Assembly (NCBI RefSeq): GCF_019931145.1
Contig: NZ_JAIOUV010000009.1
Location: 1-64,000, forward strand
Direction of reading: 5' to 3'
Source: Marinicella meishanensis
Lineage (GTDB): Bacteria; Pseudomonadota; Gammaproteobacteria; Xanthomonadales; Marinicellaceae
DNA length: 64,000 nt
A program made the position numbers and the translations under genes. The notes below the pieces were generated by a model. The model was not told where the DNA came from, made no database searches, and saw nothing but the letters and a program-made list of their open reading frames with translations. Below, piece by piece: positions 1 through 64,000 of this stretch (within the stretch, counting starts at the first letter, position 1; each line of letters begins with the position of its first letter).

Positions 1-91
1 ACGCATACAACGGAGGAATGACACCCAATGAGTCAGAGCGAAAGTTCTGGCGTGAATCTAAAACCGTGGCCAAAATTACTTGACCACTACA
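1..91 (+). mobile_element. Right end of an IS3-like insertion sequence (partial)
   Basis: The window opens inside an insertion sequence. An open frame whose ending looks like an IS3-family OrfB transposase stops at 83, and its stop codon lies inside TGACCACTACA (81-91). This matches the outer end typical of IS3-type elements, which on the other strand begin TGTAGTGGTCA. A transposase ending inside the terminal repeat is usual for this family. The other end lies outside the window, so the target duplication cannot be seen. The element has landed in a minus-strand reading frame that resumes at 92. Confidence 0.6.
3..83 (+). CDS. IS3-like transposase (OrfB) C-terminus, partial
   Basis: Only the last 26 codons are inside the window. 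The translation contains YNGGMTPNESE followed by KTVAKIT and a stop. The 'G-G-x-T/S-P-x-E' motif near the end is typical of the DDE integrase domain C-terminus of IS3-family OrfB proteins, just after the region holding the catalytic glutamate. The 5' part is off the left edge, so catalytic residues cannot be checked. The call rests on this short motif plus the adjacent terminal inverted repeat. Confidence 0.5.
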   Translation, partial: AYNGGMTPNESERKFWRESKTVAKIT

Positions 92-289
92 ACTCTTCAA
101 TGAGGCCAAAGACAAAATGATTAAAGAATAAGAGTCAATCTTTTCAGAATCACTTTTTCCCTGCTTAATAATTGCAATCAATTCATTGGGTGAAGCTTTT
201 TCAATTTCATTAAATAAATTCTCAGCCTCAAAGTTTTGCGCACTACTTATAACAGCAAAAAACAGGCTCATTAAAATTACTTTTTTCAT
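92..289 (-). pseudogene. Secreted ankyrin-like protein, cut by the IS insertion
   Basis: Reading leftward from ATG at 289 (an in-frame alternative is at 301), the frame gives a signal peptide (MKKVILMSLFFAVISSAQ) and about 48 further residues. It then runs into the insertion sequence at 91, where the frame stays open by chance. The segment ELIAIIKQGKSDSEKIDSYS resembles the start of the mature ankyrin protein encoded at 1020-1973 (EIIEFLEKSESKVNINSYYS), so this is probably the first part of a paralogous ankyrin-repeat gene. It lies downstream of the RHS gene on the same strand, where orphan immunity genes commonly sit. Whether the remainder survives left of the element is not visible. Confidence 0.55.
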
Positions 290-635
290 AAATCTAGTCA
301 TTTAGTGTAAATTAAATTACTCATTAGCTTTTACCCTCAAGTGGGCTTGAAATTTACGGTTGTTACCTATTTGTATTACTTGCTGCGGCATAACAGGAAA
401 ATGTAGTCTGGTTTAACGAGCCAGGCAAGAATCTTAGTGCTTATTTGAACGAAGAAATAGATCCCTTTTCGCAATTTCTTGTAAGAATTTTTCAAGATCT
501 ATTTAGGTTTAAACCTAAATCAGATTTCAAGGTTCGTCTTTAATTAAATAAAATGACATACCCAAAGAAGTTCAACGCTATTTTCATATAGAAAACCAAA
601 TTTTCGCTAAGCCATTCAACTAAGATTTAATGAAG
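290..635. other. AT-rich intergenic stretch
   Basis: No complete gene is seen. On the plus strand a frame open from 394 to 543 encodes about 49 protein-like residues ending in FKVRL, with no start codon and a stop directly upstream. It may be the tail of a decayed gene, but no family was recognised. The stretch is clearly AT-rich, like the rest of the left 4.4 kb. Confidence 0.4.
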
Positions 636-800
636 CTACTTCTTTCTTTTTCTGTATTTTTCATTGTCTCTCATGATATCGACTACAAGTAACACCAACA
701 CCAAGAAAACTGATCCATAAATCAGATTATAAACCAACGTTATTCCAGATGAAGCGATTGAGATCATTGGAGATAATAAAAGCAACAAAATAAATTTCAT
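636..800 (-). CDS. Small membrane protein, 54 residues
   Basis: ATG at 800 opens a 54-codon frame ending at TAG (636). The N-terminus (MKFILLLLLSPMISIASS) looks like a signal peptide or first membrane segment. It is followed by a second very hydrophobic stretch (VFLVLVLLVV) and a strongly basic tail (EKYRKRKK). This gives a one- or two-span inner-membrane protein with a cytoplasmic positive tail. It lies between the intact ankyrin gene and the IS-broken ankyrin-like gene, all on the same strand, so it may belong to the RHS immunity region. No Shine-Dalgarno sequence is evident and no family was recognised. The hydrophobicity pattern and basic tail argue against chance. Confidence 0.45.
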   Translation of the reverse strand: MKFILLLLLSPMISIASSGITLVYNLIYGSVFLVLVLLVVDIMRDNEKYRKRKK

Positions 801-1019
801 TTACATCACAAAACTAATTGGGTTAGTAAAGCCTTTTTTAAACATTTTGTATTGGTAGTCCAATTAATGGTCTCCATACTCAAATGCGTCAGTCGTTCTA
901 TTCCACTCTATTCATAATTAGGTGTATACAGTGACTTAGGCGCCGTGGTCGCGGAACTATTTGTGGTTTCAATTACTGTCCATTGCCTATTAGTTTGTAC
1001 CAAGAATTAATGTATTTTC

Positions 1020-1973
1020 CTATTCTTGGCAGTTTAGGTTGTATTCATTTTCAAGGTACTTATAAGCAACTGATTGACGGTTTTCACTCAACATTTTAAA
1101 GTAAAAGTCTGGGTTTTCATTTTTATCATGAGGGCCGGTTCCTCTCCGTTCAATATAATTTAAAACGGAATCTCCTAAATCATCTTTATGACAAATATCT
1201 GCGCCCCAATTCAAAAGCTGTTTAGTTAAGGATAATGGTATGCTGGAGTAATGTGCAACTTGAAATATACTGCTTCCGGCGTTATCGGTTGAGTTAATAT
1301 CAAACCCTTTACTCAGAAAGAATTCATAACATTCCAAATAGTCGCAAAAAAACATATAGTTTGCACCTGTAGGGCTTAGGTGATTAATATCTCCATTGTT
1401 ATCAACCAAAAACTTCACTCTTCTAATATCATTACTGAATAAGGCTCCTTCAATTGCAGTTTGCCCGAATTCTGAAACAACATTTATATCGGCACCGGCA
1501 TATACAAGTAATTTAGTGATTTCAAAACTCTCAGAATTTTCATTTTCAAGGGTTGTGTAGGATGTGGCAATCAAGGGTGTTACCCCATATGGATCTAAAT
1601 AGTTAACTTTGGCACCATAGTCAATTAATATTTCGACTGCTTTTGGTTTGAAGTTCTTAGCTGCAAAAAGTAAAGGGGTGCCCCCTTGATTCTTAAATCC
1701 ATAATCAGGGTCAAGATTATATTTTTGAAATATCAGTTCTAGAATTTCATAACCGTCTCTTCTAATTAAGGAGTAGTAACTGTTGATGTTAACTTTACTT
1801 TCTGATTTTTCTAAAAATTCAATTATTTCTGTTTCTGTTCCATTCGCAAATATATCGTAGTCCTCAGAATTTAAACTATCTGGAAGTGACTTAGAAATTA
1901 CCAAAATAGCAATTGAAAAAATAATTCCAGAACTAATCAAAAGAATCAAACAGCTTCTTAACTTATGATGCAT
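1020..1973 (-). CDS. Membrane-anchored ankyrin-repeat protein, candidate RHS immunity protein
   Basis: The protein has about 317 residues. A hydrophobic N-terminal segment (about residues 8-28, LILLISSGIIFSIAILVIS) acts as an uncleaved anchor or signal. It is followed by ankyrin repeats recognisable from motifs such as GGTPLLFAAKN, ILIDYGAKVN, GVTPLIATS, LLVYAGADIN, GQTAIEGA and LLNWGADI. Such repeats bind other proteins; no catalytic residues are expected. The start is ATG at 1973 (GTG at 1976 is the alternative), preceded by AAGGAGG inside the end of the RHS gene. The two genes overlap at TGATG, so they are translationally coupled. In polymorphic toxin systems a gene immediately downstream of the toxin tip usually encodes the cognate immunity protein, and ankyrin proteins are a known immunity type. 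Its AT-rich composition matches the RHS tip. The role is inferred from position. Confidence 0.8.
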   Translation of the reverse strand: MHHKLRSCLILLISSGIIFSIAILVISKSLPDSLNSEDYDIFANGTETEIIEFLEKSESKVNINSYYSLIRRDGYEILELIFQKYNLDPDYGFKNQGGTPLLFAAKNFKPKAVEILIDYGAKVNYLDPYGVTPLIATSYTTLENENSESFEITKLLVYAGADINVVSEFGQTAIEGALFSNDIRRVKFLVDNNGDINHLSPTGANYMFFCDYLECYEFFLSKGFDINSTDNAGSSIFQVAHYSSIPLSLTKQLLNWGADICHKDDLGDSVLNYIERRGTGPHDKNENPDFYFKMLSENRQSVAYKYLENEYNLNCQE

Positions 1974-4900
1974 CACTTTGAAACCTCCTTGCTGCCAGGG
2001 TTTTTCTCATTTTCCATTACAGTGTCACTTTCCTTTAAGCTATTTTTCACATGATTATATATAAATATTTTTGATTTATATTGGGCATTATTAAACGCAT
2101 CGTTTAGTATCCTGATCAACTCTCTTCTGCTTAAAGTTCTAATTAAAACATCTTTATGTTGATATTCATTCTTACTTAATGTTTCATGTGCAATGAGCTT
2201 TAATTGTTGATCACTGAAATTATTCAGTAGCCTATAGATATTTTCTCCCAAATCATGATCTTCTGTTCTAGGAACATTATTAATTCCATGCTTACTTAGT
2301 AATTTCCTTATTGCAACGAATTCATCATCATCATTTATCAAGTCTTGTGGATCAACTAAATATTTAGGTATGTCAATAGCATGAGCATCATTGTAAAGTG
2401 ATTCATTTAAATCATCTAAATCTGCTAACATAGCATTTAATTTTTTTCTAAATGTATATCTACTCATTTTTTGAGATCCTTGCCTTTGAGTATATTTAAA
2501 AAGAAGCCAAGCCCTAGCTTTAAAGGCTTGTTTTCGTTTACTTTCATGGTACAGATACGATTTATCAGTTGATTTCATTTCAAACAAGTGACCTTTCAAA
2601 AAAGTATGTGACTTTTGGTCATCGCTGTTCAAAGATTGTTTTTCGATATGAAAGAAACTATCTGTATTGGTGTGGTCTGCCGTACCAATCTGTGCGAAAT
2701 TATCAGCAACGTTAAATGTATATGCAGATACTGCTTCTCTTACTTGCTCTGGATCTACTCCGCAAAGAGCATGTGCACCACAGTTATTAATAATCAAATT
2801 CTTACCAGAATTAATGTATTTGTTTATTCTATCTTCGCTTCCACTCATAAGTTCAGCAAACCCAAAAATTGGCCCAAGAACTTGCTCGAATGCATATCCG
2901 CTTGAATTATTAATTGCATCATGATGTTTAAATTCATCACCAATTTGTGCACCCAATGCATAGGCATACATTTGTCCTTCATTTAAGCCAACCAGTTTTC
3001 CAATCAATAAGGCTTCATAGTAATGAGAGGTATCGTTTGCTAAACCAGTAGGGTCAATGTAAAAAGTTGGATTGCTGGCAGCGTAGTTATACCTATGCAA
3101 ACTAGGTGGGTTACTGATGTCGCCTTGCAACGGATCTTCTCGAAGAAAAACTCCTTCAACAGGATCATAGTACCTAGCCTTCGCATAATATAACCCAGTG
3201 TCTTCATCTTGTTGGTAACCTGTGAACCCGAAAGGGTTTTCATCGGTATTGCTTTGGTTGGTCTGATTACCCCAAACATCGTATTCAATTCTATTTTGAA
3301 TTGAACCATCACCTCTAGTTATAGCAATAGGTGTTCGTAGAGCATCATGAATTAGAAAATTGCTTGATCCTGATCTCGTTTCTGCAATTACTCTATCAGA
3401 GCCGTAATGATATTTTGCTATGACATTTCCAATATTATTAGTCTCAAATAACAGACTGGTCCCGTCATATGTGAAAAATCTTGTTTGGCCATTGCTGACT
3501 TTTTTTATTCGGTTACCTAAATAATCATATTTATACTCAATATTAGATCCACCTGAGATAATTGATTTAATTCGCTGTCTAGGAGTGTAATTATAAATCG
3601 AGATATCTCCATTAATATTTTTCTCAGTTCTATTACCTGTAGCATCGTAACTGAACGACACATTCAATCCATTAGTATCTGTGATACTAATTATTTGGTC
3701 GCGGTTATTGTGTGTGAAAGTCTTACTTACTACTCCACCTCCATTATCAACAGACTCAGTAATTCGATTTCCGACTTTGTCCAATATGTAGTCAACAGAT
3801 TGATGGGGATAAGCAACTTGTATTAACCTATCTGCATGGTCATATGAATAATTAATGACTTCATTTGCACTAATATTACTCTGAGTAACTTGAGTGCGGT
3901 TCCCATTTAAGTCGTATTCATAGTTAAAAGTAGCTACTGGTACACCCATTTGAAAATTTGTAATAACATCAATACGATTTGCTGAGTCGTATATGAATTT
4001 TGATTCCCCATTATTTGGATATTTGATACCCTCAAGTAATCCAGCAGAATTATAGATGTAATCAAAAGCACCTGTTCCAACCATAATTGCTTGTGAAAGT
4101 CTGTTTAAATCATCATAAGTATATTTGCTTTGATTGTTTTGAGGGTCTTGCAATGTTTTTCGATTGCCATTTGAGTCATAAGCAAACTGCAAAGTGTTCC
4201 CGTGATGATCAGTGATTAAAGTGATTCTATTAAGCTCATCAAAAGTGGAATGAATACTGCTTGAAACACCTTCAATAATTTCTGTTACTATTTCAATGTT
4301 TCCATTTCCATCTAGTGTGAATGAAACGTCGATGGATTCAGAAGATGAAACATGGCTTTGACTGATTTGTCGATTTAATTCATCGTAATGAAAACTAAAC
4401 GAATCACCATTGGCTAATTCTACTGATGCTAAATTGCCATTCTTATCATACCCATAAGATTCAACATCAGTACCGCCAGGATAAGTTTTCGACGTTTTGC
4501 GGTTGCGGTTGTCGTAGGTAAAGGTGGTGACTTTTTGTTCGGCATCGGTGATGGTTTCGAGGTTGTCGGCGGTGTCGTATTGGTACACCGTTTCAATTGA
4601 TTCTGGCACGTTTCTGACATGGGTCAGTCTGTTGGCAGCATCGAAATCGTATTCCCATCTTTGACCTCCGGGTTTGATCACCGCGGTGCGATTGTTGTTC
4701 AAATCGTATTCATACCTGGTGGTCTCGCCGGCGCCGTTGGCTTCAGTTTTGAGCCTTCTTCTTAGATCATAGGTTTTGGTGATGTCGTTGGGACCGGGGT
4801 TGTTTTGCAGTTCCACATCACCGAAGGCGTTGGGGGTAAACACAATGACCTGGCTTTCGGGTAACACTGTCCGGGTTTTGTGGTATTGGGTGTTGTATTC

Positions 4901-7900
4901 GTGGACGGTGTTGTTGCCATTCGCGTCAGTCACAATCACCGGCAAACCGGCTTGGTTGTAGGTGGTGGTGCTTTGCAGCTGTCCGGCCCGGGTCACGCTG
5001 GTCTGGCGGTTTTCCAGGTCGTAGGTGAATTCTGTGACAATACCTCGGTAGTCAGTATGGGAAAGTACATTGCCCAAAGTGTCATGGCTCATGTTTATGA
5101 CAAAGGAACCCGAATTGCCCTGGGTTTGTTGATAGGTATGATTCAGGGCATTGACCAAATAGCTGGTGGTGATGTTTCTGGAATCGGTTTGGCTGGTGAG
5201 GTTACCGTTCAGGTCATAGCCATAGGCCATGAAGTAGTCATCTGGGCCGCTTGAATCGATGCGGCGTCCCAGTTGGTCCATTTGGTGGGTGATGGTTCCG
5301 TTCGGTCCGGTATCAGTCAACATGTCCCCAAACACATTGTAGGTGTATGTATGCCCTCTCCCCTCTGGTTTGATCTCTGCGGTGCGTTGATCCAAGGCAT
5401 TGTATTCATAGGTGGTTAACTCGCCATTTCCGTCGGTGAGGGTTTTGAGGTTGGAGTTGGCATCGTGGGTTTGGGCCTGGATCAAACCCATTGTATCTGT
5501 GCGGGAAATTTCCCGATTCAAAACATCATAGGCATAAGTGATCACATTGCCATCAGTTTGACCGCCGATCACTGGCCAGCGTTCGGTGATCAAGTTACCC
5601 ACTGAATCATATTCCAAACGCCAAGTTTGCTGATTGATGGTTTTTCGCACCGGCAAATTCAAGACACTGTAATCATAAGTTGCATGGTAACCATTGGGCT
5701 TGGTTTCGGTTTTGATGTTGCCATTGCCGTCATGGGTGTAGGACAGGACACCGCCCTCTGGTAAGGTCACCCGTGACAAGCGATTGGCCAAGTCATACTC
5801 TTTGGTGGTGGTTTGATTGCCGGTGCTGTTGTATGTGGTTTCTTCGGTGACATTGCCATTGGCATCATAAGTCATGGACTGACCCGAACCCAAAGGACCA
5901 CTGGCAGTGAGCAAGCGATCAAAGGCATCGTAGGTGAAGGTGGTTTGATTTTGATTGGGATCGGTTTCGGTCAACACATTGCCATGCCCATCAACTGTGC
6001 GGCTGATGATGGCATCCCCTTGATCACTCTTGCGGGTGATGCTGGTTTGGAAATACCTGTTTGGATCATAGGTGTATTCGGTGATGCGATCGGCGGTGGT
6101 TTCACTCAATACGTTACCCACCCCATCATATGTGTAGGTGGTGACCTTGCCAAGGGGTTCATTTTTGGTGATCAAACGGTTGGCATCGTTGTATTCAAAG
6201 GTGGTTTCGTGACCGCCAAAATTATTTTCCGAAGTTTTGTTGCCATTCAGGTCATAAACATGGCTGAAGGTGTCTGTGGCGGCATTGGTGGTGCTCAACA
6301 AACGGCCTTGGGTGTCGTAGGTGTGTGTGGTGCTGTGGTTGTTGGGGTCGGTTTCAATGCGGGTTAAACCGCCATTTTGGTATTCATATGTCCACAAGCC
6401 ATTCCAATTTTTGCTGACCAGGCGATCGGCCAGGTCGTAACTGTAAGTGGTGGTGAAGTTTTTGGCATCGGTTTCACTCAGCATGTTACCGCGGGCATCC
6501 CAGGTGTGGTTGATGGTCTCGCCTGCAGGGTTGCGTTGTGATTTTTGGTGGCCAAATGCGTCATAGGTGTACTGGCTGGTCAAACCCCGCCCATCGGTCA
6601 TGGCGATGACCTGGCCGCGATCATCATATGCATAGGATACGGTGATGTCATCCAGCTCTTCAGAGACCTTGTTGCCATTGAGATCGTATCCGTATTCGGT
6701 GGTGAATCCACGCCAGTTGCTGTGGGTTTTGATGCGGTCTTTGATGAAAGGCGGGTCAAACTGGTCCGGCGCATGGTATGTGTAGTTGCTAACCAAGGTG
6801 CCCAAGCGCTCTTCGGTGATGTTTCCGAACTCATCATATTCAAAAGCGCGTACCCGATCATTTTCATCGGTTTCACTGAGCAGCAACACATCGGTCCCAG
6901 TTTCCCAGACAAACGAGCGGGTGCCGGCTGGTGAGGTGATCTGGGTGGCAGCACCGTAGCTGTTGAGGCTGTATGAAGACTCCTGACTGTTTTGGTTCAC
7001 CGTGGCAGCGGCGTTGTAACCCAGCCCAGGGGTGAAGGTAAACGCGGTGGTGCCGGCATCCGATTCGGTGATGCTGGCCACTTCTATGCCCAAGACATCA
7101 GGGACATCATCAATGCTCGGAGGTACCGCTGTATTTTTGGCATTGTACAGCCAGCTGCGAGTTGCACCGCTCGCTTGGTCCGTCACAGACAACAACAAAG
7201 AGCGCGTGGGACCTGACAAGTCACCCGAGTAGGTCATGACTTCGTTGGTGGTTCCACCAATACCGCCTCCTTCCCGTTCGGCCCGAATCAAATTACCCAG
7301 TTCATCATAATCAAAAGACAAACTGATGCCTTCTGGCCCGGATACATTGATCAGCATTTCATGGCGGTAGATGCCAAAATCGCGCAGTTCATAGGTAAAA
7401 TTAAAGCGTCGTCCAACCGCATCGGTCACTGCTGTGATGATTGGCACGTTGTTGCGGAATTGAACCTGGACATCCAATCGGTTGCCATTGGGGTCTTCGA
7501 TGTAATCCATCCACCAAACGCCTTCTTGCATCTGGACGTAGTGATAGCGATTACCGCCTTTGGGGTAAAAATCAAAACTGCCATCGTCATTGTAAATCAA
7601 TGATGAATGATGTCCCTTGAGTGGAATGAATTGGTCGCCTTGAATTCGAAACCTGGCAGAACCACCATCTGCGCCGGTGACGATCACTTGACCACAATTG
7701 CCCACCATCACCCTTGACATGAAATTGTAGCTCCAGCCATAACCCAATGGCCCAAGTTCGTGTCTGCCAATGGATGAGTAAGTGCGGGTGAATTCCAAGT
7801 CAGCGCCTGGGGCTTGCAAAGCAATGTCTTGTTTCGAATAAATCATCGAGCCATCAGCCAGGTCAACCCCTTTGACCACCGCATGGCCAATGGGCAGTGA

Positions 7901-10900
7901 ATTGTCGATGTCGTAGGTCGAGACCAAAGTACCAATGGCTTCATCCTCATCGCCATTGTCATCAGCCACGGCACGGATGCGCAAACTGTAGGTGTGGTTT
8001 CCAAACATTTCTGCCCGTGCCGGGATTAAATTGGCACCCGCTGGCAAGGATTCATCAGTGATCAAATTTATGATCTCGTTGGTTGGCACCCCATTCACAT
8101 CATGTTTATAGGCATCGATGGTCACTTGCGATGCAGTAACCAAATCAATGGTGATGCCTTCCAGACGACAAACGGCCGCGTTGGCCAAGTCCAGAGAGGT
8201 GCTTAATCTCAAGGCCTTGTCAAAGGTGTTGTTGATCACGGGGCCACCACAGGCACCAAAAAGACCGTTGCCCGATTCGCAATTAACAGCGCTGATGAGC
8301 CTGCGAGACAACCCTTCAAGGGTTTCTTTTTCGTGCTTGATTTCAAACTCGGTGCCACTGTTCATCACCAGCTCGATGAAATAATTCTTGTCCACATCAA
8401 TCGGTGTGCCTGCGGGCAAAGTCACATCCACAACCGGAGATCCTGGATAATGGGTGGTTTCACTGTGGATCAATTGTGAGTCAGCATAAAAATTCGCAGT
8501 TAGATCAGTGGGTTGAAAGCTTGGAGGCGAGATTAAAACGGTGAAGATTGAGCGGGTGGTGGTGGCTTGTTCATCGTTGAGATCAAACACCTGAGGGATT
8601 CTGCCCACCAATTCTGCCTGTACAGTGGCACTGCGGGTGATCACTGTCATTTGGTCAATGAACTGCCCCGGATAGACCCCAACAGATTCAAACACCACGT
8701 CATCATTGGTGATGGTGTTGATGTTCAAAGTGGGCACTTCACCCATGGCGTAATTCACAACCCAATCATCTGAGAAGCCACCAATGGTGAGCTCTGCATT
8801 ACCCACCACGCTGACGGTTTCTTGGGAGTCAGAAGACAACAAACGACGTTGAACAAAATCACAGCCATCAGGTGTTCCATCATTGGTGTAGGACAGATAA
8901 TACGGTTTAATCTGGCGATTCACACTGTCTTCTGGTTCGGCACCAAAATAGTCGCCGTTGGGACCATTGGTGTTGTCACCCATGTACACAATCCCTGCTG
9001 GGGCATAGTTACCAGGGGCCACTTCAAAACCATTGAGGCGGCTGATGGTCACATCTACCAAACCAGCTGAACTGATGGTGACTGGAAATCGGGTGGCAGG
9101 GTAGCCTTTGCCGTTGTAAAGCGAAAATGTTTGCCAAGTTAAATCAGATGACAACTGGGCTGATGTGTCGGCACACGCAGGTACATCAATGGCGCCCAAA
9201 TCATGACAACTGTTGACCGCTATTTTGGCGGGAGTCTCAGCATCACAACGACCGGTGATGGCGGCTTTGGTTTGATCTACTTGAAAACCCAAGGCGGTCA
9301 GTTGTTCGTTGGTCAGTTCCTGGTCACCCTGCCACCGGACATTTTCAGCAGGCAGCAAGTCTTGCTGAAGGACGCCTTCAAACGCAGCCGACTGAAATGT
9401 CTTGGCAACATCGCCAGACGATTCGCTGGTGGATTTATTGATGGATGCCTGTGGAATGGGTGTGTCAGCAGTGATGGTGATGGGGGTGTTGGGCACCGGA
9501 TTGTTGAATTGATCAACCACTGCTACGTAGACATTACCGGCATGCATTTCCTGCTGTCCTGCCTGGGCCACACAGTCCAATCCTTGCCAATGACAGTCAT
9601 TGACCAAAATTTGGGTCGGCTGATCTGGGATGGCATAGTGATTGAAGGGCTCTTGGCCGGCCACAAAACCCAAATTGGTGTTGACCCCAAACTGGATTTC
9701 AACCAAGCCCAGTTGGGTCAGGTTTTCATCGCTGGGATTGACCCGAACCAATGGTCCGCTCCTCAGTTTTTGGTCCAGCATCACCTGCACTTCTGCGATG
9801 CCTTGTTGGTTGGTTTGAACCACCAGTGCATCAACCAAACCCGAATCAGATTGCAATTGGGCTTGTGCTCCCACCACACTGAACAACACTTGGGCACCAA
9901 TCACTGGGCGATTTTGGGCATCGGTGACCAAAACTTGACTGGGCATGGGCAAGGCTTGATTTACCACACCGTATTGCTGGTCGGTGGCTTCAATCTTCAC
10001 CACTTTGCGTCCGGCATTGGGGTCTTCATTGGCGCCTTCGGCATAAGGTGCTGAAAGCATTTGATTCAGCTCCCCCAACTCCCAATCATTGGGCGGTTCT
10101 GTGGTTTGTCCGCCGGCATAACCACCGCTGATGAAAAAACCTGATTGGCCAGTTTCAGGGTGCCAAATGTACCATGTAGAGCCTATCCAGGCGTTCTTTT
10201 GAGTTGGATTTTGACCTATCAGCACATGATGGCCGCCGTCAACCCAAGACTGTACGTGTGATTTAACGTATTCAGGGTGATTCAAGCCACTGATCAGTCC
10301 GGACTGATTGGCCTGTGTGATTTCATGGATGACCTCACCATTGTGGCTTTGAATACGCAGACCTTGATCGGCAGAAATGGCTTCGATGTCCCATTGGGCA
10401 CCAAATATTTCTGACTCCAGATACGACCCTTGCAATGCCGCCAAGCGCATCCAATCAGCACTGATTTCTGAGACTTCGTTGATCGCATCAACAGTGCGGC
10501 TCACTGCATCAAAACTGACTCCCATAAATCGCATTCGGATTGGAATGCCATTGAATTCATCCACCGCATATTCAGGCGCGATGATGGCCACACTGGGTAT
10601 TGGCCGGATGATGGTTTGACCCATCAAGCTGGCCATCTCATTTTCGGCCTCGGCCCATTGTTGGTTGTAGCGAATGCCCAGATTGTGCATCAATCGAATC
10701 GGCAAAGTTTCGTCATCAAGCTGATTGATGGTAATGGGACTCTGCGGAAATTCATCATCTTGTGTGCCCAACACCAACGACAAATAGGTGCCCGCAATCA
10801 ATTTTCGATTCAACTCAATTGAACCGCTGGGACCATGTAAACTCAGCCTCATATCATGGGCTTTGGCCATGGAAATCTCCAATGGCTCATTGGCCACTGG

Positions 10901-12601
10901 CCTGCCTTCGAGTTTGATGACAGGTCGCAAATTCACCAAATAAGGCGGTACTTGCGCCATGCCACCTGCCTGATTGATTAAATTCAAGTCATCCACGGTG
11001 GCAGGCAGGTAAGAAATGGACAGCCGTTTGCCTGAGACCGCAGCCATGGGCAGATCAGCAGCCACCAGCATTTGTCCGTCTGCAACCAACTCAACTTGCA
11101 AACGATGCAGTTGTGCTGCCGGCAACGCGGGTCCTTCGTGCGTAACCGCTGTGACTTTGAAAGGCAATGAAGCCGGTAAAACGTGCCAGGCGTCATTGAC
11201 CAACTGGACTTCAGTCCTCAAGTCATCGGTTTGACCAACCAGGGCATTTTGTAAATGCTCCTGCCAAAAAGCCAATGGTGACTGGTTGGTGGTCACTGCA
11301 TCGCCCACCAAGTAATCGGTGATCAATTGACTTTCATCCAATCCCAAGTTGGCGTAAACAATCGATGCCGGAATGATTTCTGCTTGTTTGATTGCCGGCG
11401 CCAATGGTATCCATGCCGGATCCTTAAGGTCGTTGGCACTGCCCCGGTAATGGGCATAAGGAATGTAGGCACTGACCCAAGTATGGTGCAATCGCACCGC
11501 TCGAACTTGACCGCCTTGAATGATGGGCTCATGCGCCACACCGGCTCGATCCAAAGCTTGCAGTACTTGACTGGGCTCGTTGATGCCCAAGGTAATCACC
11601 GCTTCATCGATGGGTAGTTCAATCACCCCTTGCACAAAATGGGCGGGGATGTTGGAAGCCCTGAGTAATGCGATCAACAAAGCTGACTGATCCACATCGT
11701 TTCCGGCATATGACAACAAAGTTCCGTGAGCCCCTTTCATGCTACCGGCATAATACTGTCGCCTGACTTGCAATCGCACAAAGTTATGGATTTTGATGTA
11801 GTCATGCTCCAAGCTGGCGGCCATGGCATAGATATCTGGGGTCAAAGCCACCACATCATCAGCAATCAAACCAGCGGCATCCCCGGGTAATGCCATTTCA
11901 TCGGCATAAGTCGGGGTGATCATGGGTTCCGTGCTCAAGGGTGGTGCCACCCAGTTTTGGTGGTTATAAGGCAGCAATTCATTGCGCAGGATGGGCCGTG
12001 ACTCAACCGGTGCTGACATGGGTTGTTGGCTTCGTTTGAGTTGTTGGATGCCTGATTTGGTCCATACCTGCCATGATTTGACTGGCACTTGCATCGCCCT
12101 TTCAATGGCTTGCCAGCGAGTTTGCATGTTTTGTAACAATTCTCGACTTGGTTCTGAAACCACTGGTTTCAATTTCATCAGTGGTCCGTTCGACAGATCT
12201 GAGAGCCAATGTTCTGTTTTCTGATAGTGATGCTTCAGCTGGTTGAATTCATGGTCAATAAAATCTTGATGTTGTTCATGCAATTCTCCTTTGATGCGCG
12301 ATAATTTATCCAACTGTTTAATGAAGTTTTGTTCAGCCGATTGATATCGAATCAAGGGATTGTCGTGGTGCAGTTGGGTGTCGTCTGTGACTGCTTGGGC
12401 GGCCGCATAACTGGCAGCCACCCCAGTTAGATCCCGGCCCATCAACAAGCCTTTCAGCCACTCTTCCTTTAATTCTTGAGGGTCGTTTGCCCACAAGGTG
12501 GTGCTGAAAAACATGATTAAGACGAAAACTATTCGAGCCACATGTCTCAATTCCCAAATCATGTATTTGTTATTTGGTTGATTGTCCTTGTGCTTTTTCA
12601 T
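1973..12601 (-). CDS. Secreted RHS/YD-repeat protein with transglutaminase-like head and polymorphic toxin tip
   Basis: The protein has 3,542 residues. ATG at 12601 is preferred because GGAGG lies 9 nt upstream; an upstream in-frame ATG at 12646 lacks this. Order of parts: Sec signal (IVFVLIMFFSTTLWA); a transglutaminase-fold segment around residues 275-400 (GNDVDQSALLIALLRAS, then HTW and DPAW) in which the usual catalytic Cys is absent; Big_1/invasin-type Ig domains around 900-1050; a DUF6531-type RHS opening near 1570-1630 (FTRTYSSIGRHELGPLGYGW); dozens of YD repeats; an RHS core near 3124-3165 (GLYYAKARYYDP, then DPTGL); and a variable tip of about 350 residues. Known RHS proteins form a hollow shell around a released C-terminal toxin. 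The tip contains HYYEALLIGKLVG, AQIGDE and HTNTDSFFHIEK, whose spaced His/Asp residues suggest a metal-dependent phospholipase- or nuclease-like fold (tentative). The gene starts one base after the giant upstream gene and overlaps the ankyrin gene. Confidence 0.9.
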   Translation of the reverse strand: MKKHKDNQPNNKYMIWELRHVARIVFVLIMFFSTTLWANDPQELKEEWLKGLLMGRDLTGVAASYAAAQAVTDDTQLHHDNPLIRYQSAEQNFIKQLDKLSRIKGELHEQHQDFIDHEFNQLKHHYQKTEHWLSDLSNGPLMKLKPVVSEPSRELLQNMQTRWQAIERAMQVPVKSWQVWTKSGIQQLKRSQQPMSAPVESRPILRNELLPYNHQNWVAPPLSTEPMITPTYADEMALPGDAAGLIADDVVALTPDIYAMAASLEHDYIKIHNFVRLQVRRQYYAGSMKGAHGTLLSYAGNDVDQSALLIALLRASNIPAHFVQGVIELPIDEAVITLGINEPSQVLQALDRAGVAHEPIIQGGQVRAVRLHHTWVSAYIPYAHYRGSANDLKDPAWIPLAPAIKQAEIIPASIVYANLGLDESQLITDYLVGDAVTTNQSPLAFWQEHLQNALVGQTDDLRTEVQLVNDAWHVLPASLPFKVTAVTHEGPALPAAQLHRLQVELVADGQMLVAADLPMAAVSGKRLSISYLPATVDDLNLINQAGGMAQVPPYLVNLRPVIKLEGRPVANEPLEISMAKAHDMRLSLHGPSGSIELNRKLIAGTYLSLVLGTQDDEFPQSPITINQLDDETLPIRLMHNLGIRYNQQWAEAENEMASLMGQTIIRPIPSVAIIAPEYAVDEFNGIPIRMRFMGVSFDAVSRTVDAINEVSEISADWMRLAALQGSYLESEIFGAQWDIEAISADQGLRIQSHNGEVIHEITQANQSGLISGLNHPEYVKSHVQSWVDGGHHVLIGQNPTQKNAWIGSTWYIWHPETGQSGFFISGGYAGGQTTEPPNDWELGELNQMLSAPYAEGANEDPNAGRKVVKIEATDQQYGVVNQALPMPSQVLVTDAQNRPVIGAQVLFSVVGAQAQLQSDSGLVDALVVQTNQQGIAEVQVMLDQKLRSGPLVRVNPSDENLTQLGLVEIQFGVNTNLGFVAGQEPFNHYAIPDQPTQILVNDCHWQGLDCVAQAGQQEMHAGNVYVAVVDQFNNPVPNTPITITADTPIPQASINKSTSESSGDVAKTFQSAAFEGVLQQDLLPAENVRWQGDQELTNEQLTALGFQVDQTKAAITGRCDAETPAKIAVNSCHDLGAIDVPACADTSAQLSSDLTWQTFSLYNGKGYPATRFPVTISSAGLVDVTISRLNGFEVAPGNYAPAGIVYMGDNTNGPNGDYFGAEPEDSVNRQIKPYYLSYTNDGTPDGCDFVQRRLLSSDSQETVSVVGNAELTIGGFSDDWVVNYAMGEVPTLNINTITNDDVVFESVGVYPGQFIDQMTVITRSATVQAELVGRIPQVFDLNDEQATTTRSIFTVLISPPSFQPTDLTANFYADSQLIHSETTHYPGSPVVDVTLPAGTPIDVDKNYFIELVMNSGTEFEIKHEKETLEGLSRRLISAVNCESGNGLFGACGGPVINNTFDKALRLSTSLDLANAAVCRLEGITIDLVTASQVTIDAYKHDVNGVPTNEIINLITDESLPAGANLIPARAEMFGNHTYSLRIRAVADDNGDEDEAIGTLVSTYDIDNSLPIGHAVVKGVDLADGSMIYSKQDIALQAPGADLEFTRTYSSIGRHELGPLGYGWSYNFMSRVMVGNCGQVIVTGADGGSARFRIQGDQFIPLKGHHSSLIYNDDGSFDFYPKGGNRYHYVQMQEGVWWMDYIEDPNGNRLDVQVQFRNNVPIITAVTDAVGRRFNFTYELRDFGIYRHEMLINVSGPEGISLSFDYDELGNLIRAEREGGGIGGTTNEVMTYSGDLSGPTRSLLLSVTDQASGATRSWLYNAKNTAVPPSIDDVPDVLGIEVASITESDAGTTAFTFTPGLGYNAAATVNQNSQESSYSLNSYGAATQITSPAGTRSFVWETGTDVLLLSETDENDRVRAFEYDEFGNITEERLGTLVSNYTYHAPDQFDPPFIKDRIKTHSNWRGFTTEYGYDLNGNKVSEELDDITVSYAYDDRGQVIAMTDGRGLTSQYTYDAFGHQKSQRNPAGETINHTWDARGNMLSETDAKNFTTTYSYDLADRLVSKNWNGLWTYEYQNGGLTRIETDPNNHSTTHTYDTQGRLLSTTNAATDTFSHVYDLNGNKTSENNFGGHETTFEYNDANRLITKNEPLGKVTTYTYDGVGNVLSETTADRITEYTYDPNRYFQTSITRKSDQGDAIISRTVDGHGNVLTETDPNQNQTTFTYDAFDRLLTASGPLGSGQSMTYDANGNVTEETTYNSTGNQTTTKEYDLANRLSRVTLPEGGVLSYTHDGNGNIKTETKPNGYHATYDYSVLNLPVRKTINQQTWRLEYDSVGNLITERWPVIGGQTDGNVITYAYDVLNREISRTDTMGLIQAQTHDANSNLKTLTDGNGELTTYEYNALDQRTAEIKPEGRGHTYTYNVFGDMLTDTGPNGTITHQMDQLGRRIDSSGPDDYFMAYGYDLNGNLTSQTDSRNITTSYLVNALNHTYQQTQGNSGSFVINMSHDTLGNVLSHTDYRGIVTEFTYDLENRQTSVTRAGQLQSTTTYNQAGLPVIVTDANGNNTVHEYNTQYHKTRTVLPESQVIVFTPNAFGDVELQNNPGPNDITKTYDLRRRLKTEANGAGETTRYEYDLNNNRTAVIKPGGQRWEYDFDAANRLTHVRNVPESIETVYQYDTADNLETITDAEQKVTTFTYDNRNRKTSKTYPGGTDVESYGYDKNGNLASVELANGDSFSFHYDELNRQISQSHVSSSESIDVSFTLDGNGNIEIVTEIIEGVSSSIHSTFDELNRITLITDHHGNTLQFAYDSNGNRKTLQDPQNNQSKYTYDDLNRLSQAIMVGTGAFDYIYNSAGLLEGIKYPNNGESKFIYDSANRIDVITNFQMGVPVATFNYEYDLNGNRTQVTQSNISANEVINYSYDHADRLIQVAYPHQSVDYILDKVGNRITESVDNGGGVVSKTFTHNNRDQIISITDTNGLNVSFSYDATGNRTEKNINGDISIYNYTPRQRIKSIISGGSNIEYKYDYLGNRIKKVSNGQTRFFTYDGTSLLFETNNIGNVIAKYHYGSDRVIAETRSGSSNFLIHDALRTPIAITRGDGSIQNRIEYDVWGNQTNQSNTDENPFGFTGYQQDEDTGLYYAKARYYDPVEGVFLREDPLQGDISNPPSLHRYNYAASNPTFYIDPTGLANDTSHYYEALLIGKLVGLNEGQMYAYALGAQIGDEFKHHDAINNSSGYAFEQVLGPIFGFAELMSGSEDRINKYINSGKNLIINNCGAHALCGVDPEQVREAVSAYTFNVADNFAQIGTADHTNTDSFFHIEKQSLNSDDQKSHTFLKGHLFEMKSTDKSYLYHESKRKQAFKARAWLLFKYTQRQGSQKMSRYTFRKKLNAMLADLDDLNESLYNDAHAIDIPKYLVDPQDLINDDDEFVAIRKLLSKHGINNVPRTEDHDLGENIYRLLNNFSDQQLKLIAHETLSKNEYQHKDVLIRTLSRRELIRILNDAFNNAQYKSKIFIYNHVKNSLKESDTVMENEKNPGSKEVSK

Positions 12602-12602
12602 T

Positions 12603-15600
12603 TCAATGGCCCTCCATGTCGGTAAACAAACCAGCATTATCGGCATTCATAAAACCCGGTGCAGCGCATTCAAATGGATCTTTGAAGATAAATGGGTACA
12701 CTGTGTCTGAGTCATGTGCGAAGTTGTCACTTGGATTAACGTCGGATATTTCATCAGGCATCAACACCTCTGCTGAACCCATCACCAATGCCGGTTCTGC
12801 CGCCACCACCACGGTTTGGAAAATGAACTCGACTTGCCCACCAATTGGCATGTCCAGTAACTGACCTGTCAAGTTACCCACGCCACTGTTTTGATAACAG
12901 TGGCTTCCTGAAGAGGCCACACAGGTCCAGCCAGGAGTTGCCAGACCTGCATCAAACTCAGCATACGCTGCCACGCCATTGATTGCCTTATTTCCAGTGT
13001 TCTGAATGATGTAGTGGTATGTCAGGCTTTGTCCGTTCTTCACCCCAGCTTGGCAATTGGTGATGGCAGCACTCAGGTCTGGCCGCTCACCTGCAATCAA
13101 AGTCAAATCCAAGCTTTGATGCACGTCCACATCGTCGTCAATATACACCTCTAATGTTAATGTGGCAGGTGAGTCGTTAACCATAAGCCAAAATTCACGG
13201 GTAATGGTCTCACCTTCAGCCAGGTCATAGGCAAAACTGAATCCATCCGGGTTGGGAGTGATCATCGTGTCACTGTGAGCCAAAAGCAATGTTTCCGGTA
13301 GCAACACCTGAACATGACCCGCTACAGCGCGGCCACTGTTAACCAACTCGAATTGAACTGCGCGGGCATATCCCAATTCATTGGACAATCCCAATGGATG
13401 GGTATAAGAAAATGCGGCTTTGAGAATTGGCATGTAACCATTGATGCCATTTTGACCCATCGCTTGCAACAACCAATCCAAACCGGCAAACACAGCAGAT
13501 CCCTCCAAGCCATCCAACCAACTGATGGCCCAGTGATTGGGTTGATTGATACCTGGACCATTGAAGTGGGCCGCTCCGGTGGCACCTGACAAAGACACCT
13601 GTAACACCGGCTCAGTGGGCTCAATCGCCAACACTTCAGGAGCACTGAAAGGCGAGGCCAACCATTCTGTGGCAATGGCAGACTGGTGAGTACCGATCAC
13701 ACTCACACCCATGGCTGAATAGGATTGGGCGGTCAAGTTGTCATGGCCACTGGCAACCAGCAGTCCGGCACCAGCATTCACTGCTTGCATCAATTGATCT
13801 TGCTGTGTATCACTGAGTAGAACATTCTCCGCCAACAGCGCATAAGCCACATACTGACCTGTGGCCATTGCCTCGGAAAATTCGCTGGCTTCGGTGACCA
13901 GGTCAAATGACCAACCTTCTGACAGCAACATGTTTTCCAGCATCACCTGCTGGCTGGCCAAATAGGGTGCTGTGGCCGGACCATTGGGGTCATCTGTGGC
14001 CAGAGCAGGAAACAAGCGCACATCAGCCACTTGTAAATCACCGACTTGGCCACCTATATCAGCCATCAATTCACAACCCACATCAATCAAACCGCTGGAC
14101 CAACTGGTAACCCCCTGAGAGCTTTGCAGTGACAAAGTCAGCTGATATGGTTGCATCATGATGGCCGGATTGGCACCACTGGCGTGGTGTACCCAAGCCG
14201 CCACAACACCATTGGTAGGCGGCATCAACAGCAGATTAACATCACTGGTTTCCCCCTGTTGATCAATGACTTGTTGGCCGATGTTGATGAAGTCGACATA
14301 GGCTGCCGTTTCTGTTTGGATCAAGGTGCCTTGGGCATCAAACAGTTGCGCTGTGATGACATCAGCAAATGCCCAACTGTGCTCTGTGCGACGTTGTAGG
14401 CGGTAGTCACTGAGGCCTTGGCATTGGTTCGAGTCAACTTGAGCAGTGGCCGGATCGACCAATAACAGCAGGCGGCCAGTTTGTTTGTTGGCTCGGACAT
14501 TCGCTGCCAAGACGGGTTTTTCTTGATAGAACCCAAAATTTTCAATCCTGGTTAGGTTGGCCTCAACAATCACCTGTGAAGGATTGTTGTTGGTGGTGAG
14601 CATCCATTCATTCAACAGTGCTTCCTCAATCACAGCCACCGTGTATTCACCGGGAACCAAATCCACCAGAGAATAATGTCCCATGGTGTCGGTCAGAATT
14701 TCCTGACTGATTTGATTTTCATCAGTAACGCGCAGTGCCACTTGATTGAAACCGACTTCTCCGCCATCAATCATGCCGTCTTGATCGTCATCCTGCCAAA
14801 CGCGACCTGACAAAGCGCCCACTTCGATGTATTCGACTTGTCTGATTTGTGGTTCACTGACATTGCCAGCTTGGTCGGTGGCTGTCACAGTGATCAGATT
14901 CATACCAACCTGCAAATCCAGTTCCGGGGAGTTGAACTGTCCAGCTGCATCGGTTTTGACCACACTGAAGCTGCCATTGACATCAATCCCAATGGTGTTG
15001 CTTGGTTCTGATGATCCACTGACCACCACATGCCCAGTGGTGTTTTGGCTGTTGTTGATTGGAGCCGTAACCACCAGCACTGGAGCGGTGGTGTCGATGA
15101 TGAACTCACGTATGACTGATGCACTGTTTCCAACCTCATCTGTGGCTATGATGAGCAGTTCATGGCTACCTTCGGCATCCACAACATGTCCATTATCGAT
15201 CGTTATTTGGTTCAACTCTGCCACGGCAACAAAACCATGGTCATCAGTGACTTCAAAGTCCACCAACACAGGCTGATTGGTGATCAGTCCATCTGATGGG
15301 CTGTTCACCTCGATCATCGGACCTTGGGTATCGACTGCAAAAGAGACCACTGCACTGGTGGTCACATTGGCATGACTGTCTTCTGCCCTGAACACGACTT
15401 GATGATCACCATGGGTTAATGACAGTTGTGTGCCATATTCAACGCCATTCCATGTCAGAGGCACCCACGTGGATGAGCCATCCAGTTGGTAGCTGACCTC
15501 GTTCACATCACTGTGGGCATCATTGGCCAAAACCACAAACTCAACATTGTTATCGAATAACTGATTGGAAATTGGCTCGACCACGGTCAATTCCGGGCCC

Positions 15601-18600
15601 AAAACGTCTTGTAAATCAATCAAGTGGTCATCCAGCAACTGCCATTGACCCTCGATTTGAACCTGCATTTCCAACCGATGCGGGCCAGAAATCAATGTGT
15701 CAGTGGCGAACTCTGTTGTACCCGTCAACACTCCTGCAGCGGTCAAATTTGCGGTCAAGTTATCAGCATCCTGCAGCTGATTGTCTGCCACCCGATATAA
15801 GCCTATTGACAACGGCAGTTGCGTGACTGGGAAATTATTCTGATTGGTCAATTGCCAATCAACCAGCATGGTATCACCCAAATTGTGACTGGAACCAGCA
15901 TCCAGACTGCCAGTGACATCCACACCATCGATCAGCATCACATTGACTGTCGTATCAATACCAGTGTTACCGGCCAAGTCCGTAGCACCCACAATGATGC
16001 TGTTACTGCCACTGGCCAAAGGCACATCAGCCAGATTAAACAGACCCGCATGATTGGCCTGAACAGAGGCTTGGTATGCACCATTCACCAAGTTAACCGT
16101 GGCCATGGCTTCAGTGTTTCCACTCACGCTGATGCTGGGTTGATTGGTTTCACTGTTGTTGGCAGGATGGGTGATGATCACCACTGGTGCAGTCAAATCC
16201 AAACTAAAAGTCATGCGACGGGTGGACGTGTTGCCGGCCAAATCGGTGGCAACGACCATCAATATGTGACTGCCCTCCTCATTGATTGGACTGCCAGAAA
16301 TGTATGGCGCACCGTTCAATGTGGTCAGGGTGTTGGCTAAATTCAGTTCAGTGATGACCACATCTGCCTGCACCGGACTGTTATATAGCCCGCCATCACT
16401 CACTCCAGTGATGTCAATCACCGGCGCGGTACTGTCGACTTGAATGGAGACAGATTGGCTACCAATATTGCCCCAGTCATCTGTGGCTTCAAGCGAAACT
16501 TCATGGGACCCATCAGACACTCCAGTCAACCAATACTGGTAATTGTCATTCAAACCCTGTCCTGCCAGTGTGACTTGTTGGATGCCATCCAACATCACCC
16601 TGACGTGTCCTATGTTTGCGTGCTCATCGATGATCACTGCCCGCATTTCAAAGCTGGATGGGTAATGGGCCATGGCTTGTGGCTCAATGATGTTGATTTG
16701 TGGCCCATCAATATCAGCCGTTTGGATCGTCAGGGTATCAATCAGGTAACTGTCACTGCCTCCAAAACCACTCAAATCTGCACTCAACACCAACAGATAT
16801 GGGGCGGTTGTCATTTCGCTGCTGTCCCACAGAACCGACTGCTGGGTGCTGGCTCCGACACCCAAAGAAGTCACCCATGTGTCCACCAACAATTGTTCAC
16901 TGAGGTCATCCTGCCATAAAGACAGGCTGATCGGCACATTTTCTAATGCCACAGAGTGGGTGTTCGTGAGTTGATAATTCACTTGCCATTGGCGACCCAA
17001 AATCACAGCAGCCGGTAGGTCTTGAATCTCGCCACCCAATGACAAATCAGCCGTTACTGGCAACACGATAAATGGTATTTGGGCTGATTCTGTCACCAAA
17101 TTGGTTTGTAATTGCACCCTGGCAACATATGCTCCTGGCTGAATGGCTGTCCATGATTGAATGAATGAACCCGCAAAACCAGGTAGCAATGACCCCAAGT
17201 TTTGTGTGTCACTGAATACCAGTACCTCATTCTCATCGAAAATGTCCCACAACAATTGTCCAGACTGAGGCACATTGCCTTGCTGATAAATAACGTTGGC
17301 GGCTAAGTTGATCGGCTCGTTCAATTGAACTTGAGCAGCAGAAGTGGATAATGACAGAGACATTTGAGCCAATTCAAACACGGCAAAAGCCTGTTGTGTT
17401 TGATCCAAGACTTGTTGGTTGTGATCCAATAAGGTCACTTCAACCCAATAATCACCAGCAAACACTGCTGCACTGTTCCAGCTGAATGCCTGCTGCCAAG
17501 CCTGATTTGACGGTAGCGAATCAATGGCTTGAGTCTCATCAAAACCCACTGGAAACCCATTTGCGTCGGTGATGCGTATCCCTATCGACCCATTAAAAAC
17601 CAAACCTGGGTTATACACGCGGACCATTCCATCCAAGTCATCACCAGGCAACACCGTGGCGGTGTTCAATGTCACATGGACATCCGGTATGGCATCATCA
17701 ATCACTTGAAAAACCTGGACAGCTGAGTTGTTGTTTTCATTGGTTTCCAGGACTTGATTGTTGGAGTCTGCCACCACACGAACCGTGTACTCTCCCAGAG
17801 TATTGGGTGGCTCGATGGTAAAACTTTCCACCAACAGCTCACCTGCAGATAAACTGAAATCCAATGGCGCTGGTGCAAGCACTTGAGAAATTAAATCTGG
17901 ACCGGTTAATTCAATCAACAAACGGGCTTGTTCGACATCCACTTGACTGACATTTTTGACCGATACAGTACCAGATATTGACTGGCCAAGTTGCGCTTGT
18001 GATGGCAACAGTTGTAAGTAGTGGCCTTTGATTTCCAAGTCAGCCAAAACGGCTTCATTCAAAGTCACCTCAATGGCAGCTGAAGGAACTGATTCCATGC
18101 CATTGGCTTTGTGTGCCACAGCGATCAATTCATTGGAACCAGGAACCAAAGATAAATCACGGAAAACAAACAAGCCCGGTGGTTGCAATTGAATTAATTC
18201 ATTGTTAGACAACAAAACAATGCGGTTGTCTGGCAACCAGGTTCCCTGGGATGCGAATCCAGTGTCATTGATGACCCATACATTTTCACCAGAATTCATA
18301 TCAATGATGGTTTTGTCACAACAATCGACATCCACCATGACCAGATTGACATCGGTGCCAACCAGCGGATTTTGCAAGTCGGTGTTTTCTCGGGCTTGGG
18401 TCACAGTAGTCTGGTCAGACAGATTCAACCGGGTGATCGCTTTGTGTCCATTCAATTCAGTTTCGTAGAACAAATGACTCGCATCAAAGTTGGCCCGCAA
18501 TGTGGTCAAATAGGCCGTGGGACCCATTGAAGTCAAGTTTTGTGACTGCGTATTCAACAACCACAACTCACCGTCGCTGAAAATGCCATTAGGGAAATTA

Positions 18601-21600
18601 ACAAAAGCCAGTGAATCTGTTGCATACCAATTCATGGCAGGCTGGTACAGTTCCTCGTTTTGATTGGTGTTGACTTTGTGAAACTGATCATTGCTTGTGG
18701 TGTACAACCACAATCCATTTTCTACCAAGCTGGTGTCAGGATTGAGCCCTTCCCCCCAATAAAATATTTGGCTTCCATCCATCGAAACAATGGCTTTGTT
18801 GATCTGATAACCACTGAATACCGTACTTAACTCGCTGCCATTCAGTGCGAAAACACGCAGACTGCTTTGGTCACCATAGCCCACAACGGCATAAACCAAT
18901 GTACCGTCACTGGACCAGAAATAATCCCGAACATCAAAACTTTGTAGGGCCACAGATGAGTTTGACGCTGGGTCGGCAATTTTGACTTCACCGGTATTGA
19001 AATCATAGTAAATGAATTGATCAGAATACGGATTAAACACCGGTGTATCAAAGTTGCCGTTGAATGGCACCCTGGACTCCGAGTAACCGATTGATGCCTG
19101 TACACGTTCAATTTCAACATCATTTTGATGCAATGCCACTTGTACGCCTGGATCGGCCTGCCCTGATACGTCTATGGTCAATTGATTGACACTGATTGGA
19201 TTGCCGTGAGTGGTTGGTGCGGTGATCTCTGGCGGGTTGGGAGGAATCAAGTCCAAAGGCATTGCAGAAACCACCGCTGAGGGCAGACTTTCATTGCCAG
19301 TTAAATCCACCGCAGTGAGGCGATAATGATAACGAATGCCGTTGGTCAGGCCTGTATCATCATGACTGGATTCAGTTAATTGATGAATCGGCGCAAAACC
19401 TTCGGTCAATGATTCTGACCGATAAATGATGTAATGAGAAAATTGGGTGTCAACGATTGCTTGCCAAGTCAGACTCAGCTGTTGTCCACCAGGCGGCGCG
19501 CTGATCACCAACCCTTGGGGAGGTGGCAGCAATTGTTGAGACACCACAATGATCACTTCATTGGATGGATCAGACACATTACCAGCCCCATCAACTGCCA
19601 CCACTTGAAATCGATGTTCGCCATTGAGTAAATCAACGGCTGTGTGTTGCAAGGTGCTGGCGTCTGGAGAAACAAACACCAAATCTCCATTCCGATACAA
19701 CCGGTAAAAGGCGATGTCATTGGCGGCAGCAGGGGTCCAACTCAGATCTACTTGATTGCCATTAACCAGCAGACCTTCCAAAGTCACCGCATCCGGTGGT
19801 GTCACATCTCCAACCGTGATTTCATCAATGGGTGTTGGGTCACTTTCAAAGCCATATTGATTGATGGCGCTGAGTTGAATTTGATACATGCCATCAGCCA
19901 TGGTGCGGTCATAGCTGGTGGTCTTAATCAAAGGTTGATGCCAAATCTCTACCTCACTCAGTGCAATTCTGGGTCCCCCAGAATCACCCAGGGGCATCCA
20001 AATCCGCAACGCATCTGTCAAGTAAGGTGTATCCGGTGTGAAGCCCACCTGAGCATTATCGTTCCCGGAAAAATCGGCTTGTGTGATCCAGCCCACGGGA
20101 GATCTGAACTGCAACCAATAATGGCTGGGAGCTGATACATCACCGACATAATCATAATCCTGCTCCCAATGAATTTGGACATCTGTCACCCAAAAATCTG
20201 CAGGCCATTCAATTTGAACAAAAACTGGAACACCATCGGTGCGGTCAGCATAAGAAGGGGCCCAAGATGACAGCAAATCACCGTCTGTAATGGTGTAAGC
20301 GGCATAGGCTGATGAGCTGACCGATGTATTTAATCCAACGCTTAAAGGCATCAAATCAATGGCAGGCTGCTGATTGATGTATGGTAAGTAGCCGAAAGTG
20401 TCAGCCTCCGGTGCCTGCCAAGATAAGGTCAAGTCGTACCCATTCAACACGTTGGATACATTCAGTGGTAACGGTGGTATTGGGCTGACCTGAACGCCTA
20501 CCAATGCTGTTACACTGCGGTTACCCGTAGCATCCACTTGAGAGACGGTCATCTCATTCTGGCCTTCGGTCAATACAGCATCAATGATGCTAAAAAAACC
20601 ATCTGCTGTAACTGTTGGGCTGGCTAATGGGGTCGAACCTGACATGTTATTTAATGTGGCATCAATGACTCCCGAGCCCGGAGTGGAACCGTTGAAAATC
20701 ACATTTGCCGGATCCAAAATCGGAGAATATGGTTGATCGATGAGCACTGAATAAACCCTCAATTCACTGCTGTTGACTGGATTGGATGGATTGTCATTTT
20801 GATCCACCGCATGCAATCGATAGACATAAATGCCATCAGGCAAACCCAAATCTTCGTAAGTGGTCTGATCATAACTTGAAGAAGTTAAACTGGAAAAGTC
20901 ATTCTCAGGGTTTGGTTGCAGTCTTTTTCTGGCAACCACATAGCCACTCAAGTCGGTCTCGGCAGCAACATTCCAGTTCAAATGAATGTCTCGACCAGTG
21001 ACGATTGCATTCAATCCAGAGACAGGCTCTGGTGGTGTTAAATCGGTGTATTCAGTCACAACCACATCAGGGGCAGGATCAATTTGAGCCGCCTCATCGG
21101 TGGCTGTGGCCTTGAACTGCACTGTGCCAAACGACAAGCCAAAAATGCTTGGGTCAAAGGTGACTGAAAAAGGTGCTGTAAGATCAATATCAATGCTGTT
21201 CCAACTCAAACCATCCAACGAATATTCGAACAACACTTGATCAATGTCCAAATCAGCTGAACTGGCGTGGATGGCAATGGCTGTCTCGAACTGAGCACCA
21301 TTGAGGGGCTGAGTGATGGTGACATGAGGGGGCTGGATGTCAATATCTACTTCTACTTGGTTGCTGTTTTGGCTGAAATTATTGGCCAAGTCGACAGCCA
21401 CCACATGATAGCTGTGCTGTCCATCAGGGACGTCAACATCAACCCAAGATGTCGCCATGATAAGGGAACCTTGTATGGTGCCATCTCCAGATATCAGCGT
21501 GTTGTTCCTGAACACCAAATAACCCATAAGGTCTGATTCTGCGTTGGCATTCCAGTTCAGTTGAACTTCATTGTCATTGAACAGCAAATGAGTCAGGTTA

Positions 21601-24600
21601 AGGGGAGCTGATGGCGCCACATTGTCGACCCAGATGGTGTGCTCAGTGAAATTTGAATTTCCAGTCAAATCTTGGGCTTCCAGTCTGATCACATATTCGC
21701 TGTCTTGTTGCAAAGAGTTGGAATCCAATTCTGCCAGCTGAGCCCCCGTGACAGGGAAGTTTGACTGTGTGATCAGTGTGCCTGGAGGTGCTGCAACGGA
21801 AAGGCGATGATACAAACGGTATTGGCCAAAATCGGCTTCGCTGAATGCTGTGCCATGAATTGCCAGCATGCCGCTGATGCGTTGGCCCTGGGTTGGCGCT
21901 GTGATGAAGACTTCAGGCCCAGAACGATCAACCGCAATGTCTACTGTGTTACTGGGGATGCTCAAATTTCCTGCCGCATCAGCAGCCACAACCCAATAGC
22001 TGTATTGCCCCTCAGCCACTGCTGGATCCTGGTAAGTTGTCTCTTTCAACAGATTTTGGTTCACCACCTGGTTGTTGCGATACAACCAATAGCCCACAGT
22101 TTCTGATGAAGTAGATGCCTGCCAATTGAGCAACACATTCGGCCCACTCAATTCTGCTTCCAAAAACAATGCCGGCGCCGGCGGGTCCACATCAATGATG
22201 AAAGGGCGAACCACCTCTGAGACCAACCCCACCTGGTCAAAAGCTTGCAATCTAAGATCATAAGATCCTGAGTTCAACTGGTGGTGCCACTGCAAGATGT
22301 CTGCCCCGGAAACCGGCTCAAACTGGGTGTAAAACAACACCCAATCCGCATCATCCTGATCTGATGATTTATAACTGAGCGAATAAAAACTCAAATGATC
22401 ATCGGTGACACTGCCTGTAATCAAGACCTCCGTTGCATGAGTGGATTGTGCCGCTGGAGCGGCCAGTGCCACATCAGGAGGCGTGGTGTCAATGGTGATT
22501 TCAACCACTGTTTCACCAATCAATCCGGCCTCATCGGTGGCAACAACTTTAAGCCAGTAATTTCCATCAGGCATGGATATGGGCCATGTCACGGTAAAGT
22601 TGTCATCAATCAATTCGGCTCCATTGGCAATGGGTGACCATTGAGCGGGTTCAACTGCCGGGCTCAATTCAATTTGATAGCTTTCGAAATGAGCTTCTGT
22701 CACCTCGCCGCTGATTTCAATGGTCGCTGACTCTCCACCTTGAAAGCTCTGATCAGTGGGTTCAGACAGCACAGTTACAGGTGGTATGTTATCCACAGTA
22801 AATGAATGTACCTGGCTGAGTTGATTGCCGGCTTTGTCACGTGCCAACAGCCGCACCTGATGTTCAGATTCACTGAGCCCGGACAAATCAACCAGTGTGA
22901 ACTGGCCATCAGTTGCTGTTTGTAATAACAGTGATTCCGGCCCCGGGGGTTCAATCTCTTGAATCCACACTTGTGTCAGCTGTGGATTGATTTCATTCAA
23001 TTCCAAGACCAATTCACCGGTTCCTTGGATCACGGGCAAATTGGGGGCCAGCAACCCAACTGGAGCGGTGGTATCCACCACCACATTGATGGACATATCA
23101 ACCATGTTTCCTGGTGCGCCACTTTCTGTGGCAGTCAGTCTGATCTCATAATCACCATCTGGCGCCACCACACCAAAGTCATCCTTTCCATCCCACTCCA
23201 GTTCGTGACTTCCCTGCCCCAAAACTTCTGAGTTTACCAGTGTTCTGATCGATGTCAGGCTGCTGTTAAAGACTTCAATGGACACCTCAGCATTGAGGTT
23301 CAATCCAACCAAAACCGATGTGAGGTCCAGCACTTGGTCGTCGTTGGGTGAAACATACCTGTTTGTGACCCGATAGTCCCAAAGCAAATCAGATGTATCA
23401 TTGAAACTCACTTCTATGATGGCTTCATTTTGATTACCCGCCAAATCAGTTGCAGATATTCTCAGCGGATATGTATCGGCTGGTAGTTGGCTGAGATTCC
23501 ACTGGCTAAACACTTCAAAATCAGTCTCATTCAATGCAACCAAGTCAATGACATCAATGGGGTTCCAACTCCCGTTATACTCGAATGACAAATGGGCCAA
23601 CCCAGGATTAAGATGAGGGTCGCTGATGACTGCCAACACGTTTTCCAAACTGCCAACCACAGCACCATTGACGGGCTGATCAAAACCCACCACAGGCAAT
23701 GCGCTGTCAATCACCACATAGGTGCTGAACTGTTGTTCTAAGCCACAGTCATCGGTAATGGATGATTCCAACAGATAGGTGCCATCTTCCTGCAGTGCAC
23801 CTGCATAGTAACCGTCCCAGAACAGGTCGGTCTGTGCATCAATCATCAAACTGTCATCAACCTGGAGGCCAACATAATTTGCCACACCTTGTCCATCCAG
23901 TTGGTACAACTCCACTTGAACCTGCAATGGTTCACGAGCATAAATACTCAGATATCCCACTTCGGTATTGAATCCGGTTCCCAGTGGAGACAAGAATTGG
24001 GTGTTTTGTGAGCTTGAGATGTCGGCATCCAGGAGGGCATCAATCTGAACCTCAATTGAAGTACATTGACTGACTCCTGTGGAGTTGATGGTTTCGATGA
24101 TTATTTGTGACTCACCGGCAAATTCTGGGGCTGCCAATTCCCAACTTTCTGCAACCAAGTAACCATCATAAACCAGATCAGAAACCAGGTTTAATTCACC
24201 ATGGTGAATCTCGATACCTGTCAAAGATTTTATCCATGATCCTTCAATGAATTGGTTGGCCGTCATGTTTTTGTTGCTGTTGTTATCAAACTGCAACGAA
24301 ACTGGCAATTGTATGATTCCTGTGTTCAAGTCGGTCGCGCAAAACACTTGACCACCATTGGGTTCAATGATCTGTGTGTTGACCGACTGGTCTTGGATCA
24401 AAATTTCGATTCTTTCTTCATATGCATTACCTTCTGAATCCTTGAAACGGGCATATATATCCTGAGTTCCTGCAGCAAAATTCGATTTATCAAATACCAC
24501 TTCAGTCAAAAACATTGAACGGCCACTGTCTTGTGTCAACGCAATGTCAGTGGTGATGTACAATAAATCTTCCACTTCGCCTTGCAATCGGTATATTTCA

Positions 24601-27600
24601 AGGGTTGCCGGCAAGTTGGAACTTGCCCCAAGCATGCCATCCACCTCAATGGTGATGTTCGAATCCATTGGATGTGACGCATCACAAGATTCACCCGCGA
24701 TATACTTTTGAGTAACCACCATGTCACTCATACAAATCGGTCGAAACGCCCCAAGTCCATCGTCAATGTTGATACTGGTTCCATCTCCACGATTGCCATG
24801 GTATTTGACACTTGGGAAGTAGCATGAGTTGTGATCAATTTCAAACAGTTGTATCACCCAGCCAGCGCTGCCTTCATCGGCAGCTTGAGTGGCGGCATAT
24901 ACAGGCAGGTACAGCACTGGGTCTTGTCCGATGTTGGTTGCAGTCAAGATGGGGTTCACAATCTCATCGGCTTGGGTTTTGACAAACAGCCAATAGTCTT
25001 TGTCACTGCTGATATCAAACGCTTCACGCATCGCTTCTAAACTGGTCGTCAATCGTTGATTAAACTTAGTGGCTTGCCTTAACTCTGGCGGCAAAAACCC
25101 CAACCCTTTTTCGAGATATTGATCCACTGAAGCCAATAACTCCACTCCTTGATTAGCAAATTGAATGTTCCAGTCCACACTGTGGGTATCACCATTTGCA
25201 TAGGAAAAGTCAAACCTGACATTGATGACCTCTGCAGTGTTCGGGAATAAATCTGATGCCAAATGCAGATAGTATGTTTTGCGCCCGTGTTGCAAACCAA
25301 ACATCCCTGGGGCACCGCCGTCCATCATTTGCAGTTCTTCCTCATCCAACAACAATTCGGTTTGCAAAAACTCCTTGGCAGCAAACTGCAGAAGATGTTC
25401 CTCGACAATCCCTGGATCAGAGGGCTTTTCCCGATAACTGGTCACCATTTTTACTTGGTTAATGGACTCATTTGAAAATGACTCCAATACAAAGAACAAA
25501 TCGCCTTCCACATCCCAATCGGCTATGCCAAAGCTGTTTTCCTTGGCAACCACGAAGTCATCTTCACATGGAGGATATGCGAATGTAGTGCCATCATCTT
25601 CCGGGCAACTGAAGGGGACCACGCTGAGGGGATAATCTTGCCACGGCGGCCTTTTCAATAAAAACACGCTGTAAATGGGATCGATGTCAATGGTCATTTC
25701 AGCGAAAATTGATTGATTGCCTGCCAAGTCAGATGTGTAACATCGATACAATTCATTCAAATGTAAATCAAATATGAAGTCATGAGTGAATTTCAGAAAA
25801 CACCTGCGTGAAATATCATCAGACCAAGATTGGCTGATTTCATCGAAAGACTGTATAAACGAGTTGGCCTTGAGGTTGTCTTCATCAGTGAACTCGTCAT
25901 AGTAAAAGGCGTGCGTGGATACCCCTGTGCTCCAAGGAAATGTCAGGTACTGTGAATAGTCCATGCCTTTTTGGTTTTGCATCAAGCGGGCTTGGGTTAC
26001 TGGGGGTGTTACATCTAATGTGACTTGATAAGAATAGTTATTGAAACTGATGGTGTACACGCCTTCGGTCAACGCCTGCCCCAGATGACCTGAACCATCC
26101 CAACTCACCACATCGGACTGGGGGCCGATGTATTCACGGGTAATGGTTTTGACTGGCACCCCATTGGAATCTTTGATTTCAATAAGCAGTTCCGATGTTT
26201 GCATCACATCATATTCAATCAATACCTGATCCTGGACACCATCACCGTTGGGAGAAAAATGCATTGGACTGACATTTGGATTATTGATGTCTGAACTGAC
26301 TTCTCCCACATACACTTCGCTGGTGTCAGTGGTTTGGTTGCCAGCTTGATCAAATGCAGTCAGTTTCAAGCGATAATGACCCGCAACTGTCGGAGTCCAA
26401 TAGGTCATGAAACCCTCAAAAAGCGGCGTGTCAATGACGTCAATGATCTGCCAACTTTGATTCGCCGATCCTATGGATTGCCACTCCAGGGTAAAACGAT
26501 CAAAATTTCCATCGAATGCACTACCCGAAATCAGCACACCGCCATCCTGAACTTCAGTGGATATAAATGCAGTCAGGTTCTCTTCAGACTGAAAGATGCC
26601 ATAAAATTCGTTCTCAAATTGTGCACATTGGGTATGGAACGGTAAGTAATGGCTGTGCAGAAATGCTTTTTGCACCACCTGAGGCCATTGTTGTGTAACA
26701 GACAGGGCTTCAAATTGAAAGCTGCTGAGCAGTTGAGATTCCAGTTTTTCGATATCCTGCAGTATGGATTTTGGATACATTTTTGAACCAACAGAAAATA
26801 GTCGACTCATCCCTTCAAACAAAGGTGGGTTGTAGACCTTCATATGATTCAACTCAGTGACCTCAATTCGGGTTAAATCACTGTACTGAACACGTTGATT
26901 GAATTGGTCATTGGCGTATATCTGCACCAACTCATCCGAATACCCGATTGAAGACAGGTCCAAAGTTCCGCTCAGCGTGGCAGATAACTGCAGATACAAT
27001 TCTTGATCGGCGGCTTCGCTGACTTGTAATTGTTCGATGACCAATGACAGGTCTTGTAAATCACTCAAAGCATAAGGTATTTCTCCAGTTTCATGATATA
27101 AAATCAAGCTGTCTAGTGAGCCAAATTCCTGAGTTAACTGATTTTCAAAATAAGTCATATTGATTGGATGCGAAGCTTGTACCAAAAGCTGTCCGAAGCT
27201 GTCATAGACACGGCTAAAACCTGCTGACACTTTGAGCAATTGATTCTCACGCAATAATCGGATCACAGAGATTGTCATCGGGTCATCCGCTTCATCAATC
27301 AGGAGAGTGACTTGGTTATTGTCGGCTCGATAATATTTCAATTCACCCGCATCCTTTGAATGAATGAAAAAGAACTTTCCATTTTCAGAAACAATGTAGT
27401 CAGCAAGTTCAGGATACTCAGCCAACTGCATTGGGTTGCTTAAGTTCTCTGTCGAATCATGGTAATATTTTTTAACTTGATTGCTGTCCTCTGTGGCCCA
27501 AACCCATCCGTATTTCAGTTTCTTTTTGCTCACTACCTGCTCACCATTGACAGCAAAATTCAATGCCTCTGAAGACACAGCTGGGTCGTGTGATACTTTG

Positions 27601-30600
27601 TGATGATGGTATTGCCCTTGGTCAAAATACCGGACCAGCGTGAATGAATCACCAATGTAATCCAGAGAGAATGTGTTAGAGCTAGGTCCGTTGAGGCTGC
27701 TGACATGCCTACTGGCGGTGTTGTACTTCCAAAGCTCACTGTTGCCAGTGGTGTCATTTTGTGTGTAAAAGATGATGTTGCCATCTTCCAACACTTTGAA
27801 AGGTTGATTGTGGTTGAATCGATGTGCGGTGAGGAAAGCGTTTGACAGCAAACTTTTAACTTCAGTGGCATCCGTTTTTATGCGAAATAAGCCACTTTGT
27901 TCATAACCTTGATTATCAACATATCGGTTGGTAAAAATGTATTTATTGTTTGCACTGAAGAATACTTGACCAGAGACTGCATTCAAGCTGCACGTCAAAT
28001 CAAAAAATGTCCCCTTGTTTTCATTGATGGCATCCAACAGTGGGGAGCGGTTGGTGTCGACCACCATCCTGGTTTCTTTGAAAATACCAGAATTTAGACC
28101 AAACAGTTGTACCCAATAGTGGCCATCTGTCACCAACCGACCGGCGACATTTTTTCCATCCCAACTGACGTCTCCGAATGAAACTTGAGTTAATGCAGGA
28201 AATGATTTGACCAATTCACCGTATTCATTGATGATTTTTATGGAAATGTCATCACTGGCTGTCAAATTAAAAACCACGTTGGTGTGGTCTTGTACACCAT
28301 CTCCATTGGGAGAAATGAATTGTTCGGAAACGTAAAGTTCTCGGTTTTGATTTTCAATCAACAAAATAGCATGGTTATTACTTTCGTTGATCTCATCAAT
28401 TTCATCATTTGAGTCAAATTCAGCTTCGACGTTCTCAATGGTGTCATCATTGGGGAATGTGAAATTAAAATCGGTTGTAAGGGTAGAGCCTGCTTGAATG
28501 GAAGGAATCGTTAATTGCCCAACCAAAGTTCGGGACACAGCAGATGCAGTATAGAGGCGCAACTCGCCATCAATCAAATCTTGTTCTCCCAAGTTTGCCA
28601 CAGAAACTTCAACGGTAATCGGCTCTCCCAATACCGGCTGAGACGGATTCAAATCAATACCTCCAGCCGAAACCATACCATCAGCTTTGCTCAATACCCG
28701 AAATGTTTTGAAAGCCACATTGTCATTTTCATTGAACTCGTCGACTGCATTGGTGGGGTCGACCTCTGCCACAAAAGTGATTTCACCAAATGACTGGAAT
28801 GAACTTATGATAGTACTGATATCAACTTGGTCTTGGGCATTCAGTGGTCCCGGATATGTAACTGTATCAATCAATTGATTGGGGGCATTGTTCAATTGTT
28901 GGTAAAAATTAACGTCAAAAGAGCCACTGTCATTGTTTGATGTGTTTTGGATGGTGGCTGTCAATACCAAATCTTGTCCCGACAATCCCGGATCCGGGTT
29001 GAATGATAGACTTTCATTACCCAGCAACAAATTGGTTTGTATGTTGTTAGAAATGGATACAGGCAAACTCAGTTGGTTATTGCCTTCATCTGATTCTGCC
29101 ACCAAATCATCTTCGTCTATGATGAAGTTTATTTGATGATCGCCGATCTCATCAGGTGTCCAACTGAATTCCCTGACCAGTGATTGTCCACCGTTTAATT
29201 CTGGGATGAAATTTTCATACAACAATTCAGGAGAACCTGTGCCCAAAAAATATACTTTGACATCAAATCCCGGAGAGCTTTGTGTTCCTGGGTTTGACAC
29301 AGCAAATGTAACCAGGTCAGATTGTCCCAACACAAAAGGCTCAGGGTGAGACACAGATGTCGGATTGACAGTTAAGTCCATGTTCGCTTCAACAGTCAAA
29401 GAAAACTGAATTTGATTGTTTTCTTCATTCACTTCCTGGATCTGATTATTTGGATCGATCAACAAAACATAATTGAGGGTATCTGATACTTGGCTTATCG
29501 CCGTATCAAAGCTCACAGTTTGACTCGACATGGAATCTAGCGATATGACAAGGGTGTCTAAAATCTCTTGATTGAAGTCATCAATGAATCTGGCCAGACT
29601 GACTTCAACATCATCGACAGAACTTGACGATAAGTTGTTGACAATAACAGAAGTGCTGAGATCATTGGGAAGTACAGCAACAGTTGATGGATCATAAGTC
29701 AAGCTGCTCCAGTCAAAAGCCAATTCATGAGCGGAAGTTACTGGCTGTACTTGGATGCTCAGAGGCCATTTGTTGTCTAACTCATTGGACTCATCAATGT
29801 TGTTTTCCAAATCAATGATGAGTTGTAAGTCAATGATTCCCTCCATACCAGTGGTGCTAAGCACGATGCGTTCAGAAATGGACTGACGAGCTGGTAATTC
29901 AGCAATTAAGTCACTGCTGATGATTTGTTCAGCAATCATGATTGCCACACTCACATCATCGAATGATTGATCAGAAGTATTCAATACTGTGAAATCAATC
30001 GCGATGTTTTCCCCAGCAATGGGTTGGCCATTAGAGACTGCTGCTTGTGACAGACTGATGTTTTGTGACTGCACATCAGCCAACACATTCATGGCCAGTG
30101 AGGTGGCATATATGCTGCCTTCAAATGAGCCATTCACGCTTTGCATGGAGCTTAACAGGGTCACGGCATCTTCGATGACAGAAGAATGATCCTGATTGTG
30201 AGCTGCTTCGAGAGCTTCAATCACCAAGGCCGTCTCATGAGCTGTGCTGGCACCAAAACCAAAACCACCATCAGGATGCTGCTGAGCCAGAATAAAATCA
30301 ATCAATTGCTGTTCAGCAACACTGTTGTTGGTCAAATGATATATGGAGTGCAACATCATGCTGCTGCTGGTTAGGGCACTGGCTCCACCTTTGGCATAAC
30401 CAAAGCCCCCATCTTCATTGATTTGGTCCAAAACATATGTCAAGGTATCCATCGTTGGAATAAAGTTTTCACCTTCTACAAACATCAAAGCTTTAAGCAC
30501 CAAAGCAGTATCAAATGAAGAAGAACCTCCACCCGGCTTCAATCCCCAGCCTCCATCATCATTGACAGAATCTTTTAACTGCTGGGCCAAATCGGCTTGG

Positions 30601-31955
30601 GCCGTTGAACTCAATCCTCCACTCAACAACATCCAAGCCATTTCATCATGTGTTGGTGATGAAAAATTCGCCAGCCAGTTCTCACCAACAGTGACCCAGT
30701 CTGACAATGACAACATTTTAAAAGTAACCAATGCCGTGGCTGTGTCCCTAACTTGGGTCGCCGATTTGTCACTCCAGTTTTCATACTGTGCCAATGTATC
30801 AGTCAGAAACAGTTCCGCAGACTCCGGATCGTAGACGGCATTGGTATCCAGAGGATAGTCCAAAATGACTGGATCACCTGAACTGATGGCTTGGTTCATG
30901 GCTGGAAATCGAATTTCTCCCATGCCGCTGGTTTCAGCAAAAAACCTTTTCTGAAGCTCCTTTTGTAAAACCAACAAGTTCCCTTTGATGGCATCATCAA
31001 TGGACTCTTCCGGTTTTTTGAGAAGAACAAATTTAAAACTGAATTGTTTCTGTGACTGATCCACACCTGGGGAGCGAATTCCTTCGACAGCAATGATGTC
31101 ATTAATCGATATATTGACCCGAGATCCGCTGGCTTGTGTCCCAATCAATGGAGGCGTATCTGTTTGATTCCCTGGTGTCCCGTCTTCGATCAAGAAAAAA
31201 TCAGGCACTTCATTGGCATGTTTGAACCCCATCAAGTACAAGTCCAGCGGACTCAGAGATCGGCTGACCGCGATGGCTTCAAATTCACCAGGGGTATTTT
31301 CATTCCAAGAAGAGCCATACATCAATGATGCTTGACTGTGCATGAAGAAATTCCAATGGACCCCATCCCGACCCAATAAGGCTTGGCTGATGTTGTTGTC
31401 TGCATCTTCATACAAAACATAGATACCCCAACGGTGCATCATTTCATGAACCAGCACATCCAGAGTGGTGTCATAAAACCTGTTACCAGGATTCATTTCC
31501 CATTGGCCGATTGACCCCATGTCTATGGTGGCCTGCAATTGTTCACTGCTCATTATTGAGCTGTTATCAAAAATCGGCAAACCAATGCCTGATACATCAT
31601 TTTCTAATGTAATGGCAAAAGCATTTCCACCATCCAAATTGATGGGAAAGGTGGTGAAAATGACCAAAAAGTCAAATTGATCAGGAATGTGGTTGTACAA
31701 CTCGGCGGTAACTGCTTGCCGTGCCTCTAAATTAAGATTGCCATTGATAGTCTTATCGTAATTTCCAGCATAATTCAAAATTGACAAGCCAGATTCATCG
31801 CCGACATATAAAACAGAATGATTGAAGGATTGGGTTTCTGGTGGATGTTCTATCAGCACAGAAGAATCAAGAGCTAAGCCTAGCTGGCTGAACAAGACAA
31901 GGCAGCAGAAAATGAGAATTGAGGGTGTGTTTTTTTTGGACATGGCAAAATCCAT
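12603..31955 (-). CDS. Giant secreted multidomain protein (metalloprotease-like head, CARDB/Ig/FN3 stalk)
   Basis: The protein has 6,450 residues (ATG at 31943 would shorten it by 4 and begins directly with the signal peptide). Order of parts: Sec signal (ILIFCCLVLFSQLGLA); a zinc-metalloprotease-like head with HEMMHRWG near residue 170 and SPLDLYLMGF near 235; an alpha/alpha-toroid of terpene-cyclase type (DGGWG, DGGFG repeats) near 420-590; tandem CARDB domains near 635-1180; FlgD-like Ig modules introduced by SPNGDGVQD near 1210 and 1900 and a variant near 2865; long arrays of Ig-like and fibronectin III-like domains; a discoidin (F5/8C)-like module near 3875-4005; a beta-propeller segment near 4300-4580; an SdrD_B-like module near 5715-5810; and a terminal DUF11-like domain with IFKDPFE. 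These modules make a long extracellular stalk with carbohydrate- or protein-binding parts. It is probably the first gene of the RHS operon, with one base separating stop and start. Confidence 0.85.
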   Translation of the reverse strand: MDFAMSKKNTPSILIFCCLVLFSQLGLALDSSVLIEHPPETQSFNHSVLYVGDESGLSILNYAGNYDKTINGNLNLEARQAVTAELYNHIPDQFDFLVIFTTFPINLDGGNAFAITLENDVSGIGLPIFDNSSIMSSEQLQATIDMGSIGQWEMNPGNRFYDTTLDVLVHEMMHRWGIYVLYEDADNNISQALLGRDGVHWNFFMHSQASLMYGSSWNENTPGEFEAIAVSRSLSPLDLYLMGFKHANEVPDFFLIEDGTPGNQTDTPPLIGTQASGSRVNISINDIIAVEGIRSPGVDQSQKQFSFKFVLLKKPEESIDDAIKGNLLVLQKELQKRFFAETSGMGEIRFPAMNQAISSGDPVILDYPLDTNAVYDPESAELFLTDTLAQYENWSDKSATQVRDTATALVTFKMLSLSDWVTVGENWLANFSSPTHDEMAWMLLSGGLSSTAQADLAQQLKDSVNDDGGWGLKPGGGSSSFDTALVLKALMFVEGENFIPTMDTLTYVLDQINEDGGFGYAKGGASALTSSSMMLHSIYHLTNNSVAEQQLIDFILAQQHPDGGFGFGASTAHETALVIEALEAAHNQDHSSVIEDAVTLLSSMQSVNGSFEGSIYATSLAMNVLADVQSQNISLSQAAVSNGQPIAGENIAIDFTVLNTSDQSFDDVSVAIMIAEQIISSDLIAELPARQSISERIVLSTTGMEGIIDLQLIIDLENNIDESNELDNKWPLSIQVQPVTSAHELAFDWSSLTYDPSTVAVLPNDLSTSVIVNNLSSSSVDDVEVSLARFIDDFNQEILDTLVISLDSMSSQTVSFDTAISQVSDTLNYVLLIDPNNQIQEVNEENNQIQFSLTVEANMDLTVNPTSVSHPEPFVLGQSDLVTFAVSNPGTQSSPGFDVKVYFLGTGSPELLYENFIPELNGGQSLVREFSWTPDEIGDHQINFIIDEDDLVAESDEGNNQLSLPVSISNNIQTNLLLGNESLSFNPDPGLSGQDLVLTATIQNTSNNDSGSFDVNFYQQLNNAPNQLIDTVTYPGPLNAQDQVDISTIISSFQSFGEITFVAEVDPTNAVDEFNENDNVAFKTFRVLSKADGMVSAGGIDLNPSQPVLGEPITVEVSVANLGEQDLIDGELRLYTASAVSRTLVGQLTIPSIQAGSTLTTDFNFTFPNDDTIENVEAEFDSNDEIDEINESNNHAILLIENQNRELYVSEQFISPNGDGVQDHTNVVFNLTASDDISIKIINEYGELVKSFPALTQVSFGDVSWDGKNVAGRLVTDGHYWVQLFGLNSGIFKETRMVVDTNRSPLLDAINENKGTFFDLTCSLNAVSGQVFFSANNKYIFTNRYVDNQGYEQSGLFRIKTDATEVKSLLSNAFLTAHRFNHNQPFKVLEDGNIIFYTQNDTTGNSELWKYNTASRHVSSLNGPSSNTFSLDYIGDSFTLVRYFDQGQYHHHKVSHDPAVSSEALNFAVNGEQVVSKKKLKYGWVWATEDSNQVKKYYHDSTENLSNPMQLAEYPELADYIVSENGKFFFIHSKDAGELKYYRADNNQVTLLIDEADDPMTISVIRLLRENQLLKVSAGFSRVYDSFGQLLVQASHPINMTYFENQLTQEFGSLDSLILYHETGEIPYALSDLQDLSLVIEQLQVSEAADQELYLQLSATLSGTLDLSSIGYSDELVQIYANDQFNQRVQYSDLTRIEVTELNHMKVYNPPLFEGMSRLFSVGSKMYPKSILQDIEKLESQLLSSFQFEALSVTQQWPQVVQKAFLHSHYLPFHTQCAQFENEFYGIFQSEENLTAFISTEVQDGGVLISGSAFDGNFDRFTLEWQSIGSANQSWQIIDVIDTPLFEGFMTYWTPTVAGHYRLKLTAFDQAGNQTTDTSEVYVGEVSSDINNPNVSPMHFSPNGDGVQDQVLIEYDVMQTSELLIEIKDSNGVPVKTITREYIGPQSDVVSWDGSGHLGQALTEGVYTISFNNYSYQVTLDVTPPVTQARLMQNQKGMDYSQYLTFPWSTGVSTHAFYYDEFTDEDNLKANSFIQSFDEISQSWSDDISRRCFLKFTHDFIFDLHLNELYRCYTSDLAGNQSIFAEMTIDIDPIYSVFLLKRPPWQDYPLSVVPFSCPEDDGTTFAYPPCEDDFVVAKENSFGIADWDVEGDLFFVLESFSNESINQVKMVTSYREKPSDPGIVEEHLLQFAAKEFLQTELLLDEEELQMMDGGAPGMFGLQHGRKTYYLHLASDLFPNTAEVINVRFDFSYANGDTHSVDWNIQFANQGVELLASVDQYLEKGLGFLPPELRQATKFNQRLTTSLEAMREAFDISSDKDYWLFVKTQADEIVNPILTATNIGQDPVLYLPVYAATQAADEGSAGWVIQLFEIDHNSCYFPSVKYHGNRGDGTSINIDDGLGAFRPICMSDMVVTQKYIAGESCDASHPMDSNITIEVDGMLGASSNLPATLEIYRLQGEVEDLLYITTDIALTQDSGRSMFLTEVVFDKSNFAAGTQDIYARFKDSEGNAYEERIEILIQDQSVNTQIIEPNGGQVFCATDLNTGIIQLPVSLQFDNNSNKNMTANQFIEGSWIKSLTGIEIHHGELNLVSDLVYDGYLVAESWELAAPEFAGESQIIIETINSTGVSQCTSIEVQIDALLDADISSSQNTQFLSPLGTGFNTEVGYLSIYAREPLQVQVELYQLDGQGVANYVGLQVDDSLMIDAQTDLFWDGYYAGALQEDGTYLLESSITDDCGLEQQFSTYVVIDSALPVVGFDQPVNGAVVGSLENVLAVISDPHLNPGLAHLSFEYNGSWNPIDVIDLVALNETDFEVFSQWNLSQLPADTYPLRISATDLAGNQNEAIIEVSFNDTSDLLWDYRVTNRYVSPNDDQVLDLTSVLVGLNLNAEVSIEVFNSSLTSIRTLVNSEVLGQGSHELEWDGKDDFGVVAPDGDYEIRLTATESGAPGNMVDMSINVVVDTTAPVGLLAPNLPVIQGTGELVLELNEINPQLTQVWIQEIEPPGPESLLLQTATDGQFTLVDLSGLSESEHQVRLLARDKAGNQLSQVHSFTVDNIPPVTVLSEPTDQSFQGGESATIEISGEVTEAHFESYQIELSPAVEPAQWSPIANGAELIDDNFTVTWPISMPDGNYWLKVVATDEAGLIGETVVEITIDTTPPDVALAAPAAQSTHATEVLITGSVTDDHLSFYSLSYKSSDQDDADWVLFYTQFEPVSGADILQWHHQLNSGSYDLRLQAFDQVGLVSEVVRPFIIDVDPPAPALFLEAELSGPNVLLNWQASTSSETVGYWLYRNNQVVNQNLLKETTYQDPAVAEGQYSYWVVAADAAGNLSIPSNTVDIAVDRSGPEVFITAPTQGQRISGMLAIHGTAFSEADFGQYRLYHRLSVAAPPGTLITQSNFPVTGAQLAELDSNSLQQDSEYVIRLEAQDLTGNSNFTEHTIWVDNVAPSAPLNLTHLLFNDNEVQLNWNANAESDLMGYLVFRNNTLISGDGTIQGSLIMATSWVDVDVPDGQHSYHVVAVDLANNFSQNSNQVEVDIDIQPPHVTITQPLNGAQFETAIAIHASSADLDIDQVLFEYSLDGLSWNSIDIDLTAPFSVTFDPSIFGLSFGTVQFKATATDEAAQIDPAPDVVVTEYTDLTPPEPVSGLNAIVTGRDIHLNWNVAAETDLSGYVVARKRLQPNPENDFSSLTSSSYDQTTYEDLGLPDGIYVYRLHAVDQNDNPSNPVNSSELRVYSVLIDQPYSPILDPANVIFNGSTPGSGVIDATLNNMSGSTPLASPTVTADGFFSIIDAVLTEGQNEMTVSQVDATGNRSVTALVGVQVSPIPPLPLNVSNVLNGYDLTLSWQAPEADTFGYLPYINQQPAIDLMPLSVGLNTSVSSSAYAAYTITDGDLLSSWAPSYADRTDGVPVFVQIEWPADFWVTDVQIHWEQDYDYVGDVSAPSHYWLQFRSPVGWITQADFSGNDNAQVGFTPDTPYLTDALRIWMPLGDSGGPRIALSEVEIWHQPLIKTTSYDRTMADGMYQIQLSAINQYGFESDPTPIDEITVGDVTPPDAVTLEGLLVNGNQVDLSWTPAAANDIAFYRLYRNGDLVFVSPDASTLQHTAVDLLNGEHRFQVVAVDGAGNVSDPSNEVIIVVSQQLLPPPQGLVISAPPGGQQLSLTWQAIVDTQFSHYIIYRSESLTEGFAPIHQLTESSHDDTGLTNGIRYHYRLTAVDLTGNESLPSAVVSAMPLDLIPPNPPEITAPTTHGNPISVNQLTIDVSGQADPGVQVALHQNDVEIERVQASIGYSESRVPFNGNFDTPVFNPYSDQFIYYDFNTGEVKIADPASNSSVALQSFDVRDYFWSSDGTLVYAVVGYGDQSSLRVFALNGSELSTVFSGYQINKAIVSMDGSQIFYWGEGLNPDTSLVENGLWLYTTSNDQFHKVNTNQNEELYQPAMNWYATDSLAFVNFPNGIFSDGELWLLNTQSQNLTSMGPTAYLTTLRANFDASHLFYETELNGHKAITRLNLSDQTTVTQARENTDLQNPLVGTDVNLVMVDVDCCDKTIIDMNSGENVWVINDTGFASQGTWLPDNRIVLLSNNELIQLQPPGLFVFRDLSLVPGSNELIAVAHKANGMESVPSAAIEVTLNEAVLADLEIKGHYLQLLPSQAQLGQSISGTVSVKNVSQVDVEQARLLIELTGPDLISQVLAPAPLDFSLSAGELLVESFTIEPPNTLGEYTVRVVADSNNQVLETNENNNSAVQVFQVIDDAIPDVHVTLNTATVLPGDDLDGMVRVYNPGLVFNGSIGIRITDANGFPVGFDETQAIDSLPSNQAWQQAFSWNSAAVFAGDYWVEVTLLDHNQQVLDQTQQAFAVFELAQMSLSLSTSAAQVQLNEPINLAANVIYQQGNVPQSGQLLWDIFDENEVLVFSDTQNLGSLLPGFAGSFIQSWTAIQPGAYVARVQLQTNLVTESAQIPFIVLPVTADLSLGGEIQDLPAAVILGRQWQVNYQLTNTHSVALENVPISLSLWQDDLSEQLLVDTWVTSLGVGASTQQSVLWDSSEMTTAPYLLVLSADLSGFGGSDSYLIDTLTIQTADIDGPQINIIEPQAMAHYPSSFEMRAVIIDEHANIGHVRVMLDGIQQVTLAGQGLNDNYQYWLTGVSDGSHEVSLEATDDWGNIGSQSVSIQVDSTAPVIDITGVSDGGLYNSPVQADVVITELNLANTLTTLNGAPYISGSPINEEGSHILMVVATDLAGNTSTRRMTFSLDLTAPVVIITHPANNSETNQPSISVSGNTEAMATVNLVNGAYQASVQANHAGLFNLADVPLASGSNSIIVGATDLAGNTGIDTTVNVMLIDGVDVTGSLDAGSSHNLGDTMLVDWQLTNQNNFPVTQLPLSIGLYRVADNQLQDADNLTANLTAAGVLTGTTEFATDTLISGPHRLEMQVQIEGQWQLLDDHLIDLQDVLGPELTVVEPISNQLFDNNVEFVVLANDAHSDVNEVSYQLDGSSTWVPLTWNGVEYGTQLSLTHGDHQVVFRAEDSHANVTTSAVVSFAVDTQGPMIEVNSPSDGLITNQPVLVDFEVTDDHGFVAVAELNQITIDNGHVVDAEGSHELLIIATDEVGNSASVIREFIIDTTAPVLVVTAPINNSQNTTGHVVVSGSSEPSNTIGIDVNGSFSVVKTDAAGQFNSPELDLQVGMNLITVTATDQAGNVSEPQIRQVEYIEVGALSGRVWQDDDQDGMIDGGEVGFNQVALRVTDENQISQEILTDTMGHYSLVDLVPGEYTVAVIEEALLNEWMLTTNNNPSQVIVEANLTRIENFGFYQEKPVLAANVRANKQTGRLLLLVDPATAQVDSNQCQGLSDYRLQRRTEHSWAFADVITAQLFDAQGTLIQTETAAYVDFINIGQQVIDQQGETSDVNLLLMPPTNGVVAAWVHHASGANPAIMMQPYQLTLSLQSSQGVTSWSSGLIDVGCELMADIGGQVGDLQVADVRLFPALATDDPNGPATAPYLASQQVMLENMLLSEGWSFDLVTEASEFSEAMATGQYVAYALLAENVLLSDTQQDQLMQAVNAGAGLLVASGHDNLTAQSYSAMGVSVIGTHQSAIATEWLASPFSAPEVLAIEPTEPVLQVSLSGATGAAHFNGPGINQPNHWAISWLDGLEGSAVFAGLDWLLQAMGQNGINGYMPILKAAFSYTHPLGLSNELGYARAVQFELVNSGRAVAGHVQVLLPETLLLAHSDTMITPNPDGFSFAYDLAEGETITREFWLMVNDSPATLTLEVYIDDDVDVHQSLDLTLIAGERPDLSAAITNCQAGVKNGQSLTYHYIIQNTGNKAINGVAAYAEFDAGLATPGWTCVASSGSHCYQNSGVGNLTGQLLDMPIGGQVEFIFQTVVVAAEPALVMGSAEVLMPDEISDVNPSDNFAHDSDTVYPFIFKDPFECAAPGFMNADNAGLFTDMEGH

Positions 31956-32082
31956 TTATATTTAAATCCATGCCAAATAACCCAAGGTTATTCAGCCGCT
32001 TATTACACACTCACAGCGCCATTATATCTCGATGAATTTAATATGCCATAAGTAATGGTTGAAAAATGGAAGATTTGTAAAA

Positions 32083-32109
32083 CTTGTTCATTTATTCACC
32101 AAGAACAAG
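32083..32109. promoter_or_regulatory. Inverted repeat CTTGTTC-N13-GAACAAG upstream of the giant gene
   Basis: Perfect 7-bp arms (32083-32089 and 32103-32109) lie in the 231-bp gap between the cytochrome gene's stop and the start of the giant secreted protein. It could be an operator for the long downstream operon or a weak hairpin ending the DUF1800 operon. No T-run follows on the minus strand, so an operator is more likely than a terminator. Confidence 0.3.
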
Positions 32110-32186
32110 CATATAGAATTTGCCATCAGCAAGAATCAGTGGTTTTCTTAATCGTGTATCAATGTTTTCTTACCTATGGATAGAAA

Positions 32187-32630
32187 TCACTCAAACCCGG
32201 TCCGAAAAATCAGGATCTGGTTGATCCAGTCACGGATCAGGGCTTGGTCGAACAGCGACAGGGGTGGGGCTTCTCTGGGCATGCGGTCGCCTTCGAATTG
32301 GTTGGCGCAGTTGATTTTGAGGAACAGGTAGCTGTCGCCGGGGTAGCCTGGAGTGATGCGAGTGAATTGGGGGATTTGGAAGCTGGGGACGTCGACCAGT
32401 TGGGTGTAGCCTTGTTCTAAGTCCATGAATGCGATGGGATTGGGGCCGCCGTGACACTGGGTGCAGTGGTTGTCGAAGATGGGTTGGATTTCGGTGGCGA
32501 AGTCCACATTGGGCAGTGCTTCGATGGCGCCGAGGTCATCACAGCCACTCAACCCGGCCCGGGCCGGGCTGAGTGTGCTGATTAACAAGCCAAAGGAGAG
32601 GAAGGCTTGCGACGAAAACCCCCTGGTCAT
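32187..32630 (-). CDS. Small exported monohaem c-type cytochrome
   Basis: The protein has 147 residues with an N-terminal signal sequence and one CTQCH haem-binding motif at residues 56-60, in a context (FATEIQPIFDNHCTQCHGG) typical of single-domain cytochrome c proteins of the planctomycete-cytochrome type. A distal Met ligand could be in the GDRMPR segment. It is the third gene of an operon with DUF1800 and DUF1501 proteins (13-14 nt gaps), which in many marine bacteria occur together and often with c-type haem proteins. The sequence ends IFRTGFE, a tail shared with other secreted proteins in this window. An electron-transfer role in the periplasm or at the surface is inferred; substrate and partner are unknown. 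Confidence 0.75.
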   Translation of the reverse strand: MTRGFSSQAFLSFGLLISTLSPARAGLSGCDDLGAIEALPNVDFATEIQPIFDNHCTQCHGGPNPIAFMDLEQGYTQLVDVPSFQIPQFTRITPGYPGDSYLFLKINCANQFEGDRMPREAPPLSLFDQALIRDWINQILIFRTGFE

Positions 32631-32643
32631 CGTGGTGGGTTGC

Positions 32644-34029
32644 TCATGTGATGTTCATGAAACCCAAGTCGCTGCTGTTGAAGCGACCAATGTTCGGGAA
32701 CACATCAGCGATCTGGCCGTTGGCAACACCGAACCAGCGGGCCAAGGTGGCACCGTACTCATCGACTGCAATGGTCGGGATACAGCGGCCATGGTCGCTG
32801 ATGGCGTTGATGCTGCCGGGTTCAATGATGGGCATGTCGCCATAGAAGTCACCGCCATTGACGTCGCCGCCAATGACGAAATGACTGCCGCCCCAGCCAT
32901 GGTCTGAACCTTGGCCATTGGAAATCCAGGTGCGGGAAAAGTCCGAAGCGGTGAACAAGGTGACGTTGTTCTCCATGTTCAGCTCAATCATCGCATCGTA
33001 AAAAGCGGAGATGGCGCCATCGATGTTCTGCATGCCAATGGCGTGGTCAGCCAGGTGGTTGTCGTGGTTATCAAACCCGCCTACCCGCACGAAAAACACC
33101 TGGCGATTCATGCCGATGGTGCTTTGTACGTTGATCATGTTGGCGACCATTTCCAACTGTTCTGACAGGGTGTTCCAACCCACTTGTTCAGGGAAAGCGG
33201 TGGTGATGGGGCTGGCCCCTGCCAAGGCCGCTGAAATCACCGAGTCCAGTTCAATGGAGCGGTTGAAGATGTCGGCATAGCCTTGTTGAAACAGATTGGA
33301 TTGGGGCTCTTGCAGCAGGGTTTGTAAGGCTGCCAGGCGGTTGTCACCGTCGCCCCAAAAGGTGTCATTGAGGCTGACACTGCCCTGGTTGGTCAAGTGG
33401 TATTGGTTGATCAATTCACCGACTTGCAGGGTGTTGTTGCCGGCGATGGAAATGTTCATCGACAGGCTGTTGTTGTTATTCACGCTGTTGTGATACAGGT
33501 CGGCAATGCGGCCGGCCCAACCGGACAAGGAAGCTTGGTCGGCCACCGAGGTTTGCCACTGAACCTGTTGATCCGAATGGGAAAACAGATTCGGTGGGAT
33601 GGGCACGGAGCCGTTGTTGTATTCTTCCTGGGTGATCGGATATGCCAAGGAGCCAATGTTGGAAACCAGGGCGGCGCGGCCTTGGTTGAACAGGCTTTGG
33701 ATGCCGGTTAATTCAGGGTGCAGGCCCCATTGGCGGCCGCCGTTGTTGGCCGGTGATATGGGCAACACGTCGCCGGCATTCAAGGCCAGATCGCCGCGCA
33801 CTTGGGCATATGCGGCGTGTTCTGCGGCGCCTCGGGGCACCACCATGTTGGCGCTGTCATTGCCACCGTCCATGAACACACAGACCAAGGCTTTGTAGCC
33901 GGTGCCCAAGAGGTGTCGGTTGTCCAAGGAGGCCGCTTTGGCCAGTTGTAGCATACCACCAGCTGAGCACATGCCACCGGCCAGTAAGGTGCTGTAGATG
34001 GAGCGGTTTAAAAATTTTCTTCGGTTCAT
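32644..34029 (-). CDS. DUF1501 family protein, Tat-exported
   Basis: The protein has 461 residues. The N-terminus MNRRKFLNRS is a twin-arginine signal, so it should leave the cytoplasm folded. The body carries features of the DUF1501 (sulfatase/alkaline-phosphatase-like) family: an early LVCVFMDGGNDSANMVVPRG segment, LSGWAGRIADL, VRVGGFDNHDNH near the middle and the C-terminal SDHGWGGSHFVIGG. These supply Asp and His residues placed like the metal ligands of alkaline-phosphatase-fold enzymes. Activity is not established for the family. AGGAG lies 6 nt before ATG. It follows the DUF1800 gene by 14 nt, the usual pairing, and precedes the cytochrome gene. Confidence 0.9.
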   Translation of the reverse strand: MNRRKFLNRSIYSTLLAGGMCSAGGMLQLAKAASLDNRHLLGTGYKALVCVFMDGGNDSANMVVPRGAAEHAAYAQVRGDLALNAGDVLPISPANNGGRQWGLHPELTGIQSLFNQGRAALVSNIGSLAYPITQEEYNNGSVPIPPNLFSHSDQQVQWQTSVADQASLSGWAGRIADLYHNSVNNNNSLSMNISIAGNNTLQVGELINQYHLTNQGSVSLNDTFWGDGDNRLAALQTLLQEPQSNLFQQGYADIFNRSIELDSVISAALAGASPITTAFPEQVGWNTLSEQLEMVANMINVQSTIGMNRQVFFVRVGGFDNHDNHLADHAIGMQNIDGAISAFYDAMIELNMENNVTLFTASDFSRTWISNGQGSDHGWGGSHFVIGGDVNGGDFYGDMPIIEPGSINAISDHGRCIPTIAVDEYGATLARWFGVANGQIADVFPNIGRFNSSDLGFMNIT

Positions 34030-34043
34030 GATGTTCTCCTCTA

Positions 34044-35726
34044 TCAGCGTTGAATCACAAATTCAGGTGACAAGCTCAACACATACAGCAACGAGGCGAT
34101 GCGCTCAACGGCATCATCGTCTTCCAGATTGTCGTACATGTTGGCCACGGTGGTGCGGGTGTGGGCTGACATTTGGCCCGCGAACAGCAGCAGATCCAGA
34201 TGATCCAACAAGGCATTGGTGTCGTCGTGGATCAACAGCTCTCGTTGCAGCTGCAACAAGGGCATGCTGTCATTCCAGTGGTTATATAAGTGGTGTCCGC
34301 GGTTGGTAGCTTGGTTCATTTCATTGCCGATGGTCACCACGGTGGTTTCGCTGGTGATTTGAAACTCGGGGGAAACCAAGCCTTGGTCGCGGATCGGCCC
34401 GGGCAGTTGGAAGCCTGGTTTGTAGAAATTGAATACTGAAGGTGACCCCAGGGCCCGTTGCAGGTAGGCAAACTCGGGATTCCAGTTGCCGTAGCGACCG
34501 GTGGGGCTTCTGGCTTCAAAAGCACGCAGGATGTTCAAATAACGGATCAAAGGTTCTTTCAATTTGCCATAAGCTGGCTGGGTGATGAAGCTGTTGTTGC
34601 GGGCTTCGTCATCGGTGAGGATGGCACGCATCACCGCTTCCATGTCACCGCGCACGCCACTGCCGTTGTTGGCGAACACGTTGGACACGCGCAGCACGTA
34701 AGCCGGTGATGGGTTGCTGGTGACGAAGCGTTGGATCAGTTGTTTGCTGATGAATGGGGGCACGTTGGGGTGGTTGAAGATGTTGTCCAAGGCCGCATCG
34801 AGGTCTTGTTGGGCGGTTTGGCCACCGGGCACCAATTGGCCATTGAGCAAGGTCTTGGGATCGGTGTCGTGGTAGGCTTCAATCGGTTCCATTGGCGCAT
34901 AGCCGTCAACTTCATCTTGGCCGGGGTGGCACCATTCCCAGTTGTTGTCAGGACATCCGGCGTAGTTCCAGCCAGTGAACACGCGGGCGAAGTTTTCGAT
35001 CACGGTTTGGTCATAGGTGGGGATGGGATTGTCGTCGATGTCGAGGATTTCGGTGCCATCCATGTTCAGTTGGTGCAAGCCAATGCTGAACAATTGCAGC
35101 ACCTCACGGGCATAATTTTCATCGGGCTGGGTGCCGGCCACCGGATCGGCCTTGGCGTTGCGGAACATGCCAAGGTAAAAGCCCATCATGGTGTTTTTGG
35201 TGACGTCTTCGAGCAAGTCACGGTAGTTACCAAAGGCGTTCAAGGCCAGCATGTCGTAATACTTGGCCAGACCCATGACTTCATTACCCAGGCTGCCTTG
35301 GTCTGACACCACAAACAACTGAGACCAGGCAAAGGCCATGCGCTGGCGGAATTGGTCCTCGCCTTCGGCGGAATTAAGGAACCAGGATTCCTGGCGGGAA
35401 TTTTGGTACAGCGGTAAATCGGGGTCATCCAGCACCGCTTGCATGCACGGTTCCTGTAGGGTCACTGGCAGGCTGATTTGTTCATCCAACCAGTTGTCAA
35501 TGCCCACACCTTGGAGGTGTCTGATTTCAGACAGTTTGGCTCCGAAGGTGGTTTGGTTTAAGAATCGGGAAGCGTCGTTCTCGCTCAGCGCGGGTGAGCC
35601 CGGCGCCCCAGGAAACAGATTTTCTATGTTGGATTTGAAGATGGTGTCTGACCAGCAATAGGTCAAACCCATACTGCTCCACCCCATGCCACATAAGAGG
35701 ATGAGGAGATGCCTGATATTTTTCAT
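34044..35726 (-). CDS. DUF1800 family secreted protein
   Basis: The protein has 560 residues with an N-terminal signal peptide. Family features include ASRFLNQTTFGAKLSEI near residue 55, RQRMAFAWSQLFVVS near 135, NYAREVLQLFSIGLHQLN near 205, the FARVFTGWNYAGC segment and the C-terminal run leading to LYVLSLSPEFVIQR. DUF1800 proteins are large helical proteins of unknown biochemical function, almost always encoded directly before a DUF1501 gene, as here. AGGGG sits about 7 nt before ATG. This is the first gene of a three-gene operon ending in a c-type cytochrome. Confidence 0.9.
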   Translation of the reverse strand: MKNIRHLLILLCGMGWSSMGLTYCWSDTIFKSNIENLFPGAPGSPALSENDASRFLNQTTFGAKLSEIRHLQGVGIDNWLDEQISLPVTLQEPCMQAVLDDPDLPLYQNSRQESWFLNSAEGEDQFRQRMAFAWSQLFVVSDQGSLGNEVMGLAKYYDMLALNAFGNYRDLLEDVTKNTMMGFYLGMFRNAKADPVAGTQPDENYAREVLQLFSIGLHQLNMDGTEILDIDDNPIPTYDQTVIENFARVFTGWNYAGCPDNNWEWCHPGQDEVDGYAPMEPIEAYHDTDPKTLLNGQLVPGGQTAQQDLDAALDNIFNHPNVPPFISKQLIQRFVTSNPSPAYVLRVSNVFANNGSGVRGDMEAVMRAILTDDEARNNSFITQPAYGKLKEPLIRYLNILRAFEARSPTGRYGNWNPEFAYLQRALGSPSVFNFYKPGFQLPGPIRDQGLVSPEFQITSETTVVTIGNEMNQATNRGHHLYNHWNDSMPLLQLQRELLIHDDTNALLDHLDLLLFAGQMSAHTRTTVANMYDNLEDDDAVERIASLLYVLSLSPEFVIQR

Positions 35727-35995
35727 TGTAGACCCCTGTTTTGTTATTGAAATGTTTTAGGTTTGGGCGATATCTTATTTTTTTATACCGGAAAAATTGT
35801 GACCACATTCACATTCGATTTGAACTTCAGATGAGCGGTTTGTTTTTGGGGCTGGGCGGTCAAGTGCCTGTCAGCCCTTGCAATTTTCATCACAAACCAT
35901 CGATATTTTCTTACAAGCCAATCAGAGAATTGCGCTATTGGAACGTCGATCAGATGCGTATCATGGAGCCATCCCTAAAACATAAAACATGAAAA

Positions 35996-36253
35996 ATGAA
36001 CACCAACAGCGACAATAACAACAACGGCAACAACTACAAAAAGATCAAATCTTTGAACATTCAAACCGCGCACTTTTTGCAGCGTCCTGACATCGAGCTG
36101 CTGGACAAGATCCAACAATTGAAGGATGAGATTGTGCGCATCTCACATGAGAAAACGCCCGATTTGAAATTGCATCGGTTTCTGATGGAGCAGTTGAAGA
36201 AAGCGCAAAAGCACCTGGTGGAGGTGCGCAATTCGATGGAACCGAAACATTAG
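35996..36253 (+). CDS. Small Asn-rich, helical cytosolic protein of unknown function
   Basis: The protein has 85 residues, no signal peptide and no membrane segment. It has an Asn/Gly-rich N-terminus (about residues 2-13) followed by a charged amphipathic helix region (LLDKIQQLKDEIVRISHEK, then FLMEQLKKAQKHLVEV) likely to form a coiled coil. No family was recognised. No strong Shine-Dalgarno sequence is visible. It is transcribed away from the DUF1800 operon and followed by a clear intrinsic terminator, which supports it being a real monocistronic gene. Confidence 0.6.
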   Translation: MNTNSDNNNNGNNYKKIKSLNIQTAHFLQRPDIELLDKIQQLKDEIVRISHEKTPDLKLHRFLMEQLKKAQKHLVEVRNSMEPKH

Positions 36254-36327
36254 AAGGGAGGCATGAGGAGTGACCCTGGCTGAATCCCCCTCTCCAAGCA
36301 GCCAGGTGTTACTTTAAGCCACAAGAA

Positions 36328-36354
36328 AATCCCGGCACCGATCGGGATTTTTTT
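36328..36354 (+). terminator. Rho-independent terminator
   Basis: AATCCCG (36328-36334) pairs with CGGGATT (36343-36349) across an 8-nt loop and is followed by a run of seven T. It ends the transcript of the 85-residue protein gene. Confidence 0.85.
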
Positions 36355-36390
36355 GTGGGTGATGGTTTTTCAGTGCTGAGGCATCAATTG

Positions 36391-36413
36391 ACGTCGACTG
36401 AAGTCGACGCTCC
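36391..36413. repeat. Palindromic repeat, copy 1
   Basis: The core GTCGACTGAAGTCGAC is an interrupted palindrome (GTCGACT/AGTCGAC) followed by GCTCC. An identical copy lies at 36742-36764 and a diverged, inverted copy at 36654-36675 (GCGGACTTCAGTCCGC). Confidence 0.7.
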
Positions 36414-36517
36414 TTGAGAAAGTGGCTTACAGTCTGGTAGACACTTCGACGGGTGTCATGCTGAGCCTGACGAGGTGCTCAGTGGGCTTGAGGTTTAGGT
36501 GGCTGAGCTGGTCGATG

Positions 36518-36647
36518 CCAGGGTGGATGCATAAAAATGGGTTTGATTTCGCGCTCCTGCGCTCAACCCTACGGGCCGCTTCGCGTGGTTGAAATGCTGT
36601 CCTTGCATTTCAATCCGGGTCTGGCCCGAGGACGACGGTGGTGTTGG
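36518..36647. repeat. 130-bp direct repeat, copy 1
   Basis: Nearly identical to 36935-37064, with only a few mismatches by eye. It contains a strong hairpin at 36587-36616 (GGTTGAAATGC pairing with GCATTTCAATCC across 7 nt) plus short GC-rich inverted repeats. No open frame in it is protein-like. It looks like an intergenic repeat family member rather than a coding duplication. Confidence 0.85.
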
Positions 36648-36741
36648 TTTTCTGGAGTGCGGACTTCAGTCCGCGATTGGGATATAACTGTCTTTGGAGT
36701 TCATCATCAGTGCATTCATATCATGGAATCCGTAAGACTCT

Positions 36742-36764
36742 ACGTCGACTGAAGTCGACGCTCC
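36742..36764. repeat. Palindromic repeat, copy 2
   Basis: Identical in the core to 36391-36413 (GTCGACTGAAGTCGAC plus GCTCC). The two copies flank the first 130-bp direct repeat. Confidence 0.7.
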
Positions 36765-36794
36765 CGGGGAAGGTGACTTGTTGTCTGGAAGACA

Positions 36795-36934
36795 CTTCGA
36801 CGGGCTCAGTGTGTTTGGGATTTAGATGGCTGAGAATGTCGAAGCCAGGGTGAGGCTTTTGCTGACTTAAACTTAAGGTGGTCACTTCGACGGGCTCAGT
36901 GGGCTTGGGATTTAAATGGCTGAGCATGTCGAAA
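36795..36934. repeat. Two tandem CTTCGACGGGCTCAG hairpin repeats
   Basis: Units at 36795-36843 and 36895-36934 each begin CTTCGACGGGCTCAG and end GCTGAG-N2-TGTCGAA, so each folds into an imperfect hairpin. A more diverged unit begins at 36444. The CTTCGAC/GTCGAAG type is a common intergenic palindromic repeat in many bacteria. The second unit runs straight into copy 2 of the 130-bp repeat, as the diverged unit does into copy 1. Confidence 0.7.
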
Positions 36935-37064
36935 CCAGGGTGGATGCTTAAAAATGGGTTTGATTTCGCGCTCCTGCGCTCAACCCTACGGGCCGCTTCG
37001 CGTGGTTGAAATGCTGTCCTTGCATTTCAATCCGGGTCTGGCCCGAGGACGACGGTTGTGTTGG
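36935..37064. repeat. 130-bp direct repeat, copy 2
   Basis: Second copy of 36518-36647. It stops 6 bp before the stop codon of the kinase gene, so it forms the kinase mRNA's 3' untranslated region and may stabilise or end that transcript. Confidence 0.85.
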
Positions 37065-37069
37065 GTTGT

Positions 37070-39742
37070 TTATGGGTTCAGGGAATCGAGGTCGGCTTTG
37101 AGCATGGTCAGGCCGAGGGCGCCGGGTTGGTAGATTTGGGTGGCTTTGTCGTGGGCGGCAGTGAGCCAGGTTCGGGCCAATGGCTTGAGATGGCAGGTTG
37201 TGAGCATTTGGCCGATCCACCATTCGGCCCCGAGGCGGCGCCAGCCGTTGGGTGATTCTTTTTCGATCTCGGCTTGCAGTTCGGCCAGTCGCTTGGCGCC
37301 CTGCTCGCAAGCGACCGGATCGGTGCCATTGCCGAACTGGTTGGCCATTTGGATGATTTGGTTGTAGAGGTTGTTGCGTTTGTGCTCGGCGAAGATCGGC
37401 ATGATTTGTTCAACAATGGCCGCCGATTCAGCGTGCTGATGGCGTTTGGCCAGCACCCGCGCCAAGTTGGACTGGGCGGTGGCGATGCGAATGGTGTTAT
37501 CCGGGTCTAAAGACCGGCGCAGCTCCACCGAACGGCGGTACAATTGTTCAGCTGCTGCCAACTGCTTCTTGTCTTCCAACAGGTAGGCCAGGTTGTTGAT
37601 GACCCGGGCATATTCGTAATGGTTTTCACCGTAATGTCCTTTAATAATGGCCAACACCTCTCGGTAAAGCACTTCGGCTTGATCAAAGAACCCTTTGTCG
37701 TGTAGATAGGTGATTTTGGGGCCCAAAAACAGGGCGTATTGGGGGTGCTGGCGAGAATACAAGCGACCGGCAATATCGATGGTTTGATCAATGATCTCTT
37801 GGGCTTCCTGGTGGCGATCAACCCGCATCAAACGGATCGCCCGGCTGCTGAGTCGGCGCAAATAATAAGGGTGTACCTGACCCACTTCCTGTTCGGCATA
37901 AGCCAGCGATTTGGCGTTCAATTCCAAAGTGAGCTGTTTGTCACTGTGCTTAACGGCCTCGCCCCATTCACTGTAGATGCGACCCATCAGGGCCACGTCT
38001 TGCTGTTGAGTTTCATCCAACAGGCCCAAAGCCGTTTGGGCGTACCCAGCGGCTTGTTCTTGTTGGCCGCGTTCATTGGCGATGGTGGCTTTGCGCAGCC
38101 AATGCCAGGCCACTGCTGCCGCTTCATCGACTTGTTGTGCCAGCTGATCGCCCTTTGCCAATTCGGCATCGCTGTTCGGTAAATCATCGGCCCTGAAATA
38201 CATCAAGGCCAACTGGCCTCGGGACGCCAATTCGCCAACCGGATCACCCATTTGTTGATACAAGTCGGCGGCTTTTTGATAATGCTCAATGGCCCGTGGG
38301 GTGTTGTTGAGGTGATGACGGATGGCGCCCATGATGCCGGACAAAGAGGCCAGTACGCGGGGCTCTTGGGTCAAATCCTCTGACAACTGTCGTTCGCCTT
38401 GATCCAACACCGATTCCAGGGTCACCGGCTGACCACCACTGCCCAGTGGTGAAACCGATTCAAACAAGGTGGTGAGGAATTCGGTGGTCTTGTTGGCCAT
38501 CAGGGTTTGTTCGCGGGCGATGTCGCGTTCTTGTTCGAGTTTTTTGCTGTGCTGGTACATCAGCACCGGCATGGCGACCAAAAAGGCCAGCACCAAGGTG
38601 GACAACACCGAGGCCAAGGGGTTGCGTTTGAGCAGTTTGGTGGTTTTGTAAGTGAAGCTGTCGCCACTGGCCAGCAAGGGGCGCGATTCTTGGAAATTGT
38701 GGATGTCGCGGACCAGGGCATCGACCGTGTTGTAGCGGCGTTCGGGCTCTTTGCGGATGGCCATCATCACCAGGTTATCCAAATCCCCTTGCAACACCCT
38801 GGCCGGAATGCGACTGGGCTGTTTGGCCGCCAACTGGCTGGGTTTTTCCGGCGTCACATCGGTGATCATGTGGATGAAATCGGCCGGCGATTCGGTGGTG
38901 TTGTTTTGCGCTTGGCTGGCACACAACAATTCATACAACAACAAACCCAGGGCATAGACGTCGGTGGCGGTGGTCACCGGCTGGCCTTTGATTTGTTCGG
39001 GGCTGGAGTAAGCCAGGGTCATCATCGCCGCGCTTTGGGTTTGGGTGGTCTCGGCATCGATGGGTTTGGCGATACCAAAATCCAACAACTTCACCACCCC
39101 GGTGTCGGTGACCAGGATGTTGGAGGGTTTGATGTCGCGGTGGATGATGCCTTTGGCGTGGGCGTGGCTGACCGCTTCACAGATTTGCAGGAAGCCGCCC
39201 AAGATGGCTGACAAGTCGGCGTCGCTTTGTTCGATGTGTTGCAGCAAAGGGATGCCATCGATCCATTCCATGATCATGTACAGGCGGTCGTGGTATTGAC
39301 CGCCACCGATCAGGCCGGCGATGTTGGGGTGTTGTAAGGAGGCCAACAATTCCCGCTCGGTCTGGAAGCGGGCCAGCTCGTATTCATTGGCCGAAATTTT
39401 GAGGAACTTGATCGCCACCTGATGGTTGAACTCGCCGTCATCGCGCGCTGCCAGCCACACTTCGCCCTGCCCACCTTCGCCGATGCGTTGTTGCAAGCGG
39501 TAATGATCGATCACTTGGCCCGCCTCGATGGTGGTCAGGTTGAGGCTTTTTTGGGCAGTATCCGAGATGGTTTGGGCCAATTGGTCGCCGATGTCACCGG
39601 AGTAATTCAGCAGGCTGGCAACCTGTTGTTTCACCGCTTCGGGGTAATCACTGCTTTGCAACAATGCGGCTTGTTCGGCCGCTGGCAAATCCACACAAGC
39701 TTGGTACAAAGCTTTGACTTGCTGGCCGAAGTCGTTGCTCAT
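37070..39742 (-). CDS. Membrane-anchored Ser/Thr protein kinase with extracytoplasmic TPR domain
   Basis: The protein has 890 residues. A Hanks-type kinase domain spans about residues 80-350: glycine loop IGEGGQGEVW at 87-96, catalytic Lys in VAIKFLK near 112, HRDIKPSN at 201-208 and DFG at 221-223. All key residues are present, so it should be active. A single membrane span follows (ASVLSTLVLAFLVAMPVLMY, about 385-405). The C-terminal half is tetratricopeptide repeats, with a pattern like the sensor half of this kinase group. It overlaps the upstream ECF sigma gene by 4 bp (ATGA), so the two are translationally coupled. ECF sigma factors paired with such kinases are known to be controlled by phosphorylation rather than by an anti-sigma factor, which is the likely relationship here. 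Confidence 0.93.
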   Translation of the reverse strand: MSNDFGQQVKALYQACVDLPAAEQAALLQSSDYPEAVKQQVASLLNYSGDIGDQLAQTISDTAQKSLNLTTIEAGQVIDHYRLQQRIGEGGQGEVWLAARDDGEFNHQVAIKFLKISANEYELARFQTERELLASLQHPNIAGLIGGGQYHDRLYMIMEWIDGIPLLQHIEQSDADLSAILGGFLQICEAVSHAHAKGIIHRDIKPSNILVTDTGVVKLLDFGIAKPIDAETTQTQSAAMMTLAYSSPEQIKGQPVTTATDVYALGLLLYELLCASQAQNNTTESPADFIHMITDVTPEKPSQLAAKQPSRIPARVLQGDLDNLVMMAIRKEPERRYNTVDALVRDIHNFQESRPLLASGDSFTYKTTKLLKRNPLASVLSTLVLAFLVAMPVLMYQHSKKLEQERDIAREQTLMANKTTEFLTTLFESVSPLGSGGQPVTLESVLDQGERQLSEDLTQEPRVLASLSGIMGAIRHHLNNTPRAIEHYQKAADLYQQMGDPVGELASRGQLALMYFRADDLPNSDAELAKGDQLAQQVDEAAAVAWHWLRKATIANERGQQEQAAGYAQTALGLLDETQQQDVALMGRIYSEWGEAVKHSDKQLTLELNAKSLAYAEQEVGQVHPYYLRRLSSRAIRLMRVDRHQEAQEIIDQTIDIAGRLYSRQHPQYALFLGPKITYLHDKGFFDQAEVLYREVLAIIKGHYGENHYEYARVINNLAYLLEDKKQLAAAEQLYRRSVELRRSLDPDNTIRIATAQSNLARVLAKRHQHAESAAIVEQIMPIFAEHKRNNLYNQIIQMANQFGNGTDPVACEQGAKRLAELQAEIEKESPNGWRRLGAEWWIGQMLTTCHLKPLARTWLTAAHDKATQIYQPGALGLTMLKADLDSLNP

Positions 39743-40290
39743 GGACTGGCCCCGCCTTGGTCCAAAAATTGGTGGATGATGACCCGGCCAAATTTCAGGT
39801 CCCGCTCAAAGGTGGCCAGCGACAAATCCATGTAAGCCGCTGCCTGTACTTGGTTCAAGGCCGTGAAATAGAACAATTCGATACAGCGGGCACTGCGCGA
39901 GTCCATCGATTCCAAATGGTCGATGGCTTGGTTGATGGTCGAAAAATCGGCCAAGCCGTTATCGGCCAAGCCCAGCGAGTCGGTGAAATGAATCGCCACG
40001 CCCTGGTTCTTTTGGGCGTTTTTGTGGTGTGAGTGGTTGACCAGCACGCGCCGCATTTGGCGGGCAAAAGTGTGGTAATGGTGTTTTTGATCATTGAACG
40101 ACAAATCGGCCACCGACAGTTTGACAAAAGCTTCGTGCACCAAATCGGTCGCCGACAAGGTGTGGTTGTCGCGCTCGGAGGCCATCATCGAGCGGGCCAA
40201 GGCTTTCAACTGGCGATAAATGTCGTCATCCAACTGGTCGCTGGTGGGCTTGGTGGTGTAATTGGGCGTTTCACTCATGTCCATAAACAT
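39739..40290 (-). CDS. ECF-type RNA polymerase sigma factor (kinase-associated)
   Basis: The protein has 183 residues (in-frame ATGs at 40284 and 40278 are alternatives; no strong Shine-Dalgarno sequence helps choose). Region 2 shows IYRQLKALARSMM and LSATDLVHEAFVKL, then FARQMRRVLVNHS. Region 4 shows ARCIELFYFTALNQVQAAAYMD followed by ERDLKFGRVII. This layout matches the sigma-70 family ECF subgroup usually encoded beside TPR Ser/Thr kinases. It has no adjacent anti-sigma gene; the kinase overlapping its stop codon is the probable controller. Targets could include the divergent secreted protein gene at 40428, though that is inference. Confidence 0.9.
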   Translation of the reverse strand: MFMDMSETPNYTTKPTSDQLDDDIYRQLKALARSMMASERDNHTLSATDLVHEAFVKLSVADLSFNDQKHHYHTFARQMRRVLVNHSHHKNAQKNQGVAIHFTDSLGLADNGLADFSTINQAIDHLESMDSRSARCIELFYFTALNQVQAAAYMDLSLATFERDLKFGRVIIHQFLDQGGASP

Positions 40291-40372
40291 AGCACGAGAA
40301 TAACTTTTTTTTGAAAAAATTGAAAAATTTTGAGGGTTTCACCACTGAATCTTGCTTGGTTGATTAAGCCGC

Positions 40373-40409
40373 TGACCCACCGTGGGTCAATGGCCATGAT
40401 CACTATATT
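40373..40409 (+). promoter_or_regulatory. Perfect palindrome overlapping a probable promoter
   Basis: TGACCCACCGTGGGTCA (40373-40389) has perfect 8-bp arms around one central base. A good -10 hexamer, TATATT, lies at 40404-40409; the -35 position for a 17-bp spacer would fall within the right arm. The site is in the divergent gap between the ECF sigma gene and the secreted HYR/NHL gene, 39-55 nt upstream of the latter's ATG. A dimeric repressor binding here would block that promoter. Confidence 0.5.
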
Positions 40410-40427
40410 GACAGTTTGGAGAGAACC

Positions 40428-43400
40428 ATGAACCACCATTCCATTTCATTCGCTGGCAAAAGCTTGCTGGTCGCTTGTCTGGTCTTTTGCAGTGCGGTGA
40501 CGCAGGCAGAGGTTGAGGACAACCAGGATTATCAGGATGCCTATCAAGCCTGGGCCGGGGCCCATTTCACTTTGTTGCCCACTTCGTTTTTGCCTGGACC
40601 CATTGGCACCGCCGCTGATTTGGCGTCCATTGGCATCGACATCCGGGTCAAAACCCTGCCGGCCTCGCTGGTGGCGCCGACTCCCAATGCCAAACTGCCG
40701 AACAGCCCGGATGGCTGTCATTATTCTTTTTGGTTGCCACAAAAAGAAGCGATGTATGAGAACCTGTTGGGCATCGCCGACATCACGCCACTGACCACCG
40801 AATGGGGCGCCTTCAGCGACCCCCAACCACCGCAAGTGGGCCATGCCAACGCCCAAGTCGCGGTGCGGGTGGCCAATGAATACCTCGAAGACTGGTCGAC
40901 GGATGATCGGTTGGTGATTTTCCCTTCAGGCAACCACCCCATCGATTGGTCGGCCAACACCCAGATCGACCCATTGATCGATGTCACCATCCCCATTGCC
41001 TTGTTTGTGATCACCAATGAAATCAAATACTTCGATTCCTTTTTCTCGGTACAAACCGATCCGGCCACCGCCGCCCGAGCGGCTGAAATCGGCGGCTTGT
41101 TTTTGATCAACGCCGGCATTGAAGCGGGCTTGATTGCCGCCGGCCAAATCGACAGCAACCTGCCGATTGATTCGGCGGTGCATGCACAAACCCGCGCCTT
41201 CACCGTGTATGACACCGAGGTGCCGGTCATCACCACCACCGAGCCGTTCCCAGCGCCGTTGGAAGCCAACAGTTTTGGCGGCGAGCGCTGGGCCCCACAT
41301 GCCGCCATGTTCCGCGCCACCATCACCGCCACCGATCCTTGTGCCCAACCCTTGTTGGTGGGCAATGACGCGCCGTTCTTGTTGCCCTTGGGCAGCACCG
41401 ATGTGACCTGGACAGCAGTGGACACCGGTCCGGTCGGTGGCAGCAACCCAGGGTTTGCCACGGTGGTGCAACGCATCACGGTGGAAGACACCCGCCCACC
41501 GATTTTGTTGGCCCCTCCCAGCCGGGTGATCGAATCCAGTGTCACCGCCACCACCGATGATTTCGATGTCGGCAGTGCAGTGGTGTTTGATGTGGCCGAT
41601 CCCAATCCCGTGGTGACCAACACCATCGACGATGGCTTTGATCCCGACACCCGCACCGCCATCACTTGGACGGCAACCGATTCATCGGGCAATGCCGACA
41701 GCAAAATCCAATGGGTCACGGTGAAAACCCCCGGCACCAACACCGCCCCACAGGTCAATGACGTCAGTGACAGTGGACTGACCGCAGAACACATCGACTT
41801 GACCCTGACCGGTTCGGATGCGGATTTGATTTCTGGTTTGTTTGATCCGATCAAGTTCCGCATCACCGAAGCACCGGCCAACGGCTTTTTCGTGGCCCCT
41901 TTGGTGCCCTATTTCATCGAAGACTACCGCGTGCGTCCGGGTGATACCGTGGGTGACATTTTGAATTTCTCCAACAACCCCAGCAACGATTTGTACGACG
42001 CCTTCTGTGATGCCAACCCGCCACAAGACATTCCCATAGATTTTGTTTACCGTTCCGAATTTGTGCACGTCACGGATGACGGCACATCTTATGTGCTGGA
42101 CAAGTATTGGTACTGTGACACCGGTGGTTCTTCGGCCGCCACCCGTGATCGCTTGTCCAAATGGGATGCCGATGGCCAGTGGCTGGACCAAGTCGACATC
42201 ACCAGCTCCGTCAAACGCATCACCTTGGATGAGGCTGGCTTCATATATGCCGTGACCCCAGGTACGTCCTCGGATGACTTGTTCATGACCATGTATGACG
42301 GCAATTTGAACTCGGTACAAAACTGGCGCTTGGATGGCATCCCGGTCAGCTTGGGCAACCCACGCCTGTTGGGCGCCACCCGCGACAGCGATACCGGCAT
42401 CATTTATGCCACCGACAAACGCCGGGTGTACCTGTTTGATGGGGCCGATGGCCAATTCATTCCGGCCTTTTTGGGCACCTTGAAAAACGACGAAAACTTC
42501 CTCTCCGGCGCCCCTTCGGTGGCGGGCAGCAGCAGCCGTGGCTTTTATATCGAACTTGATTCTACCGGTGCGGTGTATGTGGTGGATTCCGGATTGGATC
42601 GGATCCACAAATTTGAACCCACCACTTACGATGGGGTGAACCTGACCATTGGAGACCACATTGGCTGGCTGGGACGTTGTGACAGTGGACCCGGCTGTGA
42701 CGTGCCTAATGGCCGCAGCTTTGGCTACAGCTGCAGCGATGCCACGCCGTGTGAAGTCATCACCGCCAATGGCAGCAACTGCGGTCCCTTCATTTCAGGT
42801 CCATGCAGTTTTGGCAGTGGTCAAGGGCAATTTGATGAGCCTTTGGGCATCGCCATGGACCCCAACGACATGCTTTATGTCACCGATTACAACAACAGCC
42901 GTGTGCAACGCTTCACCCCGTTGGGGGATTTCGCCGGTGAAGCGGCCTCCACCTGTGATGGCAGCTGTTTTGTGCTCGGTGACATGGGCATGCCTTTGGA
43001 CATCAGCGTCAACGCCAGCCAGTTTTATGTGCTGGACAATGACCGCAGCTTGATGCACGTGTTTGAAACCGCACCGTTCAAAGACATCACCAACGATTCG
43101 GTGGTGGTGACCTATGCCTCTGACAATGACTTCCAAGGGGTCGACACCTTCTCATACCGGGCCAATGACGGCCTGGCCGACAGCAACCTAGGCACCGCCA
43201 CTTTGACCATCAGCCGCAATTTCCGTGAACCGGAAAGTTTTGCCCAAGCGCTGGTCACCGATGAAGACAATGCGGTGGCCTTGACCTTGTTGGCCGATGA
43301 CCCCGATGGCATTGTGGGCGTCGATTTCAATGGCTTGGACGTGCTCACTTATGAGGTGGTTGAGGGCCCGATGCACGGCACGTTGAGTGGTAACGGTGAA

Positions 43401-44357
43401 AACCGCACTTACACCCCGGATGCCGATTACCACGGGCCGGATGCCTTTGTGTTCAAGGTCAACGACGGCGTGTTTGATTCCAACCTGGCCACCGTCAGCA
43501 TCGACGTGCAAGCGGTCAATGACATCCCGGTGGTGCAATTCACCGATGGCGATTCACAAATGCTGCCGAAAACGTTGTGGCCACTGTTGCAAAACAAAAT
43601 CGCCGGTGACAATGTGCAAGCCGGCTTGGGCTACCCTTTGCCGCTGATGGCCGAATACACCGATCCGGATGCGGGTCAAGGGCATTTTCTGCAAGTCAGC
43701 TGGGGTGATGGCACCATTGAGGTGGTGGACCAAACCCCACCGGCCGATCCCAACAACCCACCGGATGAACCCTTGATCACCACCACCTTCAACAGCCTGG
43801 GTCAAATCTTTGGCGATCATGAATACCTGAGCACTGGCATGAAAACCATTGGCCTGACCGTCATCGACGAATTGGGCGGCACATCGGTCACCGCCACCAC
43901 CGACATCGAAGTGATTCCGATGATTGACATCACCTTGGAAGATGAAGAAGTGGACGAGGCCAATTATCCCGAGCCCGGCCAACCCACCCAAGTGGTGGTG
44001 TACGTCAGCAACCAGGCACCGGTTGACCCCATTGTCGGTTTGGATGCCACCAACGTCACCTTCACCGGCACCTTGCCCGATGACGTGCAGTTTTTGAACA
44101 TCCAAACCAGCCAAGGATCGTGCAGCCATGTGGACCAAACCAGCACCTGTGATTTGGGCACTTTGGCACCGGATGCCATGGTCACCATCACGGTGGACAT
44201 GCAACCTGACTTGTTGTTCAACCCGGCCAAGTTTGGTTATGTGGTGGATGCCAGCAGCACCGAACCAGATGCCTCCTATGACAACCTGACGGTGTTGCCG
44301 ATTCCGATTCAGTTTTTGGATGAAATCTTTCTCAATGGTTTTGAGGCCGACGACTGA
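40428..44357 (+). CDS. Large secreted protein with HYR, NHL-propeller, cadherin-like and DUF11 domains
   Basis: The protein has 1,309 residues. ATG at 40428 follows GGAGAG; the upstream in-frame TTG at 40416 lies on the ribosome site itself and is rejected. A Sec signal (SLLVACLVFCSAVTQA) comes first. HYR-type domains occur around residues 330-440 (VTWTAVDTGPVGG; ITWTATDSSGNAD). A six-bladed NHL-like propeller spans about 530-880 (FDEPLGIAMDPNDMLYVTDY), with Cys-rich inserts. Tandem cadherin-like/VCBS-type modules follow (FQGVDTFSYRANDG; YHGPDAFVFKVNDG), then a PKD-like stretch and a DUF11-like domain. The protein ends EIFLNGFEADD, matching the tail motif of other exported proteins here. It is probably a surface or outer-membrane adhesive protein. 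It stands alone, divergent from the ECF sigma/kinase pair, and ends at a bidirectional terminator. Confidence 0.85.
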   Translation: MNHHSISFAGKSLLVACLVFCSAVTQAEVEDNQDYQDAYQAWAGAHFTLLPTSFLPGPIGTAADLASIGIDIRVKTLPASLVAPTPNAKLPNSPDGCHYSFWLPQKEAMYENLLGIADITPLTTEWGAFSDPQPPQVGHANAQVAVRVANEYLEDWSTDDRLVIFPSGNHPIDWSANTQIDPLIDVTIPIALFVITNEIKYFDSFFSVQTDPATAARAAEIGGLFLINAGIEAGLIAAGQIDSNLPIDSAVHAQTRAFTVYDTEVPVITTTEPFPAPLEANSFGGERWAPHAAMFRATITATDPCAQPLLVGNDAPFLLPLGSTDVTWTAVDTGPVGGSNPGFATVVQRITVEDTRPPILLAPPSRVIESSVTATTDDFDVGSAVVFDVADPNPVVTNTIDDGFDPDTRTAITWTATDSSGNADSKIQWVTVKTPGTNTAPQVNDVSDSGLTAEHIDLTLTGSDADLISGLFDPIKFRITEAPANGFFVAPLVPYFIEDYRVRPGDTVGDILNFSNNPSNDLYDAFCDANPPQDIPIDFVYRSEFVHVTDDGTSYVLDKYWYCDTGGSSAATRDRLSKWDADGQWLDQVDITSSVKRITLDEAGFIYAVTPGTSSDDLFMTMYDGNLNSVQNWRLDGIPVSLGNPRLLGATRDSDTGIIYATDKRRVYLFDGADGQFIPAFLGTLKNDENFLSGAPSVAGSSSRGFYIELDSTGAVYVVDSGLDRIHKFEPTTYDGVNLTIGDHIGWLGRCDSGPGCDVPNGRSFGYSCSDATPCEVITANGSNCGPFISGPCSFGSGQGQFDEPLGIAMDPNDMLYVTDYNNSRVQRFTPLGDFAGEAASTCDGSCFVLGDMGMPLDISVNASQFYVLDNDRSLMHVFETAPFKDITNDSVVVTYASDNDFQGVDTFSYRANDGLADSNLGTATLTISRNFREPESFAQALVTDEDNAVALTLLADDPDGIVGVDFNGLDVLTYEVVEGPMHGTLSGNGENRTYTPDADYHGPDAFVFKVNDGVFDSNLATVSIDVQAVNDIPVVQFTDGDSQMLPKTLWPLLQNKIAGDNVQAGLGYPLPLMAEYTDPDAGQGHFLQVSWGDGTIEVVDQTPPADPNNPPDEPLITTTFNSLGQIFGDHEYLSTGMKTIGLTVIDELGGTSVTATTDIEVIPMIDITLEDEEVDEANYPEPGQPTQVVVYVSNQAPVDPIVGLDATNVTFTGTLPDDVQFLNIQTSQGSCSHVDQTSTCDLGTLAPDAMVTITVDMQPDLLFNPAKFGYVVDASSTEPDASYDNLTVLPIPIQFLDEIFLNGFEADD

Positions 44358-44376
44358 TCAAGCTTATACCGACGGC

Positions 44377-44421
44377 AAAAAAAAAGCAGGTACCCATGTT
44401 GCATATGGGACCTGCTTTTTT
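44377..44421. terminator. Bidirectional intrinsic terminator
   Basis: A nine-A run, then GCAGGTACCCAT pairing (one base bulged) with ATGGGACCTGC, then six T. The U-run is available on either strand, fitting its place between two convergent genes, the secreted protein and rtcB. Confidence 0.9.
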
Positions 44422-44450
44422 GGTGACTGATGGTGTGACCGGCGGGTCAC

Positions 44451-45653
44451 TCAGCCTTTGACACAAACCACTTGTTTCAGGGTGTGGACCACTTCAACCA
44501 AGTCACTTTGTGCCGCCATGACTTGGTCGATGTCTTTGTACGCTTGGGGGGTCTCATCAATCACCCCAGCGTCTTTTCGACATTCCACCCCGGCGGTGGC
44601 GGCCTGGTGGTCAGCCAGGGTGAAGCGTTTTTTTGCCTCGGTACGGCTCATCACCCGTCCAGCACCGTGAGAACAAGAACAAAAAGATTCCTCATTGCCT
44701 TTGCCCCGCACGATGTAAGACTTGGCCCCCATGGAACCCGGGATAATTCCCAGATCACCGGCGGCCGCTTTGACCGCCCCTTTGCGGGTGATCAAAACGT
44801 TGGACCCAAAGTGGTGCTCACGCGCGATGTAGTTGTGGTGACAGTTGATCGCTTGTTTGATCAAACTGAACTCCGGCAACTCCTCACGCAGCGCCGCCAA
44901 CACCAACTGCAACATCACCTGGCGGTTTTTGGCCGCGTAGTTTTGCGCCCATTCAACCCAATCGACGTAGTCATCGAAGTACTCGGTGCCCTCAGACAAG
45001 TAAGACAAATTGGTGTCTTTCAGGTTGATGTGGTGGATCCGCATGTCTTCTTTGGCTAGGTTGATGAAATATCGGCCAATCATGTTACCGATACCACGAC
45101 TTCCAGAGTGTAACATCACCCACACCGCATTGTTCTCATCCAAGCACAACTCGATGAAGTGGTTACCACCACCCAAAGTGCCGCATTGATTCATGATTTT
45201 CTCAGCCGGATCTTTGGCCATTTTCGCCACTTCTGGGTGTCGCTCCAAGAGCACCGCATAGTCGGCCCACAGGGCTTTTTGTTCTGCGGCATTCAAGGCC
45301 GATTCCCGGTGCTGGGCAAAGCCCACCGGCACGGCTTGTTCGATGCGACTTCTGATCGGCGCCAGGGACTCTGGCAGGTCATTGGCATGCAATGACAACT
45401 GCACCGCCATCATCCCACAACCGATGTCGACCCCAACCGCAGCCGGGATCACCGCACCTTTGGTCGCCACCACCGAACCGACGGTGGCACCCAGACCAAA
45501 ATGCACGTCAGGCATCGCCGCCACGTGTTTGAAAATGAAGGGCAATGACGCGGTGTTTTGCAGTTGGCGAATGGCCTCTGGTTCAACCGCCACATCATTC
45601 ACCCATGCTTTGATCACTTTGTTTTCTGAGTTGAATACTTGGTAGTTTCTCAT
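44451..45653 (-). CDS. rtcB: RNA-splicing ligase RtcB
   Basis: The protein has 400 residues, close to the family's usual 400-410. It joins RNA ends carrying 2',3'-cyclic phosphate or 3'-phosphate to 5'-OH ends, using GTP and Mn2+. Conserved features: GVDIGCGM, with the metal-binding Asp and Cys; GGGNHFIEL; HSGSRGIGN; NCHHNYI; and the C-terminal CSHGAGRVMSR, with the His that becomes guanylylated. The start is ATG at 45653, preceded by AAGGAG; a further in-frame extension upstream to 45743 crosses a terminator hairpin and is rejected. No rtcA or rtcR gene lies nearby. The leader hairpins suggest regulation after transcription starts. Confidence 0.95.
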   Translation of the reverse strand: MRNYQVFNSENKVIKAWVNDVAVEPEAIRQLQNTASLPFIFKHVAAMPDVHFGLGATVGSVVATKGAVIPAAVGVDIGCGMMAVQLSLHANDLPESLAPIRSRIEQAVPVGFAQHRESALNAAEQKALWADYAVLLERHPEVAKMAKDPAEKIMNQCGTLGGGNHFIELCLDENNAVWVMLHSGSRGIGNMIGRYFINLAKEDMRIHHINLKDTNLSYLSEGTEYFDDYVDWVEWAQNYAAKNRQVMLQLVLAALREELPEFSLIKQAINCHHNYIAREHHFGSNVLITRKGAVKAAAGDLGIIPGSMGAKSYIVRGKGNEESFCSCSHGAGRVMSRTEAKKRFTLADHQAATAGVECRKDAGVIDETPQAYKDIDQVMAAQSDLVEVVHTLKQVVCVKG

Positions 45654-45671
45654 CATAAATCTCCTTTTCTT

Positions 45672-45688
45672 GGTGCCCAACTGGCACC
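45672..45688 (-). promoter_or_regulatory. Hairpin in the rtcB leader
   Basis: GGTGCC pairs with GGCACC across a 5-nt loop, about 19 nt ahead of the rtcB start codon and close to its ribosome-binding site. It lies just downstream of the terminator-like hairpin in the same leader. Confidence 0.5.
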
Positions 45689-45700
45689 TAATTTTTCCCA

Positions 45701-45727
45701 AAAAAAAACCTGGTAAATACCAGGTTT
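45701..45727 (-). terminator. Intrinsic-terminator hairpin in the rtcB leader
   Basis: Read on the minus strand, AACCTGGTA pairs with TACCAGGTT across 2-3 nt and is followed by a run of eight or nine T. No minus-strand gene lies upstream: the neighbour at 46061 is divergent. Unless an unseen small RNA is ended here, the hairpin lies inside the rtcB leader and would act as an attenuator. Confidence 0.75.
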
Positions 45728-46060
45728 CATCAATCCATTTCATGCAAGATCAACCAAACCTAGCCGCAGCAATCCACCTCGTGTGCTTGCTGGCTGTGCA
45801 GTCGTTTTGTTTGAACGTTTTTTATCATGTCAGTCCTGGTCTGAAAAAATGGGTCCGACCATTATGGCCAGGTGCCGCCTGATGTCAACTGTTGGTCGAA
45901 TGATTTGTCGATGAAAGGCGGCATTGCGTGGATGGTCGGTGCCTACAGTCGGCAGTCAGTGGTCAGAACTGATTCACATTTTTCAATGTTTAACCAAATA
46001 AATTCCTCACTGCCAGCGTTTTTCTTTACAATGATTCGCCAAGAGGAGTACAGATTCACC
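45728..46060. other. Divergent intergenic region upstream of rtcB and the GTPase-like gene
   Basis: About 330 bp holding the promoters of both divergent genes. Short frames cross it, but none looks protein-like or has a ribosome site. No clear sigma-54 element, as known for some rtc operons, was found oriented toward rtcB. Confidence 0.4.
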
Positions 46061-46630
46061 ATGAAACCACTGAACATTGTTGTCACTGGCGATCCCGACG
46101 CCATCAAAACATTGATCCGTTCGATCGGCTATGGGCCGGACAAGACCATCGCCCATGCTTATACCTCAAAAAAAGACCTCCAAGCGCACACCGTGGACCT
46201 CAATTTTGGCAGCCTGCAAGTCGATGACGATTACCGCATCGATTTTTTTGGTGGCACCGATCCCAAGTTATTGGAATTCGTCAAGCAACTGCCTGGCTCG
46301 GGGCTGCGAGGCATGATCGTGGTGGTTGATGCCGATCAAGACAACGCCACCGACACCCTGGATCAAATCCTGCAAGCCAACACCGCCTTGTTGAAAAAGT
46401 TTGCCTTGGCCATTGGCATCACCGGTGATGATTACCAAGGCATCAAGCTGGCCGAAACCCATGCCCGTGAGTCACTCAGGCAGTTGGGCGCGGTGGCGCC
46501 GGTGTTCAGCATCGACGTGGCCCACAAGGAAGACGTCAATTTGTTGACCGAATCGTTGTTGTGTCTCACCAATCCGGGGATTCATGAAAACAACAACAAA
46601 GCCAGCAGTTACCAACAGTCGGGTCTGTAA
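46061..46630 (+). CDS. Degenerate small-GTPase-like protein (MglA/COG2229 type)
   Basis: The protein has 189 residues. ATG at 46061 is chosen because the conserved beta-strand start (KPLNIVVTGD) follows it; AGGAG lies a rather long 12 nt upstream. The fold outline matches the bacterial small Ras-like GTPases encoded beside signalling proteins: VVTGDPDAIKTLIRSI in the P-loop position, a VDLNFGSLQVDD strand pair, and DFFGGTDPKLLEF where DxxGQ-type switch II normally lies. The P-loop lacks the GxxxxGKT pattern and switch II lacks its usual residues, so GTP binding is doubtful. Its stop codon overlaps the next gene (TAATG). It may work as a scaffold with the degenerate receiver protein that follows. 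Confidence 0.65.
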   Translation: MKPLNIVVTGDPDAIKTLIRSIGYGPDKTIAHAYTSKKDLQAHTVDLNFGSLQVDDDYRIDFFGGTDPKLLEFVKQLPGSGLRGMIVVVDADQDNATDTLDQILQANTALLKKFALAIGITGDDYQGIKLAETHARESLRQLGAVAPVFSIDVAHKEDVNLLTESLLCLTNPGIHENNNKASSYQQSGL

Positions 46631-47691
46631 TGAAGGTGGAATCCGCAAGCAAACACTATGTGACGGTCAGCTTTTGTGGCTTTGACCAGATATCCCGCAA
46701 ACTCATTCTCTCGCGGTTTAAGGACCCACAGTATGTCATTGAATTGATGGAAGAACCCGAGGACGCAGACCTGTGTTTGTACAACCAGGAGTACCTGGAT
46801 GAAATCAAAGCCATCGGTGAGTTGAAGGACCGCTTGTTGCAAGCGGAGATTCCGATGATTCTGCTGACCGACGCCGATGACGTGGCCGATGACGGCTTGT
46901 TCCGAGCCATCACCAAACCGTATCAAAACCGGGAATTGAGCAAGTACCTGTATCAGGTGACTGACACCTTTTATGCGCTGATCAAAAAGCGCTTGAAGCT
47001 GAGAAAGAAACAGCGCGCCGACAAGCAGATATACAACCGACACCTGTCCAATGCCATCAACCCGGCGCAGATCCAATATGGGTCTGACCGCTACTACGCA
47101 CAAAAGTATGTGGGCTTGAATGCCGACATCGATTTTGCCGATGGTCAACAAGTGAAGGCCGTGCAAATTAATGCCAACAATTATTTATTCACCTATTTGA
47201 AACAGGCCTTTGAATTGTCGGCCCAGAAAAACAAAGTCACTGCAGTGAAATCGGTGTATGGCACCTTCTACATCGATGCCGTGCGCAAATTGATTCACCA
47301 CGACAAATCCGCTGACGAAATCAAAAACATCCACAAAATTCCTTTTTACAAAGACACCCGTGTGTACCTGGCCAAATTGAAACGCGGTGAATTGGATGCG
47401 ATGCACGCCTTTGATTATGAACCTTTTGTGTGGCATTCGAGCATCAATGCCAGCAAAGGCAAAATCCCTGAAGATGTCAATTACCGTGCGCCGGTGAAAC
47501 TGACGGCCTGGCCAGACCTGTCGAAACTGATTGTGTTCAAGCACGCCATCCGCATCATGGCCTTGTGGTCACGGGGTGTCTATTCGCTGCAACACACCGG
47601 CAAGCTGTTGAATATCCCCCAACGCTATCCCTTGACGGTGTACACCGCCCTGCATGCTTTGGGTTTGATCACCGAAGTCAAGCGTCGCTGA
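46630..47691 (+). CDS. Degenerate receiver-domain protein with uncharacterised C-terminal half
   Basis: The protein has 353 residues. Residues about 8-120 follow a response-regulator receiver outline: an initial strand, ADLCLYN where the phospho-Asp strand normally lies (the Asp is replaced), MILLTDADD with the conserved Thr, and ITKPYQNRELSKYL with the conserved Lys-Pro. It therefore probably cannot be phosphorylated in the usual way. A basic linker (KKRLKLRKKQ) leads to a C-terminal region of about 220 residues containing AVQINANNYLFTYLKQAFE and a winged-helix-like end (YSLQHTGKLLNIPQRYPLTV) that may bind nucleic acid or protein. It is translationally coupled to the GTPase-like gene. No named family was recognised for the C-terminal half. 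Confidence 0.6.
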   Translation: MKVESASKHYVTVSFCGFDQISRKLILSRFKDPQYVIELMEEPEDADLCLYNQEYLDEIKAIGELKDRLLQAEIPMILLTDADDVADDGLFRAITKPYQNRELSKYLYQVTDTFYALIKKRLKLRKKQRADKQIYNRHLSNAINPAQIQYGSDRYYAQKYVGLNADIDFADGQQVKAVQINANNYLFTYLKQAFELSAQKNKVTAVKSVYGTFYIDAVRKLIHHDKSADEIKNIHKIPFYKDTRVYLAKLKRGELDAMHAFDYEPFVWHSSINASKGKIPEDVNYRAPVKLTAWPDLSKLIVFKHAIRIMALWSRGVYSLQHTGKLLNIPQRYPLTVYTALHALGLITEVKRR

Positions 47692-47696
47692 GAAGA

Positions 47697-48632
47697 TCAT
47701 TCTGGGGCCAAGGCCCGCAGTTGCTTGGACAACACCTGGCGATACATCTGGAAAGACTTCAATTCTTGTTGTAATTGTTTGTTGTAATTGGACAAAGATT
47801 GGAACGCCCTTTGTTCTTTGGTCAAAATTTCATACACATCACCATTACCAATGAAAGTGTCTCGGTCCAAAAAGTTCTTCACTTCTTTAAGATAGACCCC
47901 CAGATCATTGACGGTTAAGTCATACCCATTGCGCAAGGTTTGCATCGATAACAAAACGTCATTGTAGGCGGCCATGTCCAAGTCATTGATGGCTTGAAGG
48001 ATTTCTTGGTGAATCACCTGGTTTTCTGTGTGGATGACGTAGATGTCGCCGCCATCATCACGGCTGTTATCCAGGGTTTGTAAGTGGGGGCTGATTTTTT
48101 TTCGAATTTGGCTCTTGGCTGCGGTGAACGCTTGCATCGCGACCGGGTTGTCAAACAAGCGCTGGGCGCGCAGTTCTTTGAATGATTCTTCCACCACCTT
48201 GGTGATGTTCAGGTCTGCTTTCGGTGGGATCATGCCGTCAGGAAACATCAGTTGCATGATCTGGGCATCCGGTTCGCGCATGGCTGCCTGCACCCGGGCA
48301 AAAGCCGATCTGAGGTCGGTGATGTTTTGTGTCAACGCTTTGGTTGCTGCCATGTTTTTGTCGTACTCCACCAACAATTGACGCACGGCATTGTGTTGTT
48401 CGGCCTGGCGCATTTGATCCTGTTTCCAGACCACGCCCAACACCACCAACAACAGACCCAGCACATAGGCGTGGTCAAGCATTGGCGGCGGAATTTTGGC
48501 TCGCCACGAAGTGGGCCATGGACCAACGAGCTGTTTGGCCATCAACCAGCGCACCGCCAACAAACCCAAGGTCACCACCAGGCCAAAAATCACCAATGGA
48601 TCGGTCAAATAAAGGGTCAATTGAGCAAACAT
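47697..48632 (-). CDS. Inner-membrane protein with coiled-coil periplasmic or cytoplasmic domain
   Basis: The protein has 311 residues. ATG at 48632 is preferred, with GGAGG 10 nt upstream; a longer TTG-started frame is rejected. There are two N-terminal membrane spans (PLVIFGLVVTLGLLAVRWLM and YVLGLLLVVLGVVW), then a long helical region with heptad-like stretches (AEQHNAVRQLLVEYDKNMAA; LSNYNKQLQQELKSFQMYR). No catalytic motif was seen and no family recognised. It is convergent with the preceding gene pair with only 5 bp between stop codons and no terminator, so the two transcripts must overlap. Confidence 0.7.
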   Translation of the reverse strand: MFAQLTLYLTDPLVIFGLVVTLGLLAVRWLMAKQLVGPWPTSWRAKIPPPMLDHAYVLGLLLVVLGVVWKQDQMRQAEQHNAVRQLLVEYDKNMAATKALTQNITDLRSAFARVQAAMREPDAQIMQLMFPDGMIPPKADLNITKVVEESFKELRAQRLFDNPVAMQAFTAAKSQIRKKISPHLQTLDNSRDDGGDIYVIHTENQVIHQEILQAINDLDMAAYNDVLLSMQTLRNGYDLTVNDLGVYLKEVKNFLDRDTFIGNGDVYEILTKEQRAFQSLSNYNKQLQQELKSFQMYRQVLSKQLRALAPE

Positions 48633-48700
48633 TGTTATCACACCTCCGATTTTTTTGAGCCAGCCACACACGATACACAACTGGCTTAAGGGGCATTGTA

Positions 48701-48715
48701 GGTTAAATGTTAACC
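48701..48715. promoter_or_regulatory. Inverted repeat GGTTAA-N3-TTAACC
   Basis: Perfect 6-bp arms around ATG, about 70 nt upstream of the membrane-protein start at 48632. It is a possible operator; no cognate regulator is known. Confidence 0.3.
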
Positions 48716-48936
48716 AAAAATCTTGACTGGGTTGGCAGAAATGGTGGTTTTTGGGTCGTCAAACAGCGACTTTAGCCACCAAACAGCCCCCCATTGCCCC
48801 TGCTGAAATGGCCATTGAGGATCTTTGATAAAAATTTTTATGTCAATTAATCCATTGAATTTAAAACAATTATTCATTGCATGTGAGGTAATTCGCGTTT
48901 TTTTTCAGCACAAGCTGGCATGGCCATGCTATTATT

Positions 48937-48954
48937 GTGTCCACATTTGGACAC
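48937..48954 (+). promoter_or_regulatory. Probable operator at the start of the DUF6502 gene
   Basis: GTGTCCACATTTGGACAC is a perfect inverted repeat with 6-bp arms and a 6-bp spacer, ending 9 nt before the ATG. Its position over the translation start and the regulator-like nature of the protein suggest autoregulation. Confidence 0.5.
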
Positions 48955-48963
48955 GATTATTTT

Positions 48964-49764
48964 ATGCGTGCTTTGTTGGCTGCGACCCAGGTCGATTTAC
49001 AAAACCTCAATAAGTTCAAACCAGCGTTCAAAGAGTTGGCTCGTTTTTTATTGAACAACAACATCAAATACGAAGACACCATGAACCTGATGAAAGCTTC
49101 ATTCATAGACTCTGCCATTGAAATGGATGGCACCATGTCCATGCATGGTGTCAACAAATCGGCCATTTCTTTGCAAACCGGCATCGATCGCCGACAAATC
49201 ATTCTGCAGAATGAAGTGGACGATGAAGATGAGTTGACCAGAAAGAAACCGGATCCAGTGGTGTTGATCTTGGCCGAATTGAGAAAGTATCGGGACTTGC
49301 AGAAACAAAGCACCATTGCCAAAAAAGGCCCTGGCATCACCCTATTCAGTATCATCAACCGTTACAAAGGTCGGCTCACGCCCCCTACCTTAATCAACGA
49401 GTTGGTCAAATTGGGTTGTATCGAAGCCATCAACAAAAATGAATATCGGATTGTATCTACCAACATCCGACTGCAACAATCAGACACCCGCAAGTTTGAT
49501 TATGCCTGCACCTTGATTTATCGCATGATTCACACCCTGCGCAAGAACATCGAACACCCAGAACAAAATGTTTTGGAGTGGACCATCGAATCCACGCAAA
49601 TTCCGCCAGAACAAAGACAGCAGTTTGTGGCCGATGTCAAACAGGTCAGACAAGATCTGAGAAAAGACATCTTTGAATTTGTTGAACGTTATGAATCCGA
49701 TGACGAACCGGGCACCTATCCACCCATCAGCCTGAGTGTGTTCATGTACGACCAACAACAGTAA
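48964..49764 (+). CDS. DUF6502 family protein, probable regulator
   Basis: The protein has 266 residues from ATG at 48964; the upstream in-frame GTG (48937) lies inside the palindrome and is less likely. The N-terminal half has the DUF6502 outline: a helical FKELARFLLNNNIKYEDTMNLMKASFIDSA segment followed by a helix-turn-helix-like KSAISLQTGIDRRQIILQ. A second winged-helix-like part (TPPTLINELVKLGCIEAI; EYRIVST) occupies the middle. The protein is soluble and ends in a helical, charged tail. Functions of the family are not established; the architecture suggests DNA or RNA binding. A CsrB-like RNA begins immediately after its stop codon. Confidence 0.75.
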   Translation: MRALLAATQVDLQNLNKFKPAFKELARFLLNNNIKYEDTMNLMKASFIDSAIEMDGTMSMHGVNKSAISLQTGIDRRQIILQNEVDDEDELTRKKPDPVVLILAELRKYRDLQKQSTIAKKGPGITLFSIINRYKGRLTPPTLINELVKLGCIEAINKNEYRIVSTNIRLQQSDTRKFDYACTLIYRMIHTLRKNIEHPEQNVLEWTIESTQIPPEQRQQFVADVKQVRQDLRKDIFEFVERYESDDEPGTYPPISLSVFMYDQQQ

Positions 49765-50132
49765 CCGAGTCTCGGGGCCACACACAGGAGGTGTGTGTGC
49801 AGCCACACAAGGAGGTGATCATCACGCCAAAGGCCTGGTGTGAGCTGCCACCACACCACAGGACGTGGTGTTGAACAAGGACCAAGGAACCAGGCAATCA
49901 GCGACTGGGAAGTCGCGCATGAGGAACCCATGCACGGTGATTGTCGGCCAGGAAGGCCAAACCACACGGAGGTGGGGCACATTTAAACGGAACAGCCATT
50001 GGTGATCAACAAGGCGGTTGATACCGCACCAGTGACAAGATTAAGGTTTGGTCGCAAACAGGGAGATGTTTGAGGTTGCGATCAAAACAGACTCAGCCGG
50101 CTCAAGCAGGACGCATGATCCGGCATTTTTTT
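49765..50132 (+). ncRNA. CsrB/RsmZ-like regulatory RNA (CsrA/RsmA sponge candidate)
   Basis: About 368 nt with no open frame, made of consecutive short hairpins whose loops show GGA. Clear stem-loops: 49779-49799 (loop GGAGG), 49853-49871 (AGGAC), 49901-49916 (GGGA), 49917-49933 (AGGAACC), 49946-49958 (AGGAA), 49962-49975 (ACGGAG) and 50055-50072 (GGGAGA). Twelve GGA triplets occur in all, far above expectation, and most are preceded by A. It ends in a stem followed by seven T whose loop itself carries AGGAC. This is the architecture of CsrB, CsrC, RsmY and RsmZ, which bind many copies of the translational regulator CsrA/RsmA and so relieve its repression. The 5' end is uncertain: it may have its own promoter inside the DUF6502 gene or be processed from that mRNA. 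CsrA itself is not encoded in the window. Confidence 0.8.
50096..50132 (+). terminator. Terminator of the first CsrB-like RNA
   Basis: GCCGG (50096-50100) pairs with CCGGC (50120-50124) and is followed by seven T after one A. The 19-nt loop includes AGGAC, another potential CsrA site. Confidence 0.75.
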
Positions 50133-50198
50133 GATGTCCATGATGGGCCTATCCGACCGGACCCACACTCACCATGGACGCGAAGCCTGATCCTTGAA

Positions 50199-50807
50199 TC
50201 AATATTTCACTGAACAACCATAAGGCGGGGTCGATTTCACTGCCACTTCACTGCCGGTGGCCATGGCCGTCAAAGCTGCGGTCACGTAGTTGTTGGCGCC
50301 TTCCAGTGATTTGGGATTGAACGACGGTTGGTCATCAATGGCTCCATCGTATTGAATCATGCCCTCGGCATCGATGATGAACATCTCCGGCGTGGTTTTG
50401 GCGTCATACAAGCGACCCACCGTGCCGTCATAATCCAACAAGCGGGCGGTGGCTTTGGCCTGGTGTTTGTCGATGATGGCATTGGCTTCCTCTGGCGAGG
50501 TGTGTCCTTGTTTGCCGGGCGCCGATGACAAGATGGTCAACCACACGATGTCATCGGCGGTGGCATCGGCTTGCAGTTCTTGCATGTTGCCACTTTCGTA
50601 ATGTTTTTTCACGTAGGGGCATTCGTGGTTGGTCCATTCCAACACCACCGTCTTGCCTTTGAAATCAGACAGTTGGTGGCTGTTACCGTGGGTGTCTACC
50701 AAGGTGAAGTCTGGCGCCATCACGCCAGCTTTGCTCGCCCAGGCGCAGGCACTGGCGGTACACAACAAAACACTGAGGAGGATGGTGGAGGCGGGTTTGA
50801 GTTGCAT
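50199..50807 (-). CDS. Periplasmic redoxin (AhpC/TSA-like thioredoxin-fold protein)
   Basis: The protein has 202 residues; ATG at 50807 is preceded by GGAG 8 nt upstream. A Sec signal (TILLSVLLCTASACAWA) is followed by the redoxin core: PDFTLVDTHGNSHQLSDFKGKTVVLEWTNHECPYVKKH. The single active-site Cys, near residue 62 in a CPYV context, is in the position of the peroxidatic or thioredoxin N-terminal Cys; the usual second Cys is missing. A TTPEMFIIDAEG strand gives the cis-Pro region. The gene starts one base after the DsbD-like gene's stop, so it probably receives electrons from that reductase in the periplasm. Confidence 0.85.
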   Translation of the reverse strand: MQLKPASTILLSVLLCTASACAWASKAGVMAPDFTLVDTHGNSHQLSDFKGKTVVLEWTNHECPYVKKHYESGNMQELQADATADDIVWLTILSSAPGKQGHTSPEEANAIIDKHQAKATARLLDYDGTVGRLYDAKTTPEMFIIDAEGMIQYDGAIDDQPSFNPKSLEGANNYVTAALTAMATGSEVAVKSTPPYGCSVKY

Positions 50808-50808
50808 G

Positions 50809-52842
50809 TTAAGGTCTCCGATCGATGGCCACATGTTCAGCAATGATGGCCGGGGTTAATAATTGCGGCAGCACCTGCGGTGCCGGTCTGGCACCAGTGG
50901 TGGCTTCCTTGGGCCCATAATACACATACAAAGGGACCCCATTACGTTGGTATTGTTCAAGATAGCGTGTGATTTCTGCATCAAAATTGGTCCAATCCCC
51001 TTTCAAATATTGTACTTTTTCAGTCAAAAACAGGGATTGGGTGGCGGTGGTGTTCAACGCCACCTGCTCGTTCACCTGGCAGGTGATGCACCAAGCGGCG
51101 GTCATGTTGACAAACACCGGTGCTGGGTTGTTCAGGGCTTGTTGGTAACTGCTGGCATTGAAGGGCTGCCAGTTGGGGGCTTGATCCGGGTCTGCATTAA
51201 GTCGATGCATGGCATAAAAGGGCGCCAGTGACAACAGCAACACCAGCCAAGCCGCGACGCGCCAGCGCTGGGTGTTGCGGCGGAGCCACAAGCCCATGGC
51301 CAACACCACCAGCCCCATCAACACCAACAACACTGCGGTTGAACCGGCCTGTTGACTCAACACCCAAATCAACCACGCCACAGTGGCCAACATGGGGAAG
51401 GCCAAAAACTCTTTGAAACGGGCCATCCAAGGGCCCGGCTTTGGCAGCCAGCCCCGCAGGCGGGGGAACAAAGACAACAACAAGAACGGCAAGGCCAAAC
51501 CAAAACCCAAGGCCAAAAACACGGCTGACGAGGCATACCACGGTTGGACCAAGGCATAACCGATGGCCACACCCATGAACGGTGCGGTGCACGGGGTGGC
51601 CACCAAAGTGGCCAAGATGCCGGTGTAAAAGGAGCCACTGAGACCGGAGCGGTTGGCCCACTGACTTCCCAACCCGACCAAACCGCCGCCGATTTCGAAG
51701 AAGCCGGCCAAATTCAAAGCCACAGCGGTCAACAAATAAATCAAAAACAGCACAAACAAGGGGTTCTGCAATTGAAAACCCCAGCCAATTTGCGCACCGG
51801 CTGATTTCAAAGCCATCAGCACCAAGGCCACCAGCAAGAAACTCACCACCACACCGGCGGTGTAGGCCCAGCCATGCCGGCTGGCCTGGACACTGGAGGC
51901 GTCTTGCATCTGCACCAAACTCAGAGACTTCAGGGCCAACACCGGAAACACACAAGGCATGGCATTCAGAATCAAGCCACCCAACAAGGCCAAACCCATG
52001 GCCCAAACCAATGAAGACTTGACCATGGGTGGTGCCGCGGCGGCATAGCGGGCGGCCAGTTCAATGCCCTGGCGCTGTCCGCTGGGGTCTTGGTAGGCAA
52101 TGATGACCGCTGCAGTGGGCACCGTGTGCACCGCCACATCACCGGTGGTCTGTCGCAAGCGCCAAAGCCCATTGGCCAGGTCACTTGAGGCCGAGGCCGA
52201 ATGGTTGACCATACCTCGACCGGTGAAAAACAACTCAATGTCATGCATGTGGGCCAAAGGCAGTTCGGCCTCCCCTGGGGTCACCTGCAACAGCACCTCA
52301 TCACCGACCTGCGCATAGGTTGCGTCCCAAGGCCGTTGGATTGGCAAACGGTCTCGGGCCTGTTGAATCGCTTCTGGGGCCGCAGCTTGATCACCATTGA
52401 GCACCAGTTGGGCTTGATGGAATTCGGGAATGCAGATCTCTTCGCAAACCAGAATGGCGATGTCGGCCACCAATTCGATCGGGCCGGCAGGCAACGGTGC
52501 TGGTAAAGTCAAATCCTGCAACAAGGTCACCTGGTCTTCATAACCATAATTGGTCAGCGGACCGAAAGGAATCTTGTGCGGCACCGGCCATTGGATCGCG
52601 GCGCTGCTGAGGCCGTTCAGGCCTGACCAAGACACATCAATGGCCTCGCCAGAATCACCTGGATTGATCCAATACACGTGCCACTTGGGGGCAATGATTT
52701 GGACCAGGCCGACGGTGATGGTTTGACCCGCCTCAACTTGCGTTTGGTCGCTGATCAATTCAATTTGGACTTGCTGTTCAGCGGCTTGGGCAGCGGCCCA
52801 AACCCAGCCAAACACCAGCCACCATGCCATCAGTTTTTTCAT
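50809..52842 (-). CDS. DsbD-family thiol:disulfide interchange protein (ScsB-like)
   Basis: The protein has 677 residues. Order: signal peptide; an N-terminal DsbD-alpha-like domain with a Cys pair (ILVCEEICIPE, near residue 134); about eight membrane spans with the paired transmembrane Cys (LNAMPCVFPVLALKSL and TLVATPCTAPFMGV); and a C-terminal thioredoxin domain with CITC near residue 584 (NMTAAWCITCQ). It moves electrons from cytoplasmic thioredoxin across the inner membrane to periplasmic partners. The downstream redoxin, one base away, is the probable acceptor. All expected Cys pairs are present, so it should be functional. Confidence 0.92.
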   Translation of the reverse strand: MKKLMAWWLVFGWVWAAAQAAEQQVQIELISDQTQVEAGQTITVGLVQIIAPKWHVYWINPGDSGEAIDVSWSGLNGLSSAAIQWPVPHKIPFGPLTNYGYEDQVTLLQDLTLPAPLPAGPIELVADIAILVCEEICIPEFHQAQLVLNGDQAAAPEAIQQARDRLPIQRPWDATYAQVGDEVLLQVTPGEAELPLAHMHDIELFFTGRGMVNHSASASSDLANGLWRLRQTTGDVAVHTVPTAAVIIAYQDPSGQRQGIELAARYAAAAPPMVKSSLVWAMGLALLGGLILNAMPCVFPVLALKSLSLVQMQDASSVQASRHGWAYTAGVVVSFLLVALVLMALKSAGAQIGWGFQLQNPLFVLFLIYLLTAVALNLAGFFEIGGGLVGLGSQWANRSGLSGSFYTGILATLVATPCTAPFMGVAIGYALVQPWYASSAVFLALGFGLALPFLLLSLFPRLRGWLPKPGPWMARFKEFLAFPMLATVAWLIWVLSQQAGSTAVLLVLMGLVVLAMGLWLRRNTQRWRVAAWLVLLLSLAPFYAMHRLNADPDQAPNWQPFNASSYQQALNNPAPVFVNMTAAWCITCQVNEQVALNTTATQSLFLTEKVQYLKGDWTNFDAEITRYLEQYQRNGVPLYVYYGPKEATTGARPAPQVLPQLLTPAIIAEHVAIDRRP

Positions 52843-52987
52843 TCTCGGGTTTTCTGCATTAGATCAATTTCTGCGGTTCAATCATGTGAACCCGAACATT
52901 ATCGCCCAAGGCGGTGGAAAAGGTGTGATGGTTGGGCGTTTTTTTAAAAGGATCGGCAGCGCAGCGGTCAGGTCACAGGCCTGTGGT

Positions 52988-53305
52988 TCAGTCGTCCCTT
53001 GCCACTGAATTTTCAAACTCCAGGTAATGTTCCAACAACAGCGGTTCTTTGCTTTTGTCTTTGAACACCACCCGGGCCCGGAGCATGAAAGTGCCCCAAC
53101 CGAGGTTGGTGATGGCAAAGGCTTTGGCTGCGTTTCTGGATTTTTTGATCGGGTTCCTGAACGAGGAATGCAGTTGGTACTCCACGTATTCAATGTCATC
53201 CAGTGATGCCTTGTCACTGGCTTCGATGAAGGCTTTCCATTGCCACCAATCGGTGCCGCCTTGGGTGTCGTAAAACCGAGAGGTGTTGGTCAGGGCAAAA
53301 CTCAT
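52988..53305 (-). CDS. pYEATS domain protein
   Basis: The protein has 105 residues, essentially a single beta-sandwich domain. The motifs IEYVEYQLHSSFRNPIKKS, FAITNLGWGTFMLRARVVF and KEPLLLEHYLEF match the prokaryotic YEATS domain: a YxLHxxFxNP edge, then GWGxFxxRxxV. Prokaryotic YEATS domains are reported mainly in signalling and stress or conflict contexts; the ligand is unknown. The start codon overlaps the end of the preceding membrane-protein gene by 4 bp (ATGA), so the two are probably made together. No signal peptide is present, so it acts in the cytoplasm or at the inner face of the membrane. Confidence 0.8.
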   Translation of the reverse strand: MSFALTNTSRFYDTQGGTDWWQWKAFIEASDKASLDDIEYVEYQLHSSFRNPIKKSRNAAKAFAITNLGWGTFMLRARVVFKDKSKEPLLLEHYLEFENSVARDD

Positions 53306-53790
53306 TCCGCTTCTCCTTCCAATTTAACAATGAATGATTTGGCAGCAAATGAGCCCTCATAAAAGATGCCATCCAGGTCCAAAGACAAAAACACACTTTC
53401 GGTGTTGGGGGGCAAGGTGTGGCTGATGTACAAGGCCTGATCTTTCAAGATCCTCACTTTCGCATCTTCCCCAATGACTTGGCCACTGTCAGACCGGGCC
53501 GAAACCACCACTTCCCGTCCGACCATTTTTTTCAGATCGGAATCGCGGTCAAACTCCAACCAGATTTTGTTCGAGATGACGGCATCGGTGGCTTGTCCAA
53601 AGCCCATTTTGAACAGCAAAAGCACGGCACCAACGACTTCCAAAATCAGCGCATAAAACAATTTGTCTTTGTACTTCTCATCGAGCTTTTCCAGTTCAAA
53701 GAAAATGCCATAGATGGTGAGCACGGTGATGGCCAAAAACAAGGTGACAAAAACATAGAACAAGATGGATTTTTGTTTCTTGGTGAGCAT
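53302..53790 (-). CDS. Two-span inner-membrane protein partnered with pYEATS
   Basis: The protein has 162 residues from ATG at 53790 (GTG at 53793 is the alternative). Two membrane spans (ILFYVFVTLFLAITVLTIYG and FYALILEVVGAVLLLFKMGF) are followed by a soluble, mostly beta C-terminal domain (KIWLEFDRDSDLKKMVG; VVVSARSDSGQVIGEDAKV). It overlaps the pYEATS gene by 4 bp. No family was recognised. It probably recruits the pYEATS protein to the membrane or signals to it. Only a weak AGG precedes the start. Confidence 0.65.
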   Translation of the reverse strand: MLTKKQKSILFYVFVTLFLAITVLTIYGIFFELEKLDEKYKDKLFYALILEVVGAVLLLFKMGFGQATDAVISNKIWLEFDRDSDLKKMVGREVVVSARSDSGQVIGEDAKVRILKDQALYISHTLPPNTESVFLSLDLDGIFYEGSFAAKSFIVKLEGEAE

Positions 53791-54005
53791 CACTTGACCT
53801 AAATGCTCCAGCCCTTGGCCAGACCGCTGGTGGGTGAAAAAATTGCTGATGATGGTGGCGCCATAATACCCCTGCTGGTGTTGCGGTTTAAAAATGTACT
53901 CGGGGCTTTGTTGTGGTTATGACCCCAAGTTACCGTGTCGGCGCATTGTTGTCAATATTTGTATTTATTTTCTGTGTACATTGGTGGCAAGTATTAACCA
54001 ATCAA

Positions 54006-54368
54006 TCAGGGCAACAAACAAAAAGAGACCCTGAAATGGTTAATGGCTTGAATGAATTCTTCCAATTTGACTTGGAACTTTCTTTTTGACATAGTCAGTT
54101 CACAGATTTGATTTTTGGCTTTAGAAAAATAATGCGGTGAATCCAAAGATGCCATGATTAACCAGACGCCCTGCCCCTTTTTCCTTGGCCGTTCAAATTG
54201 CGGATCAATCAGGAATGTGATCAACACCTGCAGACCCCAATTTTCCTGAATCGACTGAATTACCCACTGCTCATCAATGAACCATTCCTCCGAATCCTCA
54301 TGCACCGTTACCAACTCCCAACCCGATTGGTGCAAGCCATCCAACAATTGTTTTTTGTCAGTGCGCAT
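54006..54368 (-). CDS. Conserved-looking small soluble protein, unknown function
   Basis: The protein has 120 residues from ATG at 54368, preceded by GGGAGG 10 nt upstream; a longer frame to 54422 places the start on top of that ribosome site. Motifs such as GLHQSGWELVTVHEDSEEWF, WVIQSIQENWGLQVLITFL and GQGVWLIMASL give an alpha/beta protein without signal peptide or membrane span. I have a sense of similar hypothetical proteins in other gammaproteobacteria but cannot name a family. It stands alone, divergent from the secreted protein gene at 54676. Confidence 0.6.
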   Translation of the reverse strand: MRTDKKQLLDGLHQSGWELVTVHEDSEEWFIDEQWVIQSIQENWGLQVLITFLIDPQFERPRKKGQGVWLIMASLDSPHYFSKAKNQICELTMSKRKFQVKLEEFIQAINHFRVSFCLLP

Positions 54369-54675
54369 CAACCACATACCTCCCTGCCCTCGGCATTTTA
54401 TCAATGGCGGCCGACCAATCATAGGGTAAGGCGCCCAGGGCTGTCAAACCCTGATCATTGACTGACCAGTTTGCTGACTGTGGGTGCCACTGAAGTCCTC
54501 TGACCCATCCGTCTTTGCTTTGCCTGGCATGTGTGCCAGTGGCCCAGAGAACCTGATTCAAACCAACCCGTTTCAATTTGTATCAACACTGTTTTCATTT
54601 GTTTCAAGAGGCAGAAGCCGCCCCTGTTTTCGCCTATAGTGATCACCAGTGAAAGCAAGCCACGGAAAACCCAAA

Positions 54676-56118
54676 ATGAGCATGAAACTTAAACACATCC
54701 CGTTATTCACCCTGCTGATGATCTGCCAACCATTGTCGGCGGCACACCTGTCAGATTCGGGTGAAGGAGAAGTCTTGGTGTTTCCGTATTACACAGTCAA
54801 CAATGACTTGGCCACCTTAATCAAGATCAACAACAACCGGGATGAAGCCAAAGCCATCAAAGTCAACTTCCTCGAAGGCAACAACATGGAGATGACCTTG
54901 TCATACAACGTCTATCTGGGGCCCCATGACTCTTGGGAAGTGGCACTGGTGGCCACCACCGCAACCATCAATGGCGTGATCGGCGAACCTTCCGTGTTGC
55001 ATGTTACACCAGACACCTCATGCGCCCCCTACCTGAACAAAGCCGGGCAAGAGTTTCTGCCCTTTGGTTTGTCCAATTTTCCATCCGATTCAGCCATAAT
55101 GGACCGGGTGACCCAAGGCATGGTGCAGGTGTTTGAAATGGGCGAATTGCCCCAAGATGTGGCCGCTTGGGTGGACTACACAAACAGTGGTGTGCCAGCC
55201 AACTGCGGCGCCTTTGTCAGTGAATGGAATGACGGTGAATGGAATGCCACAGAGTTAACACCGGCCACCGGCGGGCTGTCAGGCACCGCTTCGATCATCG
55301 GTGTGTCCGAAGGCTCATCGATCACATACAACGCCGATGCCATTAACAACTTCTACCCGCCTACTACCGTGATCCACACGGAACCGGGCAATTTCTTGCC
55401 CAACTTGAATTCGGCCGCGCCCCACAGCGTGGTCTACAGCGACGGTCAAATCTATGAGTCCAATTGGGAGACCGGCGCCGATGCGATTTCGGCCTTGTTC
55501 ATGAGCCAATCCATTTCCAACGACTTCATTTTGGGCTCATTCATTGCGGCCAAAACCGAATGGGTGGTGTCCTTTCCCACCAAGGGCTTTTATGTCAATG
55601 ACCAGGCACCCAAGGCGCCGTTTCAATCCGTATACCAAGAAGCTGAAGGCGCCTGTGTGAATTTTGGCCGCATCCGCAACTTCCCCACTTCATTTGGTGG
55701 CGGCTATGGGGCGGTGATTGGCGACAACAACAACGGCCAAGTCTGCACCCCACCGCCCAGGCCTGAAATCAAAACCATGTGCTGGGCCGCCAATGTGATG
55801 TTCTTTTACAACTGCGAGCCGGGCAACACCAAAGAAGAAGGCGCACAAATCCTCGGCGCGTACAACAACCAATACGGCATCCGGGTCAAACCATATGAAA
55901 CCGGCAAGAGCACCATTGATTTTTCTACGATGGTTGACTATGCAAGCACCGCCTTAAAGGATGCGGATGAGCAATACACTTACCATGGCTTCCCGGTCAC
56001 CGGCTTTGCCATCAGCAAATTCACCAACAGCGGCGCCCAACCCGGCCTGCTGGCCCAATACGCCAATGTCAGAAAACACAATTTGGGCAAGCACATCGTT
56101 GAGGAGGCATCAGAATAA
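54676..56118 (+). CDS. Secreted protein of unknown function, about 480 residues
   Basis: The protein has 480 residues from ATG at 54676 (a GTG at 54649 would add 9). A signal peptide (IPLFTLLMICQPLSA) is followed by a beta-rich body: EVLVFPYYTVNNDLATLIKI, KAIKVNFLEGNNMEMTLSYN, VYLGPHDSWEVAL and scattered Cys residues. This outline recalls a group of uncharacterised secreted proteins found in marine and soil proteobacteria, in which an opening 'YYTVN..TLI.I.N' is usual. No enzymatic motif was found. A -10-like TATAGT lies near 54634. A CsrB-like RNA begins just after the stop codon, which may mean the RNA is made from this transcript's 3' end. Confidence 0.7.
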   Translation: MSMKLKHIPLFTLLMICQPLSAAHLSDSGEGEVLVFPYYTVNNDLATLIKINNNRDEAKAIKVNFLEGNNMEMTLSYNVYLGPHDSWEVALVATTATINGVIGEPSVLHVTPDTSCAPYLNKAGQEFLPFGLSNFPSDSAIMDRVTQGMVQVFEMGELPQDVAAWVDYTNSGVPANCGAFVSEWNDGEWNATELTPATGGLSGTASIIGVSEGSSITYNADAINNFYPPTTVIHTEPGNFLPNLNSAAPHSVVYSDGQIYESNWETGADAISALFMSQSISNDFILGSFIAAKTEWVVSFPTKGFYVNDQAPKAPFQSVYQEAEGACVNFGRIRNFPTSFGGGYGAVIGDNNNGQVCTPPPRPEIKTMCWAANVMFFYNCEPGNTKEEGAQILGAYNNQYGIRVKPYETGKSTIDFSTMVDYASTALKDADEQYTYHGFPVTGFAISKFTNSGAQPGLLAQYANVRKHNLGKHIVEEASE

Positions 56119-56372
56119 AGACTTTGTTTGGCCCAACAGGACCGTTGGGTTTGCAGGTTAAGGAAATCGTGTGCCCCAACAAGGACGTTGGGTTCAAGGA
56201 TACGGAAATCATGCGGCCCAACAAGGAAGTTGGGGTTGAAGGATATGGAGATCATGTGGCTTGACAGGATCGTTGGGATGAGGGATATGGAAATCGAGAG
56301 ACACCCGACAGGGACGTTGGGTGGTGGTTGTTTACAAGGAATTCAAAAGGGCTGCCTGGGGTGGCCTTTTTT
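56119..56372 (+). ncRNA. Second CsrB/RsmZ-like regulatory RNA, built of tandem modules
   Basis: About 250 non-coding nucleotides. Five hairpins share the stem CCCAAC/GTTGGG or close variants and show GGA in a 6-nt loop: 56132-56149 (AGGACC), 56175-56192 (AAGGAC), 56217-56234 (AAGGAA), 56260-56277 (AGGATC, wobble-paired) and 56302-56323 (AGGGAC, 8-bp stem with wobbles). The linkers between them carry further sites of the form AAGGATAYGGARATC. About 13 GGA triplets are present. The hairpin plus linker recurs every 42-44 nt, so the RNA grew by tandem duplication. It ends at an intrinsic terminator. The design is that of RNAs that titrate CsrA/RsmA. The exact 5' end is unknown. Confidence 0.85.
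56345..56372 (+). terminator. Terminator of the second CsrB-like RNA
   Basis: AAAAGG (56345-56350) pairs with CCTTTT (56365-56370), extended by an inner CTGCC/GGTGG stem after a bulged G, and continues into a six-T run. On the other strand only four T follow, so it is mainly a plus-strand terminator. Confidence 0.75.
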
Positions 56373-56486
56373 GTTAGGGGCAAGTGAAGGTCAATATCTT
56401 ATTGTTGTTTGCAATTTTCATTGTTTAAAACAGTTAAAAACCTTCTCGGAGAAATTCAACCCTCTTGAATCAATGTTTTGAATGTC

Positions 56487-57977
56487 TTACCAATTGATGT
56501 TTTCCATATTGGGCATGGGGCCTATGGGTTTTTCCAATGCTGTGGTTTGAGGCTGTCCTGTTTCTTTTAACAAACTCCTCACTTGCAAAGGTGACATGAT
56601 CCCTGCTACAGACATTTTTGCTTGGGCTTGGGTGCTGGCGACACAGGCTGCCACGATGGGTGTGGCTGAGGAAGTTCCTCCAAAATTAGGGCCGTATCTG
56701 CGATCTGGCCCAGCATCAAACAAGGCAACTTCATCCTCTCTCAAAAACAACAAGGCGGCAACGGATTCTCCCCAGGCGTGCAAATCGACCCGGCTACCAT
56801 GGTTGGTATAACAGGTTGGTGCCCTTTCATCTGACAAGCTAGCAGCCACCCAAATGGCACCTGAGTCGTAGCTCTGCGTATCAAACATACTTTGAAAAAC
56901 ATTGCTGTCAAAATCAACACACCCGTTGCCAGCCGCTTCAACGACAGAGATACCTGAGGCCACCATCATACTGATCACGTCATACTCAGCTGGATAAAAC
57001 TCCAGTGGGACATGATTGGCTTGAGTTGGGTTACATGGGCAATCAAATCCCAGTGCCTGAACTGTTTTGGCCACCTCAATGACGATGACATCACCAGGGT
57101 CCAGCTGATCGGCGGCTTCCAATAAGCTTTGGGCATGGGACACCCCCAGACCAACACTCCCCGCTTGTTGAAATCCAAATAGAGCTTGATGGACGCCGCC
57201 AACCAGCCCTAAACTGTTGTCTTCTGCACCCAATATCCCCAATACCGCTGTACCATGCCGCTCATCGACTGGGTTTCCAGGTGTGGTGTAAAATAAAGAA
57301 GGTAAGTCTTCATGTGTATCTCGGTAATTATTGTCGTAGACGATGACCTTGACGCCACCACCGGCACCACCCAGGTGATTCCAAGCGCTAAACATGCCCA
57401 CGCCTTCTGGCGCATCACGAAAGTATCCTTGGTGCTCTACCAGTATAGGCGTCATCCCTGGAACTGCAACATTGGTTGGGCCTTGAAAACCTTCATGTGA
57501 TTGATTGGGCGCTTCCAGATAGGCCACTTGTACGATACTGAGACTATTTAAGAAACTCAGCTCTTCACGGAATCTATAACCTGGGACATCTTCCGTGGAT
57601 AAACTCAAGTAAGTGTTTAAATCAACCAGGTAACGGCCAGTTTCACGCATGATGCGCTGTCGTTTCCTGTCTAGTGACCGTTGATCCATGTTCAACAAAG
57701 GTTTGAAGTTCGGATGGTTGAAATGCAGCCACCTGTTGAGCTGGTCCAGTTCATTGATTTCAAACCGGCTCAAGCGCTTTGTGGCAATTAACTTGCCCCG
57801 TTGGAAACGAATACCTGTTTGATCTTTTAATTTTAGAACCAGTCTGTCATGTATTTGTTCACTTCTCGCTAGATACATCGCCATGGCTTTTGATAGGTGA
57901 CCTGTTTCTCTTTGGAGTTGGCAATGTGCAGGTTGAAGCAGCATGATCAGCACAAGCAATGGTATCAAACGTTTCAT
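56487..57977 (-). CDS. Secreted subtilisin-like serine protease (S8), second of a tandem pair
   Basis: The protein has 496 residues with signal peptide LIPLLVLIMLLQPAHC, whose terminal Cys could also be a lipobox. A propeptide-like region of about 180 residues precedes the S8 catalytic domain. The catalytic Asp is near residue 211 (VIVYDNNYRDTHEDL), His near 240 (RHGTAVLGILGA), the oxyanion Asn near 348 (VEAAGNG) and the nucleophilic Ser near 438 (GGTSSATPIVAA). The Asp motif lacks the common DTG/DSG form, but the full triad is present. The ATG directly follows the stop codon of the upstream paralogue without any spacer, so the two are co-translated. Confidence 0.88.
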   Translation of the reverse strand: MKRLIPLLVLIMLLQPAHCQLQRETGHLSKAMAMYLARSEQIHDRLVLKLKDQTGIRFQRGKLIATKRLSRFEINELDQLNRWLHFNHPNFKPLLNMDQRSLDRKRQRIMRETGRYLVDLNTYLSLSTEDVPGYRFREELSFLNSLSIVQVAYLEAPNQSHEGFQGPTNVAVPGMTPILVEHQGYFRDAPEGVGMFSAWNHLGGAGGGVKVIVYDNNYRDTHEDLPSLFYTTPGNPVDERHGTAVLGILGAEDNSLGLVGGVHQALFGFQQAGSVGLGVSHAQSLLEAADQLDPGDVIVIEVAKTVQALGFDCPCNPTQANHVPLEFYPAEYDVISMMVASGISVVEAAGNGCVDFDSNVFQSMFDTQSYDSGAIWVAASLSDERAPTCYTNHGSRVDLHAWGESVAALLFLREDEVALFDAGPDRRYGPNFGGTSSATPIVAACVASTQAQAKMSVAGIMSPLQVRSLLKETGQPQTTALEKPIGPMPNMENINW

Positions 57978-59627
57978 TTAAAATGACTCCAATGCATATG
58001 CCAGCGCGGCGGTCAAATCAGGGTGAGAGCCAATATCTATGTCATGGTTTCCTACATTCGTCGGTATTTGTGGCGTGCCAGTGACGGCCAATGCCTCTCG
58101 CAAGGATAATGGGTCTAATCGATAACCTTTCTCAGCTAAAAAGGCGCCTTGTAAAGCAGCTACACCTCCTGCAATGATTGCTGATGCACCCGAAGTACCT
58201 CCGAAGTCGCTGCCATATTGATTGCAATAATGACCAGGATCATAAATCACCGCTCCCAATCTCGCTGTGGTTGGGATGTTTTTAGCCCAACTGTGTGTGT
58301 CTATTCGACTGCCATAGTTGGCCTTATTAAATCCGCACATGGGTGATAAGCCGTCATCCCAGCTACCAGAAACCAATATCGCACCGGAATCCCTGATGTC
58401 TCGATCAAAGCAACCACCATCACAAGTGTTGAATATGGAGTTGTCTAAACTTCTGGAGCCATTGCCGGCTGCCTCAACCACAACTGCACCATTGCCAACG
58501 GCTACTTTTATGGTATCAAATTCAGCAGGCCAGTACTCAACAGGGGTGTATTGACACGAATTATTATCCCCACAAGGACAGTCTGAATCCTGCGCCGAAT
58601 AGCGTTGCAGTTCAAGCAGCACCACCCCTTGCAATGAATGCTTGGCTGCCCAGAAGATGTGGTGTGCGACATTGGCACTGCTGTAGAGAGCTGTGCCCCA
58701 ATCATCAAAGATATTTTCATTATAAATTCCCCTAAACCCTATACTGACATCAGGCGCCACTCCCTTAAGCCCAATGCCATTGTCTTTGGCGCTGATGATA
58801 CCCACGACCGCGTTGCCATGCTCAATGTGATGCTCATGGGTGTGGCCAATCTTTTGGAACAGTTTTTTGTGGTCACTGTGTGGCAGGTAGCCGCCTTCAA
58901 TATCAATCACACGTATGTCACTGCCCTTCCCTCCGGGAAATTGGTGTAAGTCGTTGGCATTGATACCAGTGGGGGGTGTGCTCAGGTAGCCTTGATAGGT
59001 CGAAAGATCACCTGCATTTGGGTCAATGGGTGTGCCAAGGCACGAGCCCCAGGGTTCAACCGGTGTGGCATATTTATCCGTTGCCATTGGGAAAGCGATG
59101 GGCTCAGGGTAAACAATTTCAATGGATTTGAATCGATTAAAGAGTCGAATCAGCGTGGGTAGGTTAACCTCCCCTGCACGGTTGTTAAGCAATATTTGTT
59201 GGTAGGTTTGCAGTTCAGCCAGCTCCTGATTCCAATAACTTTCGGCAATGGCTACTTGGCGTTGTATCATGCGTTCAGAGGCTTGAATCATCGAACTGAT
59301 TTCCAATCCATGCTCTGACAGCAATTGATTGATCCTGTTAACATCGGAGGGAATGTCTCTGTCATTCAAACGTCGTGCCCTCAGTTTTCTTGTGTTTTGG
59401 AGGTCTTGATGTATTTCAAGCGCACCGCTTCGACCAGACCTGATACCCGTTCCATCATGGAACTTGATAACGAGCCGAAGCATGTCAGCTGGCATGTCCT
59501 GTTCTGCTAACTGTGATTTGTTGTGGATATTTCGGGGCTGCAGCTCTAAGGAATGAGACGGAATGGCAAGAAAAATCAACGTGGATAAAATGAGACTCTT
59601 AATAGAAACTGTGATTAACGCATGCAT
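57978..59627 (-). CDS. Secreted subtilisin-like serine protease (S8), first of a tandem pair
   Basis: The protein has 549 residues from ATG at 59627, chosen because AGGTG lies 7 nt upstream and a signal peptide (KSLILSTLIFLAIPSHS) follows; a longer frame to 59696 is unlikely. The prodomain-like N-terminal region contains LVIKFHDGTGIR, shared in pattern with LVLKLKDQTGIR of the downstream paralogue. The triad is Asp near 240 (IRVIDIEGGYLPHSDH), His near 268 (HGNAVVGIISA), Asn near 386 (VEAAGNGS) and Ser near 478 (FGGTSGASAII). Extra Cys residues (DSDCPCGDNN) recur in the paralogue (GFDCPCNPT). The pair arose by duplication. Confidence 0.88.
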   Translation of the reverse strand: MHALITVSIKSLILSTLIFLAIPSHSLELQPRNIHNKSQLAEQDMPADMLRLVIKFHDGTGIRSGRSGALEIHQDLQNTRKLRARRLNDRDIPSDVNRINQLLSEHGLEISSMIQASERMIQRQVAIAESYWNQELAELQTYQQILLNNRAGEVNLPTLIRLFNRFKSIEIVYPEPIAFPMATDKYATPVEPWGSCLGTPIDPNAGDLSTYQGYLSTPPTGINANDLHQFPGGKGSDIRVIDIEGGYLPHSDHKKLFQKIGHTHEHHIEHGNAVVGIISAKDNGIGLKGVAPDVSIGFRGIYNENIFDDWGTALYSSANVAHHIFWAAKHSLQGVVLLELQRYSAQDSDCPCGDNNSCQYTPVEYWPAEFDTIKVAVGNGAVVVEAAGNGSRSLDNSIFNTCDGGCFDRDIRDSGAILVSGSWDDGLSPMCGFNKANYGSRIDTHSWAKNIPTTARLGAVIYDPGHYCNQYGSDFGGTSGASAIIAGGVAALQGAFLAEKGYRLDPLSLREALAVTGTPQIPTNVGNHDIDIGSHPDLTAALAYALESF

Positions 59628-59973
59628 TTTGTGACACCTGTAATAACTTGAGAATTTGTAGGTGGCCATGCTATGAAATCGCTGCTGTGGATTCAATCAC
59701 ATAAACAGGGGAGGTGTGGTGGCCGAGAAACTTTTGATGAAGAATCTTGTTTTATACAGACATGAAGCTGTTGTCGGATAAGTATGTGTTTATCAAACGG
59801 GATGTTTAACTGGCATTTATTTACCACAACTCAATAGAGTTCAAATTACGAAAACACAACGGGTCTTTTAATTCAGTTAAAACTTGAACAACCATTTTTA
59901 TTTCAAAATTTACGCAGTTTCTCAAGTTTGCATTCTCAAAATTGGCTGTCAGATTAGAACCTATAGAAAAATT
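59628..59973. other. Intergenic region upstream of the protease pair
   Basis: About 345 AT-rich bases. It holds the probable promoter of the protease operon and the end of the small gene at 59974. No hairpin terminator, RNA or further coding frame was recognised. Confidence 0.4.
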
Positions 59974-60285
59974 TTATTCGGCACGCTGGCATAACCACAA
60001 ATATTCATCGGTACGGTTAAGAACATAGTGCAGGCCAGAGAAAATCTTTAACCCTCGTAAACTACTGCCGCACTCAAAATTCAAAGGTGTGCTGTTATCA
60101 TTGTGAAAATCCAGTGATTGACTGCTGCACCAATCTATCACTATTTTCAGCTTATGATTTCCCTCTTGAATTTCAAAAGATTTCTCTTCGCCATTGTTTA
60201 TTTTTCCTATGGCTTTATCATTCAATAACACTTGGTAAGAGCGGAATCTATCTGTCCAGCCTGAAGCCCTGCGTAAAATCATCAT
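59974..60285 (-). CDS. Small conserved-looking beta-rich protein
   Basis: The protein has 103 residues, beginning with two Met codons (GAGG lies 5 nt before the first). The sequence RFRSYQVLLNDKAIGKI, SFEIQEGNHKLKIVIDWCSS and LNFECGSSLRGLKIF suggests a small beta-sandwich presenting a Cys pair. It resembles, in pattern, small uncharacterised bacterial proteins with 'G.H.L...IDWC.S' and 'F.CGS'. No signal peptide is present, though the C-terminus is rather hydrophobic. Function unknown; it is monocistronic. Confidence 0.6.
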   Translation of the reverse strand: MMILRRASGWTDRFRSYQVLLNDKAIGKINNGEEKSFEIQEGNHKLKIVIDWCSSQSLDFHNDNSTPLNFECGSSLRGLKIFSGLHYVLNRTDEYLWLCQRAE

Positions 60286-60634
60286 AAAATCCTCTCAGGA
60301 TATCGTTCTTTGTAAATAAAATACAACCAACGACATCAGCTGTTGAGTATCAAAAGTCATTATTTAACCCTAGTTAGGATTCATGGAATGTCTGGTTATG
60401 GCCCAATGAAATATTGTTTGAGTAAAAAAAGGGCTTTTAACTGAAATTGCTAGAGAAGAGGAAAAATTAAAAGCCCAAAACTGTCAGCAAGCAACCATTG
60501 ATCTGTTTTGGCAATGAAGTCGTACTAAAATGTTTTGCTCATCAAATTATTTATATTATTCAAAGTTATTTATGTTGACCATCCCATAGATAGGGGATGA
60601 TAACTTGAGCTGTGAGTGTTATCCTTGTTTGGCT
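60286..60634. other. Divergent intergenic region upstream of the response regulator
   Basis: About 350 AT-rich bases. An inverted repeat CATCCC-N8-GGGATG lies at 60580-60599, 35 nt before the regulator's ATG, and could be its binding site. A -10-like TATATT lies near 60551. No coding frame was recognised. Confidence 0.35.
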
Positions 60635-61279
60635 ATGGCATGTAAAGTTTTTATTATCGAAGACGATCCAGTCATTTTGGGTTATCTTGAAAATGTCGTT
60701 GAGTCTTCTGAAATGTTGGAGTGTGTAAGCACCGCAAATACGGTTCAAAAAGCATTGGCACTCATTCCAAATACTGACTTTGACATTGCACTGATTGATT
60801 TGGGCCTGCCTGATGGCGATGGTACCCAACTGATTGAATACATCAGTCTTGCTTTTCCTGCCAGAATGAAACTGATCTTGAGTTCATTTTCAGATGAAAT
60901 CAAAGTCATCAATGCCATCGCCAAAGGCGCCAATGGCTACTTGCTCAAAGACTCCAGTGGGATGGACATCTGTCAATCAATCATTGATGTGATTAATGGC
61001 GGCGCACCGATGAGTCCCAACATAGCTCGACACCTGTTGTCGAGGATGCAGGCGAAACCAAAACAACCGCACAACCTGACAGAAAAAGAATTGCAGGTGC
61101 TCAAATATGTCAGCAAAGGGTTCAGGTATCGAGAGGTGGCAGATTTGCTTGAAGTCAAATTCAGTACGGTGGCCTCCCATGCCAAAAACATTTACAAAAA
61201 ACTCGGTGTGCAGTCCAAGAATGAAGCTGTATATGAGGCGCATCAACAAGGTATCATAGATATGGGAGATACCCACTGA
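60635..61279 (+). CDS. NarL/LuxR-type response regulator
   Basis: The protein has 214 residues from ATG at 60635; an upstream TTG-initiated frame is rejected. The receiver domain has acidic EDD at 9-11, phosphorylatable Asp55 (ALIDLGLPDGDG), Ser83 and Lys105 (GYLLKD). A C-terminal helix-turn-helix of LuxR type follows: LTEKELQVLKYVSKGFRYRE, then EVADLLEVKFSTVASHAKNI. It should be phosphorylated by the histidine kinase encoded 21 bp downstream and then bind DNA as a dimer. All key residues are present. Confidence 0.93.
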   Translation: MACKVFIIEDDPVILGYLENVVESSEMLECVSTANTVQKALALIPNTDFDIALIDLGLPDGDGTQLIEYISLAFPARMKLILSSFSDEIKVINAIAKGANGYLLKDSSGMDICQSIIDVINGGAPMSPNIARHLLSRMQAKPKQPHNLTEKELQVLKYVSKGFRYREVADLLEVKFSTVASHAKNIYKKLGVQSKNEAVYEAHQQGIIDMGDTH

Positions 61280-61300
61280 AATTAACTTTTTTGTGCTCTT

Positions 61301-64000
61301 ATGACGCTTGGTTCCATTGGTAAATTAATCGCTGTTGCATGGTTCAACCTACATTGGGTTCTTGGTGGTGCGGTTGCCAATTCATCTGAAACATTTCAAT
61401 CCTTATCTCTGGCGCAGGGCTTGTCTCAATCTCGAGTGACGGCCATGATTCAAGACAGTGAAGGCTACATGTGGTTTGGTACGCAGATTGGCTTAAACCG
61501 GTTTGATGGGTATGAAATTATCAGTTATTTTCATGACCCGTTAGACCGATTGACACTGCCTGGTAACAGCGTCAGCACTTTGTTGGTCGATACTATGGAA
61601 AATATGTGGGTTGGAACCACGCACACTGGCTTGGCAAAATACCACAAAGACTCCCAATCATTTTCCAGAGTCCAGTATCCTGATTCTCCAACCAATGCCC
61701 AAAAGATGATTTATTCGATTGTTGAAGACAATGATCAAAGGTTATGGGTTGGTACCGGAGGAGGTGTATTCATCTATGATCTAAACAAGGACAGCTTCAT
61801 CAAGGCTTCTGTTAAATACCCCAATTTGAGTAAGTACAATAACAGCACCATCAGGTCTCTGTTCTGTGATGAAACAGGTCACGTATGGATAGGTGCTGAT
61901 TTCATGGACATGGGGGTTTTTGATGTTCAAAATTCGGTCCTGTTGCAGGCCACGCTTAAGCAAAACAGTTCAACAGAGGTCAACCAATACAGATACCATC
62001 AATTACGTCATCACAGTGATGGCAGGTTGATATTGGCGACCAACAAAGGACTCTGGTCACAAGTTGAAGATACCCTGCAGTTTCAGCCAATCACAGTTAT
62101 GAGTAAGAACATGGCATCTGGAAGCGCTTTGACAGCCAGGGCTTTGCTGCTAGGTAAGACTGGTTCATTGTGGGTAGGTGCGGAAGAAGGCATGTACCAA
62201 CTGGCGGAGCATGGGGGTGAATTGGTTTTGACTAGCACCAACAAATTCAATGGAAAAAACATCAAGACTGATTCTGTTCAATCCCTCTATCAAAGTACCG
62301 ATGGCATCATTTGGATCGGTACAGCCGGCGGTGGCGTCAGCAAGCATTACCTCCAAAACAGATTCAAACTTTTTTCAACAGCATCAAACAGCACATATCC
62401 ATTGTCTGCTGCATCGGTGTGGTCCATTGCTGAAGATCAGCAAGACAATCTGTGGGTCGGCACCAAAAATGGTGGGTTAAATAAAATTAATTTCAAAACA
62501 GAAACGGTCGAATACTTTAAACATGATCCAGAGGATGAAAATAGCCTCAGTAACAACACCATTCGGTCCATCTTGGTTGCTGAAAGTGGAGATCTTTGGA
62601 TTGGAACTGATGGCGGACTCAATCATTTAAAAAAAGATGCCAGTCAATTCAGCCGATACTTACACAAGAAATCAGTTAAAACATCGATAAGTTCTGATTT
62701 AATCAGACCCGTCCTGCAAACCCGTGATGGGATGATTTGGATTGGAACAACGGGTGCTGGTTTGAACCGAATGGATCCAAGCAATCCAGGCGTATTCACA
62801 AGCTATCGTTACGATACCCTGAAACCAAATTCGTTACCGAGCAATGACATTTATCAACTTTATGAGGATCAACAGTCAAGGTTATGGGTTGCCACATTGG
62901 GTGGCGGATTGAGTTATTTTGACCGGGTTAACAATCAGTTCACCACCTTTTCAAACAACCCAGATGACACCACCAGTTTGTCTGGCAATAACGTTTTAAG
63001 CCTCACTGAAGGCCAGGGTCAATCCATTTGGATAGGTACCACCAATGGACTTAATCGACTGGACAACATTGAACAGGGTCAATTCAAGCGAATTCACATG
63101 GACATGAATATTTTGGGCATTGTTGTTTATGGATTGCTCAGTACCGACGACAACAGCATTTGGCTCAGTACCAATAAAGGCATCAGCCAATATATACCTG
63201 AACAGAACTTATTCAGAAACTATGACAGCCTAGATGGCCTGCAAAGCAATGAGTTCAATGGCGGTGCCTATCATAAGTCAAAACAAGGGGTCCTTTATTT
63301 TGGTGGTATAGAGGGGATGAACGCTTTCAAAACAACAGACATTTCGAATCAATGGTATTCCTTACCCAGTCAAATCACCGAATTTACCATTAAGACCAAA
63401 CAAACCGGTGCCGATAACACCAATGTAACAGAACCAGCAATCAATTATTCAAACAGCGATGGGGTCTATGTTTTTGATGACTCATTACACAGTCTGCACC
63501 TCGAATTTTCATCTTTAAACTATGTCTCCCCAAGCAAAGTTAACTATAAATATCGCATGCTGGGTTACGAAGAGAATTGGAATGTGACCACTTCAGAAGA
63601 TAGGGTGGCTATATATACAAACCTCAATCCCGGCTGGTATCATTTTCAAGTACTGTCATCAAACAGTGATGGTTCTTGGGCCAATGAAGCCACACAGTTG
63701 GCCATAAAGATTCAACCACCCTACTGGCAAAGCTGGTGGTTCTTGAGTTTGGTCATGTTGATGGCATTGCTTGTGCTGAAATATGTGCTCACCTACAGGC
63801 TCAAATCTATAACAAGACAAAATGAGAATCTGGCCAATTTAGTGAATACAAAATCTCAAAAAATTATTGCGTTTGAGAGAGAAAAAATCATTCAAAAAGA
63901 AAGACAACGAATTAATCGTGACCTGCATGACAGCATTGGAGGACAGTTAATATCCACCATCATTCAGTTAAGACAAGGAAATTACGACGAACAAGAAGTG
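61301..64000 (+). CDS. Sensor histidine kinase with two-component regulator propellers (runs off right edge)
   Basis: 900 codons are visible with no stop; the frame continues past the window. After an N-terminal signal or anchor come about thirteen propeller repeats with the typical W-[IV]-G-T core (WFGTQIGLNRFDG, WIGTDGGLNHL, WIGTTNGLNRL), forming two extracytoplasmic seven-bladed propellers. A Y_Y_Y domain follows (YKYRMLGYEENWNV; YHFQVLSSNSDG), then one membrane span near 63725-63785 and a coiled coil. A HisKA_3-type dimerisation domain has the phospho-acceptor His near residue 876 (INRDLHDSIGGQL). The ATPase domain must lie beyond the edge. It follows the cognate regulator gene by 21 bp. 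Such kinases sense extracellular polymers or breakdown products, though the ligand is unknown here. Confidence 0.9.
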   Translation, partial: MTLGSIGKLIAVAWFNLHWVLGGAVANSSETFQSLSLAQGLSQSRVTAMIQDSEGYMWFGTQIGLNRFDGYEIISYFHDPLDRLTLPGNSVSTLLVDTMENMWVGTTHTGLAKYHKDSQSFSRVQYPDSPTNAQKMIYSIVEDNDQRLWVGTGGGVFIYDLNKDSFIKASVKYPNLSKYNNSTIRSLFCDETGHVWIGADFMDMGVFDVQNSVLLQATLKQNSSTEVNQYRYHQLRHHSDGRLILATNKGLWSQVEDTLQFQPITVMSKNMASGSALTARALLLGKTGSLWVGAEEGMYQLAEHGGELVLTSTNKFNGKNIKTDSVQSLYQSTDGIIWIGTAGGGVSKHYLQNRFKLFSTASNSTYPLSAASVWSIAEDQQDNLWVGTKNGGLNKINFKTETVEYFKHDPEDENSLSNNTIRSILVAESGDLWIGTDGGLNHLKKDASQFSRYLHKKSVKTSISSDLIRPVLQTRDGMIWIGTTGAGLNRMDPSNPGVFTSYRYDTLKPNSLPSNDIYQLYEDQQSRLWVATLGGGLSYFDRVNNQFTTFSNNPDDTTSLSGNNVLSLTEGQGQSIWIGTTNGLNRLDNIEQGQFKRIHMDMNILGIVVYGLLSTDDNSIWLSTNKGISQYIPEQNLFRNYDSLDGLQSNEFNGGAYHKSKQGVLYFGGIEGMNAFKTTDISNQWYSLPSQITEFTIKTKQTGADNTNVTEPAINYSNSDGVYVFDDSLHSLHLEFSSLNYVSPSKVNYKYRMLGYEENWNVTTSEDRVAIYTNLNPGWYHFQVLSSNSDGSWANEATQLAIKIQPPYWQSWWFLSLVMLMALLVLKYVLTYRLKSITRQNENLANLVNTKSQKIIAFEREKIIQKERQRINRDLHDSIGGQLISTIIQLRQGNYDEQEV

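Follow-up and report, generated by a model that had tools for sequence, protein, structure and literature searches.

Directly behind the gene for a 489-aa protein in the marine bacterium Marinicella meishanensis (54649-56118, + strand) lies a series of hairpins with GGA in their loops. The question that this locus raises is whether the stretch from 56119, which directly follows that gene's stop codon, to 56372 (+ strand) encodes an RNA that sequesters the RNA-binding regulator CsrA. Coordinates given without a contig refer to the window, the whole 64,000-nt stretch of DNA that was analyzed. The locus very probably encodes a CsrB-like small RNA that titrates CsrA and has grown as a ~43-nt unit was duplicated in tandem. 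It is most likely a lineage-specific, predicted CsrA-sequestering RNA that is made from, or beside, the 3' end of a gene.

Direct reading and a repeat search revealed five tandem units with a period of 42 to 44 nt at 56130-56343 (+ strand), and the spacing between successive unit starts is 43, 42, 43, and 44 nt. Each unit opens with a six-pair stem and a six-base loop containing GGA. Unit 1 (43 nt, 56130-56172) carries this hairpin at 56132-56149, with the loop AGGACC, and a second GGA at 56162. Unit 2 (42 nt, 56173-56214) has its main hairpin at 56175-56192 (loop AAGGAC), and its linker is able to fold a three-pair mini-hairpin at 56199-56210 (loop ACGGAA). The same holds for unit 3 (43 nt, 56215-56257; main hairpin 56217-56234, loop AAGGAA; mini-hairpin 56242-56253, loop ATGGAG) and unit 4 (44 nt, 56258-56301; main hairpin 56260-56277 with G-U pairs, loop AGGATC; mini-hairpin 56284-56295, loop ATGGAA). 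Unit 5 (56302-56343) is diverged, with a main hairpin at 56304-56321 (loop AGGGAC) and a GGA at 56338, and is without a mini-hairpin. All of these elements are on the + strand, as is the U-tailed hairpin AAAAGG..CCTTTTTT at 56345-56372, a probable intrinsic terminator by its fold and by reading; it is absent from the output of a terminator consensus scan, which gave hairpin 5 of the array instead. A preliminary description of this DNA had reported five GGA-exposing hairpins at a near-regular ~43-nt period, which was confirmed, and had attributed them to tandem duplication, which the five near-copies of the unit support. The five GGA-loop hairpins of the array compare with a shuffle mean of 0.79 and a maximum of 4, and none of 1000 dinucleotide shuffles reached five. 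The plain number of GGA stands out less, at 14 against a shuffle mean of 9.9, with 38 of 1000 shuffles reaching 14.

The same description had proposed that the hairpins share the stem CCCAAC/GTTGGG and that the linkers repeat, and each proposal held for part of the array. The stem is exact in three of the five units, while the left arm reads CTTGAC in unit 4 and CCCGAC in unit 5. All four substitutions in the main stems give G-U pairs on the + strand, so that every one of the 30 main-stem cells holds a standard pair. Two-sided (compensatory) changes between the five units numbered zero, and 110 of 500 shuffles matched the percentage paired in the whole structure. Units 2 and 3 carry the linker AAGGATAYGGARATC unchanged; it is off by one base in unit 4 and by three in unit 1, and unit 5 has lost it.

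Between 56119 and 56374 there are 14 GGA and no TCC; five of the GGA lie in main loops, and one overlaps a stem. The CsrB-like architecture that had been claimed is supported. High-affinity targets of RsmE are reported to be ANGGAN hexaloops, and the reported SELEX consensus for CsrA is RUACARGGAUGU (PMC7652899). Three of the five main loops (AAGGAC, AAGGAA, and AGGGAC) and the three linker loops (ACGGAA, ATGGAG, and ATGGAA) have the ANGGAN form, which the other two main loops, AGGACC in unit 1 and AGGATC in unit 4, do not match. Units 2, 3, and 5 read ACARGGANGU, near the SELEX consensus. The distance from the loop GGA to the second GGA is 23, 21, 22, 22, and 26 nt in units 1 to 5, respectively, and units 2 to 4 have an additional GGA 6 nt ahead of the linker GGA. 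A CsrA dimer is reported to bridge two sites 10 to 63 nt apart, with an optimum of >18 nt (PMC7652899). The in-unit spacing is within this range, and the unit is therefore suited to one CsrA dimer. One dimer would clamp one unit through the loop GGA and the second GGA 21 to 26 nt downstream, and about four to five dimers would then fit on the RNA. In this way, it would bind and titrate CsrA and so affect target mRNAs. The array would have grown by tandem duplication of this two-site unit of ~43 nt, and each duplication would raise the capacity by whole dimers.

The unit spacing also bears on a different reading, in which the array is a protein-coding repeat in phase with the upstream gene. The in-phase frame has no stop between 56119 and 56344, and a 117-codon ORF is listed from 56128, as such a repeat would have it. 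However, only one of the four spacings is a multiple of three, and therefore the repeat is not kept at the protein level; the features that are conserved are the stem and the loop GGA. The coding reading was rejected on the unit spacing, and we regard it as highly improbable.

In the minimum-energy fold of the array (-82.3 kcal/mol), units 2 and 3 pair with each other. Pair probability exceeds 0.5 only for hairpins 1 (0.61) and 5 (0.97), and the other three have values of 0.02 to 0.04. Forcing all five hairpins gave -77.3 kcal/mol, a penalty of 5 kcal/mol. The overall stability is mildly above that of shuffled sequences (z, -1.78), 10 of 200 of which fold equally well. During transcription, the local hairpins would form first, and CsrA would favor them.

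With regard to known families, the preliminary description had held that Rfam models do not cover the RNA. In agreement with this, no match reached gathering level in the whole window, and in a lax search the best Csr-type match to the array was RsmY (13.4 bits; E, 0.9; gathering, 57), with no match to CsrB (RF00018) listed even at an E value of 10. The same description had tied its case to a CsrA homologue being present in the genome. One CsrA gene was found, on the same contig as the array (G000:C15:92653-92808), scoring above two curated cut-offs (118.7 bits versus 73 and 102.6 bits versus 70.1). A regulator of GacA/UvrY type scored 274.8 bits, just under its cut-off of 280 and with the next family at 158.8 bits. 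The two hybrid kinases scanned both had BarA as their best NCBIfam match (425 and 397 bits, far below the cut-off of 890), and there was no clear BarA/GacS orthologue among them.

No sigma-70-like promoter was found in 55700-56600. A weak GacA-box-like palindrome with two mismatches lies at 55941-55958 (+ strand), 178 nt before 56119, and such sites occur in the window at chance density (6 versus 7.9 expected). Unit 1 begins 11 bases past the stop codon of the 489-aa gene, and the transcript of that gene may run into the array, because the terminator scan listed no terminator-like site between the two. Downstream of the array are two convergent subtilase-family genes. This arrangement would also suit a cis-acting 3' untranslated region (UTR) of the 489-aa gene, through which CsrA would control mRNA stability or decay, with titration a side effect or absent. 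Cis CsrA sites usually number one to a few, and the some thirteen sites in the array are far above that number. Moreover, the upstream gene belongs to a many-copy family that has no Pfam match but has matches in 31 of the 33 genomes of the bacterial family, 11 of them in the M. meishanensis genome, some in tandem. Among 30 loci around homologues of this gene (one per genome), only that of the window has the array, which speaks against a cis function for the gene; its locus has five GGA-loop hairpins per 200 nt, and the other 29 have at most three. We consider the cis-acting reading rather unlikely.

Searches of relatives did not support a family defined by this unit, a possibility that had been suggested. 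With a covariance model of the unit, a clear array was found only in the M. meishanensis genome, both among the 33 family genomes (1/33; at most 150 of 268 to 684 candidates scored per genome) and, under stricter filters, among 299 genomes of the order (1/299; 21 candidates scored per genome), which include many of the 33. There is thus no evidence of a family, and since limited numbers of candidates were scored per genome, the absence of array homologues is unproven. In the M. meishanensis genome, the model gave five hits of 37 to 57 bits in the array, and the next hit scored 17.6 bits. Across the family, 18 of 33 genomes had hits at an E value of ≤1, M. meishanensis included; elsewhere, these reached at most 24.2 bits and never formed an array of the 43-nt unit. 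Across the order, 9 of 299 genomes had hits at an E value of ≤0.01, namely M. meishanensis and eight genomes with single hits of 24.1 to 28.9 bits, none of them an array. BLAST with the array matched 2 of 33 family genomes at an E value of ≤0.01, M. meishanensis itself and G004, where the match is 38 nt long and terminator-like. A stem-loop hairpin pattern was found in 4 of 33 genomes and a paired-loop hairpin pattern in 16 of 33; outside M. meishanensis, a reversed-pattern control was about equally frequent as the latter. The search of viral contigs gave 12 hits, one per locus and none repeated. Synteny was followed through dsbD, present in 4 of 33 family genomes at an E value of ≤1e-60; G004, which is placed in the same genus as M. 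meishanensis, carries this gene. Its nearest named relatives are in M. marina, M. sediminis, and a Marinicella metagenome-assembled genome (MAG), with 64 to 65% protein identity. Two of three named Marinicella loci (L126 and L127) cover the relevant side, the third (L128) stopping 1.1 kb from dsbD. The two have differing neighbors and no 200-nt stretch with more than 9 GGA, compared with 14 in the array.

Within the M. meishanensis genome, the array ranks first by A-GGA density in the 2.10 Mb scanned and second by GGA-loop hairpins in the 2,493,733 of 3,989,142 bases scanned, where the other top locus, on contig C7, bears independent signs of a Csr RNA; both scans omitted L119, which repeats part of the window. 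Three more stretches tie at four GGA-loop hairpins, and by eye these are coding-like. The GGA scan yielded three further CsrB-like candidates, which brings the number in this genome, with the array, to at least four. No BLAST similarity was found among the four, and all stayed below Rfam gathering scores in the searches made; the Csr RNAs of Marinicella therefore look largely unannotated.

The first of these candidates (49775-50132, + strand) is 6 kb upstream of the array in the window, about ten bases behind an ORF. It has 12 GGA, seven of them in hairpin loops, and a U-tailed 3' hairpin. It had no Rfam match up to an E value of 1 and no counterpart in relatives, the matches at an E value of ≤0.05 being short and chance-like (5 of 33 genomes, M. 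meishanensis included). A short candidate of about 129 nt on contig C8, near 504.63-504.76 kb (L258 9628-9756, + strand), lies directly behind a TonB-like gene. It has 9 GGA and five loops, the fifth of which exposes AAGGA and sits in its U-tailed hairpin. In G007, G009, and G006, no counterpart was found behind the ends of the matching ORFs. Two of the three siblings thus start, like the array, only about ten bases or less behind a stop codon, which lends some weight to the 3'-UTR explanation.

The strongest CsrB-like candidate, in contrast, argues against that explanation. It lies on contig C7 near 232.45-232.81 kb (L217 12446-12810, - strand) and has 20 GGA, ten loops, and its own conserved promoter; its upstream neighbor is divergent, though a 132-codon ORF overlaps the candidate itself. 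It gave a sub-threshold match to Rfam CsrB (24 bits; E, 1.2e-4; gathering, 71), and DNA matches at an E value of ≤0.05 were found in 7 of 33 family genomes, M. meishanensis included. In an alignment of four genomes (M. meishanensis, G004, G015, and G016), 43 of 86 columns of the promoter region are invariant. The 3' hairpin GCTCAAGGATGAGC is present in 3 of 3 genomes, the contig of G016 ending before it. With ends set by eye, the number of GGA differs between species, at 20 in M. meishanensis, 7 in G015, and 4 in G004. The promoter and 3' hairpin are thus common to these Marinicella genomes, while the inner GGA region varies greatly in length.

The promoter-like element of the C7 candidate, TTGACAAGGTTT-N12-CGAGTATATAA, also precedes other, GGA-poor sequences in G015 and G016 (L293, L295, L296, L298, and L299). 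The promoter is therefore not specific to Csr RNAs, and its occurrence before other sequences in these genomes suggests a shared regulon.

GGA-bearing hairpins also occur in the genus within repeats that resemble repetitive extragenic palindromic (REP) elements or miniature inverted-repeat transposable elements (MITEs), and the array could be a repeat of this kind without a regulatory role. On contig C12 of the M. meishanensis genome, to which the paired-loop pattern had pointed, there are 48-nt tandem arrays of hairpins of the type GCCTACAAGGATGTAGG (L108, about 9553-9750, 14209-14360, and 14529-14680). Their loops include the core of the SELEX consensus for CsrA, and transcripts of these elements, if made, might bind CsrA too. 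GGA-rich repeats with the hairpin CCCTACAGGGAAGTAGGG were found in G006 (contig C3 near 246.2 kb; L047, about 1330-1560, - strand) and G011 (L037 1501-1551, - strand), where the unit model gave weak hits of 17.8 and 20.8 bits, respectively. That in G006 is a tandem array of its own, with a REP-like unit and 12 GGA in 200 nt, beside a hairpin with a T-run tail, and G012 has a related element. However, the C12 elements have inverted ends (GTCAT.. / ..ATGAC by eye), which the array lacks. Furthermore, the unit is clear only at the array in the M. meishanensis genome, no clear dispersed copies were found there, and a U-tailed hairpin closes the array. An element without a regulatory role is accordingly improbable. 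REP-like elements were also considered as seeds of CsrA sponges because their loop and stem resemble those of the array, and this likeness raises the possibility of such an origin.

Comparison with described systems places the array in a known CsrB-like kind, where it is best filed; what is unusual is the regularity of its unit and the presence of at least three unrelated siblings. Like CsrB and CsrC of Escherichia coli (RF00018), it has many GGA in hairpin loops and linkers and a terminator-like 3' end, and its genome has CsrA and a UvrY-type regulator. Unlike CsrB, it consists of a regular duplicated unit, lies directly behind a protein gene with no promoter or activator box found, and has 14 GGA in about 254 nt, compared with the 22 reported for E. 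coli CsrB (PMC7652899). With RsmX, RsmY, and RsmZ of Pseudomonas it shares ANGGAN hexaloops on short stems and sites at dimer-bridgeable distances, but its low score with the RsmY model (RF00195) sets it apart from that RNA. RsmU of Xanthomonas campestris is described as an RsmA-binding RNA processed from the 3' UTR of a protein gene; it is experimentally backed, and altering all four of its GGA motifs reportedly did not abolish RsmA binding in vitro (PMC7694677). It resembles the array in lying behind a protein gene, in its narrow range of one genus, and in having no Rfam family; it differs in having four predicted GGA motifs, and the portions of that report available to us mention no repeated unit (PMC7694677). 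Closest in kind are the 3'-UTR RsmA-binding RNAs described for Vibrio fischeri (72 to 123 nt by table coordinates), which share the 3'-UTR position, repeats, and several GGA loops, although these are from another organism, are predicted only, and are likened here by their description (PMC5568370). The Pf1 RNA of Pseudoalteromonas is reported as a CsrB-family RNA with 21 GGA that acts through CsrA and has hits only in its genus (PMC9927453). In contrast to the array, Pf1 is an intergenic gene whose promoter was tested and which has a putative GacA site, and it is conserved in its genus (PMC9927453), whereas the array is clear in one genome only. A literature search, mostly outside subscription journals, found no publication treating Marinicella together with CsrA.

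A broader picture can be put forward tentatively, as a possibility that we rate below even chances. In Marinicella, CsrA sponges may originate time and again, each independently of the others, as small units with two sites multiply in tandem; many would lie behind protein genes, and REP-like hairpins may have been their seeds. One 43-nt unit would correspond to one CsrA dimer, so that capacity would be set by the unit copy number and could be changed by simple duplication, and of a core sponge only the promoter and 3' hairpin would be conserved between species. The array may show what a recently expanded sponge looks like, with near-identical units that could be counted and altered in the laboratory, and these units would offer a way to ask how the number and spacing of sites set the titration of CsrA.
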